Source: an uncultured Chlorobiaceae bacterium (lineage in GTDB: Bacteria; Bacteroidota; Chlorobiia; Chlorobiales; Chlorobiaceae). Taken from it: 56,693 bases of DNA. The position numbers were made by a program, and so were the translations under genes. Location of the stretch: the NCBI GenBank assembly GCA_903824295.1, contig CAIJWE010000128.1, forward strand, positions 1 to 56,693, in the 5' to 3' direction. Shown here piece after piece: positions 1 to 56,693 of this stretch. Positions within the stretch are counted from its first letter, which is position 1. Each line of letters starts with the position of its first letter. The notes under the pieces are model-generated. The model was not told the DNA's origin. It saw nothing but the letters and a program-made list of their open reading frames with translations, and did not search any database.

Positions 1-165
1 AAGTTTTCAGATTTAACAGAGAAATCCCATGATAAGGCATGGCAAAAAGCGGTATCCAATAGTGAAATAGATCTCCTTGATGTTGCAACGTGTGGCGGTG
101 CCGGGAATGACATGATTGAGTATATTAAAGAGGGTCGGGAGAACCGCTTGGCTTTATTTGAATGA
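1..165 (+). CDS. 3' end of an unidentified gene (partial)
   Basis: The frame is open from the first base and codes for 54 residues ending in RENRLALFE before TGA at 163-165. The start lies outside the window. I do not recognise the family; the fragment is polar and contains a Gly-rich turn (CGGAGND). Its stop overlaps the ATG of the next gene in an ATGA arrangement, so the two are very probably co-transcribed and translationally coupled. That supports a functional pair, but the role is unknown. Confidence 0.6.
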   Translation, partial: KFSDLTEKSHDKAWQKAVSNSEIDLLDVATCGGAGNDMIEYIKEGRENRLALFE

Positions 166-620
166 GTTTAGGCGAATTTTTTCCGGAAGTCTTTACGGCT
201 GATTACGCCAGAAGAAATCTGGAAGTTGGGAGTGTTCTTAAACTCTACGTCAAGGATACAAAACAGCCAAAAAAAAAGCGATTTATTATTGTAGGAAAGA
301 ATATTGATGGGCTATGCCTGGCAAGTGTATACATCAATTCAGAGATCAATGAGAAGATCAATTACTCCCCTGAACTCAAAGAACTCCATCTTTCTTTTCT
401 GGCAGCAGGAAGAACATATCTTGATCATGACTCTTTTGTAGATTGTTCAGAATTTGTGATTAGAGAGCAAAAAGAAATAGAGCTCGCAATAAAAAACAGA
501 CCAGGGGTTGTGATTGGAAAGTTATGCGAGGTGGATTTGACTGCTGTGAAAAATAAACTCATCAACTCACCAAAAATCAAAGGAAAAGATAAAAAGAAGT
601 TTGGGTTCTATCCGGAATAG
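162..620 (+). CDS. Hypothetical 152-residue protein, second gene of a coupled pair
   Basis: The start is the ATG inside the ATGA overlap with the upstream gene. The protein is small and basic, ending in a Lys-rich tail (KIKGKDKKKFGFYPE). It has no signal peptide or membrane segment. The segment GSVLKLYVKDTKQPKKKRFI, followed by alternating hydrophobic residues, looks like the opening strands of a small SH3-like beta barrel, faintly like MazF/PemK toxins, but the match is too weak to assign. The conserved-looking HDSFVDCSEF patch is a possible active or binding site. The context of toxin-antitoxin genes a few kilobases downstream makes a conflict-type role plausible, which is inference only. 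Confidence 0.7.
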   Translation: MSLGEFFPEVFTADYARRNLEVGSVLKLYVKDTKQPKKKRFIIVGKNIDGLCLASVYINSEINEKINYSPELKELHLSFLAAGRTYLDHDSFVDCSEFVIREQKEIELAIKNRPGVVIGKLCEVDLTAVKNKLINSPKIKGKDKKKFGFYPE

Positions 621-874
621 TTGAATTAAAATTGCATATAATCACACCCTGATTTAAAGATGTAGCGTCAATGGATTGGGCTTTTCTCGGTTGATAACGA
701 GGCTCTGGACTGTTTCCGTGGTGTTGCAGCTCCGCTCACGGCAACTGGCGATTGCAGGCGTGCAGCAGCAGGCAGGGCTTGGCGTAGCGGCAACCGGAAG
801 CTCCCCCTTGCGACCCCAGGTTCATCTCTTTCATGAGCAGATGCGCCCGCGCTCCCCGCACGCATTGGCTCATT

Positions 875-3508
875 TCAACATGCAAAAGCATTTGCGGTGC
901 TCTTTTGTATTGGCAGCGAAAAGATAAACGTTGAGCCCCCTTCAGGCAAACAAGCCGCAGAGAGGGTTCCTTTATGCTTGTTGACAATGATGTCATAGCT
1001 GATACTTAAACCAAGACCGGTTCCTTTCCCCGGTTCCTTGGTTGTAAAGAAGGGTTCAAATACTCTGTTTATGATTGTTTCGGGGATTCCCGGGCCATCA
1101 TCAGTAATTGAGCAAAAGAGGCTCTCATCGCCGAAACCTGTGGTAATCTCAATCTTGCCAGGATAGCTTCTGTTTTGTGACTTGATGGCATAACTGCTGT
1201 TGACAATCAGGTTGAGAATTACTTGACTGATCTGTGAAGGATCGCAAAAGATCTCCGGTAGTTCTTCGAGGCTTAATGTCACTGTTGCATGATTATCATA
1301 TTCGTGTTTTGCAAGAACAAGCGCTTCATGAATTGCCTTGTTGAGATCAAACAGGAATAACTGCTCATCAGCGTTCTTGAACGAGTAACTCCTCATGCTG
1401 TTGGTGATGGTCGATATGCGATCGAGCCCATTCTTTGATTTTTCAAGAGATCGGGGGATGTTTTTGAGTATATCGTCAAGGTCAAGTTCCCTCTCTTTTT
1501 CCCGGAGTTGACTGATCTCTTTGTCAAGCACCGGGATTTTTTCTCCTTTTTCCATGATCCGGCGATAATGATCAACAAGTTCAAGGAGATCGTTAAAATC
1601 GGCCAGAATATTATGAGCATTGAGGGTAATGAAATTGAGCGGATTATTGATTTCGTGGGCAATTCCCGCTGAAAGCTGGCCGATCATCTCCATTTTTGAT
1701 GCATGCTGCAGTTGGGTCGCAAGCTTGTTTTTTTCCTCTTCAGCAATCTTTTTGGCAACAATATCCCAGACTTGATTGGCTAAAATTTCCATCCATGTAA
1801 CATCATTGTGGTCATAGTTCGTCTGCTTGTTTCCGACTCCCATGATTGCAACAATTTTGCCATTACGGATGACCGGAATAACCAGTTCACGCACTATTTC
1901 AGCATGGCCTTCAGGCAACTCGTTGCGATGCTCAAGCGAGGAGTAATCGTTGTGGATAATCACTTTTTGCTCACGGATTGCGTCGGCCCATACGCCAGCC
2001 TTGTCAAGAGGATAGTGTTGACCGCGACCCTCTGCTTTGCACATATTCTTCAAAGTATTGGTCGACCATGCCTGAAGCTTAAGAGTTCTCTGGTCATCGT
2101 CGACAAAATGAACGAACCCGATTGAGCTTCCCGTTATCTTTTCAGCCTCATCAAGCGTCAACGTCAGCAACTCTTCTATCGAATGAGTATCTGCCATCTG
2201 AAGTATGCTGACCCGGAATGCATTTACCTGTTCATACCGTTTTTTCGCGGTGACGTCGAAAATAATGGCGTTGATCAAATCTTTGTTACCGTCATTGATT
2301 TTCGTGCTGAGTACATCAACATCACGCAGAGATCTGTCCCTCATAATATGACAAAACGAAAATCTGGCATGGCCTTTATCGAGAACTTTGGCCATCTCGC
2401 CTTTGATTACTTCCGGTTTTGTCAAAAAGTTAATGTCCACAAGGTCCATTCGCCTTAACTCATCAACTGACCATCCATAAAAGTCTGAAGCCGCATGATT
2501 GGCATCAATAATATTCCCATTCTCCGGATCAACAAGGAGCTTGATTGCGGCATTGCGTTCAAAAAGTTTTCTGAACCGTTCCTCGCTTTGTTTCAGTGTT
2601 TTATGGTTGCGTAACATCGAAATTCCATAAGCAAGATTCTCGGCAAGGCTGTCAAGCAGTTCAGCCTCTGATTTGTGAGTATCAAACCGCTTCGAATAGA
2701 CACTCAAGACGCCGAATACACGGTTGCCAACGTTGAGCGGCATGCTGTAGATGGAGGCAAAATTGTGTTTTTTTGCCTCAGCCATCCATACCGCAAACCG
2801 TGGATTATGCTCCATATCTTCTATATGGATCAACTGGGTTTTGCCAGTGCGTATCGCCCTCGCAGCAGTGCCTTGTCCATATTCGTTATCCGCCCACGAC
2901 ATGGTAACCGTCTTGAAATAATCATCAGCAATCCCTGCCTGAGCTACTGGCAAGATGCTTTTTTCCTCGTTATCCATGGCATACCCGACCCAAGTTGTCA
3001 GGTAACCACTCTTTTCAATAATAATGTTGCAGATTTTTTGCAGTAACTCCGCTTCATCATCAGTATGCAGCAGTGCCTCATTGCAGGCGTTTATCGTTGC
3101 AAGTAATTGAGTAAGCCGATCAAGCTCCTCTTCTGCCAGCTTTCGTTCGGTAATGTCATCAATCAAGGCTATAAAATATCCTTTGTTCGTGCAATACAAC
3201 GAGATATCGAACCATTTTTTCAAAGAGTCAAGGCAGTGTTCAAACCGTTCCGGATTTCCGGTTTCAGCAACCCTGAAATGCCTTTTAACAAACTCAGGAT
3301 TGGAGGTCGTTATCCCAGGAAAGATCTCAGACATCTTTTTACCGACAACATCCGTTAAACCGGTCAAACGTTCATACCCGGCATTGACCTCCAAATGAAT
3401 AAAGTCAACAGGAACACCCTCATCATAAACAACACGGGCATAGATAAAGCCATTCCGCATGTACGAAATAAGCTCCTTGTGTTGGTATGTCTCGTTGGCA
3501 CTATCCAT
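875..3508 (-). CDS. PAS/GAF sensor histidine kinase
   Basis: An 877-residue cytoplasmic sensor kinase with no predicted membrane segment. Order of domains: PAS (about 20-125), GAF (about 140-300), PAS (about 310-425, with [20 protein letters not shown]), a second GAF (about 440-600), then the kinase core. The H-box [11 protein letters not shown] carries the phosphorylated His near residue 618. The N-box ([14 protein letters not shown]) lies near 768, followed by DDGPGIP and [11 protein letters not shown] near 830. There is no receiver domain, so a separate response regulator must receive the phosphate, and none is adjacent. The PAS2-GAF2 segment is clearly related to the two hybrid kinases at 36.1-41.3 kb. 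The ligand is unknown. The 3' end runs into unusually GC-rich DNA. Confidence 0.9.
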
Positions 3509-4171
3509 GATGCTGTTTTTATTAAAAGGGGTGATTTGTCGGTCTAAGACCTTTTTGCGTTCTTTTTACGAGAGAAATCCAATTCTGCCAAACTGATAAA
3601 GCAATAAAAAAAACGCCAAACATGAGGCTTCTATTAAGCTTTCAACAACAAGTTTGTCTGTAGTTATTGCTAAAAGAAACCAGTCTGATGCAGGCGTTAC
3701 AGTTACTGTGCAGGCGTTATTTTATCGAAAATTATTGTGTGACCCCTAATGTAAAACAGATACAATTGCAATCAAATGGTGTTTTATTTGAATTCTCTTG
3801 AAATAGATGTAAATATATATAGATATATAGGCGGTTTGCTTAACAATTGAAATTAATATATTTACTGTATACGTTGAAATTGTTTCAAGTTAATTGCCTG
3901 AAATATGTTTACACCGCTCATGACTCTGGTGCGGTTCACCTCGCTGCTTCGCATCGTAATCATACCCGTCAGGTTACGCTCCTTGCCAATGCGAAAGCAA
4001 GCAGCTCCGCTCCCGCGAGTCCGCGCACTCTTGCGTTCCGCTCTCCGGCTGGCAAGCTGCCTTGCAAGAAAAGGCAGGCAATCAGCGCGCCAGCGGCTTT
4101 GGCACGCTGCTTGCTTGGAACACCGTGAAAGTAGGTGTCTTCGGTAATGGCTTACTATTATTTATTTTTGT
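3509..4171. other. Intergenic gap with a GC-rich tract
   Basis: I see no convincing gene in these 660 bases. The first 400 are AT-rich. From about 3940 to 4125 the composition switches abruptly to GC-rich, with many GCAAGC/GCTTGC-like inverted words able to form hairpins. Short open frames cross the tract but show no protein-like composition. The 12-base word GCAGCTCCGCTC near 4002 also occurs near 727, in the GC-rich tract on the other side of the kinase gene. Confidence 0.5.
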
Positions 4172-4279
4172 TCAAACCGACTCACCAGATAAGCAAATGA
4201 GGAGCTCAAATTGATGATCGGTGGTCAGGACATCCGTCAGTTTTTTCTCTTTCATGACAATAAAAAGAGATTTCCTCAT
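4172..4279 (-). pseudogene. Remnant of a PIN-domain (VapC-type) toxin
   Basis: A 35-residue frame starts at ATG 4279, overlapping the stop of the upstream antitoxin-like frame. Its middle reads KKLTDVLTTDHQFE, which resembles the C-terminal end of PIN-domain ribonuclease toxins, where an Asp of the metal site lies in an LTTDHHFEQAGF-like motif. The N-terminal two thirds of the roughly 130-residue domain, with the other acidic residues, are absent. After HQFE the sequence leaves the family and stops. It is therefore a deletion remnant with no expected nuclease activity. Identification rests on one motif plus the antitoxin-like partner. Confidence 0.55.
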
Positions 4280-4486
4280 CGCTTTTCTGTCCCGTATAAG
4301 TAATGATCATGTTGAGATGCCAAATCAGAAACTCCGAAATCCATTGCTTTTTCTGAAAGCCGTTGCAGAACATTCTTTTTTGGTTCAGGTTGCTGTTGAC
4401 TTTCAATTTGAATCAAATACCTGTGATTCGGTAATAAGTCAACCGATCCTTCGGGCATAAGCACATGACCGTCGTATGTTGCATAG
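4276..4486 (-). pseudogene. VapB-like antitoxin remnant (DUF104-like)
   Basis: The frame reads YATYDGHVLMPEGSVDLLPN followed by a hydrophobic strand and a helical tail ending TEKR. This resembles the short antitoxins that open with a YATYDG-V-PEG-V-L pattern and pair with PIN toxins. A good ribosome binding site (GGAGGT, about 4502-4507) lies upstream, but the expected start position has GTA rather than ATG; the first usable starts are internal (GTG or ATG within HVLM, ATG at 4464). The stop overlaps the ATG of the PIN remnant, as in intact pairs. It is probably a non-functional antitoxin beside its deleted toxin. Confidence 0.5.
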
Positions 4487-4805
4487 AGTGTGTGTACCGT
4501 ATGTACCTCCTTTTATAATTACAGAGAGCTCTCAATATGCCTGCTTGTTTTCAGCACTATTCGATCTTGTTTTATAAGCACTCTTCATGACACTTCATAT
4601 TATATCCAGAATTACAACCGCCATCAGCCCGCCATAATGCAAGTAATTTTTCGAATGCAAAATAATACCGATTACAGCGAAAGTATGGCAACCATTTCGC
4701 TTACGCAGTGAAAGAGTCTTTCTGGCGTTGTGATCTTGTATGAGTGAAATTTTGAAAAATGTAATCTTTTTGCGATTATGGTATAAAAAGATGAAGGGTG
4801 CGTGT
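4487..4805. other. Intergenic gap upstream of higBA
   Basis: I see no gene. The stretch is AT-rich and leads into the HigBA module, so it should contain the promoter. A TATAAA-like box lies about 20 bases upstream of the toxin start region, but no well-spaced partner box is evident. Confidence 0.4.
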
Positions 4806-5108
4806 ATGGTCATTATCAAAAAATCGGCTCTGAACACTTTCGGCACAAAATACCCGGATGCGATACCAGCACTGAATGAATGGTATGCCAAGGTAAAAGC
4901 CGCAGACTGGCGAAACCATGCAGAGCTGAAAACCACGTTTCTGTCAGCAGATTATATCGCAAACGAACGGTATTTTTCCAATATAAAAGGAAATCACTAC
5001 AGGATCGTTGCAAGGATTCGATTTTCTTCAAGAACACTCTTCATCAAGTTTATCGGCACCCATAAATGCTATGACCGCATTGACCCGGCAACTATTGAGC
5101 AAGAATAA
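4806..5108 (+). CDS. higB: HigB-family toxin
   Basis: A 100-residue RelE-superfamily mRNA interferase of the HigB type, expected to cleave ribosome-bound mRNA. The chosen start gives MVIIKKSALNTFGTKYPDAI, matching the usual N-terminus of the family (a strand, then F-xx-HPDA). The ATG at 4740 would add 22 residues not seen in relatives. Family hallmarks are VKAADWRNHAELK, the ANERYFSNIKGNHYRIVARI core and the terminal FIKFIGTHKCYDRID. The gene precedes its antitoxin by 16 bases, the toxin-first order typical of HigBA. It looks intact. Confidence 0.88.
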   Translation: MVIIKKSALNTFGTKYPDAIPALNEWYAKVKAADWRNHAELKTTFLSADYIANERYFSNIKGNHYRIVARIRFSSRTLFIKFIGTHKCYDRIDPATIEQE

Positions 5109-5124
5109 ACGAAAAGGAATAACA

Positions 5125-5505
5125 ATGAAAATCAGTACCGAGGCACAATATGAAAAAGCGCTCAGGGAGATTGAATCTTTTATGAATGCTTTCAATGATG
5201 GAGAAAACGCGACGAACGATGCAAAAATTGCTGAACTGGCAAAAGCAATTGAAGAGTACGAAGATCGCCATGTTGTTATGCCCATGCCTTTGGTGATACA
5301 AAAACCGGAAACGGTGCCTGATGTGATTGAACTCAAAATGTTTGAAAAAAAAATGAAACGCAAGGATATGGCAAAACTACTTGGAATCAGCGATACACGA
5401 CTTTCAGAGGTGATGCATGGCAAGCGCAAGATCAATATGGATCTGGCCAAACGGCTTTACAAAACTCTTGGCATTGACCCAAAGTTTATCCTTGAAAAAT
5501 CATAA
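5125..5505 (+). CDS. higA: HigA-family antitoxin (Xre HTH)
   Basis: A 126-residue antitoxin that should bind HigB and repress the operon. The N-terminal 60 residues are helical and acidic, suited to toxin binding. A Cro/C1-type helix-turn-helix occupies about 70-120 (KDMAKLLGISDTRLSEVMHG, then KRKINMDLAKRLYKTLGI). The start at ATG 5125 has AAAAGGAAT upstream; an upstream in-frame start at 5008 would run through the toxin gene and is rejected. It lies 16 bases downstream of higB. The convergent ImmA-type gene ends 61 bases beyond its stop. Confidence 0.88.
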   Translation: MKISTEAQYEKALREIESFMNAFNDGENATNDAKIAELAKAIEEYEDRHVVMPMPLVIQKPETVPDVIELKMFEKKMKRKDMAKLLGISDTRLSEVMHGKRKINMDLAKRLYKTLGIDPKFILEKS

Positions 5506-5565
5506 CAACGCGAACGCCTGCGCACTCTTTGGAATCGCGCTTTTATGGATGATAAACCGCTGGTT

Positions 5566-6534
5566 TCAAAATCCCGCGCCGCTCACCATCATCTCTTTTT
5601 CCTCTTTGCGGCTCATCAGGCACTCTTCAGCAAAGGCATTGGCTTCGGCCTCTTTTTCTTTGCCGTCACAGGAGTACTCCATACCCTCTACAAAAACATC
5701 CTTTTTGTTGTGCTTCAGGATATGGGCCGCTTCATGGAAAAAGGTGAACCAGAAAATATCGTTGCGGTTCAAGCGGTTTGAAAGTTGAATCAGGGGGTTG
5801 CCTTTTACCCAGCGGGTTGAACCATGCAGTGGAGCTTTTGGCAGGCAGGGTGTGTGAACAACCTTTACACCGGCTTTGCGGCACAGCTCCTGAAGCTCCG
5901 GGAAAAAATCATCGGTACCGCTGATCACCAGCTTTTTTATCTCCTGCAAGGTTATCTCAAAAGCTTTCCTGTCAAAATCAGGCACCTGAAGCAATTCGGC
6001 TTGCCGCTCTCCCTGCCGAAGCCATGCGGCAACCGCGTATGGGTCTTTGCTGTTTTTTTCGCTCATGCTGGTTGCCGTTGCATAGACCTGACCGTGATAA
6101 AAATTTTCGTATACGTCAGGGCTTGCCACGTTAAAAAAGGAGAGCAATGCTTTGCCTGCGTTAGCCGAAGTGCCGTCTAAGGTAATCCATCCTTTATCTT
6201 TCATCGCCTTACAGGGAAACCTTTTTGCCCACTCTTTTGCCTGAAGCAGCGTTTCTGCTTCATCAATTTCAGCAAGTTTAAGGCGGTAACGTCGCTCACG
6301 CTCCACCCAAAAATCAGCAGGTATGCCGACCACTCGCTCAAGCTGAAGGGCTGTTTCCGGGGTTATTTGCGCTTTGCCCTGTATGATTTCGTTGATGGTT
6401 TTTTTTTGCCGACCCATCCGTTCCGCCAACTCGGCCTGGGTCATACCGGTAAACTCGATTTGCTCGGCAAGCGTGTCGCCGGGGCATGAGATGATTTCAC
6501 GGGCTATGGCAATATCTTCTGTTGTCTTGTACAT
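5566..6534 (-). CDS. HigA-type antitoxin fused to ImmA/IrrE peptidase domain, C-terminus short
   Basis: A 322-residue protein with an N-terminal HTH (about 20-80: GMTQAELAERMGRQKKTINE) and an ImmA/IrrE-type metallopeptidase domain bearing the zinc motif HEAAH near residue 270, with EAEANAFAEECL as the downstream helix. Such proteins act as repressor-antitoxins of RelE-like toxins, and the toxin stub lies 15 bases upstream in the same orientation. Relatives usually continue past the EAxAN helix with about 30-50 more residues. Here TGA follows GAGF and the next gene is the convergent HigBA module, so the end may have been lost when the modules were joined. It may still bind DNA. Confidence 0.8.
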   Translation of the reverse strand: MYKTTEDIAIAREIISCPGDTLAEQIEFTGMTQAELAERMGRQKKTINEIIQGKAQITPETALQLERVVGIPADFWVERERRYRLKLAEIDEAETLLQAKEWAKRFPCKAMKDKGWITLDGTSANAGKALLSFFNVASPDVYENFYHGQVYATATSMSEKNSKDPYAVAAWLRQGERQAELLQVPDFDRKAFEITLQEIKKLVISGTDDFFPELQELCRKAGVKVVHTPCLPKAPLHGSTRWVKGNPLIQLSNRLNRNDIFWFTFFHEAAHILKHNKKDVFVEGMEYSCDGKEKEAEANAFAEECLMSRKEEKEMMVSGAGF

Positions 6535-6549
6535 GGTTTTCCTCTCGTT

Positions 6550-6724
6550 TTAATGGTAGTCTTCACCAATCGCCACAATCACAATGCTGGTAATCAGTAT
6601 CCAGTCAAGCCCTTCATCCTCTTTTCGGGGAAGCGGGTCATGGTCAGGTAGAAAAATGATACGATGATTTGGTGTGAGGTCAATCGCCAACTCTCCCTGC
6701 CGATTCCCTGTCAATTTCAGCAAG
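6550..6724 (-). pseudogene. C-terminal stub of a RelE/HigB-like toxin
   Basis: The frame LKLTGNRQGELAIDLTPNHR followed by IIFLPDHDPLP, EDEGLDW and IAIGEDYH matches the C-terminal half of plasmid-maintenance killer toxins (normally about 105-110 residues; LKGNRKGQWAVDL, then RLIFEP and VEDYH). The N-terminal half is missing: upstream sequence in this frame makes no sense, because it is the end of a helicase gene read out of frame. The stub sits directly upstream of the HigA/ImmA antitoxin gene. The partner toxin was therefore destroyed by recombination with helicase DNA. Confidence 0.7.
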
Positions 6725-7491
6725 TTCATCGAAACTTTCATACTCCTCGGCAATGTCGTCAAGCTGGATGGCTTTTTGGCTTTCAAGCAGCGATTCAAGC
6801 TTGATGGCTCATTTCTGGAGCGTTCCCTGTATGGCAAAGGTGGATGAGGAGAGGAGTTTCCTCAAAATCATGGTCATGAGGTGCCGCTGACTTACCGGTA
6901 GTGCATAGAGTTTGTCGCTTCGCAGGTAGTCGGAGACATCGTCATAGAGTTTCTGCTCCTCCGGGTACGGATAGACTCTTCGACAATCGCCAGGCGGTTG
7001 GTGAAGTTGATGTATTCGAGCACCTGACGGCGGAGGGTACGTTTGCAGACCGGTTTCAGCCGTTCTTTGAGGTCGGCAAATTGTTCGCCGTCACCGATCC
7101 GCGCATAGTTTGATTTGAAGCTTTTGAGGTCACCAAAGGTGTAGTCGTCAATAATGCTGACCAGCCCATAGAGTTCGAGCAGGGAGTTCTGCAGCGGGGT
7201 TGCGTTGAGCAGGACTTTCTGGGTATGAGCAAGGGAGCGCTTGATGGATTTGCCGATTTTGTTATCGGGGCGATAGACGTTTCTCAAGCGGTGGGCTTCA
7301 TCAATAATGACAAGGTACCATTGTATGTGCCGGAGGTACGATTCTTTGGAGCGAGCGAACTGGTGTGGATTCAGGTCAACCGTGGCGTCTTGCAGTGATG
7401 CGGTGAATTTACTCTGATCATCAGCGGCACGGCTGCGCGTGAGCTCGTAAGCAAAGTATTGCGCGTGGTAGCTGGTGAGGGAGCTACTCAT
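6719..7491 (-). pseudogene. SNF2-family helicase pseudogene (internal deletion, frameshift, nonsense)
   Basis: Reading from the ATG at 7491, the N-terminal region ends in DATVDLNPHQ, the segment just before the ATP-binding site. It then jumps straight to YLVIIDEAHRLRN (motif II), so the Walker A region and about 100 residues are deleted in frame. Motif III follows as LLNATPLQNSLLELYGLVSI. Near 6975 the frame shifts, after which YPYPEEQKLYDDVSDYL and AIQGTLQK continue in another frame to a TGA at 6809-6811. Beyond that, AIKLESLLESQKAIQLDD continues in frame to about 6720. The C-terminal helicase lobe is absent. It cannot encode an active motor. Confidence 0.8.
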
Positions 7492-7966
7492 GGTGTTATG
7501 GGCTGTATTACGTACGGCACTCTTTGATGAACAATACAACCACTGACAGGGATAAACGAGTATCAAGATAAACAAGGGCTTTGCTTTGCAGCGGTTGGAC
7601 AGTTGATTTTTTATGGTATGCTGCTCAACCCCAGTTTTGGATGATTTCCTTTCCGAACCTTTTCATTCATGGAGCGGCGGCATCTTTTTCTTCGGCGAGG
7701 CCTCACAGGAGTGGGTGCGAAATGTTGTCAGGCTAACCGCCAGTTTGTTTCCGCTGTGGAGGGGCGGCAGCGGGCGGCAAGCGAAGCCGGGCAGGTTGCT
7801 TTTGATGCAGCGGGGTGCTGTGCTCGGCGGAGTTTTTACTAAAGAATAGAGACTTGAATCTCTATGGGTCATATTCCCCACCTCTTGAGGCGTAAAGTAT
7901 GATGCAGGCAACAAGCCACAAGCAACACGCAGTCGAGCGATTTTTGCCGAGCTGTGAGGGGGCGGT
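7492..7966. other. Gap without a recognisable gene
   Basis: Several short open frames cross this 475-base stretch on both strands, but none looks like a protein family I know. The section from about 7660 to 7830 is GC-rich with repeated GGCGGC/GGCGG words. The gap separates the helicase pseudogene from transposase debris, so it is probably decayed mobile or accessory DNA. Confidence 0.4.
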
Positions 7967-8209
7967 ATGCAGTGTAATCCTTGCAGGAACAACATTCATA
8001 ACTTTCGTAGTTCTGAAAAAAAACTCGAGAAGCAGCACCAAAGCAACCACTACACAAAGTATTTCACCGGCTGGCAACAACTGATCACGCTATCCTATGC
8101 ACAGATTGTCGGTCACGACACTCTTCGAGGCATTCAAACAAGCCTTGGCGTCCATGCTCAGACATGGTATCACCTCGGTCTGACAGATATAAAACGAAGC
8201 ACCTTGCCG
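7967..8209 (+). mobile_element. IS4-type transposase N-terminal fragment
   Basis: The frame reads HYTKYFTGWQQLITLSYAQI followed by DTLRGIQTSLG, WYHLGLTDIKRSTL. This resembles the N-terminal region of IS4-family transposases, in which a short W-xx-L-x-MxxAQL helix is followed by an SLRDI segment and a HLG...RSTLADAN motif. The fragment ends abruptly after RSTL and runs into recombinase-like sequence. The DDE catalytic core is missing, and I found no terminal inverted repeats. It is inert debris. Confidence 0.65.
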
Positions 8210-8369
8210 AAAAGGGGAGCGGGCTTCCGCTCAATCAATGACGGGAGCATCGATTCACCACAACGGCATCCGGCCAGGCAAAAACATGAGCATCAGCATC
8301 GGCGAGATCTGCGCCACGCTGAAGATTTCACGGGCCTCTTATGACCGGTATTTGGGATTACAAAAGTAA
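8210..8369 (+). pseudogene. Serine recombinase (resolvase) C-terminal remnant
   Basis: Two pieces in different frames make up this remnant. The first, GFRSINDGSID (about 8221-8256), matches the resolvase segment that follows the catalytic domain core (GVGFRSITDGIDTTT). After a frameshift the second piece, from ATG 8286, reads MSISIGEICATLKISRASYD and ends YLGLQK with TAA at 8367, a typical recombinase C-terminal helix-turn-helix. The catalytic serine region and the intervening dimerisation helix are gone. Confidence 0.65.
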
Positions 8370-8751
8370 GAAATAGCATTTTCGTCATTTTTGTCATTCC
8401 GAAAAAGCTTTTGTTGCGCAAATAATGTCTTATATTCACACTTCGCTGCTGGATTGTACAAAGTTTTGATAATCCGGATGAGGTTGTTTCATGGAAGACG
8501 GTACCAATGAACAAGTCAGGTTATCAACTTACACTCAACCGCTTTTTGCCTGCCGGTTGGGGTCTACTTCTGTGAGCGAAGTTGGCGGAGTTTTTAATTT
8601 TGAATAAGCGGACTGCGCTGTTGATGATCTATCAAAAAGCATAATCTCCTATAGCCCAAAACCTATAACGATAGTGGTTAATTATTGCAATCGAGAAGGT
8701 ATTGTGCACTTGTGTATACCAACATTTGGGCGGATCAACAACGTCCAATCC
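8370..8751. other. Upstream region of the capsule locus
   Basis: No gene is evident. This stretch should hold the promoter of the capsule operon, since the next fourteen kilobases are transcribed in one direction. An in-frame extension of the first capsule gene back to 8674 exists but would precede the lipoprotein signal and is not used. I could not identify a well-spaced promoter. Confidence 0.4.
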
Positions 8752-9903
8752 ATGTTCAAGGTATTTGTTTTTATCCCGACAATTCTGATAACACTTGCTG
8801 GTTGTGGCTCGTTTTTGCCCTCATCTGGTCCAAGCGCGACAGGGGTAAATCATTCATCAGATTCTAATCGCATTAAAGATATTCAGATTATTGAGCTTAC
8901 TGATGGTGTGGTTCAAAAATTGATTCTTTTTCAGAAGCAGAATTTTTTTTCCGAAACATTTGCAGAACGGGTGATTTCCACTCAAGAGATTGGTGCTGGC
9001 GATGTTATAGAGGTGTCAATATGGGAAGTCCCGCCAGCACTTTTTGGCGGTGTTCTTAATGGTCAATCCTCAGGTTCCGGTGCGGCACAGATGACCAGGC
9101 TTCCGGAACAGATGGTCAGTCTGGACGGAACCATCAATATTCCATTCGCAGGCCAGATCCCTGTTGCTGGTTGCAGCCCTCAGCAAGTTGAGGCAAATAT
9201 TAAACAGAGTCTCAGAGGCAAGGCTAATCAGCCGCAGGTGCTTATACGGATGGTGCGCAACAATACGGCCAATGTAACGGTGGTCGGCGAAGTAGTTACC
9301 AGCTTACGGATGCCTTTGACTGCGAGGCGGGAGCGTCTGCTCGATGCTCTGGCTGCGGCTGGCGGCGTGCGCCAGCCGGTCAATAAAATGACGTTGCAGT
9401 TGACACGAGGCAGTCGGGTAGAATCACTTCCGCTCGAAACGATCATCCGGGATCCACGGCAGAATATCACGCTGCGGCCTGATGATGTTGTTACTCTTTT
9501 ATTCCAGCCGCTCAGTTTTACGGCTCTTGGAGCGGTTGTCAAGAATGAGGAGATAAGCTTTGAGGCGCAGGGAATCTCTCTGGCGCAGGCGCTTGGTCGT
9601 ATTGGGGGATTGCAGGATTCGCGTGCAGATGCTCAGGGTGTTTTCATCTTCAGGTTTGAATCACCAAAGTTATTCGGAAAAAATGACGACACAATAGCTA
9701 CCGGATTTGGAGGGCTGATACCTGTTATTTATCGGGTTAATCTGAAAGACCCTGCCTCTTTTTTTCTTGCGCAGCACTTCACGATGCAGAACAGGGATAT
9801 TTTATATGTGTCGAATGCTTCTTCATCTGATCTTCAGCGTTTCTTAAGTCTACTTGTTTCGGTTGTTTATCCTGTTGTTCACGTCATTGATGCTTTGCCA
9901 TGA
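8752..9903 (+). CDS. Polysaccharide export outer-membrane lipoprotein (KpsD/CtrA/BexD type)
   Basis: A 383-residue OPX-family protein that should form the outer-membrane and periplasmic channel for capsule export. The start is set at ATG 8752 because it yields a lipoprotein signal, MFKVFVFIPTILITLAGC, with a LAGC lipobox; the longer frame from 8674 would bury this. The polysaccharide export domain starts at GAGDVIEVSIWEVPP (about 80), and VVTSLRMPLTAR and further SLBB-like beta-grasp segments follow. The length agrees with CtrA/BexD (about 380-390). It is the first gene of the capsule locus and pairs functionally with the KpsE, KpsM and KpsT genes downstream. Confidence 0.85.
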   Translation: MFKVFVFIPTILITLAGCGSFLPSSGPSATGVNHSSDSNRIKDIQIIELTDGVVQKLILFQKQNFFSETFAERVISTQEIGAGDVIEVSIWEVPPALFGGVLNGQSSGSGAAQMTRLPEQMVSLDGTINIPFAGQIPVAGCSPQQVEANIKQSLRGKANQPQVLIRMVRNNTANVTVVGEVVTSLRMPLTARRERLLDALAAAGGVRQPVNKMTLQLTRGSRVESLPLETIIRDPRQNITLRPDDVVTLLFQPLSFTALGAVVKNEEISFEAQGISLAQALGRIGGLQDSRADAQGVFIFRFESPKLFGKNDDTIATGFGGLIPVIYRVNLKDPASFFLAQHFTMQNRDILYVSNASSSDLQRFLSLLVSVVYPVVHVIDALP

Positions 9904-9981
9904 GATGACTCTCTCTAAGATGGCGGACTTATTTGACGGAACAGTGATTGTTTTGAGCATGGTTCAATCGATGGATACCTC

Positions 9982-11247
9982 ATGATATGCAATGGGATTG
10001 AGACATTCAGGGGACGCAGGGTGCTCATGCTCCAGGGCCCCGTTGGGCCATTTTTTTGTCGATTGAGTCGTGATTTTGAAAGTATTGGAGCTTTGGTGTT
10101 CAAGGTAAATTTCAATGGAGGAGATTGGTTGTTTTATCCCCGTCACTCCATTTCTTATCGAGGAACGCTTGAAGAGTGGCCAGCCTTTTTTGAGAACCTC
10201 GTTATTGAACATCGAATTGATGATGTTCTTCTGTTTGGAGATTGCCGGCCAGTCCACCTTGCGGTCAGGAAAATTGCCATGAAGCGGAACCTCAGGATAG
10301 GAGTCTTCGAGGAAGGCTATGTTCGTCCGGACTATGTCACATTCGAACTATTCGGAGTGAACGCAAACTCTTCCCTGCCTCGAAAGGCCGATTTTTACCT
10401 CAATGGAGCTTTGTGCTCTCCCCCTCCGCAAGAGAAAGTCGGCAAGAGTTACTGGTACATGGCTGCATGGGCCGTTTTGTACTACCTGGCAAGTGCATTC
10501 TTGAATCCTCTGTTCCCTCATTATGTGCACCATCGTCCCCTTACACTCATGGAACTGTTTCCCTGGATTCGCAGCGCATGGCGAAAGCTCTATTATCGCG
10601 TTAAGGAACGGGAAATTCATGGACGTCTCACAAAAGGGTTTGGAGGCAGATACTTTTTGGCGCCACTGCAGGTTCACAATGATTCGCAGCTTCTGGTGCA
10701 CTCTGAATTTGATTCAGTACACGATTTTATCAAGGGAGTCGTTGATTCGTTCATGATGCATGCCCCGAAGGATTTTTTACTGGTCATCAAACATCATCCG
10801 CTCGATCGGGGTTATTACGACTATTCTCGCTTGATCAGGGATCTTGTAAAAATACACCACCTTGAAAATCGTCTTCTCTATATCCATGATCAGCATCTTC
10901 CCTCATTGATCAGAAACGCCTGTGGGGTTGTGGTGGTCAACAGCACCGTTGGGTATTCTGCATTGCTGCATGGCAAGCCTGTGAAATGTTTGGGTGCTGC
11001 ATTCTACGATATCGCAGGCATGACTTTTCATGGTACACTCGATCAGTTCTGGTTGAATGCCACCACGGCCAAACCTGCCAGGCCTCTTCTTCAAAGTTTT
11101 CACAAGTACATGATAACGCGAAGCCAACTTAACGGTAGCTTTTACAGACGTTTAAAAAAAAATGAGGATGGTGCAGGGCTTGTTTGGAAACACGAGATAA
11201 ACACGGAAATCAATTCGCATTCGGAAAACGCTCACTTATTTTCGTAA
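9982..11247 (+). CDS. kpsS: Capsule polysaccharide Kdo-linker transferase, KpsS type
   Basis: A 421-residue member of the capsule polysaccharide synthesis family. KpsS adds the first beta-Kdo to lysophosphatidylglycerol on the cytoplasmic membrane, beginning the lipid anchor of ABC-exported capsules. Visible motifs are RVLMLQGPVGPFFCRLSRDF at the N-terminus, EEGYVRPDYVTFE (about 111), KHHPLDRG near 270 and VNSTVGYSALLHGKPVKCLG near 315. These correspond to the donor-binding half of the family. The stop lies one base before the ATG of the KpsE-type gene. KpsC, its normal partner, is at the far end of the locus. Confidence 0.85.
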   Translation: MICNGIETFRGRRVLMLQGPVGPFFCRLSRDFESIGALVFKVNFNGGDWLFYPRHSISYRGTLEEWPAFFENLVIEHRIDDVLLFGDCRPVHLAVRKIAMKRNLRIGVFEEGYVRPDYVTFELFGVNANSSLPRKADFYLNGALCSPPPQEKVGKSYWYMAAWAVLYYLASAFLNPLFPHYVHHRPLTLMELFPWIRSAWRKLYYRVKEREIHGRLTKGFGGRYFLAPLQVHNDSQLLVHSEFDSVHDFIKGVVDSFMMHAPKDFLLVIKHHPLDRGYYDYSRLIRDLVKIHHLENRLLYIHDQHLPSLIRNACGVVVVNSTVGYSALLHGKPVKCLGAAFYDIAGMTFHGTLDQFWLNATTAKPARPLLQSFHKYMITRSQLNGSFYRRLKKNEDGAGLVWKHEINTEINSHSENAHLFS

Positions 11248-11248
11248 A

Positions 11249-12418
11249 ATGGAATACTTGCCAACAGTAAAAAAATTGCAAAATCAGTTTGACGTTCTTG
11301 CCAGCTTCATATTGTCCCATTTCGGAAAAACAAACCCGCTTTTTCTTGTGACGGTTCTGGCTCCAACGCTCCTTTCCATTGTCTATTTCGGTCTGATCAA
11401 GAGCGATGTGTATGTCTCTGAGTCTCGCTTTGTCGTTCGAAGTCCTGAACGCCCTGTCCAGACCGGACTGGGGGCGATCATTCAAGGTGCCGGTTTTTCC
11501 CGGTCGCTTGATGATACCTACAGCGTGCATGAGTATATTTATTCGCGAGATGCCCTGCATGCTGTTGACAAGCGTCTTGACCTGCGAAAAGCTTTCCGCC
11601 GGGATGGAGTTGATCTTTTCAGCCGTTTCAACCCTCTCGGCTTTGACAACAGTTTCGAATCGCTTTACGAGTATTACCAGAGCAAGCTTGAAATAAATCT
11701 GAATTCCGTATCATCGATTTCGATTCTCAAGACAAGAGCCTTTTCCCCATCCGACGCAACAGGCATCAATGAACTGCTTCTGCAAAAAGCCGAAGAACTG
11801 GTAAACAGATTGAACGAACGGGGCCGGAACGACCTGATCCGATATGCACTGGTGGAAGTCACTGCTGCTGAAAAAAAATTGAGGGAGTCCGCGCTTGCCC
11901 TTTCTACCTATCGGAACAGGAACGGTGTCTTCGACCCGGTTGGGCAGTCGGCTCTGCAGTTGCAGCAGGTTGCAAAGCTGCAGGATGAATTGATTGCTAC
12001 GAAAACACAGCTTATGCAGGTAAAAGCCTTTACTCCGGAGAGCCCTCAACTCCCGGTACTGCAGCACCGGCTATCGGCAATTCAGTCTGAAATCGATACT
12101 GAAACCGCCAAAGTGACCGGAAGGGCTACGGGCAGCGATCCTTCTCTGACCAGCAAAGCTGTGGAGTACGAGCGTCTCTCTCTTGAACGGCTGTTTGCCG
12201 AAAAACAGCTTGGCGCAGCGATGGCATCACTTGAACAGGCCCGAAACGAGGCACAGCGTCAGCAACTCTATCTGGAACGCATCGTACAGCCGAATACACC
12301 GGACATCGCTATCGAACCGCAGAGGCTGAAAGCGATTCTGACCACTTTCGTTGTCGGTTTGCTTGTCTATGGAATCCTGAGTCTTCTTATTGCCGGAGTA
12401 CGTGAACATCACGACTAA
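11249..12418 (+). CDS. kpsE: Capsule export inner-membrane/periplasmic protein (KpsE/CtrB/BexC type)
   Basis: A 389-residue polysaccharide co-polymerase of the ABC pathway that should bridge the transporter and the outer-membrane OPX protein. It has one membrane helix near the N-terminus (about 30-50, ending SIVYFGLIKSD), a Wzz-like segment (YVSESRFVVRSPERP), a long periplasmic coiled coil (about 195-350), and a second helix at the C-terminus (TTFVVGLLVYGILSLLIAG). This two-helix topology is diagnostic. It starts one base after the kpsS stop; the KpsM-type gene begins 13 bases after its own stop. Confidence 0.88.
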   Translation: MEYLPTVKKLQNQFDVLASFILSHFGKTNPLFLVTVLAPTLLSIVYFGLIKSDVYVSESRFVVRSPERPVQTGLGAIIQGAGFSRSLDDTYSVHEYIYSRDALHAVDKRLDLRKAFRRDGVDLFSRFNPLGFDNSFESLYEYYQSKLEINLNSVSSISILKTRAFSPSDATGINELLLQKAEELVNRLNERGRNDLIRYALVEVTAAEKKLRESALALSTYRNRNGVFDPVGQSALQLQQVAKLQDELIATKTQLMQVKAFTPESPQLPVLQHRLSAIQSEIDTETAKVTGRATGSDPSLTSKAVEYERLSLERLFAEKQLGAAMASLEQARNEAQRQQLYLERIVQPNTPDIAIEPQRLKAILTTFVVGLLVYGILSLLIAGVREHHD

Positions 12419-12431
12419 ATATACGTTGCTC

Positions 12432-13223
12432 ATGAAAAACATTGAGCCACTGCGGCACTCTTTTGCAGTCCAGCGTCGGGTTGTCGGGTCGCTTCTCATG
12501 CGCGAAATCCTGACCCGGTATGGCCGGTATAACATCGGGTTCCTGTGGCTCTTCGCGGAACCGGCAATGTTTACCCTCATTATCACGCTTATATGGCATT
12601 ATACCCGGGCTGGTCGTATATCGGGCATTCCCATTACGGCGTTAGCTATCACCGGGTATTCGTCTCTACTGCTTTGGCGCAACATCGTCAACAGGGGAAA
12701 ACACGCTGTATCTTCCAACAATGCTGTTCTCTATCATAGAAATATCAAGATCCTTGATGTTTTTCTTTCTCGAATTCTTCTTGAGATTGCCGGTGCCGTT
12801 ACCTCTTTTTTTGTACTCTCCATCCTGTTTATTTATATCGGCTGGATGAATCCGCCGGAGAATATGCTGAAAGTTATATCCGGACTGTTTCTCCTTGCAT
12901 GGTTCGGGGCATCACTTTCGCTGATTATCGGTTCATTAAGTGAGCGTTTCGAGTTTGTTGATCGCCTCTGGAGACCGATATCGTACATCCTGTTTTTGTT
13001 CTCAGGGGTCGCATATATCGTTGAATGGCTTCCGCTTGACAGTCAGAAGATTATTCTGCTGCTTCCGATGATACACGGCCTTGAACTGCTGCGCGACGGT
13101 TATTTCGGAAGTTGTTTTACAGCTCACTATGACCTTTTCTATATAAGTATGTGCAATCTCTGCCTTACGCTGCTCGGATTGCTTCTGGTGAAAGTGGCCG
13201 GAAGGAGGATCGAAGCCGAATGA
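12432..13223 (+). CDS. kpsM: Capsule ABC transporter permease (KpsM type)
   Basis: A 263-residue ABC-2 type permease with about six membrane helices. The start is taken as ATG 12432 ([20 protein letters not shown]), giving the usual family length of about 260; a TTG at 12390 would overlap kpsE. The amphipathic N-terminus with [19 protein letters not shown] is typical of KpsM, CtrC and BexB. The stop overlaps the kpsT start (ATGA). Together with the next gene it forms the pump that exports finished lipid-linked capsule polymer. Confidence 0.9.
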
Positions 13224-13876
13224 TCGTCGTCGATAATATTGTCAAAAGTTACAGGACAGGGAGCGGGAAGAATATCGTGCTGGACCGGATCTCTTTCCGA
13301 ATAACCAAAGGTGAGAAGATAGGCATTCTCGGACGAAACGGGGCAGGTAAATCGACACTGATCCGCCTTCTGGGTGGTATTGAGCGGCCCGATTCAGGCC
13401 GCATAGAACAAACGATGTCGGTATCATGGCCTTTGGCCTCAACCGGCGGGTTTCAGGGCTCGCTTACCGGCATGGACAACTTGCGCTTTATCTGCCGGGT
13501 CTACGGTGTCAGCATCAAAGATAAAGTGCCCTTTGTGGAGGAGTTCTCTGAACTCGGTCGATACCTGAACGAACCGGTTAAAACGTATTCATCAGGTATG
13601 AAGGGGAGGCTGGCATTTGCGCTTTCCATGGCCATTGAGTTCGACTGCTATCTCATAGATGAAGCCATGTCTGCCGGTGACGCCCGGTTCCGGGACAAAT
13701 GCCGCTATGAACTGCTGGTCAAACGAAATGACCGCTCAATCATTCTGGTATCCCATGACCCGAAACAGATGCGATCTTTTTGTGATACATTCTATGTTTT
13801 GTTGCAGGGACATTTAACCCGCTTCGACGACGCTGAAGCCGCATACGTTTTCTATCAGGCATCATTACAAAATTGA
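13220..13876 (+). CDS. kpsT: Capsule ABC transporter ATP-binding protein (KpsT type)
   Basis: A 218-residue ATPase, matching the length of KpsT. ATG 13220 overlaps the permease stop and has AAGGAGG about ten bases upstream; the longer in-frame start at 13151 lies inside the permease gene. Walker A is GRNGAGKST, the signature loop is [11 protein letters not shown], Walker B is [11 protein letters not shown] and the switch His is in VSHD. The Glu following Walker B Asp is present, so it should hydrolyse ATP. It lacks the C-terminal substrate-binding extension of O-antigen Wzt proteins, consistent with KpsMT-type export of any polymer carrying the lipid anchor. Confidence 0.92.
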
Positions 13877-13927
13877 TCAGCAATAAAGAATTGAGTTACC
13901 TATAGGCGGTCTGACGAAGTTGATCAA

Positions 13928-15322
13928 ATGAACAAAATCCTTATTACAGGGCATCCGCAGTCCGGTTACCAGAAAGTCGAACATCTGCTGAACTCCAGCG
14001 GAATGAAAGCGGCTATGCCATCGAGGCGTGAAGGTTTATTGCCTGTTGATATTGGGGTCGCGTTGTGTAAAGCTTATAATTTACCCTCAATTTCAGAGAT
14101 CGCATCGGAACGCGATATCCCGCAAATTGATGTGGCTCCTGTCTGGCATGTTATGGCGCTTGACCTTCTTCTGGGCAATATTGAACAGGAGCTGTGGGGG
14201 TGGGCAGACCCTCAGTCGATTTACCTGCTGGACTATTGGATAACACTTGACCCGAAATTCACCGTTATTCTGGTGTACGATGAGCCTCATCGAGCTCTGT
14301 TCGAGAGCGCTCTTGAAGATTTTGACCCGCTCACGCCTGACTCTTTACAGCATTGTCTGGACAGTTGGACAGCCTATAACCGGGCGCTTGTTCGTTTTTA
14401 CATGCGCAATATGGAGCGTTGTCTGCTTGTCAATAGCAAACAGGTGCTTGGCGATGCCGATGGTTTTCTGAAAAAACTGAACTCTCTCCTTGATGACATA
14501 CAGCTCGAACTTGACCTGTCCCAGATCGGAGTCCCGGTTTCAGCAAACGATGATATCGACACCTACCTCATCGACCGTGTCATCGCAGAGCACCCGCAAT
14601 CACAGCAGTGCTTTGAGGATCTGCAGTATTTGGCAAATGAGCCGATAGAGGAGACGGCAAACCAACGTGCGCATCCGTCAGATGCCTGGCTGACGCTTAT
14701 ACGCCAGCGAAGACAATTTCGGCAGCAATTGCATCAGCACATAGAGTCTCGTTCTCAGCTTGAGCATAAACTGCAACAGCAGAATAAAAAGTTGCATGCT
14801 CTTCGGATTCAATTTTCCCTCGTCAAGAAACAATCTGATCGAAGCAGGGAGCTGGAAGCCCTTTCTCAGGAGAATGAACTGTTTCTTACCCAGTTGCATC
14901 AGGTTCAGGAAGAGCTTGAGCGATACTATCTGGAAAACCAGAAATTACGTAAAAAAAGAGACGAACCGGACGATTATGGTGCCGCAGACCGCATCAAGCA
15001 GCAGCTTTCCTACCGTCTGGGAGCAGTCATGATCAAGCACTCGAAAAACGTTTCCGGCTGGGTTGCCATGCCAGGGGCTTTACTGAAGGAACGAAGGGCG
15101 TTCCATCTTGCTAAAGCTGAGGCCCCACAAAAGAAAAGGCCCCCTGTTCATAAGTACCGCGATGCGCATGAGGCAGAAAAGGTAAAAAAACAGCTCTCTT
15201 ACCGGCTTGGCTCTGTGATGGTTCAGCATGGGGCTAATCCAATTGGTTGGATAAAAATGCCCTTTGCCTTGGCAAAAGCTTATCAATCCTATCGTCAGTA
15301 TCGTCAATCGTTGGAAAAATAA
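13928..15322 (+). CDS. Sulfotransferase-like protein with coiled coil and C-terminal repeat
   Basis: A 464-residue protein. The N-terminus MNKILITGHPQSGYQKVEHL resembles the phosphosulfate-binding loop of sulfotransferases (a strand, then xxGxPRSGTT), although the loop residues are not canonical. Residues about 20-200 fit a Rossmann-like fold (FTVILVYDEPHRALFESALE). A Gln-rich coiled coil covers about 255-345. The C-terminus carries two copies of a module, KQQLSYRLGAVMIKHSKN-GW-MP-AL near 357 and KKQLSYRLGSVMVQHGAN-GW-MP-AL near 418. It could sulfate the capsule or organise the synthases. The function is inferred and uncertain. Confidence 0.6.
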   Translation: MNKILITGHPQSGYQKVEHLLNSSGMKAAMPSRREGLLPVDIGVALCKAYNLPSISEIASERDIPQIDVAPVWHVMALDLLLGNIEQELWGWADPQSIYLLDYWITLDPKFTVILVYDEPHRALFESALEDFDPLTPDSLQHCLDSWTAYNRALVRFYMRNMERCLLVNSKQVLGDADGFLKKLNSLLDDIQLELDLSQIGVPVSANDDIDTYLIDRVIAEHPQSQQCFEDLQYLANEPIEETANQRAHPSDAWLTLIRQRRQFRQQLHQHIESRSQLEHKLQQQNKKLHALRIQFSLVKKQSDRSRELEALSQENELFLTQLHQVQEELERYYLENQKLRKKRDEPDDYGAADRIKQQLSYRLGAVMIKHSKNVSGWVAMPGALLKERRAFHLAKAEAPQKKRPPVHKYRDAHEAEKVKKQLSYRLGSVMVQHGANPIGWIKMPFALAKAYQSYRQYRQSLEK

Positions 15323-15435
15323 GATGATCAAATGCAGGAAAAAGCGTTTTCAGCGTTGCAGTCGTCAAGATTTATGAACAACAACATGAATAGATCCGGT
15401 AGTCTCCACTGTTGAGGCGTTGCAATGGTGCCTGC

Positions 15436-15570
15436 ATGAGTGTACGATTTTCCGAGGCAAATCCGCCTAAGAAAACAGAGGAACTCGTCAAACTCCAAAA
15501 AGAAGCGGCAAGGCTAAAGCCGAAGCTCAATGCCTGCCGAGTGAGTCAAGAAGAACTGGGTGATACATAA
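15436..15570 (+). CDS. Small hypothetical ORF, 44 residues
   Basis: This short frame lies in the 270-base gap between two capsule genes. It starts at ATG 15436 and reads MSVRFSEANPPKKTEELVKL, then a charged helical stretch ending EELGDT. The composition is coiled-coil-like and faintly resembles the leucine-zipper end of IS3-type OrfA proteins, so it might be insertion-sequence debris. There is no clear ribosome binding site. I cannot show that it is expressed. Confidence 0.25.
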   Translation: MSVRFSEANPPKKTEELVKLQKEAARLKPKLNACRVSQEELGDT

Positions 15571-15593
15571 ATGATCTTCTGAAACAGAACGAC

Positions 15594-18500
15594 ATGTTGA
15601 ATAAAAACAGAACATTGGAGTCTTTGGAGAAAAGACGAGAACGGGTTGGTTCATTAGGTGCACTGGATTTTCTTATTGCTCTTGAACAGAGCCGGAAGTC
15701 TTCAAAACAATGTGCCCCACAGAATGCGAGTAACCCATTGTTTGCCTCCTTTTTGGACTGTAAGGCAGCAGATCAAGCTGGGCTTAAAGCGACTGAATGC
15801 TCTATGCCACAAGTTACAAACGGAAAAGTGCCAAGCAGCGATCCTCATGTTAATCAAGTAGATTTTCGCAAGGTTCTTTCCAATGCGTTTATGCTCACCC
15901 AAACCGACACACATGAAGCAGGAATAGCTTACGCAAAGAGTCACCTTCCAGTGGATCTCTCCTACACGGCAGAAATCCTTCGCGCCAATTTTGCTATCAG
16001 CCGTGGTTCTGAGAATGAATGGCTGGAACACTTGAACAGTTACCTGGCAGAGTTTGGCATTGCCCCTCTTTGTTTGAGTGCAAAAGAAGGTAGTTTACTT
16101 GACAGGTTCACAACCGCCCCCCTCCCTTCGGTAACTGGCGGGCCAGTGGTGACGGTCATCATGCCCGCCTGGAATGCTCAAGACACTGTACGTGCGGCGG
16201 CACGGTCGGTTCTGAACCAGACATGGCGCAATCTCGAATTGATTATTGTCGATGACGCAAGCGAAGACGGCACATGGGGCGTGCTGCAGGAACTTGCGGC
16301 AACGGAAGATCGTGTACGCATCATGCGTAACAAGGTTAACGTCGGGCCCTATGTTTCAAAGAATATTGCGATGACGTGGGCAAAAGGTGACTATGTAACT
16401 GGACATGATGCTGACGATTGGGCGCATCCGCAGCGACTGGAGAATCATCTCAAGGAGGTGCTTCTTGCCAACGGAGCCATCAAGGCAAGTTTGACCTACA
16501 TGGTCAGGATGGAGCCCGACGGTCGGTTTTTGCATATTGGTAATATTGCAGGATTTTCCATTGACGGCGTGAGCCGGAAATCTTCCATTTCCTGCCTGTT
16601 CGAGCGATCGTTTCTTCAGGAACAACTGGGGTCTTGGGACTGCATTCGATTCGGCGCTGACAGCGAAATAATTAATAGAGCAATGACCCTGCTGGGTGAC
16701 GGATACCGCGAGTTTCGTCAAATGGGAATGATCTGTCTTGAGATGGAAAATGGTCTTACCAACCACGCCGAGTTTGGCGTGGATCGGCTCACTGGTCCAT
16801 CCGCAGTACGTCTGGAATATGCTGCTAACTGGAAGGCTTGGCATTCTGAAGCCAAGCCGGAAGCTCTCAAGATTCCCTTCCCTTCATTCGCGCAACGTGT
16901 TTTTGATGCGCCAGAGGTTGTACATGTTATGACGCCGCAAATCTGCCGTAATCACTACGCGGTAAATCCGGGTGGAGAAAAGCCCGAACCGGTGACGGCG
17001 ATTTGCGTATCAAAACGGCCACATTTAATCGAGCATATCGCAAGCATTCTCAGGGCTCAGACCTATGACAGGCTGAAAATAATCTACGTTGCACACGGTC
17101 CTGACCACGACATTGCCCAAATCAAGCGTGCTTTTACCGGTGTAACATCATTACAAGTGTTGCAACTGAATGAAGAAAATACCTTCCTCGCCGACGGCCT
17201 GAACTTAGCCCTTGATCATTGCGATACTGATCTTGTTGCAAAGATTGACGATGACGATTTCTACGGTCCCGACTACATTGCCAATTCGGTGCTTGCAATG
17301 AAGTATTCAGGTTTTAAGGATGTTGCACTAACGGGTAAAACAAGGACGTTCGTGTACGTCGAAAAACAGAATATCTTTGGTTTGCGCTTTAAAGCCACCA
17401 CATCCAATATATTGTTCAAATGGGTGCATGGCGGGACGTTGTTTTGGAGTCGTGCGAAGACCGGTAACCAGAAGTTTGTGAGGGTGAGGCAGGGGACCGA
17501 TTCTCATTTTACGCGCGGCGTGCTCGACCAGGGACTAAAGATCTATTCATCTGATCCCTATGATTTTGTCCACATACGCTACTCCGACATATTGGCACAT
17601 ACTTGGCAGATTGAGGACGAAGAGTTTCTGAAGAACGCGACTATTATTGCCTCCGGGCTACGGCTCGATTTGGCATACAGTCGTCAAATGGTTGAGTTTG
17701 GGCAATTGCCAAAGACGTCAAGTACACTGACGCGGCAAACCTTGACGGAATCGGTTCCCTATCAGTCGTTTTCACATTGCTTGTCAGATACTTCGAAAAC
17801 TATTTATAAAGCATGTCGTAATATGACGGAATGCAAGCAATTACAGGAACTTAAAAAAAGCGATTTTCAGGAAAGCACATTCTTTGCTGAAATAGATGGT
17901 GTGCAATTCCCTCTTCGTTTTCGATCAGGAGGGGATGTCAGAAATCTTGTGATCAGCTTTCATGGCGCAATAAATCGTGAAAAAAGGGAGATTCCGGCTT
18001 TCATGCCATTCCTGCCGGGTCTTTCAGGTATTGCTCATCAAATTGCAATTTCCGATCCAACCATGTACAGCAGGAGTAATTTCACTTTGTCGTGGTATAC
18101 AGGCCATGAGGGATTTCCCTGTCAATCGATTATGCCGACGCTTATCACTACGATAAAACAATTGTTCGATATCGAGCGCAGGGTTTATTTTGGTTCCTCT
18201 GGCGGTGGATTTGCGGCTCTCTTTTATTCCTGGGTTGATCAAGGCAGTATTGCGTTGGTACGTTCACCGCAAACCAATATAATGCAGTATTACTCAGGAC
18301 ATATTGAAAAATACCGGAAAGCGTGCTGGCCAGAACTTGATGATAATGTAAGACTTCCAGAAATGATTGTAACCGACGTTTCACCGTTATATAAGAAAGC
18401 AATGAACAACACGGTAATTTACCTGCAAAGTTCCGGGGACTCATTTCATATGTCAAATCACCTGATTCCTTTTTTACAGGGAATGCAATCAAATATTTTA

Positions 18501-18773
18501 GAAAAAAACAACCGATTTATTCTGAATTGCGATTTTTGGGGAACATTTGGACATAGCAGTTCAGTTCCGCAAACTGCATATCTGCCATGGATGATCGCTG
18601 CACTGACCTCTCCATCCGATCAGGTCGATGACATTTTACGAACCCGCCATGAATTGCTTTCCATGCAGAATTCGATCGTTAAAGAAGTCAGAAATGAAAA
18701 AAAACGACCAACGGAAGCTGATCTGAAATTAACCGCCTTATTGCGTGACTGGCAGCTCAAACAAAGCAACTGA
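15594..18773 (+). CDS. Multidomain capsule protein: two family 2 glycosyltransferases plus alpha/beta hydrolase-like domain
   Basis: A 1059-residue protein with at least four parts. Residues 1-180 are helical. A GT-A domain of family 2 begins near 184 (TVIMPAWNAQDTVRAAARSV, IIVDDASEDGTW) with the metal motif in HDADDWAHP near 270. A second GT-A-like domain starts near 466 (PVTAICVSKRPHL) with AKIDDDDFYGPDY near 549. The last third (about 780-1040) looks like a serine hydrolase: NLVISFHGAINREKR, then GSSGGGFAAL near 867, and a possible catalytic His in FGHSS. It probably adds two sugars and trims or modifies the chain. The next glycosyltransferase in the locus shares its N-terminal layout. Confidence 0.8.
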   Translation: MLNKNRTLESLEKRRERVGSLGALDFLIALEQSRKSSKQCAPQNASNPLFASFLDCKAADQAGLKATECSMPQVTNGKVPSSDPHVNQVDFRKVLSNAFMLTQTDTHEAGIAYAKSHLPVDLSYTAEILRANFAISRGSENEWLEHLNSYLAEFGIAPLCLSAKEGSLLDRFTTAPLPSVTGGPVVTVIMPAWNAQDTVRAAARSVLNQTWRNLELIIVDDASEDGTWGVLQELAATEDRVRIMRNKVNVGPYVSKNIAMTWAKGDYVTGHDADDWAHPQRLENHLKEVLLANGAIKASLTYMVRMEPDGRFLHIGNIAGFSIDGVSRKSSISCLFERSFLQEQLGSWDCIRFGADSEIINRAMTLLGDGYREFRQMGMICLEMENGLTNHAEFGVDRLTGPSAVRLEYAANWKAWHSEAKPEALKIPFPSFAQRVFDAPEVVHVMTPQICRNHYAVNPGGEKPEPVTAICVSKRPHLIEHIASILRAQTYDRLKIIYVAHGPDHDIAQIKRAFTGVTSLQVLQLNEENTFLADGLNLALDHCDTDLVAKIDDDDFYGPDYIANSVLAMKYSGFKDVALTGKTRTFVYVEKQNIFGLRFKATTSNILFKWVHGGTLFWSRAKTGNQKFVRVRQGTDSHFTRGVLDQGLKIYSSDPYDFVHIRYSDILAHTWQIEDEEFLKNATIIASGLRLDLAYSRQMVEFGQLPKTSSTLTRQTLTESVPYQSFSHCLSDTSKTIYKACRNMTECKQLQELKKSDFQESTFFAEIDGVQFPLRFRSGGDVRNLVISFHGAINREKREIPAFMPFLPGLSGIAHQIAISDPTMYSRSNFTLSWYTGHEGFPCQSIMPTLITTIKQLFDIERRVYFGSSGGGFAALFYSWVDQGSIALVRSPQTNIMQYYSGHIEKYRKACWPELDDNVRLPEMIVTDVSPLYKKAMNNTVIYLQSSGDSFHMSNHLIPFLQGMQSNILEKNNRFILNCDFWGTFGHSSSVPQTAYLPWMIAALTSPSDQVDDILRTRHELLSMQNSIVKEVRNEKKRPTEADLKLTALLRDWQLKQSN

Positions 18774-18788
18774 CTGACAACGTTCCTT

Positions 18789-19814
18789 ATGAATCCCTAT
18801 TCGAACATGCCGGAAAAATCATTCTGGCGTTCCGCCATCGCAGAGGTACACTATGCCGATATTGCCGATATCTGGACACCGTTTCCATTGAGTCGCACTG
18901 ACAAAATAGCGACGGCCGGCAGTTGTTTTGCTCAGCATATCGGAAAAAACCTGCTCAACCGGGGAGCCAATTACATGGATAGGGAGCCTGCTCCAGCCTT
19001 CTTACTCGATGTATCGGTTGCTCGCAGGTTCGGCTATAGCATTTATTCTTGCCGGTATGGCAATATTTATACTACACGTCAATTGCTGCAGTTATTTGAT
19101 GAGGCTCATGGGCAGAGGGTACCTTTGGAGCGGGTATGGGCAAAGGATGGGAGGTATTATGATGCCTTACGGCCAAGTATCGATCCTGTCGGCCAGGATA
19201 ACGCTGAAACCGTTTTGGCTCTTCGTGACCTGCATTTGACAATGGTACGGCAGATGTTTGCTGACCTGGATGTTTTTGTGTTTACCATGGGCCTGACTGA
19301 AGGGTGGGAGTACATTGAAGACAGTACAATGTACCCTATGGCTCCCGGAACGTTGTGTGGGGCTTTCGATGCCAAGCAGTATGCGTTCAGGAATTTGAAG
19401 TATAGCGATGTGCTTGATGATTTGAAGGCATTCTGGGGCCAATTAAAACTGGTCAATCCGAAAGCACGGATGCTGTTGACTGTATCACCGGTTCCTTTGA
19501 CGGCAACAGCAACCGAAAACCATGTTCTTGTTGCTACAACATATTCAAAATCAGTGTTACGGGGAGTTGCCGGTGAACTCGCAAATGAATTTGATGATAT
19601 TTATTATTTCCCTTCTTATGAAATCATTAGTTCGCATCCATCGCGAGGCATGTTTTTCGACCCGAATTTAAGAACGGTCAACGATTTTGGAGTTGATTTT
19701 GTGATGAATCACTTCTTTTCTGGTGATTTGGCGAAGCTGTTTCCGAAGAACGGTTTGCCTGAAGTATCAGGTCTTGACGTAATGTGTGATGAGAGTTTGC
19801 TGGATAGGCATTGA
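18789..19814 (+). CDS. GSCFA domain protein
   Basis: A 341-residue protein carrying the motif that names the family: TAGSCFAQHIGKNLLNRG near residue 40. Further conserved patches are FTMGLTEGWE near 165 and LLTVSPVPLTATATENHVLV near 233, with a His-rich SSHPSRGMFFDPNLRTVNDF end. GSCFA proteins are related to SGNH hydrolases and acyltransferases, so modification of the capsule by acyl groups is a reasonable guess. It starts 15 bases after the preceding gene and is certainly part of the locus. Confidence 0.82.
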   Translation: MNPYSNMPEKSFWRSAIAEVHYADIADIWTPFPLSRTDKIATAGSCFAQHIGKNLLNRGANYMDREPAPAFLLDVSVARRFGYSIYSCRYGNIYTTRQLLQLFDEAHGQRVPLERVWAKDGRYYDALRPSIDPVGQDNAETVLALRDLHLTMVRQMFADLDVFVFTMGLTEGWEYIEDSTMYPMAPGTLCGAFDAKQYAFRNLKYSDVLDDLKAFWGQLKLVNPKARMLLTVSPVPLTATATENHVLVATTYSKSVLRGVAGELANEFDDIYYFPSYEIISSHPSRGMFFDPNLRTVNDFGVDFVMNHFFSGDLAKLFPKNGLPEVSGLDVMCDESLLDRH

Positions 19815-19926
19815 ATTCGCATACTACTCTTCCGTCGTCGGCTGTGATATCAAACAGTTTTGTTAGAACCATCATCAATGGTCGCCTATAAGTCTTACAG
19901 TCTCATACGGCTATTAAATTAATGAA

Positions 19927-21396
19927 GTGCAACGAATCGGAATGCGCTCTCTATTCTTTTATTACCAGATCACCAAAAATCGCTTTGCCCATGCCCTGGC
20001 AGCTTTTGGCGATTTCCCCCGGATTCGTAATCCCTACGTTCAGTATGCCTCCTATCGTCTTGGATTGTATCATACGGTTGCCAGTACTCCACTCTTTACA
20101 AGTAAAAACTGGAGAGGGGGATTCGCACGAGCGGTTTCTTTGTCGGCATGCGGATGCCATGAAGAATTAAAGGCGCAAGTCCATTCATGGCTCAATACAG
20201 GCGTATGCGACGAACAGAAAGCAAATCTTGCTGATTGTCTGGCGCCTTTTCAACCTGAACTGGCTCATGAAATACTGCAAGGGATTGCAGCGCCTGTGGC
20301 GTTACGTTCAGCGATCTGTTTAAGAGTCGGCCAGAACGAGCGAGCTCGGAAAATCTTGGCTGATCATCTAACATCTCATTCCGATACGGTGAACCCGGAA
20401 GCTTGGCTGTACTATAGCAATGCATCTCAAGCGCTCTCTTCGATTGAAAAACTCGAGAATTTGAACAAATTTCTGGATGCATATCAGCTCCCGAGATTGC
20501 GAATGATCGACGAATTATCTCCTCCTGGTCCAATGAATGTGCAATCAACTGAAGATTATCCGGTTGTATGCGGACCACTCGTTACCGTGCTGATGACTGC
20601 TTACAATTCTGCAGAGAGAATTTCATCAGCGATCCGATCTGTGTTGACCCAGAGCTATCGCAATATCGAACTGATCGTCATCGACGATGCCAGTAGTGAT
20701 ATGACGGGCAATATAGTCAAGACGATTATGGAAGATGACAAGCGGGTCAAATATGTGTGTTTGCCGTGTAATGTGGGTACTTATGTTGCTAAAGGGATTG
20801 GGTTGTTCTATGCTCATGGGGAATTCATAACCTGTCACGACTCCGACGACTGGTCGCATCCCTTGAAAATCGAGCGACAGGTCAAGCCATTACTGAAAAA
20901 CAGGAAGCTGATTTGCACCACATCCGATTGGGTTCGTATGCAGGATGATGGCACTTATTATGCCCGTCCAGTACACCCCTTGCAGCGGTTCAATCCTTCT
21001 TCGCCGCTTTTCCGGCGTAAGGAGGTGCTTGAAACCACCGGTGCATGGGATTGTGTTCGAACGGGTGCGGACAGCGAGTTTATCGCCCGCCTTAAACTGG
21101 TTTTCGGGAGGAATGCCGTGCTGAAAATCCGGCAGCCGCTCGCTTTCGGTTCGCATCGGTCGGGTTCTCTGATGACCTCTCCGGAAACCGGTTACAGCTC
21201 ATCGGGAATATCACCGTCGCGTCTTGCTTACTGGGAGTCATGGACCTACTGGCATATAGCCGAACTCAGGGCAAAAAGAAAACCGCGAATGCCCGGTCTG
21301 ATGGAAGAAAGAGCATTTTCTGCCCCTTCCGGCATAACGGTACCTCATCTGTACATCTCACAAAATCTGGAAGAAGTTGAAAGGGAATTCTTTTAG
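19927..21396 (+). CDS. Family 2 glycosyltransferase with helical N-terminal domain
   Basis: A 489-residue protein. Residues 1-200 are helical and resemble a TPR-like scaffold. The GT-A domain begins near 220: VTVLMTAYNSAERISSAIRS, VIDDASSDMTG, and the metal-binding HDSDDWSHPLKIE. ETTGAWDCVRTGADSEF in the second half also has a counterpart in the 1059-residue protein (GSWDCIRFGADSEI), so the two are paralogous. The frame begins with GTG at 19927; ATG at 19942 is an equally good start and neither has a strong ribosome binding site. It probably extends the capsule backbone. Confidence 0.85.
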   Translation: MQRIGMRSLFFYYQITKNRFAHALAAFGDFPRIRNPYVQYASYRLGLYHTVASTPLFTSKNWRGGFARAVSLSACGCHEELKAQVHSWLNTGVCDEQKANLADCLAPFQPELAHEILQGIAAPVALRSAICLRVGQNERARKILADHLTSHSDTVNPEAWLYYSNASQALSSIEKLENLNKFLDAYQLPRLRMIDELSPPGPMNVQSTEDYPVVCGPLVTVLMTAYNSAERISSAIRSVLTQSYRNIELIVIDDASSDMTGNIVKTIMEDDKRVKYVCLPCNVGTYVAKGIGLFYAHGEFITCHDSDDWSHPLKIERQVKPLLKNRKLICTTSDWVRMQDDGTYYARPVHPLQRFNPSSPLFRRKEVLETTGAWDCVRTGADSEFIARLKLVFGRNAVLKIRQPLAFGSHRSGSLMTSPETGYSSSGISPSRLAYWESWTYWHIAELRAKRKPRMPGLMEERAFSAPSGITVPHLYISQNLEEVEREFF

Positions 21397-21420
21397 TCAT
21401 CAAATTACAATCTTACTATT

Positions 21421-22272
21421 ATGCTTCCACGCATTCTGATCCTCATGGCGCTGCTTATGATGAACAGTGCTATTTCTTTGAGAGCAGAAAACGTTTTTTC
21501 CAACTGGAAAGATGATGTTCAGGAAACCGGTTGGGAAACAGGGACGGCGTTTGCGTCAATGACGGCCCTCGGTTTGAGCAGTTGGGACTGGGGCAGCAGT
21601 AAATCATTCCGGTGGAATCCGGAAGGGTGGTTTGGAGATGATACCGGATCAGGCGGCGCAGACAAGCTTGGTCATGCGTTTACAAGCTACTCCCTTACCG
21701 GTGTTTTTGCTGATCGCCTGATTCGGAAAGGCCGCTCTCCGGAACGCGCTGGCCTGAGTGCAGCGCTCACCACTCAGGCAATTATGTTCTATGTTGAGTT
21801 TTTTGATGCGTATTCCAACGATCATGGATTTTCCTGGGAGGATTGCGTGATGAACCTTTCAGGGACAGGTTTTGCCGTGGCCAGAACAATCATTCCCGGA
21901 TTGCATGATCTTGTGGATTATCGTATGGAGTACGACCCTTCAGGTTACAATGGCTTCCGACCGTTTTCTGATTACTCCGGGCAGAAATATCTGCTGGTAT
22001 TGAAGCTGAGTGGTATTGATGCCCTGTCATCAACCCCGTTGCGTTTTGTGGAGCTGCAAGGTGGGTACTACACTCGCGGATATTCCAAAAGGGAGGAGGC
22101 GGAGGGTCTTGAAGCTTCCCGGCACGGTTTTGTTGGTATCGGGATCAATCTTGGAGAGTTGCTTTTGGGTCACCGTGAACGGCGTGAACCGGAATTGAAA
22201 AATGCAGGACGTATGTTTTTTGAGTACATCCAGCTTCCCCACACTTCGTTGCAGGCCTCAGAAAAGTTCTGA
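21421..22272 (+). CDS. DUF2279 (YfiM-like) secreted protein
   Basis: A 283-residue exported protein with a cleavable signal (MLPRILILMALLMMNSAIS-LRAE). The mature part shows the DUF2279 pattern: GSGGADKLGHAFTSYSLT near 75 and EFFDAYSNDHGFSWEDCVMN near 125, with short hydrophobic helices that may insert in a membrane. A C-terminal stretch with alternating aromatic residues (RFVELQGGYYTRGY) suggests beta strands of an outer-membrane barrel. It lies between capsule genes and may help anchor or assemble the polymer at the outer membrane, which is inference. The family's activity is unknown. Confidence 0.75.
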   Translation: MLPRILILMALLMMNSAISLRAENVFSNWKDDVQETGWETGTAFASMTALGLSSWDWGSSKSFRWNPEGWFGDDTGSGGADKLGHAFTSYSLTGVFADRLIRKGRSPERAGLSAALTTQAIMFYVEFFDAYSNDHGFSWEDCVMNLSGTGFAVARTIIPGLHDLVDYRMEYDPSGYNGFRPFSDYSGQKYLLVLKLSGIDALSSTPLRFVELQGGYYTRGYSKREEAEGLEASRHGFVGIGINLGELLLGHRERREPELKNAGRMFFEYIQLPHTSLQASEKF

Positions 22273-22282
22273 CAAAGCAACG

Positions 22283-24373
22283 ATGCTGATAAAACTGCCA
22301 CCAGAAAGCCGCATTGGGGTGTTTTCCCGGGGGATCCTTCGTATTCCATTTCTTGATGTTCTGCTTGGACACAAGCCTTGCCGTGCATGGGAAACACCGG
22401 TCAGCACCCTATCGGCCATTGCAGGCTGGGGCCTGAGGCAAACCACTCGACGCGCAAGGCTTTTTGCTGAAAAGCATCACCTTCCTTATCTCTCTCTTGA
22501 GGACGGATTTCTGCGTTCCTGGGGAACCGGAGACCGTTACCCGCCCTTGTCTATCGTCATTGATGGTGTGGGCATCTATTATGACGGCACAAGACCGTCG
22601 GCAATTGAGATGCTCCTGAACAGTGAAGCTGATCTCCTGTCCGGCATTGAAGAGGATGTGCGGCGGGCAAGAGCATTACTGCTCGGCCATCGTCTGAGCA
22701 AATACAACCATGCTCCTGGACTTAAAGCTGGAGCGCTTCGGGATAATGACAGGAAACGGGTACTGGTAATAGATCAGACCGCTGGTGATATGAGTATTTC
22801 GCTGGGACTTGCCGGAGCACAGACGTTTGCAGAGATGTTGTCTCTCGCAAGAGATGAAAACCCTGACGCGACGATCTATGTGAAAACCCATCCGGAAGTC
22901 TCTTCAGGCAGAAAGCAGGGGCATTTCGATCACCTCGGTAACGATGAGCGGACGGTTGTGCTGCGCGACGCAATCAACCCGATCACTCTTATAGGTGAAA
23001 TGGACCGGGTCTATTGTGTCAGTTCGACGATGGGCTTCGAAGCTTTGCTTGTCGGAAAACCGGTTACCTGCCTTGGAATGCCATGGTATGCAGGGTGGGG
23101 TGTGACTGACGATCGCCAGACCTCTTTACGCAGAACCCGCAGGCGCAGGGTCGATGAGTTGTTCGCTGCGGCATATTTTCATTATACACGATATCTTGAT
23201 CCGGTTACACTGAAGCGCGGAACCATTTTTGATGTGATCGAGTGGCTTGTGCGGCAGCAGGTGATGGGCGATACATATCCGGGACGGATGATTTGTTTTG
23301 GATTTCGGCGCTGGAAAGCTGCCAATCTCAAACCGATGCTCTCCCTGAATCCGGACAAGGTGAGATTTGTTCGTGATCGCAATGCTATTGAGCAGCTTGA
23401 TCCGGGTGTTGATGATGCACTTGTTGTATGGGGGCAGCATGTTTCACGTGAGCTGCAGCCGCTGGTCAAAAAAGATGCTTTGCGACTGCTGCGCATGGAG
23501 GATGGCTTTGTGCGTTCCGTGGGTTTGGGTTCCGATCTTATTCGTCCGCTCTCTGTTGTGATTGACGCGCGGGGTATCTATTTCGACCCGTCACAGCCGT
23601 CTGATCTCGAGCATCTGCTGAACACTGAAATGTTTTCTGCCGAAGAGCTGTCGAGAGCAAGTCGGGTTCGCGAGTACATTGTTGAACACGCAATTACAAA
23701 ATACAATATCGAAGCTCATCAAAAAGCGCTCTGGCATGCAAACCGAAGAGCGGTGGTATTGGTACCGGGGCAGGTGGAGGATGATGCTTCGATTCGTCTT
23801 GGATGCAAAACTATCCGTACTAATCTCGGACTGCTGCAAGCTGTACGGGAAGCCCGGCCTGACGGCTTTATTGTGTATAAGCCTCATCCTGATGTGACGA
23901 GTGGTAATCGTGCCGGAAAGCTGGCTATGGCCGATGCCTTGCGGTGGGCTGATTATGTTGAAACAAGCGTTTCGGTTGTGAGCTGTATTGAAAGTTGTGA
24001 CGAGGTGCATACCATGACTTCACTGACTGGCTTTGACGCACTGCTCAGAGGCCGGCATGTGGTGACTTACGGGCAGCCATTTTATGCCGGTTGGGGACTG
24101 ACTGATGACCGGATGAAAACGGGGGAGGCTTTTGCCAGGCGTCAGAGGTGCCTGGGCATTGATGAACTGGTGGCAGGGGCTTTGCTTCGTTATCCAATCT
24201 ACTGGGACTGGGATCTGAACGGCTATACATCCTGTGAGGGGGTGCTGTACCGTATCATCAAGATGCGAGACTCCCTTGAGCGAAGTGGTCGGCTTGAGAA
24301 ACTGCGGTTCGGGTACGTTCGGCGACAGTGGAGAAAGATCGGCATTCTCCTCGCTTCGACAAAAAGGCATTAA
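22283..24373 (+). CDS. kpsC: Capsule beta-Kdo transferase, KpsC type (two catalytic modules)
   Basis: A 696-residue protein built from two related halves, as in KpsC, which alternately makes beta-2,4 and beta-2,7 Kdo linkages to build the poly-Kdo linker on lysophosphatidylglycerol. Paired motifs are EDGFLRSWGTG and EDGFVRSVGLGSD; YVKTHPEVSSG and VYKPHPDVTSGNRAG; CLGMPWYAGWGVTDDR and TYGQPFYAGWGLTDDR. Both modules keep their key His and acidic residues, so both should be active. The start ATG 22283 follows the preceding stop by ten bases; the longer frame to 22202 overlaps the DUF2279 gene and is rejected. It closes the capsule locus. Confidence 0.9.
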   Translation: MLIKLPPESRIGVFSRGILRIPFLDVLLGHKPCRAWETPVSTLSAIAGWGLRQTTRRARLFAEKHHLPYLSLEDGFLRSWGTGDRYPPLSIVIDGVGIYYDGTRPSAIEMLLNSEADLLSGIEEDVRRARALLLGHRLSKYNHAPGLKAGALRDNDRKRVLVIDQTAGDMSISLGLAGAQTFAEMLSLARDENPDATIYVKTHPEVSSGRKQGHFDHLGNDERTVVLRDAINPITLIGEMDRVYCVSSTMGFEALLVGKPVTCLGMPWYAGWGVTDDRQTSLRRTRRRRVDELFAAAYFHYTRYLDPVTLKRGTIFDVIEWLVRQQVMGDTYPGRMICFGFRRWKAANLKPMLSLNPDKVRFVRDRNAIEQLDPGVDDALVVWGQHVSRELQPLVKKDALRLLRMEDGFVRSVGLGSDLIRPLSVVIDARGIYFDPSQPSDLEHLLNTEMFSAEELSRASRVREYIVEHAITKYNIEAHQKALWHANRRAVVLVPGQVEDDASIRLGCKTIRTNLGLLQAVREARPDGFIVYKPHPDVTSGNRAGKLAMADALRWADYVETSVSVVSCIESCDEVHTMTSLTGFDALLRGRHVVTYGQPFYAGWGLTDDRMKTGEAFARRQRCLGIDELVAGALLRYPIYWDWDLNGYTSCEGVLYRIIKMRDSLERSGRLEKLRFGYVRRQWRKIGILLASTKRH

Positions 24374-24615
24374 AGGGAGGCTCTCAGAATTGGGAGCTTA
24401 CAGTACGGTGGCAAGCCCTGACAATCCTTGCTAACTTCCGTGTAACACATTTGTTATTAGCGTAAAATTGATTATTCTTAAAAGGCCTTTGGTTGGATGG
24501 TAATGATGACAAGTGCGCGCTTGGGCTCCTGTATGGAGTAGCATACCCCGATTGCAAGAAGTATCATATTGCACAAGGTAAGTCCGGAATTTTCTACCTC
24601 CCGAAAATCACTGAT

Positions 24616-27423
24616 ATGGCTGATTCTTTAAACATTTCACCACCATCATCTCCCCGCCATTACATCATTGTTGTTCATGGTATTGGTGAACAAAAGCTGA
24701 ACACCACGATTCCTCCATTGGTGCATCGATTTGCCGAGGTGCGCCAAAAAAAAAGTGACAATTTTTACGAGGTTATTCTTCCTGCCACGCAATCTTCTCA
24801 TTCTGTCCGTTCAGACACCGAGCAGCATGGATGGGCGGAATATCGGGGGATTTCAGTGGAGGAGAAGGAGAGTGTCGAGGATTTTGACGGTTCGCCAGCG
24901 ACCGAGACATCGGGAGAGAACTTCCGCTTTGTTGAGCTTTACTGGCAGGATATTCTGCAACGTCATCAGGAACTCTTTGCATCTGAGACCGAAGTTTGGG
25001 CAAAGGCACTGCTCAACCGTCTTGGTGACAAATCCATAACGCCGGCCGAATGGCTTCCCTCCTGGGCCGTCCCGATGTTGCAATCCATTGTCAATACCGC
25101 AGTTCCTCTCAAAAAAATGCTGGTGCTGAAGTATGCGCCGCAGGTAAAGATGATTTTTGACGGTTTTCTCGGTGATGTGCATCTCTATGGAGATTATGCC
25201 CGCACCCGTGGTGAGGCTGTTCGGCATTTTCATCTTGAGCTCGACAAAATCATCTTCAATGACTTTCTTGATTGGCGGATACGTGAGCTTGCCGCAAGCA
25301 GGCTTAACGGTGGAGAGTTCTCTCCCGGGTATTACCAGAAACCCGATTTAACCGTTATTGCTCACAGTCTTGGCGGTATCATGAGTTTTGATGCCCTTGT
25401 CTATGCTTTTGTCAAAGAGGAGATACGGGCGGCATCGGCCGAAAGCATCAGGTTTTCTTCAAGTCTGCCTTTTTTAGGTTATAGCGCACCACTTAACGAC
25501 GAAGAGCGTATTGATGAAATAAAGCGACAAAGGATTAATGCCTTTGTTCAGGATGTAGAAGATTTCTTTACCCTGAAGGTGATTAATGAGGTAAGAATTT
25601 CTGAATACAGAAAGGTCTTCAAAAAGCTTTACCATGCACTGACTGAGAGCCATACCCTTGATGAAGAGAGAGCAGAACTCCTTAAAGCGCTGAATCATGA
25701 ACTGGGTGGTTTTTTACCGATCTCTTTATGGCTTGCCCGGTTTGATGATAAAGAACCTGCAACAGAACCCTCCGCGGTAAAAAGTTTTTTCGGCAGGGTA
25801 AAGGAGGCCGTCATTTCGTTCAAACAGCAAGAACCGAATGAAGACGATATCCTCAAGAATGAACGAATCAGAAGTGCAGTAGAAAAAATAGTTGGCAATG
25901 ATCTCCGAAAGATTGAGGATTTCATCATCGAGAAGATTATAGACAAAAAGAAGGGGACGGAGGTGCTTCTTGGTGAAATATCCGCCCTTGTACAAGTTGA
26001 CAAGATCATCATTGGCCAATTTGAAGAGGTTGTTGCAGAGATAGGGAGCCGATGCCGGCACTATTGGACAAATTTTCTGGATGGATTCTCTGAACCTGGA
26101 GATGCCGCTTCTGCATTGATGAGTCAAGATATTTTGGATGAACCGCCTCAATTTCACGGATTCACCCCGAACGGAATACCGCTTCTTCTTTGGCGTAAGC
26201 AGATAAAAAATTATATCACGTTTGGCGCTCCCATCGACAAGTATGTGGCGATGTGGCATCAAAACTACCTGCATCTTGGTCTGAACATCAAAGGGTACAC
26301 AACACCGGCCAGGTGGCTTCTGCCAGGCGAATGCCAATTTGATTTTCCTGAATCACTCAATTGCAGAACAATAAGTCATTACAATTTCTGTGATGAGCAG
26401 GATCCTGTCGGTCACCACCTCGACATGACCCGGCGGACGAGCATGTATCGAAAGATATTCAGTACAGCCGATACGGCAAGGCGTGATGTTGTGTATCGAC
26501 GCTACGCGGTACCTGGACTTGCGCATATCATGTATTGGCAGGATGGTGAGCTCTTCAGGGGAATACTCCGTGAAATTCTTGACAGAAAACCGATTGGGGA
26601 TGGTGAAGTTGGCACCTCCTCATTTTTCATACGCAGTGAGTTCCAGAACAGGAAAAACGCTCGGAGTCAGGGTATGGTATGGGCTTATTTCCGGATACCG
26701 TTCATCGCCTCCCTCATTACAGGTGTGATCATTGCGCTCGGCATTCGTGCCTGGATTTCGACTGAGACCATAACCATGATCATGTTATTTCTGAGCGCTG
26801 TTTTATTGTGGACCATGCCTCCGTTTTTAACCTATTACAAGGAAAAAACAAGTTTTGAGGGGGTGCGTCAGTCGCCATTCAAGTTGTTCTTCAAGATGAT
26901 TGCTGCTCCCGGAATCTTTTCAAGACTTATTGTTGCGGCGGTTGAATGGAGAAGAATACTGGCCAATCAGAGCGAGGGAGAGCCTGGTGATACTGATGAA
27001 CGCACTCGTCGCTCATTCCAGAAGAGGGGTGAGGCGTGGGCGTTGGGTACGTTGTGGCCGTTTGCATGGCGTTGCTCCCTGAGGATGATCATAACCGCTT
27101 TTCTGCTTGTATCGGCCATCCATTTCAGGGATGATGGGGTAAGTGGTGTCAAAGGAGCGATCAACTCTGTCACCTCTTCTTCAGGAAGCGTGATGCATGG
27201 TGTTCTTTCGGTAAAGTCGCCTGTAGAGCCGCTGATGGCGTCAGGAACAGTGACCGGAATTGCGCCGAAACAAGAGCCGGAGGCACAAGAGCCAAATGCC
27301 AAAGCTGTTGTTTACGGTGTTATAAGCTTTCTGCTCGTTTATATGCTGTCGCTGATAGCTGTTTCAGCTCAGTACATCATCTTGAAAATCAAATATGCTG
27401 AAAAAAACAGGATATTGGAGTGA
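24616..27423 (+). CDS. Large membrane-anchored alpha/beta hydrolase of unknown substrate
   Basis: A 935-residue protein from ATG 24616 (an upstream in-frame start at 24493 adds a poorly conserved stretch). The hydrolase core opens with YIIVVHGIGEQ near residue 16. The nucleophile elbow is VIAHSLGGIMSFDAL, near residue 248, and candidate acid and base occur far downstream in FCDEQDPVGHHLD and GLAHIMYWQDGEL. Between them is a roughly 300-residue charged helical insertion. The C-terminal third has about four membrane helices in two pairs, flanked by basic loops. It resembles no characterised lipase closely. It follows the capsule locus by about 240 bases in the same direction but need not belong to it. 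Confidence 0.65.
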   Translation: MADSLNISPPSSPRHYIIVVHGIGEQKLNTTIPPLVHRFAEVRQKKSDNFYEVILPATQSSHSVRSDTEQHGWAEYRGISVEEKESVEDFDGSPATETSGENFRFVELYWQDILQRHQELFASETEVWAKALLNRLGDKSITPAEWLPSWAVPMLQSIVNTAVPLKKMLVLKYAPQVKMIFDGFLGDVHLYGDYARTRGEAVRHFHLELDKIIFNDFLDWRIRELAASRLNGGEFSPGYYQKPDLTVIAHSLGGIMSFDALVYAFVKEEIRAASAESIRFSSSLPFLGYSAPLNDEERIDEIKRQRINAFVQDVEDFFTLKVINEVRISEYRKVFKKLYHALTESHTLDEERAELLKALNHELGGFLPISLWLARFDDKEPATEPSAVKSFFGRVKEAVISFKQQEPNEDDILKNERIRSAVEKIVGNDLRKIEDFIIEKIIDKKKGTEVLLGEISALVQVDKIIIGQFEEVVAEIGSRCRHYWTNFLDGFSEPGDAASALMSQDILDEPPQFHGFTPNGIPLLLWRKQIKNYITFGAPIDKYVAMWHQNYLHLGLNIKGYTTPARWLLPGECQFDFPESLNCRTISHYNFCDEQDPVGHHLDMTRRTSMYRKIFSTADTARRDVVYRRYAVPGLAHIMYWQDGELFRGILREILDRKPIGDGEVGTSSFFIRSEFQNRKNARSQGMVWAYFRIPFIASLITGVIIALGIRAWISTETITMIMLFLSAVLLWTMPPFLTYYKEKTSFEGVRQSPFKLFFKMIAAPGIFSRLIVAAVEWRRILANQSEGEPGDTDERTRRSFQKRGEAWALGTLWPFAWRCSLRMIITAFLLVSAIHFRDDGVSGVKGAINSVTSSSGSVMHGVLSVKSPVEPLMASGTVTGIAPKQEPEAQEPNAKAVVYGVISFLLVYMLSLIAVSAQYIILKIKYAEKNRILE

Positions 27424-27583
27424 TGAGCTGAGTGGCTGTTGTCGACTTGTGCTGTTGGGTGATTGTTCAGTCATGGAAATCATTTACGGGGCGGTGAGTA
27501 ATGAAGCATAATGCCGAACTGGAGCTCGGCGTTCTCGGGGAAAAGCCTGTGGATGCCTGAATATTGGGATCGTTATATCCGCA

Positions 27584-27957
27584 ATGAAGAACATCAGCGT
27601 GATCTGCATTTCGTTTCATATCGCGGAGCATGCAATGCGTTATCCATTTAAAAAAGAGTATACCGTGCACTACCACTTTTATCTTTGCAATGAGAGTGGC
27701 GAGCAATTTACCTCATCTGAGCTTGACGAGATGAATCTGGTTCAGGTCTACAATCAGTATCGTGATGAGCATAACCTGCCGTTTCCGGAAGAGATACGAG
27801 CGATACGGCAAACCTATGGCCTTTAGTCTGCGAGAATGGCAGACGTTCTTGGGTTGGGCGCAAATACCTACCGAAACGATGAGCAGAGTGAGGTTCCCAG
27901 CGATTCGAATGCTCGTCTTATACAGCTCGCTCAAAATCCGGAAGAATTTAAGATATG
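27584..27957 (+). pseudogene. MqsA/YgiT-like HTH antitoxin pseudogene
   Basis: The first frame reads YHFYLCNESGEQFTSSELDE, VYNQYRDEHNLPFPEEIRAI and RQTYGL, then a TAG at 27824. Beyond the stop the same frame continues with SARMADVLGLGANTYRNDEQ and SDSNARLIQLAQNPEEF. Together they match the C-terminal DNA-binding part of two-domain antitoxins whose HTH has the pattern FPEEI-AIR-YGLSA-KMS-LGLG-N-YR-YE-GEVPS. The N-terminal part of the zinc-binding domain is degraded, and the end is cut short. No intact toxin partner is adjacent. Confidence 0.7.
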
Positions 27958-28196
27958 CTTTTATTGATTATTGTTGTTGTGCCGTACGTACGATTGCAAA
28001 AAGGAGGAGAGTACAAACACACATGGAAGAGTATGATTGCAAGAAGTTGAACTTTATGGTGTTCGACTCTTGTTCATTTCTGACGTACGCACTGGCTTTT
28101 GCATTCCCCCGCACCTTGTGGCACTTCTGACTTCAAAGAGCCTGCGTTTGCACATGTAATCTATTGTATTTTTAACCCCAAAACAGGAGAAATGCC

Positions 28197-28658
28197 ATGA
28201 AAAAAAGTTGTATTGCAGGACTGCTTGCCATGATGATGATGTTGTTGGCCTTTGGCGTGAGAGCTGAGGCCGCAGGATGGGTAACTGATTTTGCACAGGC
28301 GTCAAAAACAGCCAAAAAGTCAGGCAAGTACATGCTGGTCGATTTCAGTGGCTCTGACTGGTGCGGCTGGTGCCAAAAACTTGAGGCTGAAGTGTTTAGC
28401 AAGCCGGAGTTCAAGCAATACGCCAAAAAGAATTTAATCTGTGTCTTGGTGGATTTTCCGCAGTCCAAGTATCAGAGCAATGATCAGAAAGCAAAGAACC
28501 AGCAGTTGTCGACGCAATATGCCATAGAGGGCTATCCAACGGTTCTCATTTTGTCGCCGAGTGGCCAACTTGTTGCGACAACAGGATATCAGGATGGTGG
28601 CGCTCTCAAGTATGTCAATTATTTGAAACAGGTTATAAGTGAGCATAAGCGCAAATAG
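28197..28658 (+). CDS. Periplasmic thioredoxin-like protein
   Basis: A 153-residue exported protein with a Sec signal (MKKSCIAGLLAMMMMLLAFG, cleavage near AEA). The thioredoxin fold includes YMLVDFSGSDWCGWCQKLE, whose WCGWC is a CxxC redox centre, and GYPTVLILSPSGQ with the cis-Pro. This form, with GSDWC-WC and a KLE-EVF helix, is the thioredoxin-7/DUF255-like class found in the periplasm. It probably reduces or isomerises disulfides in exported proteins. AGGAG sits eight bases before ATG. The gene stands alone. Confidence 0.85.
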   Translation: MKKSCIAGLLAMMMMLLAFGVRAEAAGWVTDFAQASKTAKKSGKYMLVDFSGSDWCGWCQKLEAEVFSKPEFKQYAKKNLICVLVDFPQSKYQSNDQKAKNQQLSTQYAIEGYPTVLILSPSGQLVATTGYQDGGALKYVNYLKQVISEHKRK

Positions 28659-28824
28659 CCGTAGCGCTTTATGCCAGTGCGAGGGGCGAGTGCACAAGGT
28701 CTGAGTTTGGTTTTTTTGAAAAATCCCTGTTTTTGTATAAAATTGCGGAGGCTGCGGCAAACAGAGCCGTAGAAATCCTCTTTTAATCACTTTCCAGAAA
28801 CAGGGAGAGATTACACCTACGCAC

Positions 28825-29490
28825 ATGGAAGAGTATGATCAATTTGCCAAACAATACGCTGCGGGCACAGAGGATCTGGAGCAGAAGACCAGGAACCATT
28901 TCTATTCCGAATTGCCTCAGTTGAAAGGGAGGCTTCTCCTTGATGTTGGATGCGGGTCGGGTCATGATGGAGCCTATTATGCCTCACAGGGAGCGGTTGT
29001 CTATGGTCTGGATGTCTCGGAGAAGGAGATTGCGATGGCTCAGCAGAGAGCGTGCGGAGTTTTCGTTCATGCTTCTATGGAGAGTATTCCCTATGGAGCG
29101 GACATGTTTGATCTTGTGACCAGTCTCTATGCAATCCAGCATACTGAAGAGGTGGCTCAATCGATTCTGGAGATGATTCGTGTTGCCAAACCGGGTGGTC
29201 TCATTGCCATTCTGGCCAAGCATCCGTTTCGTAATCTGCTTGAAAGTTATGTCAACGATGGTGCGTCCGACTACTATGCCAGGCGAAAAGTGACCTCCTA
29301 CATTTTTAACAAGTCGATAAAACTGATTGAAAACGGCCACACCATGATGGATTATCTGGCGCCATCGGTGCTGCAATCAGCGTCACTTGAGCTGTTTGAA
29401 GAACACACGGATTTTCCGGCAAGCGATCAGGTTATTTCGGGCTTGACCTATCCGACCTACATGATTTTGAAATATCGGAAGCTCGGGTGA
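28825..29490 (+). CDS. Class I SAM-dependent methyltransferase
   Basis: A 221-residue enzyme of the UbiE/COQ5-like Rossmann type. Motif I is LLLDVGCGSGHDGAYYA (about 37), the acidic loop follows as VYGLDVSEKEIAMAQ, and motif II/III positions are FDLVTSLYAIQHTEEVAQS and VAKPGGLIAIL. The substrate cannot be deduced. The end of the gene is convergent with a second methyltransferase on the other strand. The sequence around its start is partly repeated upstream of the thioredoxin gene. Confidence 0.85.
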   Translation: MEEYDQFAKQYAAGTEDLEQKTRNHFYSELPQLKGRLLLDVGCGSGHDGAYYASQGAVVYGLDVSEKEIAMAQQRACGVFVHASMESIPYGADMFDLVTSLYAIQHTEEVAQSILEMIRVAKPGGLIAILAKHPFRNLLESYVNDGASDYYARRKVTSYIFNKSIKLIENGHTMMDYLAPSVLQSASLELFEEHTDFPASDQVISGLTYPTYMILKYRKLG

Positions 29491-29558
29491 GACGGCAGGG
29501 TACTCCCATCTCTGTGGTCATGAGATTTTCTGAACTATCAGAGCAAATGGGGTGCATA

Positions 29559-30278
29559 TCACCTCAACGTTTTTTTGAACACCATCACAAGGCCGGAGTT
29601 CTGCTCCCGGCTGAACGCTTTTTTATCGAAACCGCTATAGGTGCCTTCCAGAGAGAAGCCCGCAGCCTCATGGCCTCGAAGGTAGCCGTCGGCGGTGAGG
29701 GGATAGAGTGTTGCCTGCTCATTGAAAATTATCTGCTCCTCCTCCATCAGCTCCACTTCAAAAACTGCCTGTTCGGGCGAAATATCGAGATAGCGACGAT
29801 GAAAGGAGAGTGAAGCGTTGCTTACGGTTTTGACCGGAAAAGTGTATTCCGAGAGCTGAAGGAGATAATCCCAGTTTACGGTCTGAAAGATCCAGCATCC
29901 GCCAGGCTCAAGGGCGTCATAAACCTCGCTTAAAAAGGCGGAAAACCGCTCAGGCGAAAGATGGGCCACCACATTACCGATGGAGTAGATGAGGCGGAAC
30001 GATTGCTTCAGGGTGGCCAGTTCGGCAATGTCCATAGCGTGAAATGCTACCATGGGGGAGGTTGCCGCCGCCGCCGCAATCATCTCCGAATCGAGATCAA
30101 TGCCTGTCGGGCGGAAGCCTTCCTGCTGGAACCTGCGGCAATAGTGGCCTGGCCCGCATCCGGCATCAAGCACCGTGCACCCGGCAGGAGCGGCATGTTC
30201 ACTCAGAAAGCGATAGACCTCTTCACGAAAGGGGAAGATAGTCTCGTAGTAAAAGGCAAATTCGGAATACAATGACAT
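29559..30278 (-). CDS. Class I SAM-dependent methyltransferase
   Basis: A 239-residue enzyme with motif I TVLDAGCGPGHYCRRFQ near 36, GIDLDSEMIAAAAA as the ribose-binding segment, and FRLIYSIGNVVAHLSPERFS as motif II. The central insertion with many aromatic residues (FQTVNWDYLLQLSEYTFPV) may bind the acceptor. The family resembles small-molecule methyltransferases with a GNVVAHL signature; the substrate is unknown. It is convergent with the other methyltransferase, 68 bases apart, but the two proteins are not close paralogues. Confidence 0.85.
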   Translation of the reverse strand: MSLYSEFAFYYETIFPFREEVYRFLSEHAAPAGCTVLDAGCGPGHYCRRFQQEGFRPTGIDLDSEMIAAAAATSPMVAFHAMDIAELATLKQSFRLIYSIGNVVAHLSPERFSAFLSEVYDALEPGGCWIFQTVNWDYLLQLSEYTFPVKTVSNASLSFHRRYLDISPEQAVFEVELMEEEQIIFNEQATLYPLTADGYLRGHEAAGFSLEGTYSGFDKKAFSREQNSGLVMVFKKTLR

Positions 30279-30356
30279 GCATTTGTTTTAAGCCTTACCA
30301 AAAAAGCGTCATGAAGCGGCTTGCTTGACATTTATTTGCGTAACGTGTCAACAAAT

Positions 30357-30440
30357 TCAGCAACAGTCAATGGGTATGCTCGGACACTCTATAATCCAGA
30401 CACCATCTTCATCTCGATTGATTGTTACACTGAATTTCAT
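30357..30440 (-). pseudogene. Truncated HicB-like antitoxin remnant
   Basis: A 27-residue frame preceded by GGAGAA reads MKFSVTINRDEDGVWIIECP, then SIPIDCC and stop. This matches the first strand pair of HicB antitoxins (MKFxVxIExDEDGxYVVECPxLPGC), which normally run to about 70-140 residues. Everything after the ECPS-P strand is missing, and no HicA toxin is found beside it. It is a remnant. Confidence 0.5.
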
Positions 30441-30644
30441 CTTGTTCTCCAATTCTTTTTGTGACAGGTAACTTGTCGCAAGGTAATGACATTTTTTGAG
30501 ATTGCAGAGCGAGTGACGGGAAAAGTAAAAAATATTGTTAAAAGGTTCTACAGAAAAACGTTACGGAGTGGCTTTCTCTTCATTTGCTTTATTGCCTCTG
30601 AAATCTTACATTAACAATCGTTACAACGTTCTTTATTTCATTTT

Positions 30645-30800
30645 GCTGGTCATCAAGAAAGGCTGAGGGAATAGACCCGGTGAAGCCTTGACAACCGATT
30701 CTGCATCGAAATAGCAGGACACGGTGCCACATTCTACTTTTGCGCTCTCGGGTATCCGGTTTTTCCGGGCTGAATGAAGCAGAAGAATGATGCGTGAAAA
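30645..30800 (+). promoter_or_regulatory. SAM-I (S-box) riboswitch aptamer
   Basis: The sequence carries the hallmark S-box core in order: CATCAAGAAAGG, GAGGGA, CCCGGTGAAGCC, CAACC, then GGTGCCA-ATTC about 40 bases later, and a closing GCAGAAG. These are the conserved kink-turn, pseudoknot and SAM-pocket segments of the SAM-I riboswitch. CTTTTGC near 30736 can pair with GCAGAAG near 30779. Its gene is a trans-sulfuration enzyme, the classic S-box regulon. Binding of SAM should favour the terminator at 30879-30914 and switch the gene off. The exact ends are approximate. Confidence 0.85.
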
Positions 30801-30878
30801 AGAGCGGACATGCTTCTCTTTTCAAAACAGGTATGGCAGTTTTCGGCCCATGCCACATAGAAATAGAGTCTCATTTTT

Positions 30879-30914
30879 ACCTCTTCCATGCTCATCAGGG
30901 AAGAGGTTTTTTTA
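30879..30914 (+). terminator. Rho-independent terminator of the S-box expression platform
   Basis: ACCTCTTCC (30879-30887) pairs perfectly with GGAAGAGGT (30899-30907) and is followed by a run of seven T. It ends 36 bases before the start codon of the gene below, so it can only serve to attenuate that gene. This fits SAM-dependent transcription termination. Confidence 0.88.
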
Positions 30915-30949
30915 TTTTGTGTATCATTAATGTACTAAACGAGTTATTC

Positions 30950-32086
30950 ATGAGTTTCCAGACTGATACCATTCATGCCGGTGTGGGCCCTGATAAGGCT
31001 TATGGCGCAATTATGACTCCGATTTACCAGAGTTCGACCTTTGTCTTTGAGGATATCGGCAAGCACAAGGGATTTGATTATACCCGGAGTGGTAATCCGA
31101 CACGCAAGGCGCTCGAAGATAACCTTTGTGCCCTTGAGGGGTGCTCTTTTGCTGTTGCGGTAACGACCGGCATGGCGGCGATTACTTCTACCCTCAATAT
31201 CTTTAAGTCGGGCGACGAGATTATCTGTACCGATGACTGCTATGGTGGTACGTCGCGGCTGATGAAGACGGTTGAGGAGCATTTCGGTATCAAGGTACAT
31301 TTTGTCAATCTTCAGGATGCGGCAAATCTTCTGCCCTATGTGAATGACAAGACGAAGGCTGTCTGGGTTGAGACTCCCTCCAATCCGCTGTTGAACCTTG
31401 TCGATATTACGGAGGTGGCAGCTCTTGCAAAAGCGAGGGGGCTGTTGACCATTGTCGATAACACCTTTCTTTCGCCTTACGGTCAGAAGCCCTTTGAGCT
31501 TGGAGCTGATATTGTGGTGCATTCAACCACCAAGTATTTGAATGGCCATTCTGATGTGGTTGGCGGGGCGGTGCTCTCCAACAGCGAAGATCTTGATGCC
31601 CGCCTGAAATTTATTGTCAATGCGCTCGGTACCTGTGCCCAGCCTTTCGACTGCTGGCTGGTGCTTCGTGGTATCAAAACGCTGGTGGTGCGCATGAGGG
31701 AGCATGAGCGTAATGCTCAGGCAGTTGCGGAGTTTCTTGAGAAGCACAATAAGGTTAAGCGGGTTTTTTATCCCGGCCTTCCAGCGCATCCGCAGTATGA
31801 GTTGGCTAAAAAACAGCAACTGAGTTTCGGTGGTATGGTCTCTTTTGAGCTTGATGGCACCATTGAGGATGTTAACCGTGTGCTGATGGGTACAAAGCTT
31901 TTCGCGCTGGCTGAAAGCCTCGGCGGTGTGGAATCGCTGATTGAGCATCCGGCCACCATGAGCCACGCATCGATGGATCATGATCACCGTGAGGCTGCTG
32001 GGATTACCGATACCATTATCCGGCTCTCAATCGGCATTGAAGATTGCAATGACCTTATTGAAGATTTGCGGATTGCGCTTGGCTGA
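30950..32086 (+). CDS. Cystathionine gamma-synthase/lyase family PLP enzyme
   Basis: A 378-residue member of the Cys/Met metabolism PLP family. ATG 30950 gives MSFQTDTIHAGVGPDKAYGA, the normal N-terminus; an upstream in-frame start would overlap the terminator. Visible are the YTRSGNPTRKALE phosphate-binding motif near 45, the stacking Tyr in CYGGTSRL, the DNTF Asp near 175, and the PLP lysine in HSTTKYLNGHSD near 197. Members include MetB, MetC, MetY-like and methionine gamma-lyase enzymes, which cannot be separated by motif alone. The S-box leader argues for a role in making methionine from cysteine. Confidence 0.9.
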   Translation: MSFQTDTIHAGVGPDKAYGAIMTPIYQSSTFVFEDIGKHKGFDYTRSGNPTRKALEDNLCALEGCSFAVAVTTGMAAITSTLNIFKSGDEIICTDDCYGGTSRLMKTVEEHFGIKVHFVNLQDAANLLPYVNDKTKAVWVETPSNPLLNLVDITEVAALAKARGLLTIVDNTFLSPYGQKPFELGADIVVHSTTKYLNGHSDVVGGAVLSNSEDLDARLKFIVNALGTCAQPFDCWLVLRGIKTLVVRMREHERNAQAVAEFLEKHNKVKRVFYPGLPAHPQYELAKKQQLSFGGMVSFELDGTIEDVNRVLMGTKLFALAESLGGVESLIEHPATMSHASMDHDHREAAGITDTIIRLSIGIEDCNDLIEDLRIALG

Positions 32087-32141
32087 AGCTGATTTTTTAT
32101 GCCCGGTGTGCATTGTTCGATACTCTTCAGTACATTAAGAG

Positions 32142-32891
32142 ATGAAAAAGCATCATGAGGCTCCGACCGGGCTCGCCCCGTTTCCCTATACGCTTAAGGT
32201 GAGTCCGAGGGCGAAGTCAGCCCGTCTGAAAATGACGCCGCATGGCGGCCTTGTGGTGGTTGTTCCTCCGGGTTTTGATAAAACAAAGATTTCGTCGCTG
32301 CTGCTGCATCATGAGGAGTGGATAAAAAAAGTTACAGCAAAATTTGATGCCCATCGCCAGACTCCGCCCCCACTCTCCGACAACGGACTGCCCGCAACGA
32401 TTGTTTTTCCTGATTTTATGGAATCGTGGTCGGTGGCTTACATGCAAACCAGAATCGGTGAGGTGGAGATGGTTGAGCGACAAGGCAACTGTCTGCTTGT
32501 ATCTGGCGATGTTGCCAACACCGCGCTCTCGTGCCGGTTGCTTTGTTCGTGGCTGAAGCACCGGGCTCAGGTGCACCTTCTTCCTGCGCTTGAAAAACTT
32601 GCCGCCGCGCATGATTTCCGTTATGACTCAGCCGGCATTCGCCTGCAGCACTCCCGGTGGGGGAGCTGTTCATCGCGTCGTTCAATTATCCTGAACAGCA
32701 AGCTCCTTTTTTTGCCGGAGCATCTGATCCGCTACATCATGCTGCATGAGCTTTGCCATACCGTACACATGAATCATTCACGGGCATTCTGGTCGCTGGT
32801 TCATGAGCACGATCCTCTGTGTCACAGCAGCAATCTGGAAATGAAAAGTGCCTGGAAATATGTGCCCGAGTGGGCTTCTGCTCAACTGTAG
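32142..32891 (+). CDS. YgjP-type (M48-like, DUF45) metallopeptidase
   Basis: A 249-residue cytoplasmic protein. The zinc motif is HELCH, followed by HMNHSRAFWSLVHEHDP; the first two His and the later one fit the HExxH-xn-H pattern. WGSCSSRRSIILNSKLLFLP just before it is the other conserved block of the YgjP/DUF45 family, and SPRAKSARLKMTPHGGLVVV at the N-terminus is also typical. Relatives are often found near type I restriction genes or translation genes, but here it follows a metabolic gene. Its physiological target is unknown. The 3' end overlaps the convergent membrane-protein gene by ten bases. Confidence 0.85.
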   Translation: MKKHHEAPTGLAPFPYTLKVSPRAKSARLKMTPHGGLVVVVPPGFDKTKISSLLLHHEEWIKKVTAKFDAHRQTPPPLSDNGLPATIVFPDFMESWSVAYMQTRIGEVEMVERQGNCLLVSGDVANTALSCRLLCSWLKHRAQVHLLPALEKLAAAHDFRYDSAGIRLQHSRWGSCSSRRSIILNSKLLFLPEHLIRYIMLHELCHTVHMNHSRAFWSLVHEHDPLCHSSNLEMKSAWKYVPEWASAQL

Positions 32892-33160
32892 CGTTTGTTT
32901 GCCATCTGTTGCACTCCTGAAAAGAGGAGTGAAAAGAGCATCAGCAGCATGCCCCATATCAGCGAAAAACCCCCTGCGGTAAAGGCTGCAAGGGCTCCCT
33001 GTATCAGGACTATCCGTAAAACTGCCGCGGTCCATAGTGCAGCGACCAGCAGCAGATGAAAGGCCCTCACTGGTTTCAGAAAGGCGGGAATCGAGGTTAC
33101 GGTCAGAGCTGTCGCGGCGCTTATCCACCAGTCGGTATCGTACAAAAAAGGCATTGTCAT
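32882..33160 (-). CDS. Small hypothetical membrane protein
   Basis: A 92-residue hydrophobic protein with about three membrane helices: WWISAATALTVTSIPAFL, FHLLLVAALWTAAVLRIVLI and FSLIWGMLLMLFSLLFSGVQ, and a short basic end (ANKRYS). I do not recognise a family. It is convergent with and overlaps the metallopeptidase gene. Hydrophobic pattern and charged ends support a real gene. Confidence 0.65.
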   Translation of the reverse strand: MTMPFLYDTDWWISAATALTVTSIPAFLKPVRAFHLLLVAALWTAAVLRIVLIQGALAAFTAGGFSLIWGMLLMLFSLLFSGVQQMANKRYS

Positions 33161-33577
33161 GGTTCAGGAAGGTCCGAAAAGGTTTTTATTATAACGGAAA
33201 ATAGGTGAAAGGGGCGTGAAAGAAAAGAGGCTGACGGCAGATTCGGCAAGCAGGGAGATATCTGCTGCAACGGGTTTCTGTTCAACTGCGAATCTTTTTG
33301 TGCCAGTTGTAAAGCAAATGCTGTAATCTAAATGGAATCGTTATATTGCTTCAATCTGATTTTGTGGTACAGTTAGCGATTCATTCCGCCCGACAAAGCG
33401 CTTTTTACGGCTAACAACTCATAACATCCCCGCATTTTGCAGATACCCGGCCCTCCCCCTTTTTGCAACAGGGAGAGTGTAAGCTGTGGTGTTCCAGGGC
33501 GAGCGTGCTTGACGTGCAGCGCATTTCATGCATTTTTGTCTCTCTCATAACGAAGAGTTCAACAATTATATACATTT
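33161..33577. other. Intergenic region upstream of rhlE
   Basis: No gene is evident in 417 bases. The stretch separates divergently oriented genes and should contain both promoters. RNA helicase genes often have long untranslated leaders, and the last 100 bases before the start are suitable, but I found no specific motif. Confidence 0.4.
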
Positions 33578-34834
33578 ATGGAATTTCAGTCACTGAACAT
33601 TATTGATCCAATTTTACAAGCATTGCAGGAAGAGGGTTATACCACACCAACACCCATTCAGGCAGAAGCCATACCCATTATTTTACAAGGCACTGACTTG
33701 CTTGGTTGTGCACAGACCGGAACCGGAAAGACGGCAGCGTTTGCCATTCCGATCTTGCAACTCCTGAGTGAAAACAAGGTTTATGATAAAAAACGAAAAA
33801 TACGGAGCCTGATCGTTACCCCGACGCGCGAGTTGGCTATTCAGATCGGTGAAAGTTTTAATGCTTATGGCCGGCATACCGGCTTGACCAATGCGGTGAT
33901 CTTTGGTGGCGTCAACCAGAACCCGCAAACCTCAGCGTTGATTCGTGGTGTTGACATCGTTATTGCAACACCGGGGCGGCTGCTCGATCTTTTGAACCAG
34001 GGATTTTTGAGTTTGCGCCATGTGGAAATACTGGTGCTTGATGAAGCCGATCGTATGCTCGATATGGGTTTTATTCACGACATCAGAAAATTATTGACCG
34101 TCCTTCCAAAGCAGAAACAGTCACTTTTCTTTTCTGCCACCATGCCCGCTGAAATTGTCAGGCTTGCTGCTACCATCCTGCACAACCCTTCGAAGGTTTC
34201 TGTAACGCCGGTTTCGTCAACGGTTGAGATCATCAATCAATCGATCTACTTCGTCGATAAAGGGAATAAAAACAACCTGCTGGTCGATATTTTAAAAGAT
34301 CAGAAGATTAAAACAGCATTGGTTTTTACGCGTACCAAGCATGGTGCCGACAAAGTTGTCAAAGTTCTTGAGAGGCATAACATCAAGGCAGAGGCGATAC
34401 ATGGAAACAAGGCACAAAATGCCCGTCAGCGGGCGCTGGTCAATTTCAAGGCACAGTCTACCCGTGTTCTTGTGGCGACCGATATTGCGGCTCGTGGGAT
34501 CGATGTTGATGATCTGGAGTATGTGATCAATTTTGAAATACCCAATATTGCCGAAACATACGTCCATCGTATCGGGCGAACGGGCCGGGCCGGGGCAAAA
34601 GGAACCGCACTTTCGTTTTGTGATGCCGAAGAGAAAGAGTACCTGCGGGATATTGAGAAATTGATAGCCAAAAAAATTCCGGTTAACGACGATCATTCAT
34701 TCCCGTTGATGGATCATAACCCGGTGAAGGCACCAAAACAGCAGGGGAGAGGGAACTCTGGTCATCCGGGACCGAAACCTCTCGCAAAGGCAGCATCAAG
34801 AGGGTGGTCAGAAAAACCTCGTGGCGGTCGATAA
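33578..34834 (+). CDS. rhlE: DEAD-box RNA helicase, RhlE group
   Basis: A 418-residue ATP-dependent RNA helicase. The Q motif is GYTTPTPIQAEAIP, Walker A is AQTGTGKT, motif II is VLDEADRMLDMGF, motif III is SAT, and the second domain ends in HRIGRTGRAG. The short basic Gly-rich tail (ROGRGNSGHPGPK-like, then SEKPRGGR) and overall length fit RhlE, which helps ribosome assembly and RNA turnover, particularly in the cold. All catalytic residues are present. Confidence 0.92.
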   Translation: MEFQSLNIIDPILQALQEEGYTTPTPIQAEAIPIILQGTDLLGCAQTGTGKTAAFAIPILQLLSENKVYDKKRKIRSLIVTPTRELAIQIGESFNAYGRHTGLTNAVIFGGVNQNPQTSALIRGVDIVIATPGRLLDLLNQGFLSLRHVEILVLDEADRMLDMGFIHDIRKLLTVLPKQKQSLFFSATMPAEIVRLAATILHNPSKVSVTPVSSTVEIINQSIYFVDKGNKNNLLVDILKDQKIKTALVFTRTKHGADKVVKVLERHNIKAEAIHGNKAQNARQRALVNFKAQSTRVLVATDIAARGIDVDDLEYVINFEIPNIAETYVHRIGRTGRAGAKGTALSFCDAEEKEYLRDIEKLIAKKIPVNDDHSFPLMDHNPVKAPKQQGRGNSGHPGPKPLAKAASRGWSEKPRGGR

Positions 34835-34903
34835 TCATTCAACCGTAATTTCGGGGAGCCCTTTGGGGAGTTCCCCGGTGTCGGCTGAAGAAAGAGCCTC
34901 TTT

Positions 34904-35347
34904 TCAGGGCTCAAGCAGTTTGAAGCCGGTGTTTGGATCATACTGACGCGTTGCCGTATTCTCAAGCAGTTCGGTCAGGATGATTTCCATCACCTGCCAT
35001 ACTTTTACGCCGTTACGAATGCAGCCGGTGACGGTGTTTTCCTCTCTGCCACACGCTATATGCATGTGGAGTATGGGGTTCCCCTTGTCATCAGGAAAAA
35101 GTGTTCCACTCCCCGTGATTTCATGAGCGTCGTCGAGTTCAAAAGTCATCGGGTTTACCGGATTTGAGCGACTCTCTCCGGGGCCGACAACAATCAAACT
35201 TCCCCTGTCAGCACCGCCGACGGCAAAAAGGGTGGCCCGCTCAATGGCATGATCTTTTACAAACTGCTCAATTATTTCGTGGACTATTTCCCCGTCCTCA
35301 AGTCTGATAACAAAGACTCGCCCCTGCTTTGCCTCCGAATATTTCAT
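34904..35347 (-). CDS. PPC/DUF296 domain protein
   Basis: A 147-residue single-domain protein. The PPC (plant and prokaryote conserved) fold is marked by RVFVIRLEDGEIVHEIIEQF, ATLFAVGGADRGSLIVVGP and the metal-binding-like HMHIACGREENTVTGCIR. In plants this domain accompanies AT-hook DNA-binding proteins; the role of stand-alone bacterial forms is not settled, though trimerisation and metal or ligand binding are likely. It is convergent with rhlE. Confidence 0.85.
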   Translation of the reverse strand: MKYSEAKQGRVFVIRLEDGEIVHEIIEQFVKDHAIERATLFAVGGADRGSLIVVGPGESRSNPVNPMTFELDDAHEITGSGTLFPDDKGNPILHMHIACGREENTVTGCIRNGVKVWQVMEIILTELLENTATRQYDPNTGFKLLEP

Positions 35348-35443
35348 TACTCACCGGTCAATACCTATGGATTTGACAGCGAACCAACTCATCGTGGAGG
35401 AAAGAAGGTTCGCTTTTTCTTGCAGCAATGTAATAAAAAGGCA

Positions 35444-35752
35444 TCAGTTGTCGAAAAACTCTATTCGCAGGGTTTCATCGGCTTGAGCGATCAGGCTGTA
35501 GTGCCCTTTTTTGACAATCGCAAGCCCCTTTCTGTCGGCAGCAGGTATGATACTCTGCTCAATGTTATCGGCATCTGTTTTCAGGCAGCTCTTGTTGAAA
35601 AAGAGGTTCATAACCGGCCCGCTGTTTTCAAACTGAAGTAAAAAGTCGTTGTCGTTGACAAAAACGAGATCATCATAGGCATAGCTGACTTCATGGCCGA
35701 GCTCTTCGAGAAGCTGCACGACAGTTCCAAGGGGACGTAATGAGTGTTCCAT
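35444..35752 (-). CDS. Hypothetical 102-residue protein
   Basis: An acidic, soluble protein with no signal or membrane segment. It opens with a helix (LGTVVQLLEELGHEVSYAYD), followed by alternating strands (DLVFVNDNDFLLQFENSGPV) and NLFFNKSC. The composition is protein-like and the codon pattern matches neighbours, so it is probably real. I do not recognise the family. It lies upstream of the DUF296 gene in the same direction, 96 bases away, and may be co-transcribed with it. Confidence 0.65.
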   Translation of the reverse strand: MEHSLRPLGTVVQLLEELGHEVSYAYDDLVFVNDNDFLLQFENSGPVMNLFFNKSCLKTDADNIEQSIIPAADRKGLAIVKKGHYSLIAQADETLRIEFFDN

Positions 35753-36059
35753 AGTTCACAGTTTCTGTTTAAAAAAGAGAGTTGTTGTCATAATTCCGTT
35801 TTTTTATAAATCTTTGACGCCCTTTTATAATAAGGAAATAATCTGATTTTAGAAAAAAAATAAGGATTGCTGGTTATTTTTTATAATAAAATAAGGAAAT
35901 ATTGTTTTTTTGCAATGGTTAGGTTTTTTGCGGGTGGAGCGTGAGCCTGCCTGCTGAAAGCATTTTTATGGAAGCGGATTATTTGCGTTCAGGTGAGTTT
36001 GAATGGCTTGCTATTTTGTTTTCGTGAGCGAATTGCTTCCCTCTTTGCTGCAACTATTA
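35753..36059. other. AT-rich intergenic region with a short direct repeat
   Basis: No gene is seen. The word ATAAGGAAATA occurs at 35830-35840 and again at 35891-35901, each next to a TTATAAT-like run, in an otherwise very AT-rich stretch. It may hold the promoter of the gene at 35752, which reads leftward. The repeat could be a regulator site, but this is not shown. Confidence 0.4.
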
Positions 36060-38609
36060 TTACGCAAGCGGGGGGGGGGAGGGGGTGACAGAGGCAAGGG
36101 TTTCATGCACGGCAGCGGAGAGTGATTTGAAGCGGAAGGGTTTCTGGATAAAACCGATCTTTTCATCAAGGAGACCTTGACTGGCAATGACGTCAGGGGC
36201 GTAGCCAGACATAAAGAGTGCCTTGAGTTCCGAGATGGTTGGCAGCAGCTTTTTATAGAGATCGCATCCGGTCATCTCCGGCAACACGACATCACTCAGG
36301 AGGAGGTTGATTTTCTCCTTGTGCTGCTCGGCAAGCTGAATGGCTTCATTAGGCGTCGCGGCGGCAAAAACCGTATAGCCCTCTTCCTCAAACATCTCCC
36401 TGCAGAGGAGCAGGATATCGGGTTCATCTTCAACAAGGAGAATTGTTGCCTTGGAATGGCTGGCATCGAGCTCCAGCGGTGGTGCGCTCACGGTTGATTC
36501 ATCAACGCCTTCATATCTCGGTAAATAAACGGTAAAGCAGGTTCCTTTTTTTCGATCGCTTTCGCATTCGATATAACCGTGGTTCTGTTTGACAATGCTG
36601 TGGATGATCGAGAGCCCGAGACCGGTGCCCTTTCCAGCAGCTTTTGTCGTGAAGAAGGGTTCAAAAATATGGGGGAGATCTTTTTTAGCGATACCGCTGC
36701 CGTTATCAGTGACGGAAAGTATCACATACGCTCCGGGCACCTTTCTGTTGTTGTCAGTGGTGCAGTCAGCCTGATTGAGAAGCCGGTGGCTGGTGTCGAT
36801 GGTGATACGACCGTTTTTCTCTATTGCGTCGCGTGCATTGACACAGAGGTTTGCAAGAATCTGGTCGAGATGAACCGGGTCAATTCTTACCTTCGCAGGT
36901 TCGCTATCGGGGTTCCAGGTGAGAGTGATATGTTTGCCGATCAGCCGTTGCAGCAGGGTAACCATCCCCTCCACCATGTTGTTGAGGGGAAGAATTTTTG
37001 GTATGACGCTCTTGTTTCGTGCAAAGGCAAGCAGTTTCTGGCTAAGATCGGCCGATCGGGTTGCGGCATTGTGGATGGCCTTAAGGTCGGCATGGAGCGG
37101 CAACTCAGGCACAACATCCTGAAGAGCCATTTCCGTATATCCAAGAATGACACAAAGCATGTTGCTGAAATCGTGTGCCACTCCCCCGGTAAGTTGGCCG
37201 ATAATTTCCATTTTCTGCGACTGGATCAGCGCGTTAAGTGTCTTCTTTTCCTTTATTTTGATGAGCTTGCTGTCAATGACATCACGAGCAATGTCGGCAA
37301 GTTCGCTTACCCATCGACTATCGTCTTCGTTATAGAGAACCTGTTTGTTGCCTACTCCCATAACAGCGATCACACTCTTGCCTTTCATGATCGGAACCAC
37401 CAGTGTACGGGTGACGCCGGGATGCACCTCGGGTATGTTGTCCTGCTGTATGAGTGCCTTGTAATCGTTTTCAATCACCGCTTTCCGTTTTCGCACCACA
37501 TCGGCCCATAGCACTGATGTGTTCAGGTGCGGGTGAACTTTTTTGAGCGGCTTTTTCCCATGGCCTTTTCTGATGGAGCTGGTTGACCACACATCTTGAG
37601 TTGGTGCGGCAAAATTATCCATGAACGTGTGGCAGAATCCAAATGAGCTTTCTGTCCATTGCTCAGCTTCGTCGAGTGTTGCCCGGAGCAGCTCCTCTAT
37701 AGAATGGCTTTTTGCCATCTTGTGGAGGTCAGAGCGGAACGCGGTGATCGCTTCCAGTCGTTTGCGCTCGGTGACATCATGAATAATGGAAAAGAGAAGG
37801 GCTGCACCGGCAATGTCTATATTGGTGCTGAACACCTCAACATCACAGATTGAACAATCTTTTTTGCGGTGGCGAAATTCAAAATGGTTTTGTTGCTCCA
37901 ATTTGCATCGCTCCATATTCTTTATAACCTCTTCAGGTGTCAGGATATTGATTTGCCCTATCTGCATCTGTCGGAGTTCTTCAACCGACCAGCCATAAAA
38001 TTTTACTGCTGCGGGATTGGCATCAACAATATTGCCTCTCTCCGGATCAATGAGAAGCTGTATTGCGGTATGACGTTCAAACATCTTTCTGAATCGCTCT
38101 TCGCTTGTCCTCAGTTTTTGTTCTGCCTGCTTGCGTGCCGTGATATCTTCAAAGACGGCGAAGAACTCTCCGTGTGTTGAACTGACGGCCGAAATGTCAA
38201 TCCAAATTTCAAGGGGCTCAATGTAGATTTCAAAGCGGTCTGCAATACCACTCTCTGCAACCCTGGCAAATCATTCGAGAAGCTCGGGAGTGGTTGTATG
38301 AAGAGTGGGAAGAACCTCGGAGCATTTCAGTCCGGCAAGATTATGTAATCCAGTGAATTTTGAAAAAGCAGGGTTGACAGCTTCGTGCATGAAATCAACT
38401 GCGACACCCTGTTCATACATTATCCGGCAGTAGGCACAGGCATTCAACATACCCTCAAACAGGGCCGCAAACTTTTTGTGACCTGCAAAGAAGGCATCAT
38501 CATTACTCTTGCTACTGGTATGGCAACAGCGCTCCGGAGTTACAACGGAACAAACCCCTCTTTTTTCCTCGCTTCTGGTGGAAGTATTGCCGTCTTTGCC
38601 GCTCTGCAT
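36060..38609 (-). pseudogene. Hybrid sensor histidine kinase broken by one in-frame TGA
   Basis: The frame from ATG 38609 to 36060 spans 849 codons, interrupted only by TGA at 38271-38273. The intact paralogue next door has CGA (Arg) at this point in LLERFARVAES, so a single C-to-T change explains the stop. Downstream of it the sequence stays in frame and well conserved: PAS, PAS, GAF, H-box GGVAHDFSNML, ATPase motifs ([21 protein letters not shown]) and a receiver (LLVEDEPDILLL, LLSDVVLPEMTG). Restart at ATG 38084 would give a 674-residue kinase lacking the first PAS domain. Either a recent pseudogene or a shortened sensor. Confidence 0.8.
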
Positions 38610-38660
38610 GGTATGCTCATTTTGTGGAGACCATAATTCACAAAATTACCTCTTCTTGCA

Positions 38661-38685
38661 GCAAAAAGCGAACGATTCTTTTTGC
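38661..38685 (-). terminator. Hairpin between the tandem kinase genes
   Basis: GCAAAAAG (38661-38668) pairs exactly with CTTTTTGC (38678-38685) around a nine-base loop. It lies between the end of the intact kinase gene and the start of the broken one, both reading leftward. There is no T-run after it on the minus strand, so its role as terminator is uncertain. Confidence 0.3.
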
Positions 38686-38737
38686 ACGTAATTCCGGCAG
38701 TTTTATACGTTTTTTTTGAGCTTGCAAAAAACTTTTT

Positions 38738-41269
38738 TTACGCAGGAGCGGGAACAGAGGCAAGGATTTCACGTACGGCAGCGCAGAGCGATTTGAAACG
38801 GAAGGGTTTCTGGATAAAACCGATCGCGTCATTGAGGAGGCCATGACTGGCAATGATGTCAGGGGTGTAGCCGGACATAAAGAGCACCTTGAGATCCGGA
38901 ATGGTGGCCAGCAGCTTTTTGTAGAGATCGCATCCGTTCATCTCCGGCAGCAGCACATCGCTCAGGAGCAGGTTGATTTTCTCCCTGTGCTCTGCGGCAA
39001 GCAAGATGGCCTCATTGGGTGTTCTGGCTGAAAGTACCCTGTAGCCATCTTCTTCAAACATCTCCCTGCAGAGTAACAGAATGTCGGGTTCATCTTCAAC
39101 AAGAAGAATGGTCGCCTCAGAATGGCTTTTTGCCAGCTCAGGTTGTGGTTCTCTCTCTGCTGATTTGCACGCATCGTCATGTCTTGGCAGATAGATTCTG
39201 AAGCTGGTTCCTTTTTTTCGGCTGCTTTCGCATTCTATAGAACCGTTGTTCTGTTTTACTATGCTGTGGATGATGGAAAGTCCGAGACCGGTTCCTTTGC
39301 CAGCCTCCTTGGTGGTAAAGAAGGGCTCAAAAATATGGGAAAGATCTTTTTTGTCGATACCGCTGCCGGTATCCGTGACGGAAAGTACCACGTACTCTCC
39401 GGGTTCCTTTTTGTTGTGGCCAGTGGTGCAATCAGCCTGATTGAGATGCACGAGGCTGGTTTCGATGGTGATACGGCCGCCTCGTTTCATGGCGTCCCGT
39501 GCATTGACACAGAGGTTCACCAGAATCTGGTCGAGATGTACCGGGTCGATCTTTACCATTGCATTTTCGCTCTCGGGTATCCAGGTGAGCGTAATGTTTT
39601 CGCCGATCAGTCGTCCCAGCAGTTTGATCATCCCATCCACCAGGCTGTTGAGTGGAAGGACTTTCGGGGTGATGCTCCTGTTCCGGGCAAAGGCAAGCAG
39701 TTTCCTGCTGAGCTCTGCAGAGCGGGTGGCTGCATTGTGGATGGCCTCAATGTCAGCATAGAGCGGCAGGTCTGGATCAACATCCTGGAGGGTCATTTCT
39801 GTATATCCAAGAATGATACAGAGCATGTTGCTGAAGTCGTGGGCAATGCCTCCGGTAAGCTGACCAAGGATCTCCATTTTTTGCGATTGGATCAGCGCAT
39901 CAAGTGTCATTTTTTCCCGTAATCTGGCGAGTTTTGCATTGATGATATCACGGGCAATATAGGCAAGCGCACTCACCCATTGGATATCATCCTCGTTATA
40001 GAGAGTCAGCTTGTTGCCTACTCCCATGAGTGCCGTCACTCTTTTCCCTTTCATGACCGGCACGACCAGTGTTCGCGTGAAGCCGGTTTGCTCACAGCTC
40101 ATGCAGCGCTGCTCCATAACGGCCTTGTAATCGTTGTGTATAACCGCTTTGCGTTCATGCATGGCGTCGGCAAAGAGAGCTGATTTGTTCAGGAACGATT
40201 GATCACCCTTATAACGCTTCATCCAGCCGCGTTTCCCGATGGAGTTGGTTGACCATACCTCCAGCGAGGGCAGAGTTGTATCATCCATGAGCATATGGCA
40301 GAATCCAATCGAGCTTTCAGTCAGTCGTTCGGTTTCGTCAAGCGTTGCCTGGAGCAGCTCCTCTATCGAGTGGTTCTCCGCCATATTGAAGAGGCGAAGT
40401 CGAAATGCGGTGATGGATTCCAGTCGTTTGCGATCGGTGATATCGTGAATAATGGCATAGAGCAGCGATTTTCCTGCCGTCTCGATCCTGTTGCTGAAAA
40501 CCTCAACATCACGGGTCGAGCCGTCTTTGCGGCGGTGAGTGAATAAAAAATGGGTTTCCTCCGAAGAACAGATTTTTTCCAGATTCTTTTTTACTGTTTC
40601 AGGCGAGAGTACACTGAACTGCTCGATCTTCATGCGGCACAGCTCTTCAACTGGCCAGCCGTAAAACTTCGCGGCCGCAGGATTGGCATCAATAATATTG
40701 CCCGTATCCGGCTCAATGACAAGCTGGATTGCAGCGTGACATTCAAACAGCTTCCTGAAATGTTCCTCGCTCTCTCTCAGTTTTTGTTCGGCCTGCTTGC
40801 GCGCCGTGATATCTTCAAATACGCCGAAAAACTCCCCTTTTTTTGAACTGAAGGCCGAAATGTCGTGCCAGGCCTTTATGGGCGCAATATAGATTTCAAA
40901 GCGTTCGGCAATGCCACTCTCGGCAACCCTTGCAAATCGTTCAAGAAGCTCGGGAGTTGTTGCATGAAGAGTGGGAAGAATGTCGGAGGCTCTTTTTCCA
41001 ACAACATTTTTAAATCCCATCCGTTCCGAGAAGGCAGGATTAACCGCTTCGTGCATGAAGTCAACCGCTTTACCATCTTCGTAGAGTATCCGGCAATAGG
41101 CTGCGCTGGTCAACATACTTGAAAAGAGGTCACAATAGCTTCTCTGGCCTGCAAAAAGCTGATTATGGTACTTTTTGTAGTTGGCAGGACACAACTTCAC
41201 CGCTCTTTTGACGGGGCTGTCATGGTTGTCGTGATTGGCTGAGCCGTTGCCATCTCTGTTGTTGTGCAT
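38738..41269 (-). CDS. Hybrid sensor histidine kinase with receiver domain
   Basis: An 843-residue soluble sensor. Domains: PAS (about 55-160), a second PAS (about 168-290; GNIIDANPAAAKFYGWPVEE), GAF (about 305-455; AENHSIEELLQATLDETERL), HisKA with GGIAHDFSNML and its His near 475, an ATPase domain ([29 protein letters not shown]), and a C-terminal receiver with the phospho-acceptor Asp in LLSDVLLPEMNG near 773. The receiver Lys is in IQKPFRFKSL. The sensed signal is unknown. It is a tandem paralogue of the next gene and shares its PAS-GAF segment with the kinase at 0.9-3.5 kb. Confidence 0.9.
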   Translation of the reverse strand: MHNNRDGNGSANHDNHDSPVKRAVKLCPANYKKYHNQLFAGQRSYCDLFSSMLTSAAYCRILYEDGKAVDFMHEAVNPAFSERMGFKNVVGKRASDILPTLHATTPELLERFARVAESGIAERFEIYIAPIKAWHDISAFSSKKGEFFGVFEDITARKQAEQKLRESEEHFRKLFECHAAIQLVIEPDTGNIIDANPAAAKFYGWPVEELCRMKIEQFSVLSPETVKKNLEKICSSEETHFLFTHRRKDGSTRDVEVFSNRIETAGKSLLYAIIHDITDRKRLESITAFRLRLFNMAENHSIEELLQATLDETERLTESSIGFCHMLMDDTTLPSLEVWSTNSIGKRGWMKRYKGDQSFLNKSALFADAMHERKAVIHNDYKAVMEQRCMSCEQTGFTRTLVVPVMKGKRVTALMGVGNKLTLYNEDDIQWVSALAYIARDIINAKLARLREKMTLDALIQSQKMEILGQLTGGIAHDFSNMLCIILGYTEMTLQDVDPDLPLYADIEAIHNAATRSAELSRKLLAFARNRSITPKVLPLNSLVDGMIKLLGRLIGENITLTWIPESENAMVKIDPVHLDQILVNLCVNARDAMKRGGRITIETSLVHLNQADCTTGHNKKEPGEYVVLSVTDTGSGIDKKDLSHIFEPFFTTKEAGKGTGLGLSIIHSIVKQNNGSIECESSRKKGTSFRIYLPRHDDACKSAEREPQPELAKSHSEATILLVEDEPDILLLCREMFEEDGYRVLSARTPNEAILLAAEHREKINLLLSDVLLPEMNGCDLYKKLLATIPDLKVLFMSGYTPDIIASHGLLNDAIGFIQKPFRFKSLCAAVREILASVPAPA

Positions 41270-41474
41270 TGCGGGGGATCGTTCTTTGCCTGGAAATTAT
41301 GAAACAGAGTGCCGGACTAATATACATAGGGTATACAAATTTTCGTGGCAAAACGCATCTTTTTATTGCTGGGTCGTGATTAAGAAAAGATTTTGCGTAT
41401 TTTTTGTGACTTATTGGTGTGCATTTTTTGTGGTTGATCTTGTTCCTTTCCTGAGCGGTTATCTGTTCCAGTCC

Positions 41475-41508
41475 GGGGTAACCCTCATCGGTTATGAATG
41501 GTTACCCC
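41475..41508. terminator. Perfect inverted repeat downstream of the SulP gene
   Basis: GGGGTAACC (41475-41483) pairs over all nine bases with GGTTACCCC (41500-41508). It begins 14 bases beyond the end of the SulP gene in transcription order and could end that transcript, but there is no T-run. A protein-binding site is an alternative. Confidence 0.35.
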
Positions 41509-41521
41509 AGGGCGGCGGAAC

Positions 41522-43237
41522 TCAGCTTTTTTCCCGCTGTACTGTCGGCACAAAGTTCTTCTGCCGTCCCACTTTTGGCAGATCAAGCATTCCTCTTGCG
41601 TGGTCGAGAGCGTCGTCAATGTTGCCGAAAATGTTCTCTTCACCCAGTTCGTCGTACAATCCGTATTGCTGCAAGGCAAAGAGGGGCTGGGCATGAACGC
41701 CGGAGAGGATAAGCTGTGTCTCTGTTTTTTTGCAGTCTTTGAGCAAATCCCGCATCATGTTCAGCCCGGTGGCGTCGATGGAAAGAACACTCCGCATTCT
41801 GATGATCCTGATTTTCGGTGCCTTTTCAACAATGTGCATCGCCTCCCTGAACTTGCTGGCGGCACCAAAGAAGAAAGGGCCTCCTATTTCAAAGACTTCG
41901 ACACCATCAGGCACTTTCCGTGTTACAATCGTATTCGGGTCATCCTCTTCATCGCGGTCTGACAGCTCTTTGGTAATGACGCCGACATTGGAAAGCTGGG
42001 CCATGCGCTGCATGAAGAGGATAACGGCAAGGAGCATCCCGATTTCAATAGCAAGCGTCAAATCAAAAACAACGGTCAGGCCAAAGGTGGTCAGCAGGAC
42101 GATGACATCGCTTCGCGGGCTTTTGAGAAGTTGTCGGAAGACGTGGATTTCACTCATGTTCCAGGCGACGACAATGAGGATTGCGGCCAGTGCAGGCATT
42201 GGAATGAGCTTGGCCCACTTGCCGAAAAGCAGCATGATCAGGAGTAGGGTGATGGCGTGAACTATTCCGGCTACAGGGGTTCTTCCGCCATTCTTGACAT
42301 TGGTTGCTGTTCTTGCGATTGCTCCGGTGACGGGAATGCCGCCGAAGAGGGGAGTGATGATATTTGCAGCTCCCTGGGCAATCAGTTCCATATTCGATTT
42401 GTGCCGACTGCCGATCATGCCGTCTGCGACCACCGCCGAGAGCAGCGCTTCGATTGCTCCAAGCAGGGCGATGGTGGTTGCCGGCATGATGAGATGCTGT
42501 ATTGTGGCAAAATCAACAACAGGGAGTGTTGGCGCAGGAATCATGGAGGGGATCTCTCCAAAACGGGATTCAATGGTTGCTACATCCAGTTGAAAGTAGG
42601 AGACAATCACGGTTGTGGCAATAATGGCGATGAGTGAACCGGGAATTTTTCGTGACAGTTTCGGCCAGAAAAGAATAATCAGAAGGGCAAGGATGCCGAT
42701 CAAAAAACTCGGAAGATTGAATGTCGGCAGATTTCTTGCATAGGATAGCCATTTATCGATAAAGTCGGCAGGCACGACGGCGATGTCGAGACCAAGAAAA
42801 TCCTTGACCTGGCTGGAAAAAATAATGACGGCAATACCGCTGGTAAACCCGACTATCACCGGATAGGGGATAAACTTGATGAGCGAGCCGAACTGGGCAA
42901 AGCCCATGATCATGAGGATGATGCCCGACATGATGGTTGCCACGACGAGGCCGTTAATGCCGTACTGCTGGACAATGCCGTAGAGGATCACAATAAAAGC
43001 TCCTGTCGGGCCTCCAATCTGTACTCTGCTCCCTCCAAGAAAAGAGACAAGGAACCCTCCGACAACGGCGGTAATGAGCCCCTTTTCAGGGGAAACCCCG
43101 GAGGCAATGGCAAACGCTATCGCCAGCGGCAGGGCAACAATCCCGACCATGATACCGGCAATGACATCCTTCATAATTCGGTCCGGGGTCAGTTCCGGCA
43201 GGATTGAAAATAATTTTGGTTTGAACATGGCGTGCAT
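41522..43237 (-). CDS. SulP-family anion permease with STAS domain
   Basis: A 572-residue inner-membrane transporter from ATG 43237 ([10 protein letters not shown]); ATG 43228 is equally possible, while the 43417 start adds 60 unrelated residues. The membrane part has 10-12 helices, with the family signature in [20 protein letters not shown] and [14 protein letters not shown] near the start. The C-terminal STAS domain spans about 440-560 ([20 protein letters not shown]). SulP proteins carry sulfate, bicarbonate or other anions; the substrate is not deducible here. An ordinary chromosomal gene. Confidence 0.88.
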
Positions 43238-43443
43238 CTGAAAAAGAAAATGAACAAGTAGCCCTTGGCAGGCTTGGGTTTCTATATAATCTTTTTGTAT
43301 TATTTTATCAATACAGTGCGCTGTCATGTCAGGAATAACCGCGCTGTTGTTTTTGATCCGTTGTTGTTTGCGTAGCGTTTTGAGCACTTCAGAAGTGCCA
43401 TTCAGCCAGTTGTCCATTCTCCATTATAAACCTGTTTATTACC

Positions 43444-44028
43444 ATGAGCCCATCTGAACAGCAACCGCTCTCCAATGAAGAGCTTGAAATACTGGAAAGT
43501 TTTCTCTCCTCTGAGGCAACTCCGGAGGATTGCCTCTTTTCCATCGAAATGGTTGACGGTTATATGGCCGCTCTGGTTGTCGGTCCGGATGTGGTTCCGC
43601 AAGACAAATGGATCTCCTTCATCTGGGATCAGGAGACCAATGAGCAGCCCTCTTTTGCTTCAGAAGCGGAAGCAAGAACCATTCGCGAGCTTCTTGTTCG
43701 CCACATGAACTCCATTGCGCAGCAATTTGAAGAAGATCCCAATGATTTTTTTCCACTGTTTGAGCAATACGGCTATGCCGATGAGGAGGAGAAGAGACTT
43801 GCTGTTGAAAACTGGGCACTTGGATTTACTGTGGGGATGGAGCTGGCACATACATCATGGAAACCTTTTCTGGAAGATGAGGAGAGTGCGCAGTTTGTGA
43901 TGCCAATGTTTCTCTTGGCAAAAATAACCGATGATTTCGACGATTTGACGGAGGAAGATCTGGATAACATGACACTTTTGCTGCCCGGATTTGTCACCAG
44001 AATATATGATTACTGGAAAGAGGCCTGA
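43444..44028 (+). CDS. UPF0149 (YecA/YgfB-like) family protein
   Basis: A 194-residue acidic, all-helical protein. Signature features are LSNEELEILESFLSSEAT at the N-terminus, IEMVDGYMAALVVGPDVV near 36, and NWALGFTVGMELAHTSWKPF near 125, which match the UPF0149 pattern of a D-G-xx-A helix and a W-xx-GF-GM helix. No SEC-C zinc tail is present. The function in this family is poorly defined. It is divergent from the SulP gene and 45 bases upstream of rubrerythrin in the same direction. Confidence 0.85.
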   Translation: MSPSEQQPLSNEELEILESFLSSEATPEDCLFSIEMVDGYMAALVVGPDVVPQDKWISFIWDQETNEQPSFASEAEARTIRELLVRHMNSIAQQFEEDPNDFFPLFEQYGYADEEEKRLAVENWALGFTVGMELAHTSWKPFLEDEESAQFVMPMFLLAKITDDFDDLTEEDLDNMTLLLPGFVTRIYDYWKEA

Positions 44029-44073
44029 GGGACAGCAGATTTTACAAACAACAAAATAATAATGATAACATTT

Positions 44074-44571
44074 ATGACTACAACGAAAGAGAATCTGAGA
44101 GAGGCATTTGCCGGTGAGAGTCAGGCTAACCAGAAGTACCTTGCCTTTGCCAAAGAGGCTGAGAGCAAGGGTTTCAGCAATATTGCAAAGTTGTTTCGTA
44201 CCACCGCAGAGGCTGAGCGCATACACGCTGCGGGTCATTTTGAGTCTCTTGGTGGCGTAGGTTCAACTGCTGAAAATCTGGAGGCTGCGATAGGGGGCGA
44301 GACATTTGAGCATACCGAAATGTATCCTCCGATGCTGAAACAGGCTGAAGCCGATGAGCATCCTGCCAAGCGGATGTTTTCTTTTGCACTCAAGGCTGAA
44401 CGGGTTCATGCTGAGCTGTATAAAAAAGCATTGGAATCGGTGCGTAGTGGTCAGGATCTTGAAGAAGCAGAGGTATGGCTCTGTCCATTCTGCGGTCATA
44501 TTGAGCTTGGTAATCCCCCGGAAAATTGCCCAATATGCGGCGCAAAGGCTTCACGGTACGTGCAGGTGTAA
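44074..44571 (+). CDS. rbr: Rubrerythrin
   Basis: A 165-residue non-haem iron peroxidase for peroxide removal in anaerobes. ATG 44074 gives MTTTKENLREAFAGESQANQ; the upstream ATG at 44062 would add four residues. The diiron site ligands lie in FAGESQANQKY, TAEAERIHAAGH and the later KAERVHAELY helices (ExxH motifs). The C-terminal rubredoxin-like Fe-S site has CPFCGHIE and CPICGAKAS. Both halves are complete. Confidence 0.93.
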   Translation: MTTTKENLREAFAGESQANQKYLAFAKEAESKGFSNIAKLFRTTAEAERIHAAGHFESLGGVGSTAENLEAAIGGETFEHTEMYPPMLKQAEADEHPAKRMFSFALKAERVHAELYKKALESVRSGQDLEEAEVWLCPFCGHIELGNPPENCPICGAKASRYVQV

Positions 44572-44641
44572 TGGCAGTACTGCTTTTTTGGCAGCCGTTT
44601 CTGGCTTTCTCCGTGCCCTCAAAAAAAATGGTTTTTTCGCT

Positions 44642-44667
44642 ATATCGCGCATCTTATTGCGCGATAT
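44642..44667. terminator. Hairpin between convergent genes
   Basis: ATATCGCGC (44642-44650) pairs perfectly with GCGCGATAT (44659-44667). It lies between the rubrerythrin end and the convergent membrane-protein gene, and spans the latter's stop codon. On the plus strand it is followed by GGTCTTTTG. It probably serves as a shared, weak terminator. Confidence 0.5.
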
Positions 44668-44959
44668 GGTCTTTTGTTGAGAGCAGGAGTGTTGCGGCAA
44701 CAAGGTCAAGCGCTATCGTGATCTCTTTTGCAAGGGTTATTTCCATGATCGGATTGTAGAGTATCGCCAGCATGGTATATGCCAGAGGAAGCCAAAAAAG
44801 TTTCTTGCCAAAGTTTCTGTAGGCTCCCCAGGCAAAGGTGCCTGCAGAAACGATGTTCAGCAGGGCGTAGAAGTCGGCAGGCAGAGAGAGAGGCAGTATG
44901 GCGACGATGAGCATTGCTGCGTTAATGTAGACGACTTGTACAGGCATAATGGATAACAA
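44654..44959 (-). CDS. Small membrane protein (DUF6804-like)
   Basis: A 101-residue protein with three to four membrane helices: VVYINAAMLIVAILPL, FYALLNIVSAGTFAWGAY, LFWLPLAYTMLAILYNPI and ITIALDLVAATLLL. The pattern of a Tyr/Phe-rich loop, a short basic turn (RNFGKKLFW) and NPI in a helix matches a family of unknown function that I recall as DUF6804. The start codon ATG 44959 is followed directly by hydrophobic residues. The assignment to that family is moderately sure. Confidence 0.65.
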   Translation of the reverse strand: MLSIMPVQVVYINAAMLIVAILPLSLPADFYALLNIVSAGTFAWGAYRNFGKKLFWLPLAYTMLAILYNPIMEITLAKEITIALDLVAATLLLSTKDHIAQ

Positions 44960-44994
44960 GAATTCCCGGGTTTCGAAAAAAATATTCCTGCCAT

Positions 44995-45031
44995 TAAAAA
45001 AAGCCAGACAGAATATGCATTCTCTCTGGCT
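44995..45031 (-). terminator. Rho-independent terminator of the RRM-protein gene
   Basis: On the minus strand AGCCAGAGAGAAT pairs with ATTCTGTCTGGCT with one mismatch, around a short loop, and is followed by seven T (complement of 44995-45001). It lies 30 bases beyond the stop of the RNA-binding protein gene. Confidence 0.82.
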
Positions 45032-45061
45032 CAGCAGGGGAGTGGTTTAACAGCTCAAAGC

Positions 45062-45334
45062 TCAATAGCGCTCTCTTCTTGCTGGTCTTTCTTCGCGCGG
45101 CTTCGCTTCGTTTACCTTTATGGTACGGCCGTTCAAATCCTTGTTGTTCATTGATTCGATGGCTTCACGAGCTTCACTGTCGTTCGGCATGTCAACAAAT
45201 CCAAACCCTTTGGAACGGCCTGAAAATTTGTCGTTAATGACACTTGCGCTCTCGACTTCTCCAAATTCGGAAAAGGCATCACGAAGATCATCTTCAGTAA
45301 CGGTGTAAGCTAAATTGCCAATGTAAATATTCAT
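45062..45334 (-). CDS. RRM-type RNA-binding protein
   Basis: A 90-residue single RRM domain. RNP2 is IYIGNL at the N-terminus and RNP1 is KGFGFVDM near 43; the aromatic residues needed for RNA stacking are present. The short tail is rich in Arg and Glu (KPREERPARRERY). ATG 45334 gives MNIYIGNLAYTVTEDDLRDA, the family start; the frame upstream lacks similarity. Such proteins in cyanobacteria and chlorobia are often cold-induced. A strong terminator follows. Confidence 0.92.
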   Translation of the reverse strand: MNIYIGNLAYTVTEDDLRDAFSEFGEVESASVINDKFSGRSKGFGFVDMPNDSEAREAIESMNNKDLNGRTIKVNEAKPREERPARRERY

Positions 45335-45631
45335 TGTTCGTTTCGGTATGCATGTGCATTGAACGGGATGAGATGGCGCTTCAGGCAACCAAAGCACAAA
45401 TTACCTGAGTGGCGATCAGTCAACCATTGACTGATTTTAGTGTCAAGTTTAATGTAATTTCCGCAAATCTTCAAACAGATAATTCATGCGGCGCATGATT
45501 TTCAAAATGGGCATTTTCTCCTCTCCACCATTACGTTTAACTCTTTTTTTTGAATTGTTTATAGATATTATATACAATGAGAGTACAAATCTTTTGAAAG
45601 TCATTTTTTCTTCTCGTAAAGTATCCTCTCT

Positions 45632-47404
45632 ATGCATGAATTTGATTTTCTCGGTCAACTGGTGCTTATCGGAGCGTTGGCCGTCGTTATTATTCTGGTT
45701 TTCCAGCGGTTGAAGATTCCGCCGGTTATCGGGCTGATTTTTACGGGCATCCTTTTTGGTCCGTCAGGCATTGGCGCGGTCTATGATCAAAAAATGATTT
45801 CTACGCTTGCCGAGCTTGGCGTCGTGCTTCTGTTGTTTACGATCGGCCTTGAGTTTTCGCTCGATGATTTAAAAAAATTGAAAAAAATTGTGCTGGTTGG
45901 CGGCGTCGTCCAGCTTCTTCTTACTGGTCTGGCTATCAGTTTCTTTTCTTACTGGTTCATGCTTGCCATTGGGCAGGGTATTACCGTTTCAGCCGGTGTC
46001 TTTCTTGGATTTGCCTTTTCTGTCAGCAGTACGGCAATATGCCTGAAGATTCTCAATGACCGCGATGAGCTGACTTTGCAGCATGGTCGCGTTGCTTTGG
46101 GGATTTTGATTTTTCAGGATATCGCGATTGTTCCCCTCATGATTGGCATTAATTTTTTAAATCCTGATGCTGCGCCCTCATTTGCGATGGTTGCTCAAAA
46201 AATCGCCATCATTGCACTCTTTGCCATCGGAATTTTTTTCAGTTTCAGGCTGCTTATGCCGAAAATAGTTCGTCTTATTGCCTCTCTTCATGCCAGGGAG
46301 GTACTGGTTATCGGGGCATTGGTCATCTGTTTCGGTGCGGCTTATTTGACCTCACTGGTTGGTTTGTCGCTTGCCCTTGGTTCATTTGCTGCTGGTATGG
46401 TGATTGCAAGTACCGACGAAAGTCATCAGATAAGCGTGACTATTGATCCCTTTCGTGAGGCGTTCAGCAGCATTTTTTTTATATCTGTCGGGCTTTTGCT
46501 TGACGTCAAGATGGTCAATCTGCCTCTCTTTATTTCCATTGCCCTTGTCGTACTGCTTGTTAAAGGGTTGCTGGTTGCAGGGGTCTCCCTGGTTCTTGGC
46601 AACTCTCTGCGGGTCAGTATGATGGCTGGCATGGCGCTGGCACAGATCGGAGAGTTCTCTTTTGTGCTGGCTGAGAGCGGTCTGAAAAACAGAATTATCA
46701 ATCATGAGGTTTTTCAGGCCATGCTTGTCATTATTGTCGTTACCATGATTGTTACTCCGGCCATGATTGCCATTGCTCCGAAAATTGCGGACCAGGTAGC
46801 TCCTGCACTCGGTTTTATTCCACTTGTTTCAAGGAATGCATCGACTTCTGCCCTGCGTCCACCCGACAGTACCATTATCTGTGCCGGGGAGATTCATGCG
46901 GGTATTATCGGTTTTGGTGTCAATGGTCAGAATGTGGCGGCCGTGCTTCATGCCACCAATATCTCCTACTGTATTCTTGAAATAGATCGGGAAATGGTCA
47001 AGGTGATGAGAGGAAAGGGGGAACCGATTTTTTATGGCGACTGCACAGAAAAAAAAGCGTTGATTCGCGCAGGCATGGATCATGCCCGTGCGCTTGTTCT
47101 CGGTATTTCAGACGCCACAGCAATACGAAAAAGTATCGCGGTGATTCGCGAAATCAATAAAAAAGCGTTCATTATCGTCAGGGCAAGGACTCTTGATGAT
47201 GTTGCAGCGCTTTACAAGGCTGGCGCCGATGTTGTGGTCACAGAAAAATTTGAAACGTCCATTCAAATTTTTTCACAACTCCTGAATCACTTTACGGTTG
47301 ATCCGGAACTGATTCTTGAACAGCAGGCAATTATCCGCCGCGAATGTGAAAAGATATTTCTCTGTTCTCCCGCCTCGGTAACCTCCTCTTCAATGAGGCT
47401 TTAG
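45632..47404 (+). CDS. CPA2-family cation:proton antiporter with TrkA-N domain
   Basis: A 590-residue inner-membrane protein of the KefB/KefC kind. The first 390 residues form about twelve helices, with VIGLIFTGILFGPSGIG near 32 and FSVSSTAICLKIL and FQDIAIVPLM as the Asp-containing transport site. The cytoplasmic RCK/TrkA-N domain starts near 427 (GIIGFGVNGQNVAAVLHATN; its dinucleotide loop is GFGVNGQ) and continues to about 550. There is no TrkA-C domain. Likely K+ or Na+/H+ exchange gated by nucleotide. Confidence 0.9.
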   Translation: MHEFDFLGQLVLIGALAVVIILVFQRLKIPPVIGLIFTGILFGPSGIGAVYDQKMISTLAELGVVLLLFTIGLEFSLDDLKKLKKIVLVGGVVQLLLTGLAISFFSYWFMLAIGQGITVSAGVFLGFAFSVSSTAICLKILNDRDELTLQHGRVALGILIFQDIAIVPLMIGINFLNPDAAPSFAMVAQKIAIIALFAIGIFFSFRLLMPKIVRLIASLHAREVLVIGALVICFGAAYLTSLVGLSLALGSFAAGMVIASTDESHQISVTIDPFREAFSSIFFISVGLLLDVKMVNLPLFISIALVVLLVKGLLVAGVSLVLGNSLRVSMMAGMALAQIGEFSFVLAESGLKNRIINHEVFQAMLVIIVVTMIVTPAMIAIAPKIADQVAPALGFIPLVSRNASTSALRPPDSTIICAGEIHAGIIGFGVNGQNVAAVLHATNISYCILEIDREMVKVMRGKGEPIFYGDCTEKKALIRAGMDHARALVLGISDATAIRKSIAVIREINKKAFIIVRARTLDDVAALYKAGADVVVTEKFETSIQIFSQLLNHFTVDPELILEQQAIIRRECEKIFLCSPASVTSSSMRL

Positions 47405-47587
47405 TGAATCAATGACTATTTTTCACCTCTACCGTTACACTCCCTTAATGGTCGCAGGTTTTTCGACGCGCATTTTTTAGGCCGGAAGTGACTGTTTTAT
47501 CTGAAATCCCCCCTGACGGCTCATTTTTTCTTCATTTATAGATTATATTTCAGCCATATATCAACTCATCACAAGCCGCTTAATCTT

Positions 47588-48550
47588 ATGGCACAACCAA
47601 CGTCACTTCCGACCAGCAAATTCAATAGTTATCGGCAGGAGCAGCTCAATATCCAGGCATCTCAGGACGTAGATGCTGCGAAACGAGCAACCTACGAGCT
47701 TTCATTAATGGAGAACAGTTGCTTTATAGAGCTGAACGGTATTGTTCATCATTATCACGACTCAGGCCCCAGAGATGCCAAAGAGACGGTTGTGCTTATT
47801 CATGGCTGGGATTGCTGGTGGATGTGGTGGCATCATGTGGTCAACTATCTCAACAGCAAAGGGGTACGGACCATATCCTACGACATGCGCGGGCATGGGT
47901 GGTCGGATAATGATCCAAAGAACCACTACCACATCGACTTTTTTGCACATGACCTGCGTGAGCTTGTCAACAAGCTTGAGCTTACAGGGTTTCATATCGC
48001 TGCGTTTTCTTTCGGGCCGTTTGTAGCGCTCGATTATGCCCGTTCGAATCCCGGTCTTATTCGCTCGATGACCTTTTTCAATTTTGGCATGCTCCCGAAC
48101 AATGCCTTTATCAAGGCAGTTTCATCGAATATTATTCCCTTCGTTTTCAATAATATGTTGCGGAAACTGACCTGGTGGTTTCCTGCCTATGTCTATGCAC
48201 GGTTGGTGCTGGCCAAGAATCCGGTTCCGCATCATGATATTCTTATAGCGTTCAGGAGTCTCGGGCTCTGTGCACCGGATGCCATTGAACAAACAACCCT
48301 TCAGATAACCTCTTATGAGGTAACTGGCTCAGTGCCTGATATGGTCAGGGCGGTTGATGCCTCTCTTCTTTTTGTGGCAGGGGCGGGAGATGCGATCATG
48401 ACCTGCAAAAACACCAAAAAGCTGGTTGAGCTGACCGGTAAGGGTCGCTATGTTGAAATACCGAAATGCGGGCACTTGATCACCGTTGAATTGCCAGATA
48501 CGGCCTCGGAGCTTATTATTGGGCATCTTGCAACCGTGGCGGGCCGTTGA
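47588..48550 (+). CDS. Alpha/beta hydrolase
   Basis: A 320-residue soluble hydrolase. The oxyanion motif is VVLIHGWDCWWMWW near 74, the nucleophile elbow AAFSFGPFVALDYA near 138 carries the catalytic Ser, the acid is likely in VAGAGDAIMTCKN and the base in KCGHLITVELPD. The Trp-rich motif after HG and the FSFGP elbow are unusual within the family. The substrate is unknown. Its end overlaps the convergent trpF gene by 35 bases. Confidence 0.85.
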   Translation: MAQPTSLPTSKFNSYRQEQLNIQASQDVDAAKRATYELSLMENSCFIELNGIVHHYHDSGPRDAKETVVLIHGWDCWWMWWHHVVNYLNSKGVRTISYDMRGHGWSDNDPKNHYHIDFFAHDLRELVNKLELTGFHIAAFSFGPFVALDYARSNPGLIRSMTFFNFGMLPNNAFIKAVSSNIIPFVFNNMLRKLTWWFPAYVYARLVLAKNPVPHHDILIAFRSLGLCAPDAIEQTTLQITSYEVTGSVPDMVRAVDASLLFVAGAGDAIMTCKNTKKLVELTGKGRYVEIPKCGHLITVELPDTASELIIGHLATVAGR

Positions 48551-49202
48551 CGTCAACAGAGAGCGCTTCGCGTGCTGCTTTGGTGAATGATCTCATTTTT
48601 AAACTGTCCTTGATACCGGCTGCGGTTTCTACTCCGCTTGCGGTATCAACGCCGTAGGGCTGGATTCGGCGGATTGCTTCGCCGACATTGGTGGCCGTCA
48701 GCCCTCCGGCCAGTATGGCATAACAGGAGTCACCAAGTTCTCGGAAGATACGCGCTGCAAGAGAGAGTGTTATGCTCTCTCCTGTTCCGCCAGCTATGCC
48801 GGGCCGATAAGCATCGAACAGGAAGGTGTTGACGCCGCTTTCTCTGGCAAATTCAAAAACCTCCTCTACCGCAAAATTTTCTTCAGGCCTGAAAACCTTG
48901 ATCACATTTGCCTCGGTGATTGATCGTGCCTGCTCAGGGCTGTACTGTTCGCTGTGCAATTGCGCAATCTGGAGCTTGCAGTAGCGGCAGATGGCATTAA
49001 TCTCTTCAGGTGACTGATCAACAAAGATGCCTGCCGATGCAACAAAGGGCGGCAGTTTTTCAATGATCTCCTTCGCTCGTTCAGGAGTTATTGCCCGTGG
49101 ACTCAAGCTGCTGAAATTGAACCCAAGTGCATCCGCACCAGCCCGGCACGATTCGAGAGCATCCGTCAACCGGGTTATTCCACAGATTTTTATTTTTACC
49201 AT
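48516..49202 (-). CDS. trpF: Phosphoribosylanthranilate isomerase
   Basis: A 228-residue (beta/alpha)8 enzyme that converts phosphoribosylanthranilate to its carboxyphenylamino-deoxyribulose form in tryptophan biosynthesis. The catalytic Cys is in KICGITRLTDA at the N-terminus, and the catalytic Asp in FLFDAYRPGIAGGTGES near 125. The phosphate-binding end of the barrel is AILAGGLTATNV and GVDTASGVE. The stand-alone gene is not next to other trp genes. Its 3' end overlaps that of the hydrolase gene. Confidence 0.92.
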   Translation of the reverse strand: MVKIKICGITRLTDALESCRAGADALGFNFSSLSPRAITPERAKEIIEKLPPFVASAGIFVDQSPEEINAICRYCKLQIAQLHSEQYSPEQARSITEANVIKVFRPEENFAVEEVFEFARESGVNTFLFDAYRPGIAGGTGESITLSLAARIFRELGDSCYAILAGGLTATNVGEAIRRIQPYGVDTASGVETAAGIKDSLKMRSFTKAAREALSVDVNGPPRLQDAQ

Positions 49203-49451
49203 TGGTTTTATGTGCTGAATTGTTCAATCGCCAAGATGTCGATTCTTGCACATCTGATGAGAATTTTGAGTAACAATGCGATAATACTTTTGATAATAAA
49301 AGAGTAAAGCGTAAATTGCTTGCTATCCCCGCTAAATTATAGATACTCCATAATGATCAATTTTTATAATAGCCAAGAAAATTAATAATCAGCATTGTGA
49401 GTCAATGGATCTCTGTTCGCGTTGTTTGGACTCTTTGGGTGACATTACTTT

Positions 49452-49463
49452 ATAAGTACTTAT
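49452..49463. promoter_or_regulatory. Palindrome upstream of the TIR-like/PFK gene
   Basis: ATAAGTACTTAT is a perfect 12-base palindrome 26 bases before the start codon of the next gene, in an AT-rich region. It could be an operator or overlap the promoter. There is no further evidence. Confidence 0.3.
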
Positions 49464-49489
49464 TTATTCATCTCTAAACAGGAAAAGAT

Positions 49490-51706
49490 ATGGAGTATAG
49501 AGTCGCTTTATCATATGCAGGTGAGGATCGGCTTTTCGTTGAATATGTTGCTGATATACTAAAGAAATATATAGGAAAAGACTCTGTCTTTCACTACACA
49601 TCGGGGCCTCACCAAGCAACTATCAATGCTTTTTTTGATTTTATTAATACCTCTTTTGCGAACGAGAGAGCCGATACTCGAGATATTGTAAGAACCGTTT
49701 GTTTTGTTCGTAAATTTAAATTTAATAGAAAGTTATTTATTGTTACCGGACAAGAGACTGAACTTCTTGATAGGGAAAGCAATCCAAGGGGATCTAACCT
49801 TGATCAGTGTTGTACATGGCAAGGGTTGACTAATTCTAGAATGGCTAACAGATTAAATATTGGTACTATATTTGTGACATTACCAGAACATGGTCTTCAA
49901 GACTTGGAGCCATGGTCAGTATCTTTTAATAAAGATTGTTTTGGTCAGAAAATAATTGAGAGTGACCCTGTTTCCGATATCGACCGATCTTCAGCCGAAA
50001 ATGTTGCAGAATTTATTTTACGTGATACATTGGAGTTGAAGCATTCAAAACATTCCTGCAAAGTGTTTACCTATGAGAAGAACGCCATCAAGTTCTACTC
50101 AGAGCTTATGAGTGATTTGAGAAAAAACCCGTTTACACGATTCGGAGAGGAAACTGACCAAAAATATATCAAACTTTTTGCCAAGGATCTTAACGTCATA
50201 TTCAATGAGGGAGTTCCTCTTGTATGGCCGAGTGTTCGGTTACGAACTGATCTGACGTTTACTGCCAATACCTTGCTCAAAGATATTGGTGATGCTCGTC
50301 CTGGATTTGGATCTTTGATATCAGATCAAGTAGTGCCTAACACGGGGGATGAAAACGAACGTGTTGTTGTTTCATCAGCTTTGAGTGAACATCATCATTG
50401 TGCTGACCCGCCTTATGATTCCCAAGCGTGTATGATTCGCAGCAATCTCTGTTTTCCTGAGGCAGGACCACGTTCCAAAATTATGGAATTACAGAGAAAA
50501 GTTGGTATCGTTGTTGGTGGTGGTATTGCTCCAGGCATTAATGCGGTGATTGATGGCATTGTGAGACGACATGAAGATTATAGTATTAATGTAAAAGTTA
50601 TTGGCTTTGAATATGGGCTTTGGGGGCTAAGCCAGAATGCCATAGATATCTCCCAATACAAGAGAAATCTGTCATCAACACGTAACTTGCCAGATGCTCT
50701 CAAAACCGCTGACCATGTGTCACGTGCGGGTTCTGTCTTGGGTACTTTCAGGCTTGATCGGGAGCCTGAAGACGAATTTAAAAATAGGATGGATCAAATT
50801 CTTGAAAATCTTCGAGGATTGGATATTCTATATATGATCGGTGGAGATGGTACTATGAAAGCGGCAAATTTGCTTGCAAAGCTTGCAAGAAAGAGGTCTC
50901 TTTCAACTTCGATTATTGGAATTCCAAAAACTACTGATAATGATATCCTTTGGGTTTGGCAGTCTTTCGGTTTCGCGACCGCTGTCGAGAAAGCAAGGGA
51001 GATTATCAATTGCCTCTCAATTGAAGTTCAATCAAACCCTCGGATCTGTATTCTTCAGCTTTTTGGTTCAGTGTCTGGTTTTGTTGTGAGTCATGCTGTT
51101 TTATCGAGCGATTCCGGCCAATGCGATGCCGCGCTTATTCCTGAATCAAAATTTACGATCAAGGCTCTTGTAGCAAAACTGCGTCGAAAATTTGTGCATG
51201 ATATTGAACAGCCTGAGCAAATTCCATATGGGCTTGTTGTGATGGCCGAGACTGCGATTCCTGAGGACGCTGATATGTATGTCACAGATGCTTGTTTGAG
51301 TACTCCCGAGCGAGAAGCACTTAACAATTATAAGAGTGAACCGATTTACCTTGACGGTCAGACAAGTGATGAACTTCGTTCAGCTTCGCTAAAATTAGTT
51401 GTGGCCGGTATCAAAAAAGAACTTGCTAGTCATTTTAAGACGGTCCGAATTTTTACAAATGAACCTCGGCATATTCTCAGAGCAACCAATCCCAGTTTTG
51501 CCGATATCATTATGGGGCAACGTCTTGGTACCTTGGCCGTGGACAATGCTATGGCAGGTTACAGTAATTTCATGGTAAGCCAGTGGCTCACTGAATATGT
51601 ATTGGTTCCGCTTCCGTTGGTAACATTGGGCAGAAAGCGCATTCCAGATTCCGGAATATTCTGGAAGTCGGTTTTGGCAAAGACTGAGCAGGGAGACTTG
51701 ATGTAA
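49490..51706 (+). CDS. Fusion of TIR-like N-terminal region and phosphofructokinase-like domain
   Basis: A 738-residue protein preceded by AGGAAAAG. The N-terminus YRVALSYAGEDRLFVEYVAD resembles the first strand and helix of TIR domains; after about residue 35 the resemblance fades, and the next 300 residues are not a family I recognise, though WQGLTNSRMANRLNIGTIFV and EHHHCADPPYDSQACMIRS look conserved. From about residue 332 a phosphofructokinase domain is clear: GGGIAPGINAVIDG, IGGDGT (451-455), IPKTTDND (478-485, keeping the catalytic Asp), a degenerate FGSVSGFVVSHAVL, and LGTLAVDNAMAGY. Gly at GGDG suggests ATP rather than pyrophosphate use. The gene is AT-rich compared with neighbours. 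The function is unknown; conflict signalling is a possibility. Confidence 0.8.
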   Translation: MEYRVALSYAGEDRLFVEYVADILKKYIGKDSVFHYTSGPHQATINAFFDFINTSFANERADTRDIVRTVCFVRKFKFNRKLFIVTGQETELLDRESNPRGSNLDQCCTWQGLTNSRMANRLNIGTIFVTLPEHGLQDLEPWSVSFNKDCFGQKIIESDPVSDIDRSSAENVAEFILRDTLELKHSKHSCKVFTYEKNAIKFYSELMSDLRKNPFTRFGEETDQKYIKLFAKDLNVIFNEGVPLVWPSVRLRTDLTFTANTLLKDIGDARPGFGSLISDQVVPNTGDENERVVVSSALSEHHHCADPPYDSQACMIRSNLCFPEAGPRSKIMELQRKVGIVVGGGIAPGINAVIDGIVRRHEDYSINVKVIGFEYGLWGLSQNAIDISQYKRNLSSTRNLPDALKTADHVSRAGSVLGTFRLDREPEDEFKNRMDQILENLRGLDILYMIGGDGTMKAANLLAKLARKRSLSTSIIGIPKTTDNDILWVWQSFGFATAVEKAREIINCLSIEVQSNPRICILQLFGSVSGFVVSHAVLSSDSGQCDAALIPESKFTIKALVAKLRRKFVHDIEQPEQIPYGLVVMAETAIPEDADMYVTDACLSTPEREALNNYKSEPIYLDGQTSDELRSASLKLVVAGIKKELASHFKTVRIFTNEPRHILRATNPSFADIIMGQRLGTLAVDNAMAGYSNFMVSQWLTEYVLVPLPLVTLGRKRIPDSGIFWKSVLAKTEQGDLM

Positions 51707-51824
51707 TTTCTTTTACTTCTTAATTGACGTTACTGTTTTCTGATTTGTAATGCCTTGTTGTGATTGTCTCATATTGTACGTATATTTAAGGCCGGTTACA
51801 ATTTTATTGAATACCGGCAAAGAG

Positions 51825-51896
51825 TGGGGCGTCGCCAAGTGGTAAGGCATCGGCCTTTGGAGCCGACATCCGCAGGTTCGAATCCTGCCGCCCCAG
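51825..51896 (+). tRNA. tRNA-Gln (TTG)
   Basis: The acceptor stem TGGGGCG pairs with CGCCCCA; the anticodon arm TCGGC-CTTTGGA-GCCGA holds TTG, read as Gln; the T arm contains GGTTCGAATCC. Seventy-two bases, no intron, with a G discriminator; CCA is not encoded in full. Confidence 0.95.
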
Positions 51897-51907
51897 CAAG
51901 TTAAAAC

Positions 51908-51941
51908 AAAAAAGGCAACCTTTTCCGGGGTTGCCTTTTTT
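51908..51941. terminator. Bidirectional rho-independent terminator
   Basis: AAAAAAGGCAACC (51908-51920) pairs with GGTTGCCTTTTTT (51929-51941). The A/T flanks make T-runs in both directions, so it can end both the tRNA-Gln transcript and the convergent metK-ahcY operon. Confidence 0.88.
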
Positions 51942-51970
51942 GTTGTCAGTCATTTTTTCGCCCAAACAAA

Positions 51971-53386
51971 TCAATAGCGGTAATGCTCCGGTTTGTAGGG
52001 TCCATCGAGTGGAACTCCGATGTAGGCAGCCTGCTCGTCTGAAAGACGGGTGAGTTTTACACCGAGCTGTTCAAGATGCAGTCTTGCAACCTCTTCGTCG
52101 AGCTCTTTTGGCAGACGGTAGACGCCAACCTGATACTCCTTGGTCCAGAGTTCGATTTGTGCGAGTGTCTGGTTGGTGAAGGAGTTGCTCATCACAAACG
52201 AAGGGTGTCCGGTGGCGCACCCGAGGTTGACAAGGCGTCCTTCTGCAAGCAGATAGATGCAGTTGCCGTTCTCGAAGGTGTACTTGTCGACCTGTGGCTT
52301 GATGTTGAGTCTTTTTGCTCCGGCATAAGCGTAGAGCTGCTCAACCTGGATCTCGTTGTCGAAGTGGCCGATGTTGCAGACAATAGCTTCATCCTTCATC
52401 TGCTTCATGTGCTCAAGGGTGATGACATCCTTGTTGCCGGTCGTGGTCACAAAAATGTTTCCCTCTTTGACCGCTTCATCCATGGTGGAGACTTCGTAGC
52501 CTTCCATTGCAGCCTGCAGCGCACAGATCGGGTCAATTTCTGTGACGATGACCCTTGCACCATAAGCACGCATTGAACGCGCTGAGCCTTTGCCCACATC
52601 GCCATAACCGAGCACCACAACCACCTTACCGGCAACCATCACATCGGTTGCCCGCTTGATGCCGTCAGCCAGTGATTCACGACATCCATAGAGGTTGTCA
52701 AATTTCGATTTGGTGACCGAGTCGTTGACGTTGATGGCAGGGAAGAGCAGTTCGCCTTTTTCCATCATCTGGTAGAGGCGGTGAACACCGGTGGTAGTCT
52801 CTTCCGAAACACCTTTCATCTCTGCGGCAACCTTGTGCCAGCGCTGGTTATCCTCTTCAAAGACCTCCCTGAACTGCTGGTAGAGTGCCTTTTCTTCCAG
52901 ATTCCCCGGAGTTTTTTCGAGCAGTTCCGGGTTGTTCTCGATTTTGTAACCAAGAATGATCATCAGGGTAGCGTCACCGCCATCATCGACGATGAGGTTC
53001 GGCCCTTTTCCGCCTTCAAACTCAAGGATCTGGCGGGTACACCACCAGTATTCTTCAAGGGTTTCGCCTTTCCATGCAAAGACCGGGACACCGGTTACGG
53101 CGATGGCTGCGGCAGCATGATCCTGTGTTGAAAAAATGTTGCAGCTTGCCCAGCGAACCTCGGCTCCGAGTTCCACAAGGGTCTCGATCAGTACAGCCGT
53201 CTGGATGGTCATGTGCAGTGATCCTGCAATACGGGCACCCTTCAGCGGGTATTTACCAGCATATTTGCGCCTGGTGGCCATAAGGCCCGGCATCTCTTTT
53301 TCAGCGACCTCAATCTCCTTCCTTCCCCATTCTGCAAGGGAGAGATCCGCCACTTTATAATCAAGCACCTCTGAGACTGTTGTCAT
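51971..53386 (-). CDS. ahcY: Adenosylhomocysteinase
   Basis: A 471-residue cytosolic NAD-dependent enzyme that splits S-adenosylhomocysteine into adenosine and homocysteine, clearing the product of SAM-dependent methylation. Visible are the [12 protein letters not shown] motif, the [19 protein letters not shown] active-site block, the NAD loop in [20 protein letters not shown], and the HYRY C-terminus that reaches into the neighbouring subunit. The length fits the long bacterial form with the 40-residue insertion. It lies 33 bases after metK on the same strand and shares its leader. Confidence 0.95.
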
Positions 53387-53419
53387 ATTGTCATCTAATT
53401 TTTAATGTGTTGCTATTGT

Positions 53420-54634
53420 TCATGCAAGATCAAAGGCTTTTTTCAGCTCTGCAACCTGCTCGGTTTTTTCCCATGGAAAGATATCACGACCGAAATGACC
53501 GTAGGCTGCGGTCTGCTGGTAGCTCCATCCCTCTGGTTTGTTGAGGCTGAACCGCTTGATGATGGCTGCTGGGCGGAGATCAAAGATCACTTCAGCTTTT
53601 TCCTGGATCGTTGCATCATCGAGACCATGCTTTGCTGTGTCGTGCGTATTGATGTAGATCGATACCGGACGGGCAACACCGATGGCGTAAGAGACCTGCA
53701 CGGTGCATTTGTCGGCCAAGCCTGCTGCGACAATATTTTTTGCAACGTGACGTGCTGCGTAGGCTGCGCTGCGGTCAACCTTGGAAGGATCTTTGCCGCT
53801 GAATGCGCCGCCACCATGGGGAGCTGCGCCGCCGTAAGTATCAACAATGATCTTGCGTCCGGTCAGGCCGGTATCGCCGTGAGGTCCACCGATGACAAAA
53901 CGCCCGGTCGGGTTGATGTGAAATTTGGTCTTTTCGTCGATCAGGCTGGCTGGAATAACAACCTTGACGACATGTTCAATGATGTCATGCTTGATAACTT
54001 CCTGCCATGCGGCTTCGCTGACACCATCCGGCTCCGGATCGTGCTGTGTTGAAACAACAACAGCGTCAACACGGACGACTTTTTCGTTTTCATATTCAAG
54101 GGTCACCTGACTTTTTGCATCCGGACGGAGGTAGGTCATGATTTTGCCCTCCTTGCGGATTTCGGCAAGTTTTTTGACCAACTGCTGGGCAAACTGGATT
54201 GCCGCGGGCATCAGTTCCGGGGTTTCCGTGCATGCATAACCAAACATCATGCCCTGGTCGCCGGCGCCGACACGGTCAAACTCGTCAGCAATCTCTTCCT
54301 TGCGGTCAACGCCGCGATTGATATCGGGTGACTGGCTGTGAAGCGCTGAAAGGACGCCGCATGAGTTTGCTTCGAACATGTACTCGCCTTTGGTGTAGCC
54401 AATTTCGGTGATAACCTTGCGGGCTATCGTCTGGATATCAACAATTCCTTTGGTTGTGACTTCGCCACCAACAATTACCTGACCGGTTGTAACGAATGTT
54501 TCACAGGCAACGCGTGAATTTGAGTCCTGACGAAGAAAATCATCAAGAACGGCATCGGAAATCTGATCGGCAACCTTGTCCGGGTGTCCTTCTGAAACGG
54601 ATTCTGAGGTAAAAAAATACCTTGTTTGTGACAT
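53420..54634 (-). CDS. metK: S-adenosylmethionine synthetase
   Basis: A 404-residue enzyme that makes SAM from methionine and ATP. ATG 54634 gives [20 protein letters not shown], the standard N-terminus; the longer frame from 54724 encodes a Phe-rich stretch unlike any MetK and runs into the structured leader. Signature blocks are [28 protein letters not shown] near 125 and [20 protein letters not shown] near 265. It is the first gene of the metK-ahcY operon. Confidence 0.95.
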
Positions 54635-54735
54635 GTTCTGAAAAGGTTTTGAGTTAAACGAATGAAAGTGAAAACAAGAAAAAAAATGAAGCAACGGAAA
54701 GCTTTTTCGTGAGAGGGATGTCACAAAGAGATGAC

Positions 54736-54805
54736 CCGGGACACGGAAAAACTTCCGACAAGCTCCAGAACAAACGATTCAGAAGCTTGCGACACCGTGT
54801 CCATA
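54736..54805 (-). promoter_or_regulatory. Candidate SAM-Chlorobi RNA motif in the metK-ahcY leader
   Basis: The leader can fold into a two-part hairpin. An outer stem of eight perfect pairs joins 54795-54802 with 54739-54746 (GGACACGG with CCGTGTCC on the minus strand), and an inner stem joins 54782-54789 with 54759-54766 (CAAGCTTC with GGAGCTTG, one G-U). The two are separated by unequal internal loops. In Chlorobi, an RNA called SAM-Chlorobi has been described upstream of metK-ahcY operons. The position and structure fit that class, but I cannot match its consensus from memory base by base. Confidence 0.6.
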
Positions 54806-54879
54806 GGTAATGGGGATGCCGATGAAAAATTAAGCCAAAATGTAACCATTCGTTTTCTTCTATGCAAAAAATCTCTTGC

Positions 54880-55860
54880 TTATCCTACACGTATTTCAGA
54901 GTAATCGCCAATATTGATCTCCTGGGAGCTGCCGGTAATGAAGGCATTGTTTCCGACAATTGAGTGATCGAGCATGATATGGCCGACCCGCGCGTTATAG
55001 CCAATAATGGAATTTCTGATAATAACATTGTTAATAACCGCCTTCTCGCCTATGGTGGTGTAGGGGCCGATAATGGAGTTTTCAAGAATGGCGTTATCGG
55101 CGATAAAGACCGGATCATTGATGATGCAGCCGGGATAAGCTTTTGTTGAGATGTTGTCTTTAAGAAGAATTTCATTGGTGGAGAGCAGTGTTTCGGGTTT
55201 GCCGCAGTCATACCAGCCGTGAACCGGGAAGGTGGTGAAAGGTTCTCCCCCTTCGATCATCAGCTCCAGGGCATCGGTGAGCTGGTATTCCCCCTTTGTC
55301 TTGATATTGTTGCTGATCAGGTGGTCGATACTTGCAAAGAGCGAACCGGACTGCTGCAAAAAATAGAGGCCTACAATGGCAAGGTTACTGACGAGGGTGT
55401 CAGGTTTTTCTACCAGCTTCAGGATTTTTCCCTCATCGGTTGTTACCGCGACACCGAATCGTCTTGGATCGTCAACCTCCTTGACTCCAAGAGTAGAAAA
55501 AGGGCTTTGCAATACTGGCTGAAGATCAACATCAAAAATGGTGTCGCCGAGAATGATGAACAATGGTTCATTGTCGATAACGTAGGGCTTGCACATCCAG
55601 ATGGCATGGGCTAGTCCGAGGAGTTCAGTCTGGGAGACAAAGGTGAACTTGATCGTGTAATTTTTTAATAACCAATCTTCAACCATGTCGCCCAGATAGC
55701 CGACAATGACAATGGCTTCGTCAATTCCGGCGTCGATAAGCTTGTCCATGATATGGCCGATAATTGGTTTGCCGGCCACGTTGAGCAAGACTTTGGGATG
55801 AGAAAAAGTATGAGGGCGTAAACGGGTTCCAACACCGGCAACAGGAATGATTGCTTTCAT
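54880..55860 (-). CDS. Sugar-phosphate nucleotidyltransferase with left-handed helix tail
   Basis: A 326-residue enzyme of the glucose-1-phosphate thymidylyl/uridylyltransferase kind. ATG 55860 gives MKAIIPVAGVGTRLRPHTFS with the GxGTRLRP nucleotide loop; the longer frame to 55935 is rejected. Next are HPKVLLNVAGKPII, the metal Asp in IILGDTIFD near 105, and GWYDCGKPETLL near 215. The C-terminal 70 residues have hexapeptide-type repeats (AILENSIIGPYTTIG, VIRNSIIGYNARVG). The product sugar nucleotide could feed the capsule, but there is no local linkage. Confidence 0.88.
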   Translation of the reverse strand: MKAIIPVAGVGTRLRPHTFSHPKVLLNVAGKPIIGHIMDKLIDAGIDEAIVIVGYLGDMVEDWLLKNYTIKFTFVSQTELLGLAHAIWMCKPYVIDNEPLFIILGDTIFDVDLQPVLQSPFSTLGVKEVDDPRRFGVAVTTDEGKILKLVEKPDTLVSNLAIVGLYFLQQSGSLFASIDHLISNNIKTKGEYQLTDALELMIEGGEPFTTFPVHGWYDCGKPETLLSTNEILLKDNISTKAYPGCIINDPVFIADNAILENSIIGPYTTIGEKAVINNVIIRNSIIGYNARVGHIMLDHSIVGNNAFITGSSQEINIGDYSEIRVG

Positions 55861-56082
55861 CTGCTTTTCTATGTTTTTTGTTGTAAAACCAGACACTCGA
55901 TCTCGCTTCTTCCATGTTACAAAAAAGCATGACAAATTAAATACACCAATTACTGGTTGACGATTGTTAAATAAAGAAATCAGTTGTATTTTAAGCTTTG
56001 ATAATAATTATTTTGCGTGTCGGGCGAACTGTCCCGGTTACTATGATAGAAGAGGAGCCAGAAACGATATAACAAATGTGCT

Positions 56083-56487
56083 ATGGCAGGGAGGTTTAAG
56101 GGGGTTTTCATGCAGTCCGGGGTAATACCAGTTCTTGACGATCGGCTGGTGCTTATTACCTCCAGAAAGTCGGATCGCTGGATCATTCCCAAGGGATACG
56201 TCGAAAAAGGGCTCTCTCCTGCAGAATCAGCAGCCAAAGAGGCCTATGAGGAAGCCGGCCTGATCGGCACTGTGCATCATAAAGAGGCGGGTAACTACCG
56301 GTACCGGAAGTTTGGGAAACTTTTTTCGGTTCAGGTCTACCCGCTCTTCATTGAGACCATGCTTGATGAGTGGGATGAAATGCATGACCGTCAGCGAAAA
56401 CTTGTGACACCCTCCGAAGCTTTTGAAATGCTTCACCATGAAGAGTTGAAACAGATTGTAGCTGATTTTTTTCTGAATAATATTTAA
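56083..56487 (+). CDS. NUDIX hydrolase
   Basis: A 134-residue hydrolase. The Nudix box reads GYVEKGLSPAESAAKEAYEE followed by AGL, which fits Gx5Ex7REUxEExGU apart from Lys in place of Arg. The N-terminal strand SGVIPVLDDRLVLITSRKSD and WIIPKGYVEKG are typical of the diphosphoinositol/diadenosine polyphosphate group. The substrate is not determined. The gene lies in front of tRNA-Pro. Confidence 0.9.
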   Translation: MAGRFKGVFMQSGVIPVLDDRLVLITSRKSDRWIIPKGYVEKGLSPAESAAKEAYEEAGLIGTVHHKEAGNYRYRKFGKLFSVQVYPLFIETMLDEWDEMHDRQRKLVTPSEAFEMLHHEELKQIVADFFLNNI

Positions 56488-56551
56488 AAATCCTTGAAAT
56501 ATTATTTTGTTATCAATGTTCTTGTGCTATATTGGGCCTTCCGTTAAAGAA

Positions 56552-56624
56552 CGGGGTGTGGCGCAGTTGGTAGCGTGCCTGCTTTGGGAGCAGGAGGCCC
56601 CGAGTTCGAGTCTCGGCACCCCGA
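56552..56624 (+). tRNA. tRNA-Pro (TGG)
   Basis: The acceptor stem CGGGGTG pairs with CACCCCG. The anticodon arm CCTGC-TTTGGGA-GCAGG holds TGG, and the T arm has GAGTTCGAGTC. It is 73 bases long. Confidence 0.95.
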
Positions 56625-56653
56625 CAGGTAGAGGTTCTTGGGATTGAAGCTGT

Positions 56654-56693
56654 GCCCGTAGCTCAATGGATAGAGCATCAGCCTTCTAAGCTG
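56654..56693 (+). tRNA. tRNA-Arg (TCT), 5' part only
   Basis: The sequence begins GCCCGTAGCTCAATGGATAG, a typical acceptor and D arm, followed by TCAGC-CTTCTAA-GCTG with anticodon TCT. The window ends within the anticodon stem. It lies 29 bases after tRNA-Pro, so the two may be co-transcribed. Confidence 0.9.

Follow-up and report, generated by a model that had tools for sequence, protein, structure and literature searches.

An uncultured green sulfur bacterium of the family Chlorobiaceae carries a gene whose product, as judged from sequence and a predicted structure, joins an N-terminal TIR domain to a C-terminal ATP-type phosphofructokinase (PFK) of the trypanosome kind, in which nearly all catalytic residues are retained. 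The gene is very rare. The best explanation for this protein, here called TIR-PFK, is an immune or stress effector in which a TIR NADase would be gated by a metabolite sensor of the PFK type, a reading to which we give about even weight.

Locus and insertion site

The features of the locus are collected in the table. No same-strand partner gene of TIR-PFK was found within the window, that is, the whole stretch of 56,693 nucleotides analysed. The gene has a GC content of 41% (GC3 34%) compared with 47-53% (GC3 48-61%) for the neighbouring genes, in agreement with the first-pass annotation, which had described it as AT-rich. Among 394 genomes searched across the phylum there was one orthologue, an intact frame of 742 aa with 64% identity, which a second species of the genus carries at the same site next to trpF; a search of the genus places TIR-PFK in 2 of its 65 genomes. 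The two Chlorobiaceae alleles are 74% identical in the PFK half but 49% in the TIR half, and in the PFK part dN is 0.19 against a dS of 2.2. An intact orthologue at the same site and a dN far below dS indicate, far beyond chance, that the frame encodes a real protein.

Features of the TIR-PFK locus in the window
Feature	Position	Strand	Remarks
trpF, bordering the insertion gap on the left	48516..49202	-	divergent from the TIR-PFK gene
TIR-PFK fusion gene, whole coding sequence	49490..51706	+	738 aa, ATG start
TIR domain, residues 1-185	49490..50044	+	invariant Glu91 in QxxE motif
Glu91 codon	49760-49762	+	within QxxE motif of the TIR domain
Family linker, residues 191-328	50060..50473	+	YEK ... 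WP ... EAGPR; ~130 residues
Phosphofructokinase domain, residues 329-738	50474..51703	+	GGDGT 451-455, PKTTDND 479-485, FGS 525-527, PRHILR 659-664
tRNA-Gln(ttg), bordering the insertion gap on the right	51825..51897	+	

The gene order abH-trpF-tRNA-Gln-ahcY is kept in congeners, and in those compared the gap between trpF and tRNA-Gln lacks TIR-PFK; the empty site of one of them (G010) aligns with both borders of the insert in genome G122. The flanks of the two TIR-PFK hosts are 88-93% identical whereas the gene itself is only 66% identical at the DNA level, as expected for alleles that were swapped, arrived separately or diverge fast. The first-pass annotation had regarded the gene as acquired and its position beside a tRNA as a sign of this. 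The acquired character and the adjacent tRNA-Gln were confirmed, but the arrangement does not resemble classical integration at a tRNA: TIR-PFK is located 5' of the tRNA and occupies a gap that relatives leave empty. In the comparison with G122 and G010, the protein encoded by trpF of the window is only 83-84% identical, against 99% for ahcY and 95-96% for the hydrolase gene.

The TIR domain, the linker and the phosphofructokinase domain

As a single query, the N-terminus of the window protein matched nothing in Pfam, PADLOC, NCBIfam, PHROGs or plasmids, and a scan of genome contigs with its first 330 aa was likewise without a match, so that the TIR assignment needed relatives. When 22 N-termini of the family were scanned individually, 21 matched the Pfam family TIR_2 at E<=1 (best 5.7e-13), the sole miss being the window member. 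The DUF4062 profile weakly matched eight of them, and a TIR profile built from the family finds the TIR domain of Cat1, the CRISPR-associated TIR effector of type III systems, at 1.2e-6. Glu91 is invariant in an alignment of 20 members and remains so with 22. In a profile alignment with Cat1 it falls on E74, which lines the NADase site (PMC12162218). The catalytic glutamate of TIR NADases resides on helix C and is matched here by the invariant Glu91.

Structure prediction of the N-terminus, with which the first-pass annotation had proposed to look for an alpha/beta fold, gave a TIR-like model for residues 1-197 (AF2; pLDDT 75, pTM 0.77) with the TIR domains of SPARTA (Z 10.2), AbTir (Z 9.4) and RUN1 (Z 9.1) as matches. 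Some non-TIR flavodoxin-like folds score Z ~9 with the same model, and the fold alone would therefore not decide the identity of the domain. Foldseek alone gave weak TIR matches only (E 7e-3), and VIA-align ranks TIRs at the top. Together with the TIR_2 matches of the relatives and the PF00365 match described below, these results uphold the earlier reading of a TIR and a PFK domain in one chain. The earlier statement that the middle 300 residues match nothing did not hold, as the TIR domain extends to about residue 185 and is followed by a linker that is conserved across the family. An HMM of this linker ranked the N-terminal arms of two stand-alone PFKs (L036 and L039) first and fourth among ~680 sequences, with E values of 0.5 and 3. 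This is suggestive only, and the linker may correspond to the N-terminal arm in this PFK clade.

The C-terminal half matches Pfam PF00365 over residues 337-685 (E=1.5e-45) and NCBIfam PRK06830 over residues 312-737 (E=3e-67), the latter with 226.8 bits, which is below the curated equivalog cut-off of 400 bits. By sequence and by fold the closest PFKs are the ATP-dependent enzymes of the trypanosomatid and Leptospira type, with T. brucei PFK (2hig, 6qu3) as the nearest entry in the PDB; they have GGDGT and PKTxDND in common with TIR-PFK but carry no TIR domain. Among 20 members, Asp483, Asp485, Arg518, Glu587, Arg653, Arg664 and Gly454 are invariant, His661 is found in 19, and Asp453 is replaced by Glu in three. 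The catalytic roles of these positions, such as that of Asp483 as the base, are presumed to be those of E. coli PfkA, and a GGDG motif with Gly454 is of the ATP type. The substrate motif MGR is FGS in all 20 members; T. brucei PFK has MGR and a glycine at the position of Arg162, whereas TIR-PFK has FGS and an arginine there. With nearly all catalytic residues retained and MGR changed to FGS, the domain may be able to bind ATP and transfer a phosphoryl group, but its substrate could differ from fructose 6-phosphate (F6P). One 926-aa TIR-PFK (L040:9383-12160) has an insertion of ~190 residues within the PFK domain.

Distribution of the family and its gene neighbourhoods

When 84,980 species genomes were scanned with a two-row alignment of the window protein and its 742-aa orthologue, 27 loci were obtained. 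The scan relied on two exact peptide patterns and would miss members that lack them. Most of the loci encode proteins of 670-930 aa with the same layout as the window protein, several others are truncated where their contigs end, and the stand-alone PFKs mentioned above make up two of them (L036:5799-7241 and L039:9770-11218). The latter, termed 'NDILWVW' PFKs, are ~480 aa long and have no TIR domain, yet they share NDILWVWQSFGF and FG[SA] with TIR-PFK; in them FGA replaces MGR. The roughly 20 full-length relatives come from about a dozen phyla and include one from a Hodarchaeote. No TIR-PFK was found in viral contigs, and 294-347 genomes each of Planctomycetota, Acidobacteriota, Verrucomicrobiota and Thermodesulfobacteriota (>1,300 in total) contained no new full-length member.

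In PFK trees all TIR-bearing members form one clade (support 100/100, and 95 in a wider set) with the stand-alone 'NDILWVW' PFKs as the sister group, from which single clade it follows that the family probably arose by one fusion event. Phyla are intermixed within the clade, with 15 label changes against a shuffled mean of 16.2, and horizontal spread of a clade thus scattered against taxonomy is part of the best explanation. A single MAG carries two distant copies (L016 and L040). In a Bacteroidia MAG, TIR-PFK is split into two overlapping frames (L028:3112-5239); RyR and TrkA genes lie upstream of them and a DUF4062-STAND gene downstream.

The first-pass annotation had noted the lack of operon partners, which is correct for the window; at other loci RyR, RelA/SpoT-TPR-RyR, TrkA-channel and DUF4062-STAND genes recur. 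Of the Pfam domains in the 85 neighbours within 4 kb, RyR ranks first with seven proteins, ahead of TIR_2, RelA_SpoT and TrkA_N. At 6 of 22 loci a RyR gene lies within 5 kb of TIR-PFK, where 0.09 would be expected from the RyR counts per genome (Poisson P ~1e-9, before allowing for the ~105 families examined); about two thirds of the loci have no RyR neighbour. LSDAT (SLOG), RyR and TrkA_N neighbours occur at several loci, other TIR genes are also nearby, and genes of the DUF4062-STAND type adjoin TIR-PFK at four loci. Large RelA_SpoT-RyR proteins are encoded near TIR-PFK in L033:6079-8694 (-), L035:2037-4703 and L016:11583-14459 (-); two of them have TPRs, an LSDAT (SLOG) domain was scored in L033, and all three are possible alarmone-type signalling proteins. 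A further RelA_SpoT gene near TIR-PFK, in L030, is cut by the contig end. In an Acidobacteriaceae MAG (L026:4837-11350), a RyR-AAA gene, an RtcR-like sigma54 activator and TIR-PFK form an operon-like trio.

Homologues of RyR-AAA exist in both Chlorobiaceae genomes with TIR-PFK, unlinked to it. The one in G122:C66 (L081:9154-11868) is intact with 905 aa; that of the window genome (L080, G000:C48:26000-45000, at about 9313-10443) comprises 376 aa of the C-terminal part only. RyR is found in 20 of the 65 genomes of the genus, both TIR-PFK genomes included, and phyletic coupling within the genus was not significant; given these counts and the lack of linkage, no RyR coupling is shown there. No ThsA, CD-NTase or Argonaute partners were present among the first 25 Pfam families and the PADLOC tallies of the 85 neighbours, and no model of a known defence system in PADLOC-DB 2.0 matches the window protein.

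Possible functions of TIR-PFK

Known TIR effectors carry sensors such as CARF, STING, SAVED and APAZ. Like TIR-PFK, Cat1 has an N-terminal TIR domain, the same glutamate in place and a sensor domain in the same chain; its sensor, however, is a CARF domain for cyclic oligoadenylate and Cas10 is required, whereas TIR-PFK has a PFK instead. Although the TIR half resembles them most closely in structure, the TIR-APAZ protein of SPARTA and the AbTir NADases have no PFK, and SPARTA is triggered by an Argonaute. Swarozyc, which comprises DUF4062 TIR-like NADases, resembles the family in the weak DUF4062 matches and in the neighbours of that type noted above but has no PFK sensor. A preprint (PMC13174449) reports antiphage activity for DUF4062 proteins, which it describes as TIR-like NADases. 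A literature search, which did not take in Burroughs et al. 2015, found neither the TIR-PFK architecture nor experiments on it, and no characterised homologue, as the first-pass annotation had supposed for a TIR joined to a kinase; in view of that scope no priority is claimed for the architecture. Burroughs et al. reportedly described a nucleotide-signalling conflict network of RyR, LSDAT (SLOG), RelA and TrkA, the same neighbour domains as at TIR-PFK loci.

The effector reading builds on domain identity, active-site residues in both halves, the one-clade fusion, the patchy distribution and the neighbours. It keeps to the hypothesis of the first-pass annotation, which still ranks as the best, that the kinase-like domain detects or produces a phosphorylated metabolite while the N-terminal part signals or kills; of the two findings that were to overturn this hypothesis, neither the lack of an alpha/beta fold nor a widespread housekeeping enzyme was borne out. 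A PFK sensor gating a TIR effector agrees with the modular logic seen in Cat1, TIR-STING and TIR-SAVED, and also with the rarity of the gene, the divergence of its alleles and its neighbours. The TIR domain would be an NAD-cleaving enzyme acting via Glu91 and held off until triggered, and the PFK-type module, with its ATP-class fold that is tetrameric in relatives, would be both sensor and assembly platform. Infection or stress would shift the PFK ligand, which may be a sugar phosphate, ATP/AMP or, where RelA/SpoT-type partners are present, a nucleotide from them; the PFK module would then rearrange and bring the TIRs together, and the cell would be halted as NAD is broken down or converted to a signal. 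NAD cleavage, the ligand, gating by the PFK and protection against phage are the parts that we infer. Doubt comes from the window itself, where no partner gene adjoins TIR-PFK and the RyR-AAA homologue of the genome is truncated, as well as from the loci without RyR and the absence of a PADLOC match.

Apart from MGR, the PFK half retains its catalytic residues, and the protein could therefore be an enzyme first and a sensor incidentally. A working phosphofructokinase would phosphorylate F6P, or a sugar phosphate akin to it, at the expense of ATP; the TIR domain would be a scaffold or NAD(H)-responsive regulator, and the whole would be a metabolic switch rather than a killer. The near-complete set of catalytic residues, the strong constraint and the better conserved PFK half speak for it; extreme rarity, scattered distribution, another PFK-like locus in the same genome (G000:C59), the RyR/SLOG/RelA/DUF4062 neighbours and FGS in place of MGR throughout make it rather unlikely. 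Somewhat less probable again is that the TIR domain makes a messenger of the cyclic ADP-ribose type for a SLOG/LSDAT-RyR or TrkA-channel effector under control of the PFK part. Such a division of labour would follow ThsB of Thoeris, whose TIR is used for signalling to a SLOG protein, and would suit the LSDAT, RyR and TrkA_N neighbours, but at most loci, the window included, no such receiver adjoins. The housekeeping glycolytic enzyme with an odd N-terminus, which the first-pass annotation had weighed against its own proposal, and likewise a decayed gene, are very improbable. The silence of Pfam on the TIR region of the window protein would agree with either, yet both were rejected in view of open frames kept in ~20 genomes, the invariant Glu91, purifying selection and an occurrence in 2 of 65 congeners.

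For the gated effector, we hold only tentatively that a glycolytic-enzyme fold would here, as a first case, trigger a TIR immune effector; infection would be read as a change in glycolytic metabolites, adenylate charge or a RelA/SpoT-SLOG-RyR signal, and NAD would be destroyed in answer. If true, an enzyme fold would join the list of immune sensors and the little-studied RyR/SLOG/RelA neighbourhoods would be set beside a clear effector. Through a PFK sensor, antiviral shutdown would be coupled directly to central metabolism, and whether immunity reads glycolysis would become a test on one protein.
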